Of a stretch of 40,407 bases of DNA, positions 1-40,407 are shown piece by piece. The first letter of the stretch is position 1. Each line of letters opens with the position of its first letter. The notes under the pieces are model-generated. The model did not search any database. It was not told where the DNA came from and worked only from the letters and a program-made list of their open reading frames with translations. Source of the stretch: Chitinophagaceae bacterium (GTDB lineage: Bacteria > Bacteroidota > Bacteroidia > Chitinophagales > Chitinophagaceae). Location of the stretch: NCBI GenBank assembly GCA_947455215.1, contig CANGNA010000037.1:1-40407 (forward strand), written 5' to 3'. The translations under genes and the position numbers were made by a program.

Positions 1-321
1 GTGCTGATGGGTATGGTATCGCTGTATAATATAGAGCAGTTCTTGCGGAAGAAAATGACGGCAAGGTATATACACCTGGCACTGTTCTCCATGTTCCTGC
101 TGTGTGGCTATGGCATATACCTGGGCCGCTACCTGCGCTGGAACAGCTGGGATCTTTTTACCCAACCCTTCGGGCTGCTGCTGACCATAGCGCAAAACGT
201 GCGCCACCCACGCCATAATATAGAGATATGGCTGCTGACCGGATTGTTTGCTACATGGCTATACCTGTTGTACCGATATGCATCGAAAGTGGTTGTGGCC
301 GGGGTGGTGAAGCAGGTATGA
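1..321 (+). CDS. DUF1361 family membrane protein, C-terminal part
   Basis: The reading frame is open from the first base of the window and ends at TGA 319-321, so the 5' part probably lies outside and the GTG at position 1 is not a convincing start. About 106 residues are visible. They hold two hydrophobic segments (about residues 22-42 and 75-93) separated by a polar stretch with the signature RWNSWDLFTQP, which I associate with the C-terminal half of DUF1361 membrane proteins. The function of this family is unknown. The stop lies 4 bp from the convergent stop of the PIN toxin gene. Assignment is by motif only. Confidence 0.65.
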   Translation: MLMGMVSLYNIEQFLRKKMTARYIHLALFSMFLLCGYGIYLGRYLRWNSWDLFTQPFGLLLTIAQNVRHPRHNIEIWLLTGLFATWLYLLYRYASKVVVAGVVKQV

Positions 322-325
322 TTAG

Positions 326-694
326 CTATAACTCGATCAGATAAATATCCAACTCTTTAATTTTGGAAAATTCTTTGTCAGCAGTGAGTAAAGGAAGCTT
401 CATTATCTGTGCACTTGCCGCGATAATAGCATCGGGCACTTTAAGATTGCACTGCCTTCTTATTCTGATAACAGCATCCGTAATTTCCTGGCTGTGACCA
501 GCGCGCACACAAACACTGAGCATCTGCCTAATGAGCTTATCTTCCTTGTTTGTAATTGTTTTTTTTGCTAGAAGTTCTATTTCAGTAATGTAAGAATAAA
601 CCCACTGGTCATTAATGAATGGCAGTATGCATGGATGTTCATCCAATAGATAAATAAAACAATTGGTATCAGCAAAGTAGTTAATCCCAGTCAT
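326..694 (-). CDS. PIN-domain toxin (VapC-like ribonuclease)
   Basis: This 122-residue protein fits the VapC/PIN family in length and motifs. It begins with the acidic motif YFADTNCFIYLLD (D9), has a central acidic residue in EIELLAK (about E39), and a C-terminal group DAIIAASAQ followed by LLTADKEF, the usual positions of the metal-binding acidic residues of PIN nucleases. Such toxins typically cleave tRNA or other RNA and are neutralised by the cognate antitoxin. The start codon lies inside the 3' end of the upstream small gene (14-bp overlap), which is typical of translationally coupled toxin-antitoxin pairs. The RNA target cannot be predicted. Confidence 0.85.
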   Translation of the reverse strand: MTGINYFADTNCFIYLLDEHPCILPFINDQWVYSYITEIELLAKKTITNKEDKLIRQMLSVCVRAGHSQEITDAVIRIRRQCNLKVPDAIIAASAQIMKLPLLTADKEFSKIKELDIYLIEL

Positions 695-890
695 TACGTA
701 GTTCTTTCTGGTAGGTTACGCCATCTCCGAATTTGCCCTTCATCTTACCTAAGAAATCTGCTAACACAGGCTTACTAGCATCTTTTTGAAGCCGCTTAAC
801 CGCTGCTTCAATCTGCTTCTTACTTTGCCCCTTTTTTATCCTTAAAACCATTCCACTTAATTTCATACCAAAGTTAATCAAATCCATCAT
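681..890 (-). CDS. Putative antitoxin of the PIN toxin
   Basis: A 69-residue basic protein directly upstream of, and overlapping, the PIN toxin gene. Position and size make it the likely antitoxin. It shows no clear AbrB, Phd or RHH DNA-binding signature; the central part (KKGQSKKQIEAAVKRLQK) looks helical, and the tail with KGKFGDGVTYQKELRNDWD would be the toxin-neutralising segment by analogy. Short proteins of this type with a GDG...Y..RNDW ending are familiar partners of PIN toxins in Bacteroidota. Internal ATGs at 866 and 851 are alternative starts. Function is inferred from neighbourhood. Confidence 0.65.
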   Translation of the reverse strand: MMDLINFGMKLSGMVLRIKKGQSKKQIEAAVKRLQKDASKPVLADFLGKMKGKFGDGVTYQKELRNDWD

Positions 891-902
891 ATAACATCAC
901 CG

Positions 903-1199
903 CTACTTCCTACCCTTGCCTTCCAGCAGGTCGCAGTATTGCATGCTGCCGAGGCGGAAGGATACGGGGACGTGGGCCTTGTACATCTTCAGTTCCTGGC
1001 GGCAGAAGAAGCCGAAATTGCTGGTGTAGAGATTGGCCGGTATTGTGTTGCGGGTGGTACTACTCCATGTAGAAAAGGGCCTGGCTGACAGCGGAGCAAT
1101 ATGGATAGTATCTCTGCCCGGCATTTGCAGGTGCACGGTCTGTCCCCATCCACAAAGTGGACAAAGAACGAGCAACGCATATGCAAACAACCTATTCAT
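903..1199 (-). CDS. Small secreted hypothetical protein
   Basis: A 98-residue protein with an N-terminal signal peptide (MNRLFAYALLVLCPLCGWGQ) and likely signal peptidase I cleavage after residue 19. The mature part is about 79 residues with two cysteines and no recognised domain; the last 35 residues are basic and include RLGSMQYCDLLEGKGRK. It ends only 13 bp before the antitoxin start but need not be cotranscribed with it. I do not recognise the family. An overlapping alternative frame exists, but only this one has a credible signal sequence. Confidence 0.5.
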   Translation of the reverse strand: MNRLFAYALLVLCPLCGWGQTVHLQMPGRDTIHIAPLSARPFSTWSSTTRNTIPANLYTSNFGFFCRQELKMYKAHVPVSFRLGSMQYCDLLEGKGRK

Positions 1200-1307
1200 T
1201 GTTGATAAATGCTATGTACAAACAACTGTTTTACTGCATAACATAAACGTAATATCAATTGGCACGGTTTTTAAATTTCTTTGTAACAGGAACTGAAACT
1301 TGTGACC

Positions 1308-1616
1308 ATGAGCCGGAAATATATAGACCAGATACTTACTACAGGGTTCAAATACTTTTTTGACCTCGACTATACCACTTTGCTGCACTCACTTACCATA
1401 TTCATAGTGGCTGCGGGCATCATTAAACTTGCCGCCCTTTGGTTAAGGAACGAATGGCACGAAGGCGTAGCTACCGTGAAGGAAGATGCCCTTGTTATTA
1501 AAAGCCGCCTGGCCGATGTGGCAGACAAGGCCGATGAAAAAGAGCAACTGTTTTACGACTTTGTAAAGAACCAATTCACTAACCTGCGCAATGTACGCGA
1601 GCGCCTTGCCTCTTAA
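1308..1616 (+). CDS. Small single-pass membrane protein, unknown function
   Basis: A 102-residue protein. I prefer ATG 1308 (MSRKYIDQ) over an upstream GTG at 1302. One clear transmembrane segment (about residues 28-46, LTIFIVAAGIIKLAALWL) is followed by an acidic/basic helical C-terminal region, VKEDALVIKSRLADVADKA, likely a short coiled coil in the cytoplasm. No domain is recognised. Its stop codon TAA (1614-1616) abuts the convergent stop of the next gene within the palindrome TTAATTAA, so the two genes share no intervening terminator. Confidence 0.6.
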   Translation: MSRKYIDQILTTGFKYFFDLDYTTLLHSLTIFIVAAGIIKLAALWLRNEWHEGVATVKEDALVIKSRLADVADKADEKEQLFYDFVKNQFTNLRNVRERLAS

Positions 1617-4600
1617 TTAATCGGGCTTGCGGTAAAAGGTATTGTAAAACTCTTTGTACGAATCGATATCCTTGTCGTAGAACATTTTCCTATAGTTGCT
1701 GGCGCTAATGATGTACACCTTCAATTCTTCCGGCAAATAATCCTTCAATACAGAATCTGCCATCAGCGTATCTAAATAGATCTTGGCGGCGGTAGCATTG
1801 GTGAATTTAGACACCGCTGCTATGGCAAGGTTCCTGCCATACATATCCAGTATTACCGTGTGTGCTCCCGGCGTTTTTAATGAATCGTCGAAGGCGCGTA
1901 GCTTATTTTTTAGCTTTAACGTACGTGAGTCGAGACCCGGGAATACGATAATGGCCACATGCTCTTCGGTAGCATTGTAGTGGTACGAATACGGCACATC
2001 TGCCGGCCTTGGCGGTTCATCAGGCTCCATGTTAGCAGGCTTAACAGGCTCGGTAGTTGTGGTGGTAGCCAATGGCTTTGCTGTATCGCGGGCTATTGGT
2101 CCTTCCTTATACCACGATGGTTTACCGGTCTTGCGGATATCTTTTACAAAGTCGGCCACAGATGATGCCCACGCCACCAGGCTATCGCCGGGGTTACTGG
2201 CAATAAAACGCGTGGTCAGTGTATCAGACTTGTCGTAGTCGCCCTTACCAGCATAGGCCATAGCCTCTGCCATCTGGAAGCGCTTACGGAACACCGGATC
2301 ATCATACTCCTTCATGCCAGTGGATACATGCGCCAGTGCTTCATCGTATTTATGCGCTTCTATCAGCGCATAGGTCTCCTCATAGTATTTGGCCACGGCT
2401 ACACCGCCATTGGCTGCAGACACCTTAGCATCCTTTGGCTTCAATGAAGCAGCATACTTGGAATCTGGGAATTTGGCCAGTAATTCGGTGCTATAAGCCA
2501 GTGCCTTGTCCAGCTTATTCTCTCGTATGGCTATCTGGTAGCGCAGGTATAGTTCTTCCTCTTTCTGGTTATGATCGGGGAATCGCTTATCCAGGGTATC
2601 CAGTGTTTTGGTGGCCTGCACGTGGTCGTCCAGCTGCTTCATGTAAGCTTTGGCCATGGCTATGTAAGCCTTTTGTATGGCCCGTACGGCAGCATCCTGT
2701 TTGGCCTTGGTATCGGGTATTTTAGCCAGCAGGCTTGCCTCGCTTGGCAGGCCGCTCTTAGTATCTACTTTAGTTTCCTCCTCATCTGTTTCCGTTTCGG
2801 CAATAGCGCCATTACCGGCACCGCCTGTGGCACCACCGGGACCGAGTGCAGCGGTACGGCGCCAATCATCCTTCAATGCCCTGTTGCCCCATTTGCGCTT
2901 AAAGTCGGCAGCACCCTGCTGCATAATTGTTGGGCTGCTGAAATACCAGTTGGCTGCGGCATCCTGCGGATCGGCACTTGTCTCTACGGTCGGGATGGCC
3001 GCTACAGAACCTTCGGCAGCGTTCTTGATACTGTCTTTGAGTTTCTTTTCCAGGTCGCGGAGGTAGTCGCGCACCACTGCCAGTTGTTCCTTTTTGCTCA
3101 TGGCAGCCAGTGCCAACAAGCTGTCCTGATCGTGAATGATATCTGAGGGTTGCGATATTTCAGACAGGCCCTTGCTCCTTTGTGCAGCCGCAAGTATCAC
3201 TTCATCCTTAGATGTACCAGCATATTTAGCGGCACTGTCATACGCCATCTTGGCATCGGTATACCGGGCAAGATCGTAATACACATCGCCCAGCGCAACG
3301 AACGACAGTGACTTCTGTTTCTTGGTTGCCTTAGGCACTGCCGCACTCTGTTTTAGATACCTGATGGCATCATCGGGCTTTTTGGCCTTTGCTGCCAGCC
3401 TACCCAGCACATAGTACACCTGGTCGTGGTAGTTGGCGTACTTGGCATCGTTCAGTACATTCTTCAGGGGCTTCATACCGCCTTCCACATCGCCACCGGC
3501 CATAAGGGTGTTGTAGGCAATGTTCTTGCGGGCCATAAAGTCCATATCCAGCTTAGGGAAGAAATCCAGGCAACGCTCGAAGCTGAGAGCAGCCTCTTTG
3601 TAATGCGCATCGTTCTGCTGCAACTGGCCGTGCAGGAAAGCCGCGCGCATACGCAGCCAATCGGGCAGGTACTGGTCTTCCATAGCAATAGCCAACTGGT
3701 CGGACGTAGCACTGTAATTACCATCGGTATAGTAGGCAAATGCCTTACCAACGGCTACTTCGCCCACCAGGTCTTCGGGCAGTTTGGCATCGCCAGCCAA
3801 CAGCGACAATACGGCCTGGCCATTCTCTACCTGCTTAGCCTGCACCAGCGTGCGGGCCAGCCATAAGATAGCATCGTTGTGTACCGACTTATGCGCAAAG
3901 ATGCCGCCCTTATCTTCCTGTACCAGCTGCGTGGCGCCCTTTTCCTTCTTCCTGGCCTCTTCATCTGCACTGATGATGTACTTGAATGTAGCCGCTGCAT
4001 TGTTGTAATTGCCCTTGTAATAGTATGCCTGACCCATGAGCAGGTACAGGTCGTTGGCCCACTTTACACGCGGGTCGTGCACCTGTATGCCCACAGAGGC
4101 TTTGCGGATAATACTATCCATATCGGCCGCCATCATCATGGAATCGCGGTCGGGATCGAAGGGATATATTTTTATGAGCGAATCGTAATTTTCTTTGGGG
4201 CCTGCCCGCAACATATTGGCATTGGCCTCCTCCATCTTTCGATTGGCGTTATAGTAATAATTATAATGTGTAAAAGCGTTCTGCGTGAAACTTCGGAAGG
4301 GTGTCCACTTCTTCTTCAGCATGGTTTGGTTGGTATAGGCCTCATGCTTCTGCTTCATCTTTATTTCCAGCGCCAGCTTTTTCTTCTGGTCGGTAGTTTT
4401 GTCTTTGGCGGCTATGGTCTTGCCCTTTACCTTTTTGGCGTTGGCCAGGCTATCGAGCCGGCGCTTGCGGATGCTCTTCAGGCTATCTAGCGACTTGGTA
4501 CGGGCCACCTTAACACTATCTGTAAAGTGTTTTCTTACCCGCGTGGCACTATCCAGTGTATGCCGCCTGATGGTGGCCAGGCTATCGTTGTGCTTTTTAA

Positions 4601-5012
4601 TGGTCTTCTTAACAGCATCGGTACGGTTGCGCTTTACGATGGTGACACTATCGGCATAGCGCTTGCTGGCCTTGTATTTTTTGATGGCCTCGGCCTTATC
4701 GGTGCGCTCTTTTTGTTTGGATTTAACGCTATCGGTAACCACCTTGCGCTTATCCAGCGCTACTTTATTGGTTGCCTGGCGGGCATCTTTAATAGAGTCT
4801 AACCTTGCCTGGCGGGCCTTTTGCAGGCTTTTGGTCTTGGCCGTGCGCGCCTTGGCAACACTGTCTTTATAGTGCTTCGTAGACATATAAGCGCGCGCAG
4901 CCCGCAGGCTATCGGCCGCGGTAGGTTTGTTGGTTTGCGCGCCTGCCCTGGAACAAAAAGTGACAGAGAGGACGAACCCGAAAAGTATATATAATATTAA
5001 TTTAAAATTCAA
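1617..5012 (-). CDS. TPR-repeat protein, SprE/PorW-like (T9SS/gliding)
   Basis: A long periplasmic or outer-membrane-associated protein (about 1131 residues from the start chosen). The frame extends to an ATG at 5111, but the signal peptide only begins at a TTG at 5010-5012 (NFKLILYILFGFVLSVTFC, then SRAGAQ), so TTG 5012 is my preferred start. After the signal comes a ~190-residue Lys/Arg-rich region with recurring DS-V/L-xxxR units, then many TPR-like helices (for example DLYLLMGQAYYYKGNYNNAAATF and DQVYYVLGRLAAKAKKPDDAI), a low-complexity GGATGGAGNGA linker, more TPRs, and a C-terminal domain (EHVAIIVFPG to YNTFYRKPD) resembling the end of SprE/PorW proteins. Those proteins link the T9SS core to its energising or attachment complex. 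Identity is inferred from architecture, length and host phylum. Confidence 0.62.
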   Translation of the reverse strand: MNFKLILYILFGFVLSVTFCSRAGAQTNKPTAADSLRAARAYMSTKHYKDSVAKARTAKTKSLQKARQARLDSIKDARQATNKVALDKRKVVTDSVKSKQKERTDKAEAIKKYKASKRYADSVTIVKRNRTDAVKKTIKKHNDSLATIRRHTLDSATRVRKHFTDSVKVARTKSLDSLKSIRKRRLDSLANAKKVKGKTIAAKDKTTDQKKKLALEIKMKQKHEAYTNQTMLKKKWTPFRSFTQNAFTHYNYYYNANRKMEEANANMLRAGPKENYDSLIKIYPFDPDRDSMMMAADMDSIIRKASVGIQVHDPRVKWANDLYLLMGQAYYYKGNYNNAAATFKYIISADEEARKKEKGATQLVQEDKGGIFAHKSVHNDAILWLARTLVQAKQVENGQAVLSLLAGDAKLPEDLVGEVAVGKAFAYYTDGNYSATSDQLAIAMEDQYLPDWLRMRAAFLHGQLQQNDAHYKEAALSFERCLDFFPKLDMDFMARKNIAYNTLMAGGDVEGGMKPLKNVLNDAKYANYHDQVYYVLGRLAAKAKKPDDAIRYLKQSAAVPKATKKQKSLSFVALGDVYYDLARYTDAKMAYDSAAKYAGTSKDEVILAAAQRSKGLSEISQPSDIIHDQDSLLALAAMSKKEQLAVVRDYLRDLEKKLKDSIKNAAEGSVAAIPTVETSADPQDAAANWYFSSPTIMQQGAADFKRKWGNRALKDDWRRTAALGPGGATGGAGNGAIAETETDEEETKVDTKSGLPSEASLLAKIPDTKAKQDAAVRAIQKAYIAMAKAYMKQLDDHVQATKTLDTLDKRFPDHNQKEEELYLRYQIAIRENKLDKALAYSTELLAKFPDSKYAASLKPKDAKVSAANGGVAVAKYYEETYALIEAHKYDEALAHVSTGMKEYDDPVFRKRFQMAEAMAYAGKGDYDKSDTLTTRFIASNPGDSLVAWASSVADFVKDIRKTGKPSWYKEGPIARDTAKPLATTTTTEPVKPANMEPDEPPRPADVPYSYHYNATEEHVAIIVFPGLDSRTLKLKNKLRAFDDSLKTPGAHTVILDMYGRNLAIAAVSKFTNATAAKIYLDTLMADSVLKDYLPEELKVYIISASNYRKMFYDKDIDSYKEFYNTFYRKPD

Positions 5013-5392
5013 TGTATTGGATGCTATTTGCCCTGCACTGAACCATAACGCAGAAAACGGCAAAAAATTATATTGCCGGGTTGTGGCGAGACCGGTACAG
5101 GTTGGTTTCAAAAATAGCTAAAAAAACGGGTTGGCCATGTCTGGTACAAGTATTAATTAACAAAATACTTTCGGTTTAACGGGGTGATTGCCATAATTTA
5201 GCTTAGCACTGGTTTTTGCTTAGAACCTTCGCTCAATGCCAACTTAACTGCCAAATGACAGAGCCCATGACCGTGTCGCCCATTCGACAAGCTCAGGGTG
5301 ACACTATCTGGAGGCGCTGTCATCGGTGAAATGCGACCTAAGCGAATACCTTCATATCATAACAAGAGGAAGGGAAATCTGTTTGGGGATTT
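5013..5392. other. Divergent intergenic region with a long hairpin
   Basis: About 380 bp between the divergent SprE/PorW-like gene and the AtpZ-type gene. It should hold both promoters, but I see no clean TAnnTTTG/TTG pair. It holds a hairpin-forming repeat at 5257-5322. I see no convincing small gene; the frame continuing from the SprE-like gene to 5111 lacks a signal-peptide-like start. Confidence 0.5.
5257..5322. repeat. REP-like hairpin with TTCGACAAGCTCAGGG core
   Basis: Inner arms GTGTCGCCC (5273-5281) and GGGTGACAC (5296-5304) pair in 8 of 9 positions around a loop holding TTCGACAAGCTCA. An outer pair TGACAG (5257-5262) and CTGTCA (5317-5322) encloses it. The core phrase TTCGACAAGCTCAGGGTGAC is one I recognise as a recurring intergenic repeat in many bacterial genomes. 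It has no T tract and lies between divergent genes, so it is not an ordinary terminator. Confidence 0.55.
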
Positions 5393-5596
5393 ATGGCAAA
5401 TGATAACAGGAACATACTAAAATACGCGGGCCTTACCACTCAGCTGATGGTGTTGATGGCGGTTGGCGTGTGGCTGGGACATAAACTGGATAATTATATA
5501 GGTTGGAAATACCCGTTATTCCTACTTTTGTTCCCGCTCCTGGGCCTGGTGGTATCGCTATGGCAGATAATAAAGGAGTTCAGCAAGAAAAAATGA
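5393..5596 (+). CDS. AtpZ/AtpI family small membrane protein
   Basis: A 67-residue protein with two transmembrane helices (about residues 12-28 and 38-58) and the AtpZ-type features YAGLTTQLMVLMAVGVWLGHKLD and a second helix ending in WQIIKEFSKKK. AtpZ/AtpI proteins are encoded just upstream of F0F1-ATP synthase genes and are linked to assembly of the c-ring or to Mg2+/Ca2+ supply. Its stop overlaps the start of the next gene as ATGA (5593-5596), so the two are translationally coupled. No atpB, atpE or atpF follows, which is unusual. Confidence 0.8.
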   Translation: MANDNRNILKYAGLTTQLMVLMAVGVWLGHKLDNYIGWKYPLFLLLFPLLGLVVSLWQIIKEFSKKK

Positions 5597-5970
5597 GCAA
5601 AACATACTACGGCACAGTAACAGGTATTTTCGTTGTTTTAGGTATAGCGCTGGGCATCTTTAATAAGATGATGCCGGAGTTTGGCCTGGTGGTACTGGAA
5701 ACGGGCAACCTGGTGATGGCCATGCTGTGCCTGGCATCGTTCATGCTGGTAAAAAAGCAGGCCGGCAAGAATGCGGCGGCCTTTGTGCGCGGTGTATCGG
5801 GCGCATCGCTGCTGAAGCTGATGGTATGTATTGTGGGCGTGCTGATCTATGGCCTGCTGAACAGGGCCAACATGCACAAGCCCAGCATATTTGTATTAAT
5901 GGGTATTTACGCAATTTACACTGCCGCAGAAACCATTCTGTTATCGAAAATGGCGCGGACGATGCAATAG
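5593..5970 (+). CDS. Four-helix membrane protein, partner of AtpZ
   Basis: A 125-residue integral membrane protein with four predicted helices (about residues 7-24, 33-50, 62-81 and 90-111). I start it at ATG 5593, which overlaps the AtpZ stop, rather than at an upstream in-frame ATG inside the AtpZ gene. In Bacteroidota a protein of this size and topology commonly sits between AtpZ and ATP synthase subunit a, and may correspond to an AtpI-like assembly factor. There is no diagnostic motif. The next gene starts 3 bp downstream, so the three genes 5393-6609 probably form one transcript. Confidence 0.6.
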   Translation: MSKTYYGTVTGIFVVLGIALGIFNKMMPEFGLVVLETGNLVMAMLCLASFMLVKKQAGKNAAAFVRGVSGASLLKLMVCIVGVLIYGLLNRANMHKPSIFVLMGIYAIYTAAETILLSKMARTMQ

Positions 5971-5973
5971 ACT

Positions 5974-6609
5974 ATGAAGAAGAAAGAGACGTCGCTCACC
6001 TTCCTGGAACAGTTTCTGCCACCGGGTGCCTTTGAAGAGGTAGCGCCTTTTTTTAAGACTCACACCATACACCTGACGCTGACGCACGAGCGCAAAAGCG
6101 TGCTGGGCGACTATCGCAACCCGGTGCCATCGGAGCCCTACCACCGCATCAGCATCAATGCCACTCTTAACCCCTACAGCTTCCTCATCACCCTGCTGCA
6201 CGAGCTGGCCCACCTGCTGACCTTTGTACATTTTGCACATAGCGTAAGCCCCCATGGCAAGGAATGGAAGACGCAGTTCCGCCACGTGCTGATCCCTTTT
6301 ATTGGTAAGAAATTATTCCCGGCTGATGTGGAGAAAGCGCTGCTGGCCTATATACATGACCCCGCCGCCAGCACCTGCACCGACCCGCGCCTGTTCAAAG
6401 CCTTGTACCGATACGACAAGAAAGAAGAAGGCGAGAAGCTGGTAGACGATATAGAACCCAACAAGTACTTTATGACCGATGATGGTACCGTGTACCAGAA
6501 GCTGGAGAAGATGCGCACCCGCACGCGCTGCCGCAATATGGCCAATGGTAAGATGTACCTGTTCCAGGGAATAGTAGAGGTGAAGGAAACGACGTATAGG
6601 AAAAGGTAG
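5974..6609 (+). CDS. SprT-like zinc metalloprotein
   Basis: A 211-residue protein with the zinc-metallopeptidase motif HELAH at residues 76-80 and a third likely zinc ligand, H94, in PHGKEWK, as in SprT/Spartan-type proteins. The N-terminal part gives the expected strand GDYRNP and RISIN pattern. After the core, a ~60-residue tail holds basic and threonine-rich segments (KMRTRTRCRNMANGK) where other SprT proteins carry a zinc ribbon; here only isolated cysteines remain. SprT-like proteins in eukaryotes degrade DNA-protein crosslinks, while the bacterial role is poorly defined. It begins 3 bp after the preceding membrane-protein gene, suggesting cotranscription. Confidence 0.85.
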   Translation: MKKKETSLTFLEQFLPPGAFEEVAPFFKTHTIHLTLTHERKSVLGDYRNPVPSEPYHRISINATLNPYSFLITLLHELAHLLTFVHFAHSVSPHGKEWKTQFRHVLIPFIGKKLFPADVEKALLAYIHDPAASTCTDPRLFKALYRYDKKEEGEKLVDDIEPNKYFMTDDGTVYQKLEKMRTRTRCRNMANGKMYLFQGIVEVKETTYRKR

Positions 6610-6646
6610 GTTTGAATGTGGGGGAATGTGGGGGCGCTGTGGCTTA

Positions 6647-6676
6647 GATAGCCCGCCCTTACAGGGTGGTGGGTGC
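6647..6676 (+). repeat. Left copy of 30-bp palindromic repeat flanking helicase gene
   Basis: The unit starts GATAGCCCGCCCTTACAGGG and ends in GGTGGGTGC. It matches 29 of 30 positions of 10969-10998, on the other side of the helicase-nuclease gene and in the same orientation. Its core CCGCCCT-TAC-AGGGYGG is a near-perfect palindrome. A third copy at 11281 is split by a MITE-like element. Three copies suggest a dispersed REP-like family rather than a simple attachment site. Confidence 0.7.
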
Positions 6677-6782
6677 TAAATAGGTATTGCAGTATTAGCT
6701 ACAAAAGAACGTAGAAATAACTACCATCCATCTTATATTGCGACGAATTTCGTTTATTAGCAGTTCTTAACAATTTGAAACC

Positions 6783-9700
6783 ATGTCAAATATCAGATGC
6801 ACAGCCGCATTCGCCCAAACATTATTGAAAAAATTAACAGTAGGCAACTCACGCTCTGTCTCATTAAATTCTTTGCCTGGTAATCTAACTACTAGATTAC
6901 CGTTAAACGATCTCAATATCATTAATGAAACTCTTGCGAATGAGTTTCTGAATACATTACTTAGTCAACGGTCATTTCATTTCAAATTTTGTATAGAAAC
7001 GGCAGATAAAGATGTACTGGAAATTCCAAAGCTATCGAGAATATCAAAACGATTATCTGCAATAAAGTATGATCATGAAGATTACTTGAAAGAACATGGG
7101 GTAAACACCTTTGGATTTGGCTTTCCCATTATTCTGCGCAAGTCAGCCAAAGATGCGAAAAAGACAATTGCTGCTCCTCTATTTATTTTCCCACTCAATA
7201 TTCGACAGTCGTTCAATAAAGAAAGAGAATGGGTAATTTCCATGGATGCTAATACTGAAGTAAGAACAAATGATGTTTTGGCGGCTTACTTTGAAAATGA
7301 AGAACATATAAAATTACCGCAACTTGCTGAGGAAGTTTTTGAAGATGGTATTCTGGACAAAAATGAAATACTAGACTATTGTTTGCAAGTGCAGCGATTA
7401 TTCAACGCTGATGAAATCTCACCAGATAAAGACGGGATAACAACCCTTCCAGAAAAAGCAAGTGTCGATGATCCTTGTTTCACAAACAATGGAATTATTT
7501 GGAATGGCGTGTTTAGCCTATATAAAAATCAAAAGCAAAGCCAAATCAAAGAAATGGAGCAGCTTTTGCATGATTTCAACTCACTAAATGAGGGACAAGA
7601 AACAAGTTTTGAATGGGAACAGATACATAGCCCGGTATTAACCGATCCTAGTCAAAACAGTGTATTACATGCTTTAAAAAATAATGAAAATATCGTTGTA
7701 GAAGGACCTCCAGGTACAGGTAAAAGCCAAACATTAACAGCTTTAATAACATCTGCACTGGCAAACAAAAAGAAAGTACTTATTGTTTGTGAAAAGAGAA
7801 CGGCGTTAGAAGTATTGAAAGACAATCTAAGTAAAATGTCGCCCTCTATCGCTAACTCCATTGCTTTAGTTGAAGATACTGTAAGAGACCGTGGACCAAT
7901 TGTCGAAAATGTTCGATCTCGTACAGCAAGAGCACTTTCATTCAACCATTCTTTGAGTATTTTAAGAGCCGACATACAACGTTTTGAAGAAAAAGCTGAA
8001 CAGATAGAAAACCAATATAAGGCACTTCGTGAACCTCAGAAACGATGGTGGTCAGTTTTGGTTACTGAATGGATAAAGCAAGACCGGAGTGAAGAAAAAA
8101 AACAAGAACTATATAATCTCCAAAATATTTTTCGAAAACACAAGGTAGCACCTGAAGAATTTAGAAGTATTGCTTCAGTAATAGAAGATACAAGTCATGT
8201 TTTCAAGAAAATTCAATCTGAAATAAGCTATCTCGAGAACGTACTCAACTATGACGCAATAGTAGCGAGCGGGCTCGATTCAACATTTCCATACAGTATA
8301 AAGAATTGGAAGCAAAAAACTAACGACATAAAAAAGATAGTGTCCACATCGAAAGAGTTATTTACTCAAATATGCGTAAATAATCATCAGATTGAACTGG
8401 ACTCTTGTCTGCTACTACTAAATCAGCTGTCAGACTTAGAAAAACGATATAAGAGTAAGAACAAAGATGTATATACTCCCAGCAAACTAGAAAAAATAAA
8501 ATCCATTTTTTTAAAGAGCTCGCGGCTTTATATACAAGACTCTCAAAAAGCCCTGCAACTATTAAAACAAGCAAATACATTTAGTACAAATAAACTGGGC
8601 GTTGATTTTACTGCGAATAACCAAGAAAAAAATATTGCTCAATTAAAAACATCATTTTTAGGTTATAGCGAGCGTGACCTAACCTCAAAATTAAGTTCGG
8701 ATTTTGCTAATCTCAAAAATGGAGAAAAGATTGCGGATCAACTACATTCAGTTAAACTTGAAATTACAAACTTATGGAAACAAATCGGTGGGATCATCAA
8801 TGGCATTTCGTTAAATGGTCGTTTAGTTGATATCTATTCTCTGGAACAAACCACAGCAGACTTAGAAAATAAATTAGATGAATTACTCCGATATGAAAAA
8901 ATTATTTTCATCTACTTTAAATGGAAAGATATACTTCGAAAAGCAACACCAGTTCAGATTGAATGGCTTAGCGAACTTAAAAGTAGAAACGCAGATTCAT
9001 GGACAGAGCTGCTTAACGACGCATGGCTTTTTTATAGTTTGCTAAAAGAAGATGTCGGAGATAGATTCCCCACTGACGAAACGAACTTAAATATTCTTAA
9101 AGATCTAAGACTGAAGATTCAAAAACAAGAAAAAGAGATTATTGAACACAATCTAAATAACTGGTTTAATGAAGGCCAGGCAAAAGTGAGCAAGCTAGGA
9201 CTAAGCATCAATCAACTTTACAACTTAAGAGGGTCAAAAGGGGGTACACGCAATTCCTTACGAAAAATCATCTTTACAAACCCTGACTCATTTTCAGACT
9301 TTTTCCCCGTCATAATGCTTAACCCTTCTACCTGTAGTTCGCTTTTACCGCTACAAAAAGATCTATTCGATATAGTGCTTTTCGATGAGGCCAGTCAACT
9401 TAGAATTGAAGATACGTTCACCGCTATGTTAAGGGGCAGGCAAGCTATTGTATCTGGTGATAGTTTACAGATGCCACCCTCGAGCTACTTTGAGAGTCCC
9501 AGACAATTAGTCGATGATAATGATGATACTGAAAGCGGAGAAAATGAGGATAATGATGAAGACATACTTGGAGAACTGCGGGACAATTCTGCAAAAAATC
9601 TTGCACTTCAAGAATCGCTACTTGCTTTTGCAACCGAGTATGGGTTTAGAAAAACATGGTTAGATATGCATTACAGGTCTCAACATCCGGACCTTATAGA

Positions 9701-10709
9701 ATTCTCGAACACCTGTTTTTATAATAGTCGTTTGATTCCAATGCCCGAGGTTGAACATTATAAAGCTATTTCCTACCATCATGTCGCAGGGCAATATGAA
9801 GCAAGAAAAAATGAAACTGAAGCGAAGGAAATTTTACGGATATTAAACACAGAAATCCCCTCTGACGCTTCAGTAGGAGTCGCAACATTTAACATTGATC
9901 AGCGAAATCTCATTTTAAGTATCATCGACAACGAAAGATCAGAGAATTCTGAATTCAATTCTAAAATGGCTTCTTTAGAAGCTAACGGCTTTTTCGTGAA
10001 AAATCTTGAAAATGTGCAAGGTGATGAGCGAGATTACATTTTGATCAGTACTACGTTTGGAGTAACGAAAGAGGGTACGTTCCGGATGAGTTTTGGTCCA
10101 ATTTCCGGTTCTAATGGTCACAGACTGCTTAACGTTATTATTACTCGAGCAAGGAAGAAAATGTATGTTGTCACATCTGTTCCCGAAAGTCGAATTCCAG
10201 AATATAGAAGTAGAATTCAAAGCAAGCAGATGGTTGACGGAACTGCAGGATTCTTTGCGTATCTCAATTACTCAAAAGCTGTAAGTAATGAAAATTGGGA
10301 AGAAAAGGAGAACATTCTGCAATTTATCAAACAATCAGTTGGAATTGGGCAGAAAGCTAGTAGTCTGCAATCATTAGACCAGACAGAGTCACCATTTGAA
10401 CAAGAGGTATATGATTGGCTTAAAGAGTCTATTGGAGAGGACAGAATTAAGTTACAATATAAATGCGGCGGTTTTCGCATAGATATGGTTGTCTTACCGA
10501 AAGAAAAAAACACCACAAGAAAACTAGCAATTGAATGTGATGGAGCTGCCTATCACAGTGATGAATTGAGCTGGCATTACGATCTATATCGCCAACAACA
10601 ATTGGAAGCAAACGGTTTTACATTTCATAGAATATGGTCGACAAACTGGTGGAGAGAGCCGGAAGAAGAATTTAGAAAACTACTTCAAACAATAGAGCTT
10701 TTTAATTAA
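6783..10709 (+). CDS. SF1 helicase with C-terminal Vsr/DUF559-like nuclease
   Basis: A 1308-residue protein, strikingly AT-rich against its neighbours. The N-terminal ~290 residues resemble the DUF4011-type region that precedes some large helicases (APLFIFPLNI). Walker A is GPPGTGKSQT at 308-317. A ~500-residue charged insertion, probably coiled coil, separates it from the Walker B box LFDEASQ (near D868-E869), then come SGDSLQMPP, DMHYRSQHPDL, VQGDERDYI (near 1078) and TRARKKMYVV, the motifs of Upf1-like SF1 helicases. The last ~85 residues hold FRIDM (D1234) and IECDGAAYH (E1251, D1253), a PD-(D/E)XK nuclease pattern of the Vsr/DUF559/MTES_1575 kind. Helicase-nuclease fusions of this design are known among antiphage genes. 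It is alone in its transcription unit. The defence role is inferred. Confidence 0.85.
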   Translation: MSNIRCTAAFAQTLLKKLTVGNSRSVSLNSLPGNLTTRLPLNDLNIINETLANEFLNTLLSQRSFHFKFCIETADKDVLEIPKLSRISKRLSAIKYDHEDYLKEHGVNTFGFGFPIILRKSAKDAKKTIAAPLFIFPLNIRQSFNKEREWVISMDANTEVRTNDVLAAYFENEEHIKLPQLAEEVFEDGILDKNEILDYCLQVQRLFNADEISPDKDGITTLPEKASVDDPCFTNNGIIWNGVFSLYKNQKQSQIKEMEQLLHDFNSLNEGQETSFEWEQIHSPVLTDPSQNSVLHALKNNENIVVEGPPGTGKSQTLTALITSALANKKKVLIVCEKRTALEVLKDNLSKMSPSIANSIALVEDTVRDRGPIVENVRSRTARALSFNHSLSILRADIQRFEEKAEQIENQYKALREPQKRWWSVLVTEWIKQDRSEEKKQELYNLQNIFRKHKVAPEEFRSIASVIEDTSHVFKKIQSEISYLENVLNYDAIVASGLDSTFPYSIKNWKQKTNDIKKIVSTSKELFTQICVNNHQIELDSCLLLLNQLSDLEKRYKSKNKDVYTPSKLEKIKSIFLKSSRLYIQDSQKALQLLKQANTFSTNKLGVDFTANNQEKNIAQLKTSFLGYSERDLTSKLSSDFANLKNGEKIADQLHSVKLEITNLWKQIGGIINGISLNGRLVDIYSLEQTTADLENKLDELLRYEKIIFIYFKWKDILRKATPVQIEWLSELKSRNADSWTELLNDAWLFYSLLKEDVGDRFPTDETNLNILKDLRLKIQKQEKEIIEHNLNNWFNEGQAKVSKLGLSINQLYNLRGSKGGTRNSLRKIIFTNPDSFSDFFPVIMLNPSTCSSLLPLQKDLFDIVLFDEASQLRIEDTFTAMLRGRQAIVSGDSLQMPPSSYFESPRQLVDDNDDTESGENEDNDEDILGELRDNSAKNLALQESLLAFATEYGFRKTWLDMHYRSQHPDLIEFSNTCFYNSRLIPMPEVEHYKAISYHHVAGQYEARKNETEAKEILRILNTEIPSDASVGVATFNIDQRNLILSIIDNERSENSEFNSKMASLEANGFFVKNLENVQGDERDYILISTTFGVTKEGTFRMSFGPISGSNGHRLLNVIITRARKKMYVVTSVPESRIPEYRSRIQSKQMVDGTAGFFAYLNYSKAVSNENWEEKENILQFIKQSVGIGQKASSLQSLDQTESPFEQEVYDWLKESIGEDRIKLQYKCGGFRIDMVVLPKEKNTTRKLAIECDGAAYHSDELSWHYDLYRQQQLEANGFTFHRIWSTNWWREPEEEFRKLLQTIELFN

Positions 10710-10737
10710 AAGCACTAACCGTTGCCTGTGTTATTCC

Positions 10738-11020
10738 GGCCATCGGGAGATGGCCTACCCATACGACGAAATTGAAAATTTCGCCTAACTGTTTTTCTAG
10801 ATCAGCATGTGATGTAATGGAAAGTTTCACCGAACTGTATTGCGCGCTTAATGTCCTGCCCGATATCGGGGAGTCCTCGCCGGCGCACAAGGCGGAGCAC
10901 TGAGAGACATCCCCGAGGACGGCTTTAATGTTGGTCGCTGTAGCCGTCGGGTTGAAACCCGACGCTGTGATAGCCCGCCCTTACAGGGCGGTGGGTGCGG
11001 TGGTGTTGTGTTGTATCGGC
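10738..11020 (+). repeat. Tandem repeat unit 1 (~280 bp, palindrome-rich)
   Basis: The unit starts at the hairpin GGCCATCGGGAGATGGCC and its counterpart begins 280 bp later at 11018. Shared blocks include TACGACGAAATTGAAA, GATATCGGGGAGTCCTCGCC, GAGAGACATCCCCGAGGACG and TTGGTCGCTGTAGCCGTCGG. Inside are several self-complementary pieces: GTCGGGTTGAAACCCGAC, GTCCTCG with CGAGGAC, and the CCGCCCTTACAGGGCGG palindrome. No open frame runs through both units, so it is probably structural or mobile-derived rather than coding. Confidence 0.8.
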
Positions 11021-11297
11021 CATCGGGAGATGGCCTACACCTACGACGAAATTGAAATTTCGCCGAACTGTTTTTCTTGCCGGGCATGTGATGAGACGAA
11101 AAGTTTTTTGCCGAACAGTATTGCGCTTTAATGTCCGGCCCGATATCGGGGAGTCCTCGCCAACGCACAAGGCAGCGCACTGAGAGACATCCCCGAGGAC
11201 GGTCTTTATGTTGGTCGCTGTAGCCGTCGGGTTGTCACCTTCGCGTAAAGCTACGGCGACTAAGAGAAACACGACGCTGTGATAGCCCGCCCTTTCA
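11018..11297 (+). repeat. Tandem repeat unit 2, interrupted at its end
   Basis: Imperfect copy of 10738-11020. It carries about 32 extra bases near 11235-11270 (including TTCGCGTAAAGCTACGGCGA) where unit 1 has the simple GGGTTGAAACCC hairpin. Its terminal palindrome is cut after CCCGCCCTTTCA (11286-11297) by the element at 11298-11446 and resumes as ATTCAGGGCGGTG. The divergence between units suggests the duplication is not recent. Confidence 0.75.
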
Positions 11298-11446
11298 GGC
11301 AATGTCATTAAGTTAAGAATCATGTGGGGGTATCTTTCGCTCTTTCAGAGCTTACCGTCGTCTATTTTACACCTGGGGCTGCACCCCAGGCTATTATCTT
11401 TCGGGCTTTCAGCCCAACCCAATTTCCTTAACTTAATGACATTGCC
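11298..11446. mobile_element. MITE-like element with 20-bp terminal inverted repeats
   Basis: The ends are exact 20-bp inverted repeats, GGCAATGTCATTAAGTTAAG at 11298-11317 and its complement at 11427-11446. The 149-bp element has no open frame. Inside are hairpins CTCTTTCAGAG, CCTGGGGCTGCACCCCAGG and GGGCTTTCAGCCC. The flanks are TTTCA on the left and ATTCA on the right, consistent with a short (4-5 bp) target duplication. Removing the element and one flank restores the palindrome CCGCCCTTTCAGGGCGG. This is the pattern of a non-autonomous transposable element; no related transposase is seen here. Confidence 0.8.
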
Positions 11447-11800
11447 ATTCAGGGCGGTGTGTTAACTGCAATAACCTATTGATATAAAACATATTGTGCA
11501 ATGCGGTGAAAATAATGGCTTGGCGATGGTTGTGGGGCGGTGAATAATTTTTCTTATCTATTTGCGTTGGTGTTGGGTATTACGTTTATTTTCTACGTAT
11601 CTTAGTGAGGAACGGGGTTATTGGTAACGGGGTATGGGTGTGCCGGAGCGGAGGGTTGGCTGCATAAAGTAATTGTTATGCAGCAATATAAAGGGTGGGT
11701 AGTACCAACGATATTGATAATTTTGTCGTCTATATTAACATCATTCTCTTTTAAACGTTCTTTCGGCTTGCCGGTGGTTCATGAAAACTAAAATTGCGTT

Positions 11801-14413
11801 ATGCTCAGGCCCTTTACATTCCTCTTAGCTTTTTTTATAGCATTTGCTACCCTATCGGTGGCGCAGACGCTTTTTCCCGTGCCCAACATACCGGGTGTAT
11901 GTGGTATATCGGGCGTAATAGTGAATATGCGTGGTGGCCAGGGTGGCGCCAGCAACAGCAGCGGCACGGGTTTTCCCGATGGTGGTGCCGGTGGCAGGGG
12001 CGGATCGATAGTATGTACGCTTGATGTGGCCAACCCCGTGGTTGTCACCTCGCTCACCTATTATGTAGGCATGGCAGGTGCTACCGGTGTACCTATTTAT
12101 ACCGGCACTACAGGCGCACTGGGCGGCACAGGCTATGGCCATGGCGGGCATGCGGGTAACTTTGCAGGCCCATCGGGCACTGTAGGTACCGACGTGAGCG
12201 GTGGCGGTGGCGGCGGCTCATCGGCTGTGCTCAATACATCTACATCTCAGGTATTATTAGTGGCTGCCGGTGGTGGCGGCGGCGGTGCGCTTACCCCCAG
12301 TGTGAACGGTGGCAATGGCGGCGCTGTTGGCGCTGCAGGTGGCAGCTATGCCCCGAATTTTGGCGGCACAGGTGGTACACCGGGCAGCTTTGGCGCAGCC
12401 GGAGGTACAGGCATAACTTATGCCGGCGGTGCTGCAAGCGCTGCCGACCCCGGCAATGGCGGAGATGGCGGCACAGGCCCCGTAGGCAGCCAGTCGGCCG
12501 GCGGCGGAGGTGCAGGCTATGGTGGTGGCGGCGGTGGTGGTGCAGGTAATACTGTAGCAGCCGGTGTGAACACCATAACTGCAGGCGGTGGCGGTGGCGC
12601 CAACTATGTGAACCCTATTGCGCTGACCACAGGCCTTGTGAACGGCACAGCTACTACAGCAACAGGTAATGGCATAGTATCGCTGACCTTATACCCTGCC
12701 ATAGCTACTACTACGGGTGTGGTGTTCTGCACAGGTGGTACATCTACTTTTACTGAATCAACCCCTGGTGGCGTGTGGAGTACATCAGACCCTGCAATAG
12801 CCACTGTAAGCTCATCGGTAGGTACTTCTATAACTGTTACCGGCGTTTCGGCCGGCACGGCCAATATATCTTATACAGCCAGTGGTTACTGGTCTTACGT
12901 ATGTGTTACGGTAAATGCAGGCGCATCGCCAATTGCAGGTCCATCGACCGTATGCGTAACGCAAACCATAGGACTTTCTGATACTGCGGGTGGCGGCAGC
13001 GGCACCTGGACAGCAACACCGGCAGGCATAGCCACAGTTTCGCCAGCGGGCCTGGTGGGCGGTGCGGCAGCGGGTGTGGCCACAGTAACTTATACGCTGG
13101 CTTCCGGCTGCTATGTAACAGCACCGGTAACAGTGAACCCATTCCCTACTGCAATAACCGGCACTATGTCGGCCTGCGCAGGTAATACCAGCGCGCTGGG
13201 CAATGGTGTGCCGGGCGGCACATGGAGCAGCCTTGACCCTGCAATAGCCACAGTAGATGCTGTAACCGGCGTGGTAACAGCAGTAGCGCCAGGCACTGCA
13301 ACCATAGTGTACGGCTTTGCAGGTTTGTGTTCTACCACTACCCTTTTCACGGTCAACCCATCGCCGGTAATATCGGCTATATCAGAGACCAACCCCACCA
13401 CTTGCGGTGGCACGGATGGCACCATACTACTGGACGGATTAACCACTGGCAGCTACTTAGTGAACTATACATACAATGGCAGTCCGGCGCCGGGCATTAC
13501 GCTTGCGGCCAACAGCCTGGGCCAGGTGACCATCAACCTGCCGAGCAGCAACCTGCTGGCTGCAGGCACTTATTCCAATATTTATGTGACCAGCAATGCT
13601 ACAGGCTGCGTATCCGCGTCTGTAGGGCCAATAACGCTTATAGATCCACCAAATCCGCCGGCACCAGTGTTGAGCTACCAGCCGCTGTGCGACCACCAGA
13701 CACTGCTGCTGAATGCTACCGATGCTGCAGGTGGCGGCGTGTATAACTGGAGCGGCCCGGCGGGCTTTACCTCAACTATAGCTGATCCGTATGTGGTGAA
13801 TGCATCGTATCCGAATGCGGGCACGTATAGCGCTACTTACACACTGCTGAATTGTGTGAGCCTGCCAGGCACAGTGAATGTGGTGATACAGACACCATCG
13901 CCACTGACCAACGTAACGCTGGACCAGACCATTTCTTATGGCAGCAGCATAAGGCTGTATGCTAATAATGCGCTGTACTACACGTGGCTGCCTAACGACG
14001 GATCGCTGAGCAACCCGAACATCAACAACCCTATAGCCAGGCCAATAACGACCACCACCTACACGGTGTTTGGCATGAACGAATATGGCTGTCGCGATAC
14101 GGCTTACGTAACCATAACGGTAGATACGGCGGCTGATGGCGGCATACCGACAGCCTTTACCCCTAATGGCGACGGACATAATGATGTGTTCCGCCCGGTA
14201 GGCTTCAGGTATCACCACCTGGTGGAGTTCCGCATATTTAACCGCTGGGGGCAGGAGGTATTTTATTCTACCAACCTGAAGGATGGCTGGGATGGCACAT
14301 TTAATGGTACGCCGCAAGAGATGGGCACTTATTATTACCAGATAATAGTGGCCCAGCCCGATAATATGGTCGAAAACACATCGTACACCGGTAGTGTGAC
14401 ATTGATACGGTAA
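11801..14413 (+). CDS. Glycine-rich T9SS-exported surface protein (CHU_C/type B sorting domain)
   Basis: An 870-residue secreted protein. It has a signal peptide (about residues 1-22, ending LSVAQ), then a very glycine-rich region (about 40-290) with blocks such as VLLVAAGGGGGGA, reminiscent of the glycine-rich domain of ALK-type receptors. Three Ig/Big2-like repeats of ~70 residues follow (marked by GGVWST, SGTWTA and GGTWSS with conserved cysteines), then one or two further Ig-like modules. The last ~90 residues form a gliding-motility-associated C-terminal domain (TAFTPNGDGHNDVFRP, FNRWGQEVFYS, DGWDGTFNG, GTYYYQI), a type B T9SS sorting signal. It is likely a surface adhesin or matrix protein. 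A terminator follows. Confidence 0.9.
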   Translation: MLRPFTFLLAFFIAFATLSVAQTLFPVPNIPGVCGISGVIVNMRGGQGGASNSSGTGFPDGGAGGRGGSIVCTLDVANPVVVTSLTYYVGMAGATGVPIYTGTTGALGGTGYGHGGHAGNFAGPSGTVGTDVSGGGGGGSSAVLNTSTSQVLLVAAGGGGGGALTPSVNGGNGGAVGAAGGSYAPNFGGTGGTPGSFGAAGGTGITYAGGAASAADPGNGGDGGTGPVGSQSAGGGGAGYGGGGGGGAGNTVAAGVNTITAGGGGGANYVNPIALTTGLVNGTATTATGNGIVSLTLYPAIATTTGVVFCTGGTSTFTESTPGGVWSTSDPAIATVSSSVGTSITVTGVSAGTANISYTASGYWSYVCVTVNAGASPIAGPSTVCVTQTIGLSDTAGGGSGTWTATPAGIATVSPAGLVGGAAAGVATVTYTLASGCYVTAPVTVNPFPTAITGTMSACAGNTSALGNGVPGGTWSSLDPAIATVDAVTGVVTAVAPGTATIVYGFAGLCSTTTLFTVNPSPVISAISETNPTTCGGTDGTILLDGLTTGSYLVNYTYNGSPAPGITLAANSLGQVTINLPSSNLLAAGTYSNIYVTSNATGCVSASVGPITLIDPPNPPAPVLSYQPLCDHQTLLLNATDAAGGGVYNWSGPAGFTSTIADPYVVNASYPNAGTYSATYTLLNCVSLPGTVNVVIQTPSPLTNVTLDQTISYGSSIRLYANNALYYTWLPNDGSLSNPNINNPIARPITTTTYTVFGMNEYGCRDTAYVTITVDTAADGGIPTAFTPNGDGHNDVFRPVGFRYHHLVEFRIFNRWGQEVFYSTNLKDGWDGTFNGTPQEMGTYYYQIIVAQPDNMVENTSYTGSVTLIR

Positions 14414-14433
14414 TACGTAATAACATGATAGCC

Positions 14434-14468
14434 AAACCCCGCTGCAATTTTCGGCGGGGTTTTGGTTT
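14434..14468 (+). terminator. Rho-independent terminator of the glycine-rich surface-protein gene
   Basis: The stem AAACCCCGC (14434-14442) pairs with GCGGGGTTT (14454-14462) and runs into TTTTGGTTTTT. It lies 20 bp after the stop of the upstream gene. Confidence 0.85.
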
Positions 14469-14545
14469 TTGTGGTGTTTTTGGGTGTTTAAATTGAGTCC
14501 GTTAGCGATTGTTGCATACCTACGGCATGCTATACAGTTGGTTGC

Positions 14546-14594
14546 TTTTTGCTACAAACATTTTGCCCCTACGGGGCAATAACGTGTGATGTAT
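14546..14594 (+). repeat. Direct repeat copy 1
   Basis: It begins TTTTTGCTACAAACATTTTG, contains the perfect hairpin TTGCCCC-TAC-GGGGCAA and ends GTGTGATGTAT. Copy 2 at 14681-14728 differs by a few bases and one deletion. Confidence 0.7.
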
Positions 14595-14680
14595 CATTTG
14601 TAGTACGGGCGTTACAAACGCCGCGCCGGGGCATCCGCGTTACAAGCGCGGACGAGTGAGCTACAAGCCACGCCAAACAC

Positions 14681-14728
14681 TTTTTGCTACAAACATTTTG
14701 CGCCTACGGGCAATGACATGTGATGTAT
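14681..14728 (+). repeat. Direct repeat copy 2
   Basis: The same 20-base start as copy 1, but its central palindrome has decayed to TTGCGCCTACGGGCAA. It ends CATGTGATGTAT just before the ATP-grasp gene's stop codon. Confidence 0.7.
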
Positions 14729-14732
14729 GATA

Positions 14733-15884
14733 TCAAGCACGTTTCAACTTACCCTTTACCATATCGGCAAAAGTGGTTAGCAGGAAATCTGTGGAGGCGT
14801 TCAGTAAGGTCTTATCGTAGCGGGGTATGTAGCGCCAGCGCTGGCTCCAGTTGACCGTCCATTTCAGTAGTCCTTTTACATCTTTGTGCACCAGGCACCT
14901 GTAAATGTCCTTTTTATACAGGGCTATTACCTTGCGCTTGTTGGGCAGTGTGCTATCGGGACGAACGGGCTGCAGAGTGCCCGCTGCTATTTGTGCTATT
15001 GCCTTAGCAAAATCGTTGCCGGTATACTGGCCATAGAACATCCATGAGTTGGGGCGCATGTCTACCTCAATAAGGTAGTGTTTGTTATCGCGCTCATTGA
15101 GCATGAATACCACATTGCCAAAACCGCTAAGGCCAAGTGTTTTACCGATATGAGACAACTCTGCCTCCATGGCTGGGTTGTTATAGTATATGCGGCTTGT
15201 AGACACACCGAACTGGCCAAAGCAATCGAGCCGCTCGGAGTAGCTGTATACCATCAATTGCCCTTTGTGGAACAATACTTCGGTGTTGATCTCTGGCCCT
15301 TTTATATACTGCTGGAATACGAGGTTGCGACGGTTTTGTATGCTATTGATGGTTTGTCCCAGCTCGCTCTCATTGTGGCAGATATACACCCCATAACCGC
15401 CCTCGCTCATATCCTCTTTCACCATCATAGGGAAAGGTACAGCAGTGGCGATATCAGCTATGGACATACCATCGGAGTAAACGGCATAGCCCGGCGTAGT
15501 GATGTTGTACCGGGAGCATAGTTGCGACAGACCCGACTTGGTGCCCAAAATGGAGCGATGATCGATATTGACAAGCGGCATAAAGCGATAGAAAGTTGCT
15601 TCATCGGTTATGCGTTCATTCAGCATGCGGATAACGATATCATCGCCGGGAATGATCCAGTCGTATGCATCGGGCGCCGCAGCTACCATGGCCATCAGTT
15701 CATCAACAAATATATCGGGATCAGCAGCGGCGGGAATATGCCTTTTGTAGAATGAGTTTTTAAGTACCCATGAGCCGGGTTCGGCGTAGATATCGACTTC
15801 GAAACCGCCTTGCGAAAGCAAAACCGGTAACTCCATGAGCGAATCCCAGTTTTTAAGGGAAATAAGCAATGCTTTTGGGACCAA
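14733..15884 (-). CDS. ATP-grasp domain carboxylate-amine ligase-like protein
   Basis: A 383-residue cytoplasmic protein of ATP-grasp type. The N-terminal ~110 residues look like a pre-ATP-grasp domain (KALLISLKNWDS, DWIIPGDDIVIRML). The ATP-binding part has PFPMMVKEDMSEGGYGVYIC, where the lysine and the glycine-rich loop hold the phosphates, then VFQQYIKGPEINTEVLF and the metal-site strand YLIEVDMRPNSW. These enzymes join a carboxylate to an amine or similar group through an acyl-phosphate; the substrate here cannot be told. The last ~70 residues are basic and may bind membrane or a partner. It is monocistronic. Confidence 0.82.
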   Translation of the reverse strand: MVPKALLISLKNWDSLMELPVLLSQGGFEVDIYAEPGSWVLKNSFYKRHIPAAADPDIFVDELMAMVAAAPDAYDWIIPGDDIVIRMLNERITDEATFYRFMPLVNIDHRSILGTKSGLSQLCSRYNITTPGYAVYSDGMSIADIATAVPFPMMVKEDMSEGGYGVYICHNESELGQTINSIQNRRNLVFQQYIKGPEINTEVLFHKGQLMVYSYSERLDCFGQFGVSTSRIYYNNPAMEAELSHIGKTLGLSGFGNVVFMLNERDNKHYLIEVDMRPNSWMFYGQYTGNDFAKAIAQIAAGTLQPVRPDSTLPNKRKVIALYKKDIYRCLVHKDVKGLLKWTVNWSQRWRYIPRYDKTLLNASTDFLLTTFADMVKGKLKRA

Positions 15885-16046
15885 TATATTTAGTTTATTG
15901 ACAGGCAGTAACAGATACTAAATACCGACAAACATAGACCCATCCGCATTAATTTTCAGCAACTAATGAAAAATAAATATTTACATACATTGAAATAATG
16001 CACTATAAATAAAAGATCTTAATTGGCAGTTGGTAATTTACAGTGG

Positions 16047-16463
16047 CTAAATAGCCTCCAGAATGACACTATCACAATTAGCACGGATCACCCGATCGCT
16101 ACGGAATCTGAAAATGATATCGTCGCCTGCATCAGGCAATTCTTTGGCGAGTAACCAGTAATCCTCTTCTCTATCATCAGGATAATAGAAAGTGACACTC
16201 ATCAAACATTGATCCTCATCACCTGGCAATTCGGGATCGGGCGGCAATAGCCTGAGATAATTGATGCCTTTAAGCGTGAATGAAAGTGCGGCAAACTCGC
16301 CCGCAGGCACCCAGCTACCTGAAGACTTTACGAAAGAGATCGTCAATTGATTCAATGGCTCGTTGTGCTGATAGCCTGTGAAATCGAAATTGTTGTGCAG
16401 ATCGATGATGCGACCGTCTATCTCGATGTCTAAGTAGTTGCGGATCTTAAAATTGCATTTCAT
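16047..16463 (-). CDS. Hypothetical protein, probably beta-rich
   Basis: A 138-residue soluble protein with no signal peptide. Alternating hydrophobic patterns (LDIEIDGRIIDL, LNQLTISFVKS, CLMSVTFYYPD, DIIFRFRSDRVI) suggest a beta-sandwich. It is acidic and rich in DPELPGDED-like turns. I do not recognise a family. It is divergent from the CRP-like regulator gene, with only 80 bp between the starts. Confidence 0.6.
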   Translation of the reverse strand: MKCNFKIRNYLDIEIDGRIIDLHNNFDFTGYQHNEPLNQLTISFVKSSGSWVPAGEFAALSFTLKGINYLRLLPPDPELPGDEDQCLMSVTFYYPDDREEDYWLLAKELPDAGDDIIFRFRSDRVIRANCDSVILEAI

Positions 16464-16543
16464 AAAGGTTGCAGATAATGGAGTAAAATAACGAAAACAC
16501 GGAGAGATTACAGCAGATAGAATTTGCAGTACCTTTATAAACC

Positions 16544-17119
16544 ATGACCAAGGTTATACCACCACCGTTATTGAAAACCGTTAGCACAATAGTACCTGAT
16601 GCCCAAACGTTGTGTGCTGCATTGATGCAAATAGCAACGCAGACAGAAGCGAAAAAAGGTGCTGTTATATTGCAGGAGGGAAAGATATGCCGACACATTT
16701 ACTTTGTGGCCAGTGGCTGCCTGAGGACCTACACGCTGAACAATGGAACTGAAGTAAATACTGACTTTACATTTGAAGGCGGCTTTGCCACCAACCTGCG
16801 CAGCCTGCGTACTGCGGGCGCTTCGGATACGACTATTGAGGCATACGAACCATCGGTACTGTACCGGTTTGAAAGTAATGCTATGCTGGAGCTGTACACC
16901 ACTATACCCGGCGCAGAGACCTTTGGCAGAACGGTTACAGAACAAGTGCTGATGCGACAGGAAGCGCATGCCAATATGTTTCGCCTGTTAACCGGAAAGG
17001 AACGCTACCAATACCTGCTGACCACACAACCGGAGATATTGCAACGAATAAGTCTTTCCCAAATCGCATCGTACCTGGGTATTGCCAGGGAAACACTGAG
17101 CAGGATCCGCAAACCATAA
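16544..17119 (+). CDS. Crp/Fnr family transcriptional regulator
   Basis: A 191-residue regulator of the length usual for Bacteroidota Crp/Fnr proteins. Residues ~25-120 form a cyclic-nucleotide-binding-type beta barrel (KKGAVILQEGKICRHIYFVASGCLR is typical), followed by the dimerisation helix and a C-terminal winged helix ending almost at the recognition helix, SLSQIASYLGIARETLSRIR. The R182-E183-x-x-x-R187 triad matches the DNA-contact residues of E. coli CRP (R180, E181, R185). The ligand pocket lacks an obvious cAMP-binding arginine-serine pair, so the effector is unknown. An exact CRP-type site lies 15 bp after its stop. Confidence 0.88.
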   Translation: MTKVIPPPLLKTVSTIVPDAQTLCAALMQIATQTEAKKGAVILQEGKICRHIYFVASGCLRTYTLNNGTEVNTDFTFEGGFATNLRSLRTAGASDTTIEAYEPSVLYRFESNAMLELYTTIPGAETFGRTVTEQVLMRQEAHANMFRLLTGKERYQYLLTTQPEILQRISLSQIASYLGIARETLSRIRKP

Positions 17120-17133
17120 AGCCGCTTGGATTT

Positions 17134-17149
17134 TGTGACATTTATCACA
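17134..17149. promoter_or_regulatory. CRP-type operator TGTGA-N6-TCACA
   Basis: The 16-mer TGTGACATTTATCACA is an exact match to the half-site pair of the CRP consensus. It lies between the CRP-like regulator gene and the ester-cyclase gene, 45 bp upstream of the latter's start, with a possible -7 element (GACATTTG) near 17170-17177. That spacing suits activation or steric repression of the downstream gene. Confidence 0.7.
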
Positions 17150-17193
17150 GGATGAGGCGCAGCAGGCTGATGACATTTGCAACATAAATAACA

Positions 17194-17601
17194 ATGCAAA
17201 TGATCACAAAAAACAAACAACTGGTTGCCGACTTTATCGAAACGATATGGAACCAAAAGCAGTATGAGGAACTGTGCCGATTTTTACACAGCAATTTTGA
17301 AGACCACTCTTTACCACCGAGCATGCCTAGCGGTGCCGATGGCTTAAAGCTATGGATAAACGGGCTGGGTAACTCGTTTGAGCACACTACGAGGATAGAC
17401 GAGGTAATAGCAGAAGATGACAAGGTAGCCATCCGTGTGACGATGATGCTGAAGCATACCGGCGCATGGCGTGGCATAGCAGCCACCGGGCGAACATTTG
17501 GAACTGGGGGCTTCAGGATATTCCGTATAAAGGATGGTAAGATAATTGAGCACAGGGGACTGGTGGACCCCACCACGATTGAAAATGCCATTAAAGCGTG
17601 A
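17194..17601 (+). CDS. Ester cyclase / SnoaL-like protein
   Basis: A 135-residue protein with a SnoaL-like (NTF2-fold) pattern: an N-terminal helix (NKQLVADFIETIWNQKQYEEL), HSNFEDHSLP, GLKLWINGL, then strands KVAIRVTMMLKHTGAW, GGFRIFRIKDGKIIEHRG and the tail LVDPTTIENAI. Such proteins act as polyketide or ester cyclases or small-molecule binders; the actual substrate is unknown. ATG 17194 and ATG 17200 are both possible starts. The CRP-type operator upstream and the adjacent CRP-like gene suggest direct control. A terminator follows. Confidence 0.85.
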   Translation: MQMITKNKQLVADFIETIWNQKQYEELCRFLHSNFEDHSLPPSMPSGADGLKLWINGLGNSFEHTTRIDEVIAEDDKVAIRVTMMLKHTGAWRGIAATGRTFGTGGFRIFRIKDGKIIEHRGLVDPTTIENAIKA

Positions 17602-17623
17602 TCTCAGATTTCCCGGGAATAAT

Positions 17624-17652
17624 AAAGGCAGCACGCAAGGTGCTGCCTTTTG
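17624..17652 (+). terminator. Rho-independent terminator after ester-cyclase gene
   Basis: AAAGGCAGCAC pairs with GTGCTGCCTTT around GCAAG, then TTGTTG. It can also serve the convergent small gene at 17678 on the other strand, because the complementary strand also ends in T. Confidence 0.85.
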
Positions 17653-17677
17653 TTGTTTGAGCCCGTGCTACCGGCTG

Positions 17678-17866
17678 CTATTTTGTAGTTTCTGTGTTCT
17701 TAGACCGGGCTTCGATAATGAGCTCGCCGATGTAGCCGACGCCCATACCGATAAGCGTACCGGCACCTGTTTGGTCGAATATGCTACCGATACCCATACC
17801 GATGAACATTGCGCCCATGAATACCGCCCAGCCCAATATTTCCTTTCGTTCTTTAACCTGTTCCAT
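17678..17866 (-). CDS. Small two-helix membrane protein
   Basis: A 62-residue protein starting at ATG 17866 (MEQVKERKEILG). Two glycine-rich transmembrane segments (about residues 10-26 and 30-48, with GMGIGSIF and GTLIGMGVGYIG) form a hairpin, and the tail is charged. The GxxxG spacing suggests tight helix packing, perhaps self-association. No known family is recognised. The frame could extend to 17908 with an unlikely polar leader. Confidence 0.6.
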   Translation of the reverse strand: MEQVKERKEILGWAVFMGAMFIGMGIGSIFDQTGAGTLIGMGVGYIGELIIEARSKNTETTK

Positions 17867-18061
17867 AATTGTATTTTTTGATGGTGAGTAATTGTTTTTA
17901 CAAGGCAAACATACCTACCTGTGCAACATGTAGAAAGTTGATAACGGGGAAATGGTATATATCGCGGGGAAATGAACAGACGGTGGAGTGAATGGATGAC
18001 TGGTGTGAGGTGAGGGAAGAAGAAGAGCATCGCCAATACTATCCGGCAACCCTAAATCTAA

Positions 18062-18394
18062 CTAAGAGGGCACATTGCGTGGCGTATACGTGCTATAAAA
18101 AGCACCTGTTCCTTTTGCGTCTAAGCGGCCGATGATAACCGGTACTGAGCTATTGGACAATTCGACATCCGGACGTAAGTGCACATGTTCCCGCGCACCT
18201 ACAGGAAGGTCGGGTATACTGTCCTGGTCGGCATCTGCCAGTTGCAATAACAGATCGGCCAACGACCTGAGCCCTTGCGGGTCGCCGTGGATCAATACTT
18301 CATGCCATGTTTCTTCAACATCATCCAACTCGTCTTGTTGCTGACTGACAAATATGTCCAAATGCCCGGCTATGGTTGTTTTAAAATTGATCAT
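18062..18394 (-). CDS. Hypothetical protein, possibly Imm32-like immunity protein
   Basis: A 110-residue acidic protein. I prefer ATG 18394 (MINFKTTIAGHLD) over an in-frame ATG at 18505 inside the next gene. The centre has VLIHGDPQGLRSLADLLLQLAD and the C-terminal half HVHLRPDVELSNSSVPVII, which recall Imm32-type immunity proteins (small alpha+beta proteins with conserved histidines), but the match is from memory and weak. It is the last gene of an operon with a membrane protein (25-bp gap) and a peptidoglycan amidase (35-bp gap upstream of that), so an immunity role is at least compatible with context. Confidence 0.5.
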   Translation of the reverse strand: MINFKTTIAGHLDIFVSQQQDELDDVEETWHEVLIHGDPQGLRSLADLLLQLADADQDSIPDLPVGAREHVHLRPDVELSNSSVPVIIGRLDAKGTGAFYSTYTPRNVPS

Positions 18395-18419
18395 AGTATA
18401 TAACTGAGGTTGGAAATAG

Positions 18420-18833
18420 CTATTTCCTGTACTCTGCAAAATACTGCACAAAGAGCAGCAGCGGTATAGAAAAAGGTAAACAAAAGGAAAACCAAAATCC
18501 AACATTAAATAGTCTTATCCGGAAAATATCGTGCCCGTCTTTATTGTATAACCGATCGGCAAGGTAGCCCAGTGAGTAAAGGATATTGGCTATTCCCATC
18601 ATTATAAGATAACCAATACCCTGAATGAAAGTGGTGAGCCCGGACACTTCAAAGTCTTTATCGTAAGGCGCAATGAGATATTGCCCAATAGTTGCATAAG
18701 CAATGAATGCCAACACACCGGCCAGCACCAAACCAATGTTATACTTCAAGCGTTTTGTGCGCCACCACAACCTGGCCGATGAACGTGGGGAGCCTTTATC
18801 AATACCTAAATCAGGCTGTGTAGGGGGTATCAT
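18420..18833 (-). CDS. Four-helix membrane protein, unknown function
   Basis: A 137-residue protein: a polar N-terminus with RSSARLWWRTKRLK, then hydrophobic helices near residues 32-50, 66-88 and 112-132 (LVLAGVLAFIAYATIG, FIQGIGYLIMMGIANILYSLGYL, GFWFSFCLPFSIPLLLFVQYF). No family is recognised. It sits between the amidase gene (35 bp upstream) and the small Imm32-like gene (25 bp downstream), all on the minus strand, so the three are probably one transcript. Confidence 0.6.
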   Translation of the reverse strand: MIPPTQPDLGIDKGSPRSSARLWWRTKRLKYNIGLVLAGVLAFIAYATIGQYLIAPYDKDFEVSGLTTFIQGIGYLIMMGIANILYSLGYLADRLYNKDGHDIFRIRLFNVGFWFSFCLPFSIPLLLFVQYFAEYRK

Positions 18834-18868
18834 AAGTACGTGTTCTTTTTTTTAAATAATAGATAGCA

Positions 18869-19684
18869 TCAGCTTTTGTTCATCAGATCGTATATAGCAC
18901 TTAGATCGCGTGGTGACAGCTGACGGGCGGTATCCTGCATATAGTGTCGCTTAAAGGCTTTTATAGCGGCGGTGGAGTCGTGTACATCGTAACCAATAAG
19001 GCGCAAAGCCAGTAAGTAATTAAAGCCTTCCGGAGCGCTACGCAGGGTATCGCTGTACCACAGGCCAAAGCCATTTTCTGCCAGGGTCTTCCAAGGGAAA
19101 GCTATGCCTGGGTCTGTTTTGCGGGCGGGAGCAAAGTCGGCATGGCCTATGAAGTTGGCAGTGGGTATGTTATATGCCTGCTTCAATTGCCGCAACAGTA
19201 CCAGCAGGCTGGCCACCTGTGCATCGGCAAAGGGTTCGGTGCCATTGTTGTCCAGCTCTATACCTATGGAGCAGGAATTCATATCGGTGATACTCCCCCA
19301 CTTGCCGGCACCTGCATGATGGGCGCGCAGATAATCGTTGAGTATGTGATATACGGTGCCATTGCGGGCAATGATATAGTGTGCGCTCACCTCTGTACGC
19401 GGCAGTGTGAATGTTTTAAGCGTTTGCTCTGTTGTTTGCTGTGCCGTATGATGTATGACCACGAAGTTGGGCTTTCGCATAGTGAAGTTGGTAGTGCCTA
19501 CAAAATACGGTGCTGCCGTAAGTGTATCGTTGGCCGTGATGCCGGGGTTTTGTTTCAGCCGTGCGGCATACTCACCGGCCTGCTGCCTGTATATCTTGTT
19601 GGTAGCATAATAAGGCGGCCTGTTGCAAGTGATGATAGTGGCGCACGTGAGCGCGATAATACATATGTACAGTAAATAACGCAT
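18869..19684 (-). CDS. N-acetylmuramoyl-L-alanine amidase (Amidase_2), envelope-anchored
   Basis: A 271-residue protein from the preferred start ATG 19684 (MRYLLYICIIALTCATIITC). The N-terminus is a signal peptide with a cysteine at residue 20 that may be a non-standard lipobox. The catalytic part shows VVIHHTAQQT (first zinc histidine), HYIIARNGTVYHIL, AHHAGAGKWG, SIGIELDNNG, and NFIGHADFAPARKTDPG with the second zinc histidine and the zinc-binding Asp/Lys region, the layout of the AmpD/PGRP amidase family. It should cleave the bond between MurNAc and L-Ala in peptidoglycan. It starts a three-gene operon. Confidence 0.88.
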   Translation of the reverse strand: MRYLLYICIIALTCATIITCNRPPYYATNKIYRQQAGEYAARLKQNPGITANDTLTAAPYFVGTTNFTMRKPNFVVIHHTAQQTTEQTLKTFTLPRTEVSAHYIIARNGTVYHILNDYLRAHHAGAGKWGSITDMNSCSIGIELDNNGTEPFADAQVASLLVLLRQLKQAYNIPTANFIGHADFAPARKTDPGIAFPWKTLAENGFGLWYSDTLRSAPEGFNYLLALRLIGYDVHDSTAAIKAFKRHYMQDTARQLSPRDLSAIYDLMNKS

Positions 19685-19790
19685 GGAGCAATGTAATGTA
19701 GCAGACAATGAAAATACGTATTAAAGGCCGCAAAAAATACGCGAGAGATACTTTTAACACCTATCTAAACAATCATTTGCAACACGTGCC

Positions 19791-21863
19791 CTATTGTTTG
19801 ATGACCTTTATCAAAATGGGCGGCTGGTTCACTTGCTGCACGCTTACCAGGTATAACCCACTACTCCACCGCGTACAATCGATATTTATGTCTGTAGCAT
19901 TGGCAGGCACTTGTTGCACATATACCAGCTGCCCTATCTGCGAGTATACCTTTATGGAAGTAGCCTTAACGCCATTGCAGCTAACAGTAAAGCTATTAGT
20001 GGCAGGATTGGGCGAGCAGGCGACGCCTCCGGACACTTGGGTCTTAATGATGCTTATAGAGGTTGTAGTGTCGGGGTTGTAGGGCACATAGCAGTGGCCG
20101 GGCAGGTTAGCGTCCATCCAAACCAAACGGCGCTGAATGATCGCCTTCATGGTATCTATCTCTTCCTGGTAAGATGTGGCGAAAGGGGGAGCTTCGGGCG
20201 TGCCTACATTGATGCCTAATATAGCCCACCGGGAGAAGTGACGCGCCTGTGCCTGGTTGAGCAGCAGCGCCATAGAATCGATATAGTGATCGATAGAATC
20301 GTTGCTGAAGGCGTGCTGGCGGAAATATTCCCAATGGCATCTTACCTCGTTCTGGAAAACGGTATCGGTCATCATTATCTTCCACCAGGGCAGGAACAAT
20401 ACATCGCCTGTGCATGGTTCAGCGGTATACATCCAACCTGAAACGTCTGTTGGTGTCCAGGGCATGCGTTTCAGCGACCAGTCGAAGTCCCATATAGGCC
20501 CTGCATGCAGTGTGGGGTCGTGGCTGTCCCTGGTCTTGTGGAAGAACATACTTTTCTTGAAGCCATCGTTGTTCCACGACATCTCGTTACAGAGGAAATA
20601 ATCTACAAATGATGATGAATTGATCTTTGGCCGGTAGCCCCAAACGGGATCGATAGGCAGGGGACCGTAGAGGCGATTCTCCAGCGTGTCTACCACGTGC
20701 TGGATATAGCTGGCCTGTTGTGGCCGGATGGAATCGCCCGACGGATAACTGTACTTAAATTCGTAAAAACGCGTATTACAAGAATCAGGAGCGTAGTGGG
20801 TGGTCCATCCCGGGTAAGGGAAGTTATGCTCGAAGATATAGCCACCTGTCAACTGATCGCCGGTGGTGTCTTGCACCCGCAGTTTAGATATATTCACCCG
20901 ATTAGCATCGCGCTTTATCTTTTCCATAAAAATATAGACACCCATATACTCACCGTTCAGCATTACCTCGCAATGGCGGGTGCGCGTGGCATAGTGGCCC
21001 ATGCTGTTGAACAGCCGGAACATAAGCGTATTGCGGATAAAAGATTTATCGTTGTAACCGGAGAGTAATATCCAATCGTGCTCTGAAGGCATACCGAAGA
21101 ATACCACATTAGAATCGGTGGTACTATCGGCCTGGTATGTGGTGAGCACGTATGACTTTTGAGGGTACGAGGCCGAAGAAGCGCCCCTGATGGAGATATC
21201 GATAGTGCCATCATATACATTACCGGGGTCAGTAGAATGATTGAGCATACCGGTGCCATTGTCTATCACCTTCATGTTGGCAAATATGCGCGGGCCATCG
21301 AGGATGGTTTGCCCATGGGTGTTGAGCATGACCAGCGGCAGATCTGTGCTCATGGCAAACGGAGTGGGTGCATTGCTACCAAAAGTCAGCTGCCAGTCGA
21401 CGACGATGCCTGTGTCGGAAGCAGCATCGTCTTGTACGAACAGCCGCCAGGTGCCATTGCCGTTTTGCCCATTGTTAATATTACCCAGGCAACCTTCGGG
21501 CAAGAATGTGCCAGTGAAGGGCGGTGTGCCGCTGCCAATGCCGGGTGACGTGCTGACAGAATCGAAGCAGGTAGCTGTAAAATTATCACCCCCACCACCT
21601 ATGTTGGTGAACAGTGATACTACAGTGCCATCGGGCGCTATCAGCTTAGCTTCCAGGTCGCCATCGTAGGTATGATTGATATTAATGCATACCCGCACCA
21701 AGCCAAAAGCATGGGTAAGCGTAGTAGACGACAACCCTGTTACCGGCAGATCAAAATAGCCCCCGGGGGCCGCATCGGGAACGGAGCCACCCGTGCCTGA
21801 AAAAGTTTGCCCCTGCACCTGCAACGACAGAAGTAGTATAATGGCTAAGAAATATCTTATCAT
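19791..21863 (-). CDS. Secreted CotH-kinase protein with P-domain and T9SS signal
   Basis: A 690-residue exported protein: signal peptide (1-19, ending VQGQ), a proprotein-convertase-type P-domain (about 25-165; VCININHTYDGDLEAKLIAPDGT, WRLFVQDDAASDTG), a CotH domain (about 180-600; GASSASYPQKSYVL, WILLSGYNDKSFIRN, GEYMGVYIFMEKIKRD, GPIWDFDWSLKRMPW) and a C-terminal type A T9SS domain (about 615-690; CSPNPATNSFTV, GLYLVSVQQ). CotH proteins are atypical secreted kinases; the metal-binding DFD motif is present. P-domains usually precede or follow protease domains, so this pairing suggests a surface or secreted phosphorylating enzyme. It is monocistronic. Confidence 0.9.
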   Translation of the reverse strand: MIRYFLAIILLLSLQVQGQTFSGTGGSVPDAAPGGYFDLPVTGLSSTTLTHAFGLVRVCININHTYDGDLEAKLIAPDGTVVSLFTNIGGGGDNFTATCFDSVSTSPGIGSGTPPFTGTFLPEGCLGNINNGQNGNGTWRLFVQDDAASDTGIVVDWQLTFGSNAPTPFAMSTDLPLVMLNTHGQTILDGPRIFANMKVIDNGTGMLNHSTDPGNVYDGTIDISIRGASSASYPQKSYVLTTYQADSTTDSNVVFFGMPSEHDWILLSGYNDKSFIRNTLMFRLFNSMGHYATRTRHCEVMLNGEYMGVYIFMEKIKRDANRVNISKLRVQDTTGDQLTGGYIFEHNFPYPGWTTHYAPDSCNTRFYEFKYSYPSGDSIRPQQASYIQHVVDTLENRLYGPLPIDPVWGYRPKINSSSFVDYFLCNEMSWNNDGFKKSMFFHKTRDSHDPTLHAGPIWDFDWSLKRMPWTPTDVSGWMYTAEPCTGDVLFLPWWKIMMTDTVFQNEVRCHWEYFRQHAFSNDSIDHYIDSMALLLNQAQARHFSRWAILGINVGTPEAPPFATSYQEEIDTMKAIIQRRLVWMDANLPGHCYVPYNPDTTTSISIIKTQVSGGVACSPNPATNSFTVSCNGVKATSIKVYSQIGQLVYVQQVPANATDINIDCTRWSSGLYLVSVQQVNQPPILIKVIKQ

Positions 21864-22144
21864 AATTTGGCATATTGTGGCGATGCAGGCAACCTATCAA
21901 ATAACGAAATATTATCCGTTTGTTGCTAAGATATTAAATATTTGTAAGTTTAAATAGAAAACCCCGTTGTTAATGTATTGAATGGTATGGCCTATTCTGC
22001 CACAAAACAAACCGCCATCACTTTTAAATCTTGTTAATTTAAACATAATAATATAGTATTGTAGAATGATATTCGATTCAATGATCGCGAAATAAGCAAT
22101 ACTTACTTGCAACAATATTTTAATAATCAAATAAAAACACGAGT

Positions 22145-22462
22145 ATGAAATTTATGATCTGTGCATCTTATTCTAAAGAAGGTGCTGATGCTGTACTAAA
22201 GTCGGGAAGCGCGACAGACCGCAAAAAGGTAACCGCGACTATGATAAAGGGCCTGGGTGGTAAGATGGAATCATACTATTATGTTTCTCATTGCGATGCC
22301 TACGTAATATGCGATCTGCCAAATGCAGCAGCGGCAGCGGCAATAGCGCTGAAGATCAAAGCAAGCGGTATGGGCTCGGTAACTACAACGTTGCTTCTCG
22401 ATGCTAAGGAAGTGGACGATGCCATTGCATTAGAGGTTAAATATGGCCAACCCGGTAAATAG
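22145..22462 (+). CDS. GYD-domain protein
   Basis: A 105-residue protein with the GYD-family pattern: KFMICASYSKEGADAVLKSG at the start, KMESYYYVSHCDAYVICDLP in the middle (where the family name motif gives YYxxGxYD) and a helix AAAAAIALKIKASG. The family is a ferredoxin-like dimeric fold of unknown biochemical role. A strong hairpin follows the gene. Confidence 0.85.
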   Translation: MKFMICASYSKEGADAVLKSGSATDRKKVTATMIKGLGGKMESYYYVSHCDAYVICDLPNAAAAAAIALKIKASGMGSVTTTLLLDAKEVDDAIALEVKYGQPGK

Positions 22463-22514
22463 GCGCGCGGAGTTCATAGCGTCCGAAAAAGGTATTTATA
22501 ACATTAATAAATTG

Positions 22515-22546
22515 GAGCAAATAAGCCTGCATTGGCTTATTTGCTC
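22515..22546. terminator. Bidirectional hairpin between GYD and methyltransferase genes
   Basis: The 13-bp perfect stem GAGCAAATAAGCC / GGCTTATTTGCTC has a 6-base loop. It lies between the convergent genes ending at 22462 and 22558. The T tract is weak on both strands, so the hairpin itself is the stronger signal. Confidence 0.7.
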
Positions 22547-22557
22547 TTATTCAGGGA

Positions 22558-23229
22558 TCAGACCGTGTACTTTATAAACCAAAAACACTCCCCGATATAA
22601 ATATCGTCTTCTGTAAGGGAGGGGCTGTAGTTTTTAAATATCTGAAACAGCTCGTGCCTGGTGAAATAGTTTTTAAGAACTTCCCGGCTTGTACCATCTT
22701 TAAGCGTTCTTAATTTATATGTATTCTCGTCGCCGGGCTTTACAATCAAGTCTCCGCCCACGCCTGGTACATTCATGTTGTCGGCAATAAAAACACACGA
22801 CCCTGGCTGGAGTTTGTTATGAAAGCCACTTAGGAACTCGTGGATACGGCTTTTAGGAATATGAGAAAACCAGAAGTTGGCCAAGCCGCCGGTGAATGTT
22901 CCGGCTGCAAATGGTAGATCATAGGCATCAGCTGTTTCCAGATAAACAGGACAAATGAAGTTCTTATGCTTTGCTATGTCGAGGACTTCCTGGTTAAAGT
23001 CTGTAGCCGTAATTCCGGAGGCTGTTTCGGAAAGAAATTGTGTCCAATAACCTGTGCCGCAGGCTACTTCGAGGACATCTGCGCCCTTGAGTGCTTCCTT
23101 CAAGGCGGACCGGATCTTTAGTTGCTCTGCTTGTCTCTGCGCATCATCGCGGTAATATATATCCTCATACTCTTTTGCCCGACGGGCATAATACTCCTCC
23201 AAAGTGGCGTGGCCTTTATCCGTGTGCAT
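22558..23229 (-). CDS. Class I SAM-dependent methyltransferase
   Basis: A 223-residue protein with the Rossmann-fold methyltransferase motifs: motif I VLEVACGTGYWTQ (near residue 50), an acidic motif II region around SGITATDFNQEVLD, and motif IV-like GGLANFWFSHIPKS. It ends ECFWFIKYTV. The substrate is unknown. The start at ATG 23229 (MHTDKGHATLEEYYARRAKEYED) suits the family's helical N-terminus. Confidence 0.85.
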   Translation of the reverse strand: MHTDKGHATLEEYYARRAKEYEDIYYRDDAQRQAEQLKIRSALKEALKGADVLEVACGTGYWTQFLSETASGITATDFNQEVLDIAKHKNFICPVYLETADAYDLPFAAGTFTGGLANFWFSHIPKSRIHEFLSGFHNKLQPGSCVFIADNMNVPGVGGDLIVKPGDENTYKLRTLKDGTSREVLKNYFTRHELFQIFKNYSPSLTEDDIYIGECFWFIKYTV

Positions 23230-23351
23230 GAATAATTATTATCGTGAAGCTAGTTATTTTTAGGATCAGCCAGAAAGATAAAAGGGAAATATGTAGTGAT
23301 GGTGGATGACTGAAAATGATATGATAACGTGCGGGCAGCTGTGCCGGAGTG

Positions 23352-23777
23352 TTAATCATACTGACTTGGTGCAATACACTCTTTCCAATACTCTACTATT
23401 TTCTTTATAACGCCTTCAACTTCTGCCATTGTATTAGGCTTGATAAAAAAGCCTTGCACAGACATTGCATAAGCATCAACCACTGCTTTTTTTGTTGTTG
23501 CTGTTGTGAAAAATAAATAAGGGATACACTTGGTCTGCAATTGTTCGTTTGTAAATATTTTGCTCCTCAGCTCGAAGCCATTGACTTTCGGCATATTCAC
23601 ATCAGACAATATCAAGAATGGATGTATGTCCGTTTGATTGAGATATTCCAGCGCTTTATTCCCGTCCGAAAAATACACTATTTCATTTTTGTATCCGAGG
23701 TTACTAAATATATCAACCAGCATGGCCTGGTCGTCTGCATCATCTTCAATAACTATTATTGGACCGTCTTTTGTCAT
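23352..23777 (-). CDS. Stand-alone response regulator receiver domain
   Basis: A 141-residue single-domain response regulator: the acidic pair near residues 11-13 (VIEDDADDQ), the phospho-acceptor D59 in LILSDVNMPKVNG, the switch threonine in FFTTAT and the conserved lysine in FIKPN. No output domain is present, so it probably relays phosphate in a phosphorelay or regulates a partner by binding. No histidine kinase lies in the window. Confidence 0.9.
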   Translation of the reverse strand: MTKDGPIIVIEDDADDQAMLVDIFSNLGYKNEIVYFSDGNKALEYLNQTDIHPFLILSDVNMPKVNGFELRSKIFTNEQLQTKCIPYLFFTTATTKKAVVDAYAMSVQGFFIKPNTMAEVEGVIKKIVEYWKECIAPSQYD

Positions 23778-23912
23778 ATATTATTGAAGTTACACTATTA
23801 TCCCGGCTTTACCCGCAAGAGATCCAATATACCTGCAATATGAAGCAACTGCTGCTTCTTTTACATGAAGTTGGGCAATACTTGCCTCACCACACCATTG
23901 CCAATAAAACAG

Positions 23913-23939
23913 AAAAGGAGGGCATGGCCCTCCTTTTTT
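23913..23939. terminator. Hairpin terminator, probably bidirectional
   Basis: AAAAGGAGGGC pairs with GCCCTCCTTTT around ATG, with T tracts on both strands. It lies just past the stop of the His-rich gene (minus strand), and can also stop transcription coming from the plus side. Confidence 0.75.
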
Positions 23940-23955
23940 GTTACGATGCAATAAA

Positions 23956-24159
23956 TTACTTACTGCTGTTTTTCTCTGTATTCTTCTTCACAGCTTGTTT
24001 AGCGCTTTCAGCACCCTTTTGGCTATGCTCTTCTGCGGTATTACCATGCTGCACAGCCTTTTCATCCTTACCGTCCTGATGACTTTTATGTGCTTCTGTG
24101 TGGTGCTTTGCAGCCTCCGTGTAATGCTTCGCAGCATCTTCGTGATGATTGTGTTTCAT
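23956..24159 (-). CDS. Small His/Lys/Ala-rich helical protein
   Basis: A 67-residue protein starting at ATG 24159 (MKHNHHEDAAKHYTEAAKHH). It is made of near-repeats of AAKHHTEAHK, giving a strongly helical, His- and Lys-rich chain, followed by an Ala/Lys/Glu tail. Such chains appear in a widespread family of small bacterial proteins of unknown role; metal binding by the histidines is a guess. An extra in-frame leader to 24198 is unlikely. A terminator follows. Confidence 0.7.
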   Translation of the reverse strand: MKHNHHEDAAKHYTEAAKHHTEAHKSHQDGKDEKAVQHGNTAEEHSQKGAESAKQAVKKNTEKNSSK

Positions 24160-24306
24160 AAAATTGATTTGCAGTATAGAGTAGCATAACTGTGCCACCG
24201 GGCAGGTTACTCATGTTAATTTACCCTCCTAAGCAATGACAGGCATAGGCTGCACGAGTGCAGAGACGGCATTCATCGTAGCTTTCCCCGGTGTAACTCA
24301 AAGGCC

Positions 24307-24576
24307 TCAGGGGTTTATCCACCAAACATCATCAGAGATAAGATCTTTGCCGGCTATAAATAAACGATCAATATCTACCGGTGATGCAAAGGCTATCTCA
24401 TTGTGATTAGCAATGATCAACGAGAAAATGTTTTTGCGCTGATCGATAGAGAGCACCTCATAGGTATTGATATGCCTGGTTTGCATTTCATCAAATATAG
24501 CCTGTGGACCGTTATCACTATTAAAGGGAAAGCGTTTGATGATATCCCCTTTCTTTAGGGAGTCAAGTTGCTTCAT
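24307..24576 (-). CDS. Hypothetical small soluble protein
   Basis: An 89-residue protein from ATG 24576 (MKQLDSLKKGDIIKRFPF); ATG 24597 and ATG 24666 are alternatives. It contains KKGDIIKRF, TYEVLSIDQRKNIFSLIIANHNEIAF and ends DDVWWINP. The alternating hydrophobic strands suggest a small beta-barrel. I do not recognise a family, and it has no obvious partner. Confidence 0.5.
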   Translation of the reverse strand: MKQLDSLKKGDIIKRFPFNSDNGPQAIFDEMQTRHINTYEVLSIDQRKNIFSLIIANHNEIAFASPVDIDRLFIAGKDLISDDVWWINP

Positions 24577-24597
24577 GGTTGTTATTTTACTGAGCAT

Positions 24598-25302
24598 GTT
24601 ATTGTTGTTATGTAAGCTGATTTTTAAGTGGGGATCTGCACTAAAAGGTACAGACGATGATTGCAAGGATGACAGGTGGACGACAAATGTTACACCGCGG
24701 GGTAAAGACCATTCTTACTCTGTTCAGCTATTCAGAAGCAATATGCAGCGGCTTTAGCTAAAGATGTAAGCAGGAACACGGCTTCAGGCTTGATGCCCGG
24801 GATATGATCTTTCTTTATGAAAGGAGGAGATATGAGCCAACCAATGTTACGGCATGCCCGAAAGAAATGAGCGGACGATCTTCACAAACAACATTTCAAC
24901 ATTCTTACGTAGTTCCGCCGTCGTTTGCATAATTGAGACCTGTAGCATTGGTACCGATCTCTACAAAAGTACGACAATGAATTTGCATTAAATTTTATTT
25001 CAATTGAAATTGCGGGTGTAGCGGAAAGAAGATAATAGCGTTTGAATAGCAAACAGCGGATGATTTGATCTACCAATACCCTTTTATAATGTCGCGGTTT
25101 CGTAGGGGAACATAGCAGTCTTTTCCAAAGATAATTGAAATGAATATTGAAGGGATGAGCGGAGAAAGAGGAAAAAATGAGAGCGGGAGGGCATCGCTCT
25201 TCGCTCGCCGCTCCCGCTCTCCTATTTGTGCCCCTAACTGACATTTCTTCGAACCAAATACTGGATTTTTTTAATACTATTTACTTTATTCGAGATTTGA
25301 AA
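24598..25302. other. Long gene-poor region with a terminator
   Basis: About 700 bp with no convincing coding sequence; an open frame on the minus strand at 24882-25244 has no start context, signal or domain and looks accidental. The only firm element is the strong hairpin at 25179-25221. I see no other repeat or mobile-element signature in it. Confidence 0.5.
25172..25221 (-). terminator. Rho-independent terminator of the nitroreductase gene
   Basis: The 11-bp perfect stem GAGAGCGGGAG (25179-25189) / CTCCCGCTCTC (25211-25221) is followed on the minus strand by ATTTTTTCC. It lies about 80 bp after the nitroreductase stop codon. Confidence 0.8.
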
Positions 25303-25932
25303 TTACGTTGTTAGCTTAGAAAAGCTTTCAAGGGCCAGACGTACTTTAGGGGCATTGACGAATGGATCCTTTTCTGCATCGCGATAACCTAGTGCTAGCA
25401 GTACAACGCTTTTTAGACCTTGTTCTTTCAGTGCGAGTAACTCATCAAATCTATCCGGATTAAATCCTTCCATTGGCGTAGTGTCTATTCGTAGCTCTGC
25501 TGCTGCTGCAATTCCTGTACCCAAGCCGATATAGGCTTGTTTTGAAGCCCATATAAAATTCTCCTCTTGTGTTCTTCCTGTAATATTAGCCACTAGTATT
25601 TTACGGAAGTTATCGAGACTTTCCAGTGGAAGGCCTCTGATAACGGACATGCGATGCATGTATTCGTCAATGTGCGTTTCCGATAAATTAGCTATTGCAG
25701 CAAATACCAGCAGATGAGATGCTTCGCTTATTTGAGGATTATATCCCTCTTCACTCAACTTCTTACGAATTTCTGGGTTCCCAACTACAATAATGCGATA
25801 TGGTTGTATGCCTGCCGATGATGCCGAAAGATTGACGGCTTCTAAGATTGCCCTCAAATCGACATCAGTTACTTTTTTATCGCTGTATTTTTTTACGGCA
25901 TAGCGCCACTTCAATGATTCTGTTAAATTCAT
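25303..25932 (-). CDS. Nitroreductase-family NAD(P)H oxidoreductase
   Basis: A 209-residue flavoprotein of NfsB-type size. The N-terminus ESLKWRYAVKKYSDKKV carries the FMN-phosphate-binding basic residues (R, K, K), followed by VNLSASSAGIQPYRIIVV, FIWASKQAYIGLGTGIAAAAEL, and DTTPMEGFNPDRFDELL, where the GIxxxPMEGF-like region binds FMN, and LLALGYRDAEKDPF at the end. Such enzymes reduce quinones, nitro compounds or azo dyes with NAD(P)H. It is close to two pirin genes and two HxlR regulators, so it probably shares their stress programme, though it has its own 213-bp upstream region. Confidence 0.9.
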   Translation of the reverse strand: MNLTESLKWRYAVKKYSDKKVTDVDLRAILEAVNLSASSAGIQPYRIIVVGNPEIRKKLSEEGYNPQISEASHLLVFAAIANLSETHIDEYMHRMSVIRGLPLESLDNFRKILVANITGRTQEENFIWASKQAYIGLGTGIAAAAELRIDTTPMEGFNPDRFDELLALKEQGLKSVVLLALGYRDAEKDPFVNAPKVRLALESFSKLTT

Positions 25933-26145
25933 TTGTTGTTTTTTTGATTGTTAAATTCTCTGATATTATTCAGTACATAAGAAATATTGATCACCCTTTA
26001 TTAACCAGGATTTTGAAATAGCCATTAGCACGCAATCCAATATCTCCAACCAAATGCGTTTTATACGCTACCGAACGTGCCTGGGGATGTCTGGGAAATT
26101 CAATTTAATAAGCGATCAATAAGGCTCAATTCTCGCTCTTGTATT

Positions 26146-27072
26146 TTATAATCTTCTTTTCCCGTTGGTCTGATCTATATCTCCATATTTCCCTGCTTTA
26201 AAATCGGCATATGCTTGCCTCACTTCCTTTTCATTATTGAGAACGAACGGCCCTGCGGCAACATATGACTCATTATTAACTTCGCCACCTAACACCAGGA
26301 GATCCGATGTGGTTTTCGCGTGTATTCTGAGTACACTTCCGTCTCTCTCATAAAGCACTGCATGGCCTTCCCTTACCGTTTGCCCATTACCTACCACCAG
26401 TTGCCCTTTAAGCAGGTAAATGAATGCGTTGTGCTGCGGGTCTATAGGCAACTCTACAGTAGCACCTTCCTTTATAGTCACATGCCAGTAATTGACAGGC
26501 ATCAGTAACCGGGTCTGGGATCGCACCCCGAAGACTTCTCCTAAGATCACCCTGATCATGGCTTTGTCGTCTGATATGATCTCAATATCCTCCTTTCTGA
26601 AATGTGCAGCATTTGGCTCGGAATTTTTCAACCCGGACGGTATGTTCAACCAGCTTTGTATTCCATGAAAAGTGCCCCCATTTTCAAACAGCCCATCGCC
26701 TGTCTCTTCCATATGCAATGCGCCTCTTCCCGAAGTGAACTGTATAAAATCACCCGCTTCATATTGAAAATCATTACCCATGCTATCCCGGTGATGTGCG
26801 TTACCCTCAAATAGGTACGTTGTCGGTATTATGCCTGCATGAGGGTGCGCATCTACCCTGAATGGCGCACCTTTGGCCAGTTCCATAGGGCCAAATTCAT
26901 CGAAAATGAAAAATGGGGAAGTATAATTCTGATAGCTGTCACCGCCATTAATAATTTTTTTTAGGCTCATTTTGCCCATATTACTGATCGCGGGACCGAT
27001 TATTTTAAATACGCTCCTTTGTGATCGTTCCAGATTAGAACCGGATGTCGATGCTGAATTTCCTGTTGTCAT
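26146..27072 (-). CDS. Pirin family protein (cytoplasmic)
   Basis: A 308-residue bicupin. The N-terminal cupin carries the pirin metal site: H76 and H78 in AHPHAGIIPTTY, H120 and E122 in GRGALHMEE. The C-terminal cupin is shorter and lacks these ligands, as in most pirins. Some bacterial pirins have quercetin 2,3-dioxygenase activity; others bind transcription factors or act as redox sensors, so the role here is open. It has no export signal, unlike its paralogue at 28480. The upstream dsbA/frnE-like gene ends 36 bp away on the same strand, so the two form an operon. Confidence 0.9.
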   Translation of the reverse strand: MTTGNSASTSGSNLERSQRSVFKIIGPAISNMGKMSLKKIINGGDSYQNYTSPFFIFDEFGPMELAKGAPFRVDAHPHAGIIPTTYLFEGNAHHRDSMGNDFQYEAGDFIQFTSGRGALHMEETGDGLFENGGTFHGIQSWLNIPSGLKNSEPNAAHFRKEDIEIISDDKAMIRVILGEVFGVRSQTRLLMPVNYWHVTIKEGATVELPIDPQHNAFIYLLKGQLVVGNGQTVREGHAVLYERDGSVLRIHAKTTSDLLVLGGEVNNESYVAAGPFVLNNEKEVRQAYADFKAGKYGDIDQTNGKRRL

Positions 27073-27108
27073 AACAACTGTGTTTTTTATACTCTTTTAT
27101 TTGTTTCA

Positions 27109-27957
27109 TCATTCGCACTTCCCATTGGGCGTGCAAGAAGCGCCACCTTCCATGATCTCGATATTCTTATGAGGCTTTTCCTTTTCCCATTCAGCAAATG
27201 ACCTTTCTAGGACGTTCAGAAATGTTTGCGGATCCTGCGCTCCTGAAACCGCATATTTGCCATTGAAAACAAAAAATGGAACACTGCGTATGCCGATCTG
27301 CCCTGCTTCACTTATGTCTGCACGCACAGCATCCGCATATGTCTGTTGTTCTAATGCTACTTTCAATGCAACGGTATCCAGTCCGATAGACCTACCTAGT
27401 TCAACAAGTGTAGGAATGTCGTCCACATTTCTGCCATCTGTAAAATAAGATCTGAACATCAGTCCTTCCGCGTCAGTTTGCTTGCCATATTTTTTGGCGA
27501 AATGCAGAAACTGATGGGCCCTGAAAGTATTAGCAACAATGGCTTTATTAAAATTATATTCCAGCCCTGCCTGTTTTCCCATCAATGCCGCCTGCGTATT
27601 CATCTGCTTAGCTTGGTCAATAGTTACGCCTTTAGTCTCTGCCAATACCTGGTCAATGTTCTTGTCGGTCTGAGTTGTAATACTTGGCATCAGTTGGTAG
27701 CTCTTCCATTCTACTTCAATGTTGTCTTTGTCGGCAAACTGATCTAATGCCACTTGAAACTTCGTTTTTCCAATGTAGCAGAAAGGACAGACTACATCGC
27801 TCCATATTTCTATTTTCATCTTTTGATTGATTTTATTTCCAGAATTATTGGTCGTATGCTGTGATACAGCCGCCTTGATTATTTTATCACTGGCATACAG
27901 GACACCTATACTCACCGCCATCATTACAGCAATACCTAAAGTCATTACACTACGCAT
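27109..27957 (-). CDS. DsbA/FrnE-like thiol oxidoreductase with N-terminal anchor
   Basis: A 282-residue protein. Residues 47-282 match the FrnE/DsbA-family fold and length, with the redox motif C57-PF-C60 in WSDVVCPFCYIG and the cis-proline region GIRSVPFFVFNGKY. It catalyses thiol-disulfide exchange, and in this family may also act on polyketides. The first 30 residues add a hydrophobic segment, MTLGIAVMMAVSIGVLY, a likely signal anchor absent from cytosolic FrnE. ATG 27957 is preferred over the internal ATG 27819 because a -7 element, TAATTTTG, sits just upstream at 27977-27984. It shares an operon with the pirin gene and is divergent from an hxlR gene. Confidence 0.85.
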   Translation of the reverse strand: MRSVMTLGIAVMMAVSIGVLYASDKIIKAAVSQHTTNNSGNKINQKMKIEIWSDVVCPFCYIGKTKFQVALDQFADKDNIEVEWKSYQLMPSITTQTDKNIDQVLAETKGVTIDQAKQMNTQAALMGKQAGLEYNFNKAIVANTFRAHQFLHFAKKYGKQTDAEGLMFRSYFTDGRNVDDIPTLVELGRSIGLDTVALKVALEQQTYADAVRADISEAGQIGIRSVPFFVFNGKYAVSGAQDPQTFLNVLERSFAEWEKEKPHKNIEIMEGGASCTPNGKCE

Positions 27958-27976
27958 ACCTCTGTTTTTTACTCGC

Positions 27977-28028
27977 CAAAATTACCTGATATTTGCTATT
28001 CTTTGTATAGTACTATACTTTTGTATAG
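27977..28028. promoter_or_regulatory. HxlR operator and overlapping divergent promoters
   Basis: The perfect palindrome GTATAGTACTATAC (28005-28018) and a further TTGTATAG at 28021-28028, which repeats 28003-28010, form the likely operator. On the plus strand TTTG (27992-27995) and TACTTTTG (28016-28023) with a 20-bp spacer make a promoter for hxlR that the operator overlaps, implying autoregulation. On the minus strand TAATTTTG (27977-27984) is the -7 of dsbA/frnE, with no clear -33; its operator lies just upstream, as in activator-assisted promoters. Confidence 0.6.
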
Positions 28029-28045
28029 CGAAATTGACCGGTAAT

Positions 28046-28405
28046 ATGGATATGAAACTTGATCTAAACGACATCAAAGAATGTCCGAACTCGTTTATGA
28101 TGGCCGTGAACGACACTATGAATGTGCTCAATGGCAAATGGAAACTAGCCATCATGGCTTCATTGATCTTTGGTAAAAAAAGATTTAAGGATATGGAACG
28201 GGAGATACCTAAGATCACACCAAGGATGTTATCCAAAGAACTTCGCGACTTGGAGATGAACGGGATCGTAAAAAGATCCGTACATGATACTATTCCTGTT
28301 ACAATCGAATACGAGTTTACTCCATCAGGTAAGTCTTTCAAAAGTGTGCTGGATGCGATGGTAGAATGGGGATTGGAACATAGACAAGCAACATTGCGCA
28401 AATAG
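28046..28405 (+). CDS. HxlR-family redox regulator 1
   Basis: A 119-residue winged-helix protein from ATG 28046 (MDMKLDLNDIKEC). The HxlR signature is clear: an N-terminal C13 in ECPNS, LNGKWKLAIMASL, KKRFKDMEREIPKITPRMLSKEL (recognition helix), and VKRSVHDTIPVTIEYEFT. HxlR/DUF24 proteins such as YodB, CatR and HypR of Bacillus sense quinones or disulfide stress through that cysteine. The gene is divergent from the dsbA/frnE-pirin operon, with a palindromic operator between them, so it should control itself and that operon. Confidence 0.92.
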   Translation: MDMKLDLNDIKECPNSFMMAVNDTMNVLNGKWKLAIMASLIFGKKRFKDMEREIPKITPRMLSKELRDLEMNGIVKRSVHDTIPVTIEYEFTPSGKSFKSVLDAMVEWGLEHRQATLRK

Positions 28406-28479
28406 TACGAACTGAAAGACATAGTACTGAAATGTGGGGTGATAAAGACGGATCGTCATTATCACTAACCGTTCCCTTG

Positions 28480-29439
28480 TTAATAGCCATTTACTTTATC
28501 AGTATTGCCCATCTTCCCAGAATTGAAATCCGCTATGCAATGCTCTATTTCCTGTTTGGAGTTCATCACGAACGGACCATATGAGTAAACGGGTTCATTA
28601 TTTGGTCGTCCTCCAAGCACAAGTAATTCCGATTTTGCTTTACTATAGACATGCAAGAAGTCGCCCTTGCGTTCGTATAACACCATTTGGTTCTTTTGTA
28701 TTTCTTGTCTGCCCTGTACTTCAAGTACTCCATCTACTAAGTAAATGAACGCATTGTGAGTAGGATCCACGGGGATTTCAAGTTTAGTATTCTCATTCAA
28801 CTTTATATGATAATAGAACACTGGGAATAACATACTCACTTGCGATTTTACACCAAATCCTTCACCCAAAACAACTTTAACGGAATAGTTTTCTGTTGCT
28901 ACAAATCCCAACTGTTGCTCATGATACATTACGGTTGAAGGGGCTATGAATTTATACTTGGCGGGCAGATTTAACCATATCTGGAATCCGTGGTAAATCC
29001 CTCCTTCGTCATAGACTTTTTTCCCGGTTTCTTCCATATGAATGGCACCACGGCCTGACGTAAAGATCAGGAAATCGTTCTTGCCATATTGATAGTCATT
29101 GTTTAGACTATCACGGTGATGCCCTGTACCAGACAAAAAATAGGTCATTGGGATAATACCAGCATGGGGGTGAGCATCTACTCGCATAGGCAGCTTAGGT
29201 GCCAGGTCAACAGGGCCAAATTCGTCGAAGACCACATAGGGGGAGACATAGTCTGTATCATCTCCTGCAAATGATCGCAGCAATGGAAGTGAACCGATTG
29301 ATGATCTTTGGGCTTTGATTACCTGCAAAACACGCCTCTCAGATCGAGTGGCTGCAAGTGCAGCTGTTTTGATAACTGATGGTATCAGTATAGACGCACC
29401 TATAATTGCTGAACCCTTTAAGAAATTACGCCTTTCCAT
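28480..29439 (-). CDS. Pirin family protein with Tat signal peptide
   Basis: A 319-residue bicupin, paralogous to the 26146 pirin, with the same metal ligands (H90 and H92 in AHPHAGIIPMTY, H134 and E136 in GRGAIHMEE). It begins MERRNFLKGSAIIGASILIP, a twin-arginine type signal peptide (RRNFLKG then a hydrophobic stretch), and probable cleavage follows AALAA. It should therefore be folded with its iron and exported to the periplasm by the Tat system. Most pirins are cytoplasmic. The upstream doxX gene ends 60 bp away, suggesting an operon. Confidence 0.88.
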   Translation of the reverse strand: MERRNFLKGSAIIGASILIPSVIKTAALAATRSERRVLQVIKAQRSSIGSLPLLRSFAGDDTDYVSPYVVFDEFGPVDLAPKLPMRVDAHPHAGIIPMTYFLSGTGHHRDSLNNDYQYGKNDFLIFTSGRGAIHMEETGKKVYDEGGIYHGFQIWLNLPAKYKFIAPSTVMYHEQQLGFVATENYSVKVVLGEGFGVKSQVSMLFPVFYYHIKLNENTKLEIPVDPTHNAFIYLVDGVLEVQGRQEIQKNQMVLYERKGDFLHVYSKAKSELLVLGGRPNNEPVYSYGPFVMNSKQEIEHCIADFNSGKMGNTDKVNGY

Positions 29440-29499
29440 GTATTGCTATTTAAACTGAGTGAAATGAATAGTTGTTTAGGGTTGTGGACTCAATTGGGG

Positions 29500-29943
29500 T
29501 TACTGCCTATTGTCTGTTATGCTGGCAAGCGTTGGACGGTCTTTAATAGGGATTTTTTTATATCTGATCCAGGCAATGAAACTTACTATTATGCCCAAAA
29601 CTATTGTCATCGGCGCCTCATTTGCTTCTCCATGAGTAATGTGGTAAATCGTTGCAAACAACATAACTAGTGCGAGGCCCAAAGCTGCTAATGGTGTAAG
29701 GATAGTCTTGATCCGAAGTATATCGGGTAGTAGCAAACCGATGGCGCCCAGAACCTCGCTAGCAGCAATAAGCTTTACGGCCCATATAGGAAAATAATTG
29801 ACGTATGACATTTTAGGAGCCAATACCTCGATAGGTTGAGAAATATTATATAGTCCTCCCATGAGAAATAATAGGGCCATAAGTGCCTGAAGTGCCCACG
29901 TTGTAATATTCAATCCTGTTGACGTTTTAGTTTGGTTTGCCAT
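29500..29943 (-). CDS. DoxX-family membrane protein
   Basis: A 147-residue protein starting at ATG 29943 (MANQTKTSTGLNITTW); the upstream ATG 29964 would overlap the -7 element and is less likely. Four hydrophobic helices are visible (about residues 10-28, 53-75, 78-98, 105-121), with the DoxX features ALMALLFLMGGLYNISQP and IAASEVLGAIGLLLPD. DoxX proteins are linked to quinone-related or thiosulfate redox; in Bacillus CatD is controlled by HxlR-family YodB/CatR. Here it is divergent from an hxlR gene and upstream of the Tat-pirin gene. Confidence 0.9.
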   Translation of the reverse strand: MANQTKTSTGLNITTWALQALMALLFLMGGLYNISQPIEVLAPKMSYVNYFPIWAVKLIAASEVLGAIGLLLPDILRIKTILTPLAALGLALVMLFATIYHITHGEANEAPMTIVLGIIVSFIAWIRYKKIPIKDRPTLASITDNRQ

Positions 29944-29961
29944 AATGTTTTTATTTTTTAG

Positions 29962-29969
29962 CAAAGTTA
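29962..29969 (-). promoter_or_regulatory. -7 element of the doxX promoter
   Basis: TAACTTTG matches the Bacteroidota TAnnTTTG consensus. It puts the start site near 29955 and leaves a ~12-base leader, the same layout as at dsbA/frnE. No well-spaced TTG is found at -33. Confidence 0.5.
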
Positions 29970-29987
29970 TCTACCTTTACTTTCAAA

Positions 29988-30021
29988 ATGTAACCACTAT
30001 ACAAAAGGTAAGTGATTACAT
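29988..30021. promoter_or_regulatory. Inverted-repeat operator upstream of hxlR 2
   Basis: ATGTAACCACT (29988-29998) and AGTGATTACAT (30011-30021) are complementary in 10 of 11 positions, with a 12-bp spacer. The element lies in the gap between the divergent doxX and hxlR genes, 25 bp before the hxlR start, as expected for the operator of the adjacent HxlR regulator. Its sequence differs from the palindrome at 28005, so the two regulators probably have separate specificities. Confidence 0.65.
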
Positions 30022-30045
30022 TTAGGTAAGTATAAATTAGCCGAT

Positions 30046-30426
30046 ATGACAACAAGCTGGCAACCTGAAAATAGGTTAGGCCCCAAAGCTTGCTCCTATA
30101 AATTAGGAGCACTTGCTGATGCCCTTTATGCAATAGGGGGCAAATGGAAATTGCGCATAATAATTTCACTCATTGGAACAACCAGCCGCTTTAACGATCT
30201 TCAGCGGACTGTAACAGGTATATCTTCAAAAGTTCTCGCAGCCGAATTGAGGGAGCTGGAGTTGAATGGCTTTGTGAAAAGGACTATAAAAGATGGGTTC
30301 CCGGTTATTGTAGAATATGAGCTGACTGAATATAGCATTACTCTACAGCCGGTACTTGACTCTTTGGTCGATTGGGGGGCAAAGCATAGACAAAAGATTA
30401 TGAATAGTGAACTCTCGAAAATATGA
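30046..30426 (+). CDS. HxlR-family redox regulator 2
   Basis: A 126-residue winged-helix regulator, paralogue of the one at 28046. It carries one N-terminal cysteine (C16 in GPKACSYKLG), the motif GGKWKLRIIISLI, the recognition region RFNDLQRTVTGISSKVLAAEL and VKRTIKDGFPVIVEYELT. It is divergent from the doxX-pirin operon with an 11-bp inverted repeat between, and is probably an autoregulated redox switch for that operon. Confidence 0.92.
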   Translation: MTTSWQPENRLGPKACSYKLGALADALYAIGGKWKLRIIISLIGTTSRFNDLQRTVTGISSKVLAAELRELELNGFVKRTIKDGFPVIVEYELTEYSITLQPVLDSLVDWGAKHRQKIMNSELSKI

Positions 30427-30645
30427 ATATTGTACAAAGGCGTTAATACGATAAATGCAGGCAAAAGCTTCCATGCGTTGTGTAAAGGTTTTGGGCGAGT
30501 ACAACGATTACTTGCTGAAGCTAATTCGGCTGAATTATTTGATTTAGAGCTCTCCTCAAGCTGCTTTCACGGCTGGTAGATAACAGAGCGTCAAGAACCC
30601 CTGTTATAGATATATAGAACTCATTTTATGCAGTTTTAGGGTGGA

Positions 30646-30840
30646 ATGTACTTTTTAATGAATATGGTGGAACTCTTGACTGAAGCGGATTTAGAGCTAA
30701 AGAACAAGATTATTGGTTCGATGTTCCCCAAAAAGCTCGTTTTTGAAAATAACGAACTTCGAACCAACATTGAAGACGGGGTGATGCCGATGCTTATCGC
30801 TACTAGCAAGGCTTTCAGCGTAAATAAAAAAGGAGAGCTA
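30646..30840 (+). pseudogene. C-terminal remnant of a serine recombinase
   Basis: About 65 codons encode a piece that resembles the end of large serine recombinases: a helical part around LTEADLELKNKIIGSMFPKK, then LVFENNELRTN, and a tail. A TAG stop lies just upstream in frame, so the catalytic N-terminal ~400 residues are gone and the fragment cannot be a functional protein. Its location next to tRNA-Leu suggests an old integrated element at a tRNA hot spot. The identification rests on the phrase IIGSMFPKKLVF and is moderate. Confidence 0.55.
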
Positions 30841-30859
30841 AAAAAAATTAGCTCTCCTT
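30830..30859 (-). terminator. Rho-independent terminator of the tRNA unit
   Basis: AAGGAGAGCTAA (30830-30841) pairs with TTAGCTCTCCTT (30848-30859); on the minus strand it continues into CTTTTTTATTT, 6 bp past the 3' end of tRNA-Leu. Confidence 0.85.
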
Positions 30860-30865
30860 CCTGTT

Positions 30866-30954
30866 TGGTGCCCCAGACGGGAATCGAACCCGTACTCGCC
30901 TTTCGGCAAACAGGATTTTAAGTCCTGCGCGTCTACCAGTTCCGCCACCAGGGC
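30866..30954 (-). tRNA. tRNA-Leu(TAA)
   Basis: An 89-base class II tRNA read on the minus strand. The acceptor GCCCTGG pairs with CTGGGGC (with G-T pairs), the anticodon stem-loop is CAGGA-CTTAAAA-TCCTG giving anticodon TAA, a variable arm is present, and the T arm is CGGGTTCGATTCCCG. ACCA is encoded at the 3' end. A serine-recombinase remnant lies directly downstream. Confidence 0.95.
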
Positions 30955-31023
30955 TGGTGGAAATCTCATTTTTATGAAAAAACGAGCAAAAAAAATTCCA
31001 GACTTAAGGCCTGGAATTACCTG

Positions 31024-31096
31024 AGCGGAAGACGAGACTCGAACCCGCGACCCCAACCTTGGCAAGGTTGTGCTCTACCAACTGAGCTACTTCCGC
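31024..31096 (-). tRNA. tRNA-Gly(GCC)
   Basis: A 73-base tRNA on the minus strand. Acceptor GCGGAAG / CTTCCGC, D arm AGCTCAGTTGGTAGAGC, anticodon stem-loop CAACC-TTGCCAA-GGTTG with anticodon GCC, and T arm GCGGGTTCGAGTCTCGT. CCA is not encoded (the sequence after the discriminator base is CAG). It lies 69 bp upstream of tRNA-Leu in the same orientation, so they are probably cotranscribed. Confidence 0.95.
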
Positions 31097-31252
31097 ATTT
31101 GTTTTTAAGATCTTATCCCCGTTTGGGGAGTGCAAATATAGGGAGCATTTTGTGTTCTGCAAATACTTTTCTGATTTTTTTTCTGAAACTACCAACAGCA
31201 TTTATTTATCTTCGTACGCAACAGATATTTAAGTAGATAACCGTTATAACTC

Positions 31253-32245
31253 ATGAACCACACTATACGTTTGTTTGCAGGCATTGCCTTTATAATAGCC
31301 TTCTTCTTTCTCTTGGGCTGCGATACCAAGAAGGCCTATATCCTGAAAAATGAGGAGATAGAGGCCGCGACCCGGGCCGATATTGATAAGATAGCAGATA
31401 GTGTGTGCATTGCCCTGGCCAAAAAGAACATTACGTACCTGTATACTGTTTCCGGCGACTACCTGAAGAGCCAGTTGCCCAAGATGGATTCTGTACTAAC
31501 ATCGGCCAACGTGCGCTGCAAGGCCAAGCCTGTTTACGACCAGTTCCTGATCAGCAACTGTGATGCGATGCCGGGTTATGATAACCTGCTGCATTCCCAA
31601 CATAAGACATACGACTATTACTTCTACCCTAGTCATGGGCTGAACTACCTTTATGTGACGCCTGTGAAAACCATGAATAAAGACCTGGACTGGCTGATGG
31701 TGTGCACTTTTACTAAGGACAATGATAAATGGAAGATGACGAGCCTGTATATGGGGCCACACCGTTTTAAACAGAAAACCACTTTTGATTATTTCCTGGA
31801 CTACAAAGCCTACTTCCGTAAAGGGGATTATATGGATGCCTACCTGAGCCTGCAGCTGGCCGAAAACCTATTAAGGCCCGGACAGTATTGCACGCCTGCC
31901 ATTGAACAGGGTGTATTGCAAGGCAAGAAAAGTATAGATAGCGTAATAAAAGCAGGTGGCGTTCGACTACAGCCCGCCGGCACATCATCGCCACAACTGG
32001 CCGATTTCGGGACGGTGTTTTATAAAGGAAAGGTATACCCTGCAGTAAAGTACAGAACGGCTATCCCTATAACCGACACTGTGGCTGTAAGGAACGAATG
32101 GCATACTGTAGCCCGCTATCTGCGGACGGACTCGACCCTGGCCTCTTTCATCAGCGATTCGATGCTGTACATGGCCATTGAGCCAAAGCCAACAGGTGCG
32201 GATCACCAATACCACAGATACGTGTATGTGGCCCCGGTAAAATAA
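31253..32245 (+). CDS. Hypothetical lipoprotein
   Basis: A 330-residue protein with a good lipoprotein signal: a hydrophobic run FAGIAFIIAFFFLLGC with the modified cysteine at residue 23 followed by DTKKAYI. The mature part is mostly alpha/beta with repeated polar segments and no domain I recognise; DWLMVCTFTKDNDKWKMTSLYMG and the C-terminal RNEWHTVARYLRTD are its most distinctive stretches. It is monocistronic and ends in a strong terminator. Function unknown; outer-membrane or periplasmic location is expected from the signal. Confidence 0.65.
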   Translation: MNHTIRLFAGIAFIIAFFFLLGCDTKKAYILKNEEIEAATRADIDKIADSVCIALAKKNITYLYTVSGDYLKSQLPKMDSVLTSANVRCKAKPVYDQFLISNCDAMPGYDNLLHSQHKTYDYYFYPSHGLNYLYVTPVKTMNKDLDWLMVCTFTKDNDKWKMTSLYMGPHRFKQKTTFDYFLDYKAYFRKGDYMDAYLSLQLAENLLRPGQYCTPAIEQGVLQGKKSIDSVIKAGGVRLQPAGTSSPQLADFGTVFYKGKVYPAVKYRTAIPITDTVAVRNEWHTVARYLRTDSTLASFISDSMLYMAIEPKPTGADHQYHRYVYVAPVK

Positions 32246-32266
32246 CCAGCGGTCTACCGACATAAA

Positions 32267-32300
32267 TAGTAAAACCCGCGCTATTGCACGGGTTTTACTA
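32267..32300 (+). terminator. Hairpin terminator after the lipoprotein gene
   Basis: TAGTAAAACCCG pairs with CGGGTTTTACTA around CGCTATTGCA. It lies 20 bp after the stop. The run after the stem is mixed rather than pure T. Confidence 0.75.
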
Positions 32301-32422
32301 TACTATATCATTTAAAATCACCGATCCTTCATTTTACAAAACGAATACGTCCCGATCGCTGTCGGTCAGGAGACCTGACAGCGGCGTTGCTGAGTACGCC
32401 TGTGAAGAAACGGTTTTATCAA

Positions 32423-33433
32423 TTACTTGATGATACCTGCGAAGTACTTAACTGTACGAACGAGCTGAGAAACATAGCTCATTTCGTTGTCGTACCAGCT
32501 AACTGTCTTCACCAGCTGTGTATCGCCTACGGTCATTACCTTAGTTTGTGTAGCATCGAACAGGGAACCGAAAGAAGTGCCGATGATATCGCTGCTTACG
32601 ATCTCGTCTTCGTTGTACCCGAAGCTTTCGTTGGCAGCAGCCTTCATAGCAGCATTGATCTCTTCAGCAGAAGTTTTCTTACCGAGGATCACAGTCAGTT
32701 CAGTAAGAGAACCGGTAACTGTAGGTACACGCTGTGCAGAACCATCCAGCTTGCCTTTCAGCTCTGGCAGTACCAGGCCTATTGCCTTCGCAGCACCTGT
32801 AGAGTTAGGCACGATGTTCTCGGCAGCAGCACGTGCGCGGCGCAGGTCGCCCTTAGGATGCGGTGCATCCAGTGTGTTCTGGTCGTTAGTGTAAGCGTGT
32901 ACGGTAAGCATCAGGCCGTTAAGTATGCCGTAGTTATCGTTCAATACCTTAGCCATTGGCGCCAGGCAGTTGGTAGTGCAAGAAGCGCAGCTGATAACTG
33001 TTTCTGTACCATCGAGGATGCTGTGGTTCACGTTGAACACAACAGTCTTCATATCGCCGGTAGCGGGTGCAGAGATAACTACACGCTTAGCGCCAGCCTT
33101 GATGTGGCTTTCAGCCTTTTCTTTATCAGTAAAGAAGCCAGTGCATTCCAGCACCACGTCTACATTATGCGTACCCCAAGGTATCTGAGCCGGATCTTTC
33201 TGAGCGTAGATCATGATCTCTTTACCATTAACGGTAATAGAATTTTCAGAATGTGTAACAGTTTCATTGAAACGGCCCTGGGCAGTATCGTACTTCAGCA
33301 GGTGCGCCAATACGTTAGGCTTAGTAAGATCGTTGATAGCAACTACTTCGATACCTTCCATGTTGTGGATCTGGCGGAAAGCCAGGCGACCGATACGGCC
33401 AAAGCCATTGATGGCTACTTTTACTGTGCTCAT
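32423..33433 (-). CDS. gapA: Type I glyceraldehyde-3-phosphate dehydrogenase
   Basis: A 336-residue enzyme, the usual length. It oxidises glyceraldehyde 3-phosphate to 1,3-bisphosphoglycerate with NAD+ in glycolysis. Visible are the NAD-binding [14 protein letters not shown] (8-21), the NAD-type AINDLT (33-38), the active-site SCASCTTNC with C152, the catalytic H179 in VHAYTNDQ, and the C-terminal [14 protein letters not shown]. The phosphate-site region [12 protein letters not shown] is normal. A promoter is visible upstream. It is monocistronic. Confidence 0.97.
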
Positions 33434-33472
33434 TTATGTGTAATATTAGTTAGCAATTTTTATAATGCGGTG

Positions 33473-33503
33473 CAAAGGTATAATTAATTGCGCAATTGCT
33501 CAA
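33473..33503 (-). promoter_or_regulatory. Promoter of the GAPDH gene
   Basis: On the minus strand TACCTTTG (33473-33480) is an exact Bacteroidota -7 element and TTG (33501-33503) lies 20 bp further upstream at -33. This predicts a ~33-base leader before the GAPDH start codon at 33433. Confidence 0.7.
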
Positions 33504-33660
33504 TGGCTTAATTGCTCAATTTTTCCCGCCCGTTGTATTAAGGCAATTATTAAGAATCCGATTTTTGAGATAATGTTCGCATTTATGGGCCTACAACCTG
33601 AAAATGGCATGACAACCAATGATTGAGTCATTGAGCTTTTCAGCCATTGAGCCATTAAAA
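33490..33660. repeat. Inverted CTCAATGGCT-type repeats between gap and lipB
   Basis: The gap between the divergent gap and lipB genes has two clusters of short CTCAAT/ATTGAG words. The left one (33492-33521) reads TTGCTCAATGGCTTAATTGCT, its mirror on the right (33621-33659) holds ATTGAGTCATTGAG and AGCCATTGAGCCATT. The clusters are inverted relative to each other. The left one overlaps the gap -33 region. Between them lies about 100 bp of AT-rich sequence with no gene. Confidence 0.55.
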
Positions 33661-33688
33661 AGAATTGTTTGTAACTTGCAGTATAGTT

Positions 33689-34423
33689 ATGGAATCGATA
33701 CAGTTTGAGGACCTTGGGAGGATAGCTTATGATACAGCATGGGATTACCAGGAAAAGCTAATGAAGGTGAGCCTGGATGCCAAGGCAGCATGGTTTGCTG
33801 ATGCCGGAGCAGCTAAAGAAGGGCGCCCGGAAACGGAGCACCACCTGCTGTTTTGCGAGCATCCGCACGTATATACGCTGGGCAAAAGCGGCCATATGGA
33901 AAACCTGCTGGTGAACAATACCCGCCTGCAGGAGCTGGGCGTATCATTCTTTAAAACCAACCGCGGTGGGGATATTACGTATCACGGCCCGGGACAAATA
34001 GTGGGTTATCCTATACTGGACCTGGAAAGGTTCTATACCGACCTTGGTAAGTATATGCGCAACCTGGAAGAGGTGATTATACAGGTATTGGCAGAATATG
34101 CTATAGAGGCGGGCCGCCTGCCGGGCAGCACCGGTGTATGGCTGGACCCTGACAATAAGGCGAAAGCCCGTAAAATATGCGCCATGGGCGTAAAATGCAG
34201 CCGCTGGGTGACCATACATGGTTTTGCGCTGAACGTTAACACGGATTTAAGTTATTTTAACTATATAGTACCATGCGGTATTACCGATAAGGCTGTAACT
34301 TCGATGGGCAAGGAGCTGGGTCGCCACGTAGATGAGCAAGAGGTGAAGGACAAACTGATGGTAGCTTTTGGCCGTGTATTTGAAGCGGATATGGTGATGA
34401 AAATGAAACCGGCGCTGGTATAG
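33689..34423 (+). CDS. lipB: Lipoyl(octanoyl) transferase LipB
   Basis: A 244-residue protein that moves octanoyl from acyl carrier protein to the lipoyl domains of dehydrogenase complexes, the first step of lipoate synthesis. ATG 33689 (MESIQFEDLG) is preferred over an upstream in-frame start at 33665. The signature RGGDITYHGPGQ is at 92-103, the active-site lysine K169 in AMGVKCSRW, HGFALNVN, and the catalytic C196 in IVPCGITD. No lipA is near. Confidence 0.96.
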   Translation: MESIQFEDLGRIAYDTAWDYQEKLMKVSLDAKAAWFADAGAAKEGRPETEHHLLFCEHPHVYTLGKSGHMENLLVNNTRLQELGVSFFKTNRGGDITYHGPGQIVGYPILDLERFYTDLGKYMRNLEEVIIQVLAEYAIEAGRLPGSTGVWLDPDNKAKARKICAMGVKCSRWVTIHGFALNVNTDLSYFNYIVPCGITDKAVTSMGKELGRHVDEQEVKDKLMVAFGRVFEADMVMKMKPALV

Positions 34424-34455
34424 TTTTTGGATAACCAGTTTATCAACTTAGTAAA

Positions 34456-35085
34456 TTGGCAAAGCAAGACATAAAATATTATTGGGGCGATAAAGATCTG
34501 CACATTAGCCTGGGCAGCAGGATAACTACACGCATGCAGGTGCTGTATATTTTTGAACTGCTGTTTACAGTAGGGCTGGCCACCATCCTGCTCTTAAAAT
34601 CGCTATCGCTCAACCACCAGATGCTGCTGTGGGTAAACATTGCAGGTTCTTCTATCTTATACTTTTTGGCAGGCAGGCGTTTTCTGCAACGGGTATCGCT
34701 TACAGAAAGCGTTATACTCGACCCCTACTGTATATCGTTCGTCAAAAAGACCATTATCTCTAAAAAGGTGCGTAAATATCCGTGGGAAGCGCTGGGGCAG
34801 CTGCACTACGAAGGGCAGGCACGCAAGACAGACCACCCGCTAAAGGGTAAGACATTTGACTACTTTGGCTTTGAGACCCATGAACACATCATACAGATAT
34901 TGCACAAAAACGGCAACCTGTATTTTGATACGCCGGAGGGTCGACTGTACTTCGCAGTAGGCGTATATAGCTGGCATGCCGAAGAGATGGTGCAAATGAT
35001 GAAGATGTATATGGGCAACTACCTGCGCCTGGGCCCTGAATGGGAAGAAATGCTGCAAACCCATGAGATGGATGATGCTCAGTAG
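34456..35085 (+). CDS. Two-helix membrane protein, unknown function
   Basis: A 209-residue protein, starting at TTG 34456 (AKQDIKYYWGDKDLHI). Two hydrophobic segments (about 27-47 and 57-72) sit near the N-terminus, and the remaining ~130 residues are soluble, with strands around SVILDPYCISFVKKTI, TFDYFGFETHEHIIQILHK and NGNLYFDTPEG, similar to PH- or YcxB-like domains, but I cannot confirm that. It begins 33 bp after lipB and probably shares its transcript. Its last 7 bp overlap the end of the convergent gene. Confidence 0.65.
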   Translation: MAKQDIKYYWGDKDLHISLGSRITTRMQVLYIFELLFTVGLATILLLKSLSLNHQMLLWVNIAGSSILYFLAGRRFLQRVSLTESVILDPYCISFVKKTIISKKVRKYPWEALGQLHYEGQARKTDHPLKGKTFDYFGFETHEHIIQILHKNGNLYFDTPEGRLYFAVGVYSWHAEEMVQMMKMYMGNYLRLGPEWEEMLQTHEMDDAQ

Positions 35086-36467
35086 ATATTGATATATCCC
35101 TGTTCCAACTCTACAACATCTCTCCGCAATACAAATTTATATTGGCCTTTTTTCTGGAAGTTCCGCTTATCCAAGATGATCCTGGCTGTATTCAGTTTGG
35201 GCACTTCGATCACCATATGGCCATCTGCATCGTAAAACTTTACCGAATAATGGTGAGCAACTACATCGTCGGGCAGGCTCATGGTCACATGGCCGGAAAT
35301 GGCATCGTTGAAGATGTATTTAGACCGCACATCGGCAGCTGCATTCACATTTACGTCATCTGAAAATTTGATGCTGATCTTAGCTTTTGTAGCTACCGGC
35401 GCTTCCTTCTTCACCTCATCGCGTATAGCCCTATTGTGGAGGTCGGCGGTATCGATATTATAAGATATGGTGATCTTGTTGTTGTTATTTTTCGGTATCT
35501 GCTCCATGTAGGTCTTCATGGCGGTCTCACTGTTCAATACCACGCTTACCTTTCTTACTGTGTCAGGCTTCTTGGCGGGCAGGTAGTCGTCAGCCTTCAC
35601 TTCGGCAGTATCTGTATTATAAGAGATAGTAAATTTCTTCTTGTCGTTTTTAGGCAATGTGGCTACAAAAGCGGCTGCATCTGCCTTGTCTTCAAAGGTC
35701 ATGTTCACCACCTTCTTTGTTTCAGCAGGTTGATCGCGAGCTATGTACCTGTCTGCATCAATTTCGCCCGTCTCATCGGTGTAAGTGACCACCATTTTCT
35801 TCTTCACCTCTTCGGGGAGCTTTTCAAAATAGTCGTCAGCATTCACGTCCTCATCCTCATCGGTCTTTACCTTGTAATATGGCTTAGGCGGGGCTGCTAC
35901 AGTGTCTTTAGGAGACTCCATACCTTTTGCAGGCTCCTTTTTGATCACCTCCATATACTTATCCCGATCGGCCGGAGCTACAGCACTGTTCACATAATGT
36001 TCTTTGCCTGTTTGCTTTTTCTCGGCAGCCGGCGGTGCGTCGGGTGTTTCAGTAACTATCAACTTTTGCAGGGCCTCGTTGGGCGGCAGCTTCCGACTCT
36101 TCCTTATGGTCTCAGAATCAGCATAAACGCCAACATGGTTGCTACCCCAGGTAAGACCGGAATTGAACACAATAGACAGCTTATAATAGTTCTTACCAGG
36201 CATAGGATGCCCATCGGCATAGGCCTGTATTCCCTTGTTCAGCTTTTTTACAAAACCCACCGTTGAATAATTGTAATTACTGTCAGACGAGCGCAGCACT
36301 GCTATAGACTTCACCCCATCGTACTGGCACATCCACGACACCAGGACAATGCCATCCTCCTCATTGCCTGCTATGTCGGGCAATGTAGGCTGAGCCATTG
36401 TTGTGAACGTAAGTATGCTTAAGAATAGTACCAGTAACAGACTACTGCCCTTAGGGAGCGATATCAT
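35079..36467 (-). CDS. Secreted repeat-containing protein, unknown function
   Basis: A 462-residue protein with a signal peptide (SSLLLVLFLSILTFTTMAQ, cleaved near residue 25). An N-terminal ~100-residue domain looks like a fibronectin-type module (GIVLVSWMCQYDGVKSIAVL, PGKNYYKLSIVF). An acidic linker follows, then three degenerate repeats of about 50 residues, each with a core like KFTISYNTDTAEVKADDYLP (others begin KMVVTYTDETGEIDAD and KITISYNIDTADLH), and a C-terminal all-beta domain. The function is unknown; exported structural or adhesive role is possible. Monocistronic and convergent with the preceding membrane-protein gene. Confidence 0.7.
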   Translation of the reverse strand: MISLPKGSSLLLVLFLSILTFTTMAQPTLPDIAGNEEDGIVLVSWMCQYDGVKSIAVLRSSDSNYNYSTVGFVKKLNKGIQAYADGHPMPGKNYYKLSIVFNSGLTWGSNHVGVYADSETIRKSRKLPPNEALQKLIVTETPDAPPAAEKKQTGKEHYVNSAVAPADRDKYMEVIKKEPAKGMESPKDTVAAPPKPYYKVKTDEDEDVNADDYFEKLPEEVKKKMVVTYTDETGEIDADRYIARDQPAETKKVVNMTFEDKADAAAFVATLPKNDKKKFTISYNTDTAEVKADDYLPAKKPDTVRKVSVVLNSETAMKTYMEQIPKNNNNKITISYNIDTADLHNRAIRDEVKKEAPVATKAKISIKFSDDVNVNAAADVRSKYIFNDAISGHVTMSLPDDVVAHHYSVKFYDADGHMVIEVPKLNTARIILDKRNFQKKGQYKFVLRRDVVELEQGYINIY

Positions 36468-36575
36468 TTTTCAAACCTAAGGCAATTTTGAATATTTTGA
36501 AAATCGGGGACTTTTGAAATAGAGAAATTAACTAAAATAGTTTCCATACCATGGCGTTGAACCGCGAATGCAGGC

Positions 36576-37715
36576 ATGGATTTTTATGACATTGAGCGCA
36601 TGAAGCGCTCCCCTGAAAACATTGAGATAAAACTATCGGCCAAAAAGCTAGCTGCCATGTATAAAGATGGCCGCTACAGTGCAGACGCAGTAAACCTGGT
36701 CTATGTAAATGACTGTATGCCTGGCATCACCCGTGAGCCCAAGGATGCAGGTGTGTTTTATAAGCTAAACGGCCGGGAAGTAAAGGACAAACAGACACTA
36801 CAGCGCATCCGCAGCCTGGTGCTGCCGCCCGCATGGCAAAACGTATGGATATGTACCGACCCTATGGGACATCTGCAGGCCACAGGCTATGATACCATGA
36901 ACCGGAAACAATATCGGTACCACCCGCTGTGGAACACCGTGCGCAACCAAACCAAGTTTCACCACCTGTACGATTTTGGCACCGCACTGCCCCGCATCCG
37001 GCAGCAGCTGCAATACGACCTTGCTTTACCGGGCTTACCTCTCAGTAAGGTATTGGCCACTGTGGTGTCGCTGATGCAGTGTACATGTATCCGAATAGGT
37101 AGCAGCATTTATGAGCAACTGTATGGATCGTTCGGGCTTACTACCCTGAAAGATAAGCATGTGCATTTTGAAGGCGATACCATGCAATTTAAATTCAAAG
37201 GGAAGAAGGGAGTGATGCATGATATTGCGCTTAAAAGCCGAAAGCTGGCGCGCATAGTGCAGCAATGCAGGGATATACCCGGCAAAGAGCTATTTCAATA
37301 TATAGACAAAGACGGGCAGCACCACCCTATAGAATCGGGCATGGTGAATAGTTACATAAAAGAGATAAGCGAGGGTGAATTCACGGCGAAGGATTTCCGC
37401 ACATGGGCTGGTACCTTACATGCCATAGAGGCCTTTAAAGAGATAGGCTTCGGGGTATCAGAATCGGCTATGAAGAAGAATGTAATAACAGCGTTGGATA
37501 TGGTAGCGGAGCACCTGGGCAACACCCGCACTGTATGTAAAAAATACTATGTGCACCCAATGGTAATAGATAACTACCTGGACAAGACCATCAGTAAATA
37601 CCTGGATAGGGTTGACCCTGCTGCTTGTGGCAGTGAGACCGGACTTAGTGCCGAAGAACTGGTGTTGATGGATATGCTGAAGAATAACAGCAAAGTAGCG
37701 GTGATAGCAGCGTAA
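36576..37715 (+). CDS. DNA topoisomerase IB
   Basis: A 379-residue protein of the poxvirus-like bacterial topoisomerase IB family. It relaxes supercoiled DNA by nicking one strand through a 3'-phosphotyrosine. Aligned by eye with the Deinococcus enzyme, the catalytic set is complete: R173 in TCIRIGSS, K210 or K211 in FKGKKGVMHDI, R275 in DFRTWAGT, N316 in HLGNTRTVC and Y325 in KKYYVHP. The N-terminal half carries LPPAWQNVWICTDPMGHLQA, typical of the family. It is monocistronic; a hairpin at 37776-37798 lies beyond. Confidence 0.95.
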   Translation: MDFYDIERMKRSPENIEIKLSAKKLAAMYKDGRYSADAVNLVYVNDCMPGITREPKDAGVFYKLNGREVKDKQTLQRIRSLVLPPAWQNVWICTDPMGHLQATGYDTMNRKQYRYHPLWNTVRNQTKFHHLYDFGTALPRIRQQLQYDLALPGLPLSKVLATVVSLMQCTCIRIGSSIYEQLYGSFGLTTLKDKHVHFEGDTMQFKFKGKKGVMHDIALKSRKLARIVQQCRDIPGKELFQYIDKDGQHHPIESGMVNSYIKEISEGEFTAKDFRTWAGTLHAIEAFKEIGFGVSESAMKKNVITALDMVAEHLGNTRTVCKKYYVHPMVIDNYLDKTISKYLDRVDPAACGSETGLSAEELVLMDMLKNNSKVAVIAA

Positions 37716-37762
37716 AGCATGGCAATAACAGAGACACATGGTATTACCCCGATCGACAATAC

Positions 37763-37798
37763 ACTAAAAAAACAACGCCCCCGGCATATCCGGAGGCG
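37763..37798 (-). terminator. Terminator of the Ig-repeat surface-protein gene
   Basis: On the minus strand CGCCTCCGG pairs (with G-T) with CCGGGGGCG around ATATG and continues into TTGTTTTTTTAG. It lies about 30 bp after the stop codon at 37827. Confidence 0.85.
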
Positions 37799-37826
37799 CT
37801 GAACATTTTATTATCTAAACCTACAA

Positions 37827-39842
37827 TTACTTTGTTACAACAAAACGTGTTGTATAAGTTTTAGTGCTCGTTGCAGCAGTAACTATATACATACCGGCAG
37901 GCTGTGCCAGGTCAATGTTTGTATTATTGTTCGTGTCGATGTCCATTTCCTTAACAATTACGCCCGCAACGTTTGTAATAGTTACGTGTGCTGTTTCATT
38001 GATAGCGGTTGCTACGTTGATAGCGAATGCACCGTTGTTAGGATTAGGCACTACGTTTATAGCAACTGTGTTTGCAGCTACATTGCTTACACCGGTGATA
38101 ACCGGTATGTCTACAACAAATGTATCGGCAGTAGTACCACAAGCATTAGATACAGTGTAAATGAGATCGGTAACACCACCTGCCATAGGCACAAATACGT
38201 GGGCGCTGATGAATACAACCGCAGCAGGATTGCTGCTAACCCATGTACCACCTGCAGGCGTTGCAGTAAGGTTATAAGCAGTACCGATACCCACATCAGA
38301 AGCAGCAGGGCCAGTGATCGTAACTACAGGCGCCTGATTCACATAAATCACTTTGCTAACTGTGCTGGTACCAAAACCATCAGTAACAGTATAGATGATC
38401 GTATCCCTCATACCACCGATAAGACCGGTAACCATGCCAGATGCATCAACAGAAGCAGAAGCGTTTGTAGATGTCCATGTACCACCAATTACTGAAGGAG
38501 TAAGTGTGATCGCAGCACCAGAACATACTGAATCCGGACCGGCGATAACACCAGCAGCAGAAGGAGTACCAACGTAAATAGTGAACATAGCGTTAGAGAC
38601 ACCGCAAATATTATTAACTGAGTAAGTAATAGTAGTAGCACCAGCAGCCACACCTGTTACAGTGCCGGAAGTAGCGTTAACAGAAGCTATAGTAACATCT
38701 GCTGAGGTCCACACACCGCCTGAAACACTATCCATCAGCATTTCAGTAGCACCGATAGCAAGGCTATCATCACCAGTGATCATTGAGGCCGGGCGAACTA
38801 CAGTAAGGTCTTTATTAGTAAAGAAGTAACCGCAGGCATTACCTTTAAAGTAAGTGATACTGGTTGTGCCAGTTCCACGTGCAGTGATCACACCAGTAAA
38901 CAGATCAGCAGTAGCTACGTCGCCTGAACCGGAGATCCATGCACCACCCGGATCAGTAGAAATAAATGTAGCTGCAGAACCCAAACACATTGTGTCTGGA
39001 CCGAGGATAGTACCTACTGTAAGCGGAAGTTCAACAGTTACTACGGCATAAGAAGAATCAGCACCGCAAGTATTGGCGTACCTGTATTTGATAGTATCTG
39101 CGCCTGCAGCAACGCCTGATACAACACCGGTAGCAGATACAGTGGCGTTTGCGTTGGAAGCCGTCCATGTACCACCCGCTACTGTAGCAGACAAGTTGAT
39201 AACTGAACCCTGACAAACTGATGATGAACCTGATATCACCACATGTGAAAAACCACCATCAACATTGAACGCGTAAGTTGCTGTATCATTGCCACAAGAG
39301 TTAGAAGCGATGTACATAATAGTTGTAGCACCTGCAGTTACAGCATGAACGGTACCTGTACCGGAAACTGTAGCCACAGCCATATCGCTGCTGGACCAGG
39401 CACCGCCCGGCATTGTGCTTACTAATGCAGCAGTGGAACCCTGACAAATACGATTAGTGCCAGATATAACACCCGCATCAGCCAAAGGATTAACAGTGAT
39501 CATGGCTACCGCAGAAGTATCGTCACCACTGCCATTGGTAGCTATAGCACGATATTTACGACCGTTGACGGTAGAGGAACCAAATACACTTAAAGTAGCC
39601 GTACCTGTACCTGCGTAAACGCCACCATCGCTAAGCGTATTCCATGCAATACCATCTGTAGAACCCTGCCAAAAGAACGTTGGTGTACCAGAAGCAGCAA
39701 CACTGAACGTTGCCACAGATCCTGAACAGATGACTGAATCATGGGGATCAGTACCGATCACCGGCGCTTGTGCTTTTGCCGACCCGGCAGAGAGAACCAT
39801 ACCCAGGGCAAATAGGTTGGAGATGTAAAATAATTTCCTCAT
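37827..39842 (-). CDS. T9SS-exported Ig-like repeat surface protein
   Basis: A 671-residue exported protein. It has a signal peptide (1-24, ending AKAQ), one Ig-like module (about 25-118; FFWQGSTDGIAWNTLSD), then six tandem ~68-residue Ig/Big2-like repeats. Each repeat begins near CQGS or its relic, has GGxW(T/S)S and ends in an AGATTITYxxxNxCG pattern. The last ~75 residues are a type A T9SS sorting domain (VPNPNNGAFAIN, GMYIVTAAT, TTRFVVTK). Very similar repeats occur in the 11801 protein. It is likely a cell-surface stalk or adhesin. A good promoter lies upstream. Confidence 0.9.
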   Translation of the reverse strand: MRKLFYISNLFALGMVLSAGSAKAQAPVIGTDPHDSVICSGSVATFSVAASGTPTFFWQGSTDGIAWNTLSDGGVYAGTGTATLSVFGSSTVNGRKYRAIATNGSGDDTSAVAMITVNPLADAGVISGTNRICQGSTAALVSTMPGGAWSSSDMAVATVSGTGTVHAVTAGATTIMYIASNSCGNDTATYAFNVDGGFSHVVISGSSSVCQGSVINLSATVAGGTWTASNANATVSATGVVSGVAAGADTIKYRYANTCGADSSYAVVTVELPLTVGTILGPDTMCLGSAATFISTDPGGAWISGSGDVATADLFTGVITARGTGTTSITYFKGNACGYFFTNKDLTVVRPASMITGDDSLAIGATEMLMDSVSGGVWTSADVTIASVNATSGTVTGVAAGATTITYSVNNICGVSNAMFTIYVGTPSAAGVIAGPDSVCSGAAITLTPSVIGGTWTSTNASASVDASGMVTGLIGGMRDTIIYTVTDGFGTSTVSKVIYVNQAPVVTITGPAASDVGIGTAYNLTATPAGGTWVSSNPAAVVFISAHVFVPMAGGVTDLIYTVSNACGTTADTFVVDIPVITGVSNVAANTVAINVVPNPNNGAFAINVATAINETAHVTITNVAGVIVKEMDIDTNNNTNIDLAQPAGMYIVTAATSTKTYTTRFVVTK

Positions 39843-39879
39843 TTTTTATTTATTTAATTATAATTTAATGCGAATTAAT

Positions 39880-39915
39880 CGAATATAATCCAATTAGCTT
39901 GTAAAAGTACAAAAA
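39880..39915 (-). promoter_or_regulatory. Promoter of the Ig-repeat surface-protein gene
   Basis: On the minus strand TATATTCG (39880-39887) is 7 of 8 to the TAnnTTTG -7 element and TTTTTG (39910-39915) is placed 22 bp upstream. The leader of about 30 bases is AT-rich and has no Shine-Dalgarno motif. Confidence 0.55.
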
Positions 39916-39989
39916 TAATCAATGGGAGGTGTTTTCCCAATAATTAAGATGACTTGCCCTTTCTTTTTACAATGGAGTGTGTTATATAT

Positions 39990-40018
39990 GCACAAGGCGG
40001 GTATTACCCGCCTTGTGC
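39990..40018. terminator. Strong hairpin after the last T9SS cargo gene
   Basis: The 13-bp perfect stem GCACAAGGCGGGT / ACCCGCCTTGTGC has a 3-base loop. It lies 24 bp after the stop of the minus-strand gene at 40042. No T tract follows, so it may act as a terminator or a 3'-end stabiliser. Confidence 0.6.
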
Positions 40019-40041
40019 AATCTTATCTATTAAAATAATTA

Positions 40042-40407
40042 TTATTCCTTAACCAATCGCTTTGTTACCTTTTGTTCGCCCTGTGTGAGTTCTACCATGT
40101 ACACACCGGCTGCAAAGTTGCTCATCGGAACCGTGATCACTCCGTTCTGCTTCGCGCCCAGGTCCTGGCTGTAGATGCTTACGCCGCTTACATCCATTAT
40201 CCGTACGCTTACATTGTCTTTGCTGCCAGACGTGAACGTGATCTTCACATCATCGCTCGCAGGGTTTGGCGCCATAGCCACTTCCAGACCCTTAACAACT
40301 GCTGCCTTCGTCGGCTTCAGGCTCAGCTCAAAGCGATCATCGCCCTGTGTAGCCTTATCCTTACCGATAGAGAACCTGTACTCGGTACCTTCCTTCAGCT
40401 CTACGTA
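40042..40407 (-). CDS. T9SS cargo protein, C-terminal part
   Basis: The frame is open to the right edge of the window, so only the last 121 residues are visible. They begin YVELKEGTEYRFSIGKDKAT and end in a type A sorting domain (MAPNPASDDVKITFTSG, VRIMDVSGVSIYSQDLG, AAGVYMVELTQGEQKVTKRLVKE). The visible upstream strand FELSLKPTKAAVVKGL is typical of the linker before such domains. The main body and function are outside the window. Internal ATGs should not be used as the start. Confidence 0.85.
   Translation of the reverse strand, partial: YVELKEGTEYRFSIGKDKATQGDDRFELSLKPTKAAVVKGLEVAMAPNPASDDVKITFTSGSKDNVSVRIMDVSGVSIYSQDLGAKQNGVITVPMSNFAAGVYMVELTQGEQKVTKRLVKE

Follow-up and report, generated by a model that had tools for sequence, protein, structure and literature searches.

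The window analysed here, a stretch of 40,407 nucleotides from a Chitinophagaceae bacterium, was found to contain one long AT-rich gene (6783-10709) that an earlier note had read as an acquired, single-gene candidate for phage defence. The locus raises the question of whether this gene came from elsewhere and what its helicase-nuclease product would do. The features of the locus are given in Table 1.

Domain architecture of the encoded protein

The ORF was found to begin with ATG and to form a single intact frame of 1308 residues free of internal stops, and the Upf1-like SF1 helicase described in the earlier note was recovered by Pfam as AAA_11 (residues 287-500, 1.4e-14) and AAA_12 (residues 943-1132, 5.9e-15). 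The Walker A motif GPPGTGKS was found at residues 308-315 (7704-7727) and the Walker B motif FDEASQ at residues 867-872 (9381-9398), along with the motifs SGDSLQMPP, HYRS, QGDERD and ITRAR in the remaining core (residues 811-1145). The predicted model of residues 270-1308 was closest to IGHMBP2, UPF1, Dna2, Senataxin and Sen1 in Foldseek (E ~1e-8 to 4e-8), with TM-scores of just ~0.2 by query length because the alignment was limited to the helicase core. By core motifs and fold the helicase is SF1B and UPF1/Dna2-like, its polarity being presumed. The core fold is held in common with Dna2, UPF1 and IGHMBP2 (Foldseek E ~1e-8), whereas those proteins are eukaryotic, the nuclease of Dna2 is N-terminal and of a different family, and DUF4011 is not known from any of the three.

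The helicase was found to be split by an insertion that is almost entirely helical in the predicted model, as had been claimed, but its length is ~420 residues and not the ~500 proposed. The insertion was the least conserved part of the protein, with a mean identity of 0.14 across the clade described below versus 0.50 for the helicase core.

Profile searches of both termini, suggested in the earlier note, returned named families. The N-terminal ~290 residues had been regarded as DUF4011-type and perhaps a new variant; a divergent DUF4011 (PF13195) was recognisable at residues 45-168 (6915-7286; 26.7 bits, gathering cut-off 22.2), and no new domain was found at the Pfam level. The AlphaFold model of residues 1-295 reached a pLDDT of 83.7 and a pTM of 0.79, and no relative of the N-terminal domain was found in the PDB by fold with Foldseek (best E 0.61) or by profile (best E 0.48). 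The C-terminus, for which a Vsr/DUF559-like PD-(D/E)XK nuclease had been suggested, matched MTES_1575 (PF18741) over profile positions 1-96 of 96 with the motif intact (94.1 bits, cut-off 38.2) as well as DUF559 (22.8 bits, cut-off 20.6), so that a nuclease family and not a non-nuclease domain was matched. The candidate catalytic residues are D1234 (10482-10484) and E1251 (10533-10535, in IECDG).

Table 1. Positions of the gene, its domains and the flanking features in the window
Feature	Coordinates	Strand	Size or basis
Compact DUF4011 / SF1B helicase / MTES_1575 nuclease protein	6783..10709	+	1308 aa
N-terminal domain, residues 1-286	6783..7640	+	Holds divergent DUF4011
Helicase RecA-like part 1	7641..7952	+	Pfam; Walker A
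Helical insertion splitting the helicase, residues ~391-810	7953..9212	+	Model, low identity
Remaining helicase core, residues 811-1145	9213..10217	+	Pfam, alignments, motifs
MTES_1575 (Vsr-type) nuclease domain, residues 1205-1304	10395..10694	+	Pfam 5.6e-27
SprT-like metallopeptidase-type gene, left neighbour	5974..6609	+	HELAH motif; named by eye
Large glycine-rich protein, right neighbour	11801..14413	+	Ortholog comparison
29-nt hairpin-like direct repeat, left copy	6648..6676	+	Repeat search
29-nt direct repeat, right copy	10970..10998	+	Repeat search
REP-like repeat block, two ~280-bp tandem units	10727..11310		Genome matches

Composition, distribution and flanking repeats

The composition of the gene was compared with that of mechanically called ORFs (>=300 aa) taken from the window and from fifteen 20-kb pieces of its own genome. 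The GC content was 0.363 versus a control mean of 0.494 (sd 0.037; z -3.6), a value equally low in 2 of 121 control ORFs, and the GC3 was 0.299 versus 0.564 (sd 0.069), equally low in 1 of 121, in agreement with the claim that the gene is AT-richer than its neighbours. Full-length matches, reaching residue 15 or earlier, were found in 8 of 99 relatives (its own genome included), and among them is a 52% identical homolog retained in the same genus. In G009, the other full-length carrier in the genus, the gene sits at a different site. Horizontal acquisition is thus supported by the atypical composition, the patchy presence and the different site in G009, as the earlier note had suspected, and the gene is not part of a syntenic conserved core. 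Reading the first 110 residues of each of 33 window ORFs by eye revealed no integrase or transposase, and the yield of a promoter/terminator scan was no higher than that of shuffles.

Of the 11 genomes of the genus, 10 (the source genome included) carry the SprT-like gene to the left, which marks the edge of conserved synteny, its right neighbours varying among the relatives. In G004, G005 and G010 it is followed by a gene of short-chain-dehydrogenase type (by eye), the ortholog of which lies on another contig here; the locus has therefore been rearranged and a before/after comparison is impossible. The ortholog of the glycine-rich protein in G004 was found ~190 kb away from the SprT-like gene. 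The search of related genomes with and without the gene confirmed the patchy presence but yielded no clean empty site in the relatives compared, since synteny breaks at this locus.

The claimed flanking repeats were found as a 29-nt pair that brackets the gene and differs by one base (T/C), but they could not be established as the ends of a mobile element, because the right copy lies inside a REP-like block that recurs genome-wide, parts of which have 72 genome matches (itself included). The notion that the pair consists merely of common genome repeats was ruled out, since no third copy was found at <=3 mismatches in the 4.2-Mb genome and 2 of 113 control ORFs were bracketed within 600/700 bp by exact repeats of >=20 nt. 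The bracketing is unusual and not unique. No exact repeat of >=14 nt was found to bracket the G009 copy within 600/700 bp.

Relation to defence profiles and the compact clade

The best match in the defence libraries was PDC-S37 of PADLOC (512.5 bits in three stretches, the best covering residues 381-1305 on model positions 444-1339 of 1550), a label that denotes a single-gene phage-defence candidate and for which the tool gives no cut-off; no paper naming it was found in the literature search. The helicase-nuclease half is shared with PDC-S37, whereas the model is 1550 aa long, and eight clade members scanned, the 6783-10709 protein included, scored 409-513 bits. This was followed by ProA (NCBIfam NF058533) with 481.9 bits against a cut-off of 1500, the best stretch being residues 379-1305 on model positions 796-1704, and by Hhe (NCBIfam NF042953) with 339.0 bits against a cut-off of 2000 (248 bits for the PADLOC Hhe model). 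Seven sisters scanned scored 406-485 bits with ProA and 282-373 bits with the NCBIfam Hhe model. The ProA model, of 1903 aa, places ~330-420 more residues ahead of the helicase by aligned positions, and ProA did not appear as an anti-phage protein among the papers listed in the literature search. Hhe shares DUF4011 (by name) and the helicase-nuclease half, but its models are 1797 and 1911 aa long. The protein is a member of neither family, and with scores so far below both cut-offs their function is therefore not directly transferable.

Mokosh (MkoA, MkoC; PMC10952713) joins a helicase with a PLD-type nuclease. The resemblance to it was limited to the SF1 helicase core, where related stretches of ~270-290 residues scored 90-92 bits, with no PLD among the best 25 of 30 Pfam families of the 6783-10709 protein. 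The giant HEPN/transglutaminase/Vsr/wHTH proteins with an MTES_1575 REase, an SF-I helicase and HEPN are proposed in PMC3710099 to target invading DNA and to do so without modification genes. The SF1 helicase and the nuclease family are common to them and the present protein, and here too no modification gene was recognised beside the gene, but HEPN, transglutaminase and wHTH (DUF3320) were absent among the best 25 of 30 Pfam families (E up to 1). In PMC10250203, DUF4011 appears as a core gene that borders a defence hotspot.

Two alignments of compact proteins, one with 16 rows and one with 29 rows, were made. By sequence comparison the protein is part of an unnamed, Bacteroidota-centred compact clade related to known anti-phage proteins, the full-length members of which were confined to Bacteroidota within the data searched. 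The helicase residues K314, D868, E869, R965 and R1122 were kept in all 29 members, whereas the ECD motif of the nuclease was intact in 22 and degenerate in 7; cutting may therefore be non-essential in parts of the clade. The DUF4011 cut-off was passed by three of six sisters scanned (L098, L101 and L110), the other three falling below it at 19.6-21.8 bits. A GreA/GreB-like tail was found in 12 of the 29 members (Pfam-confirmed in both that were scanned) and is absent from the 6783-10709 protein; the tail of L098 matched nothing among PDB sequences with phmmer. The C-terminal domain of Gre factors docks on RNA polymerase. It is conceivable, if quite improbable, that the clade forms a Bacteroidota-wide single-gene immune family targeting transcribing or replicating invader DNA, in which the tail, carried after the nuclease in one lineage, would suggest an RNA-polymerase-tethered helicase-nuclease and the tail-less protein studied here would use its long helical insert instead. 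Among 50,697 phage records one carried a copy, of the helicase-nuclease half alone, and at least 36 loci on viral contigs matched, none of the matches listed beginning before residue 86.

Proposed function, sister neighbourhoods and alternatives

Since the protein belongs to an unnamed branch related to known anti-phage proteins, the gene probably arrived by horizontal transfer and serves by itself as a single-gene defence, its product being an effector against phages (or against invaders in general), a reading in which we place good confidence. For this effector we infer polarity, trigger, substrate, cutting and protection as follows. Sensor and clamp would be formed by the N-terminal DUF4011-type domain together with the helical insert, which is long and evolves fast, and the trigger would be an abnormal nucleic-acid state arising during infection, such as free ends or replication intermediates bearing ssDNA. 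The SF1B motor would then load, translocate with ATP, presumably 5'-to-3', and feed the DNA into the C-terminal Vsr-type PD-(D/E)XK nuclease for cutting. A precedent is Hachiman, in which, according to PMC12278908, a helicase senses aberrant DNA and unleashes a nuclease. As no modification partner was recognised by eye among the window ORFs beside the gene, self and non-self would most likely be told apart by DNA state and not by methylation.

The status of candidate for phage defence, taken from the earlier note, is supported by the closest profiles and by the neighbourhoods of some sisters. At 4 of 24 sister loci (a raw count with partial attribution), genes of Zorya/type I R-M, Mrr, Shedu or HsdR were found within ~6 kb, whereas at 18 of 24 no clear or candidate defence neighbour was attributed, a figure that unattributed matches could shift. 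The genes around the 6783-10709 and G009 copies look ordinary by eye.

The placing of many copies amid genes that look ordinary by eye, together with the Foldseek proximity of the core to Dna2, IGHMBP2 and UPF1, would suit an accessory enzyme of DNA repair or recombination, in effect a bacterial counterpart of Dna2 that processes host DNA at stalled forks or flaps and has no specific defence role. This is unlikely, given the patchy presence (8/99), the atypical composition, the different sites in related genomes, the anti-phage character of the closest profiles and the position of some copies inside defence islands. The same enzyme might instead serve as a barrier to plasmids or other DNA arriving by transformation or conjugation, since the target is not readable from the architecture and the relative H1, whose match covers 71% of the query, is encoded on a Flammeovirga megaplasmid, where an AAA-ATPase/ParB-like pair lies one gene upstream of it. 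This too is unlikely, as the named relatives bear anti-phage labels and the Zorya, Mrr and Shedu genes near some sisters belong to anti-phage or general restriction systems. A decaying acquired gene with no present function, which the AT-richness, the synteny breakpoint, the adjacent repeats and the decayed nuclease motif in 7/29 members might suggest, is very improbable in view of the 1308-codon open frame, the intact helicase and nuclease motifs and the 52% identical full-length homolog kept in the genus.

If the proposed effector is protective, it would be an additional defence protein of Bacteroidota, compact and widely scattered, that the defence libraries used reach solely through larger relatives, by matches that are partial or fall below threshold. 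A single gene allows an easy direct test, and the clade offers natural comparisons, between members that have or lack the GreA-like tail and between those whose nuclease motif is intact or degenerate, from which the parts that a helicase-nuclease needs for recognising and stopping phages could be learned.

Among the sister loci, Mrr was found at 1.4 kb in L121 along with an HKD/Snf2 helicase and a GAGAS-type gene that had neither a PADLOC nor a PDB match, Shedu SduA at 1.7 kb in L127, and HsdR at 6 kb in L126. At L097 (G182) the compact gene was preceded by a PD-T4-1-like gene and by type I methyltransferase and specificity genes, and followed directly by the ZorA, ZorB and ZorE ORFs; conceivably, if improbably, it supplies a Zorya-like system there with a further effector. 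The arrangement is gapless, the compact ORF ending at 12519 and the ZorA ORF (longest form) beginning at 12520.

Domain architecture of the protein

The gene was found to contain an intact reading frame from ATG to TAA with 1308 codons and zero internal stops, as the earlier note had read it. The Vsr/DUF559-like nuclease proposed at the C-terminus was recovered by Pfam as MTES_1575, and DUF559 likewise passed its cut-off there. The N-terminal ~290 residues had been raised as a possible new variant, and the DUF4011 profile passed its cut-off over part of this length. The N-terminal 295 residues gave a confident predicted model (pLDDT 83.7, pTM 0.79), for which no PDB relative was found by structure search (best E 0.61).

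The reading of an Upf1-like SF1 helicase agreed with the AAA_11 and AAA_12 matches and with the predicted model of residues 270-1308 (pLDDT 83.3, pTM 0.69), from which the helicase is assigned to SF1B. The PDB structures nearest to this model were IGHMBP2, UPF1, Dna2, Senataxin and Sen1 (E about 1e-8) at a TM-score of about 0.2 by query length, so that the sharing is limited to the core. The insertion, put at ~500 residues before, was present in the model as an almost all-helical stretch splitting the helicase, but its span was about residues 391-810. Across the family the insert was found to contain 324 to 579 residues, with a mean identity of 14% against 50% in the core that follows.

Coordinates of the features in the window and in its helicase-nuclease protein
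Feature	Position	Pfam score (cut-off)
SprT-like gene (+), left neighbour	5974-6609	
29-nt repeat, left copy	6648-6676	
Helicase-nuclease gene (+)	6783-10709	
DUF4011	residues 45-168	26.7 bits (22.2)
AAA_11	residues 287-500	
AAA_12	residues 943-1132	
MTES_1575	residues 1205-1304	94.1 bits (38.2)
REP-like block, two ~280-bp tandem units with hairpins	10727-11310	
29-nt repeat, right copy	10970-10998	
Large glycine-rich protein gene (+), right neighbour	11801-14413	
Pirin-like gene (by eye)	26146-27072	
Pirin-like gene (by eye)	28480-29439	

Conserved residues and extent of the compact clade

The best PADLOC match was PDC-S37, a single-gene phage-defence candidate (512 bits), followed by the anti-phage protein Hhe (248 bits). 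The best NCBIfam matches, the anti-phage protein ProA (482 bits, cut-off 1500) and Hhe (339 bits, cut-off 2000), were both below cut-off, and seven related proteins scanned were similar (ProA 406-485, Hhe 282-373 and PDC-S37 409-499 bits). In a helicase-region tree of 59 proteins from a quick search, 29 compact proteins (1194-1607 aa) were split off by a branch with 99% SH-aLRT, their unity being partly by selection because they were picked for a matching N-terminal half. The other 30 were hand-picked from the remaining loci of the same search; loci that were partial, plasmid-borne or seemingly duplicates (L111, L112, L130, L132, L133, L136 and L137) were excluded. All 29 were from Bacteroidota or genomes of the window's own phylum, and the 30 others were from many phyla, Bacteroidota included. 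The compact clade is without a name in the defence libraries used, and no paper describing it was found by literature search.

The Walker A lysine, the DE of motif II and arginines 965 and 1122 were conserved in 29/29 members, as were L28, G106, G113, P115, P132 and N163 in the N-terminal domain. The nuclease ECD motif was conserved in 22/29, including the window protein, and degenerate in seven (L105, L106, L107, L110, L126, L134 and L135), all seven of which keep the helicase residues that were checked.

Behind the nuclease, 12 of the 29 (L097, L098, L099, L100, L103, L121, L122, L124, L125, L127, L129 and L131) carry an additional C-terminal tail, 105-150 residues long, which is absent from the window protein. 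The other eleven tails all matched that of L098 (E 3e-6 or better), and in the two tailed proteins scanned Pfam called it GreA_GreB C-terminal, PF01272 (L097, 8e-7; L098, 6.6e-8). Searched against PDB sequences, the L098 tail gave no match. That a helicase-nuclease should carry such a Gre-like domain suggests that the tailed lineage has some link to RNA polymerase.

Of 395 genomes drawn from across the phylum, 62 matched at E up to 1e-30; homologs of the compact kind that include the N-terminal part were found in the own genome and in G182, G441, G433, G110, G394, G361 and G215 (the N-termini of the G394 and G361 homologs being visible in the alignment); the G468 homolog was cut off by its contig. 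Plasmid matches were found in 335 of 72,556 records (best, a Flammeovirga megaplasmid), none over 80% of the query, and phage matches in 1 of 50,697. Among the best 80 of 526 matches, L187:10001-11041, labelled Candidatus Berkelbacteria, matched residues 1-344 at a contig edge; if not contamination, it could extend the compact kind beyond Bacteroidota.

Neighbours of the related genes and proposed function

Two scans covered the neighbours of related genes, the first 113 of 122 at 13 loci (nine of L102, a near-duplicate of L101, being omitted) and the second 53 of 95 at 11 loci, hand-picked with a bias to genes close to the clade gene or unfamiliar in appearance. Defence neighbours were found at at least 4 of 24 loci, a lower bound since the matches listed covered 25 of 190 families in the first scan and 25 of 54 in the second, and were assigned to loci for selected proteins; mad6, SspH, RtcR and PD-T4-6, for example, were listed outside this count. 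L097 (8098-15124, genome G182) contained a PD-T4-1-like gene and type I methyltransferase and specificity genes upstream, followed by the clade gene and, directly adjoining it, ZorA, ZorB and ZorE (gap of zero between longest ORFs); this arrangement is possibly a Zorya variant with an SF1 helicase-nuclease. At L121, the neighbours included an HKD/Snf2 helicase and a methyl-directed restriction gene of the Mrr type. L127 had Shedu SduA together with a methyltransferase-like gene and a protein that matched a pAgo model less strongly, and L126 an HsdR-like gene at 6 kb. L103, with a PDC-S22 candidate, and L100, with a methyltransferase-like gene (mad2 5.9e-17), may also belong to this group. Neighbours looked at elsewhere, including those of the window and G009, were ordinary by eye. 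Directly upstream of the clade gene at L121, between it and the Mrr gene, a protein of 343 aa that contains a GAGAS motif is encoded at 8640-9668; it had no match in PADLOC or PDB sequences.

The window protein is most likely a solitary defence enzyme, and its probable defence role would be ordinary in logic. The N-terminal domain and helical insert would recognise an abnormal nucleic-acid state, after which the SF1B motor would translocate and the Vsr-type nuclease would cut. Two analogies may be drawn. For giant proteins that combine HEPN, an SF-I helicase and the MTES_1575 REase, PMC3710099 proposes an action on invading DNA in the absence of modification genes. For Hachiman, likewise a helicase-nuclease but a different system, PMC12278908 reports that aberrant DNA can be sensed by a helicase, with a nuclease unleashed as the result.

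Composition, flanking repeats and distribution among relatives

The AT-richness reported earlier was confirmed by comparison with a control set from its own genome, 121 mechanical ORFs with a minimum length of 300 aa, with GC of 0.363 against a mean of 0.494 (sd 0.037; 2/121 equally low) and GC3 of 0.299 against 0.564 (sd 0.069; 1/121 equally low). The two control ORFs of equally low GC, L246:12495-13736 and L242:3558-5774, are possibly other acquired genes.

The flanking repeats were also recovered, as a 29-nt hairpin-like sequence that brackets the gene in two copies with one difference, and no third copy was found within three mismatches in the whole genome. Exact flanking repeats of at least 20 nt were found around 2/113 control ORFs, and the right copy belongs to the REP-like block, pieces of which gave 72 genome matches, the block itself counted; the repeats are therefore unusual, would fit an insertion by recombination, and are at most candidate element ends.

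The protein was single-copy in its own genome, where a second match spanned only residues 289-354 of the ATP-binding region. In a set of 99 genomes made up of relatives and its own, a match of some kind (E up to 0.001) was present in 43, many in the ATP-binding region only, and in eight (own, G009, G040, G070, G077, G086, G090 and G098) the match reached residue 15 or earlier and continued into the helicase. The G009 homolog, from the same genus, was 52% identical, shared the AT-richness (0.346, its flanks 0.445), and was flanked by glucokinase-like and GH125-like genes (named by eye). A contig-edge fragment, G006:C151:7-201, matched residues 4-68 at 40% identity and is perhaps a further member in the genus.

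The SprT-like gene was conserved in 10/11 genus genomes, own counted, with further common gene order upstream as far as contigs extend. To its right, three relatives contained a short-chain-dehydrogenase-type gene (its own-genome ortholog being on another contig) and others contained other genes; in G004, the ortholog of the window gene's right neighbour was ~190 kb from the SprT-like gene. The window gene is thus located at a synteny breakpoint. Its presence was patchy among the relatives, it lay elsewhere in G009, and no clean empty site was found in the relatives compared. Elsewhere in the window, the two pirin-like genes, which lie close together, were found to contain a common 44-nt repeat at 77% identity.
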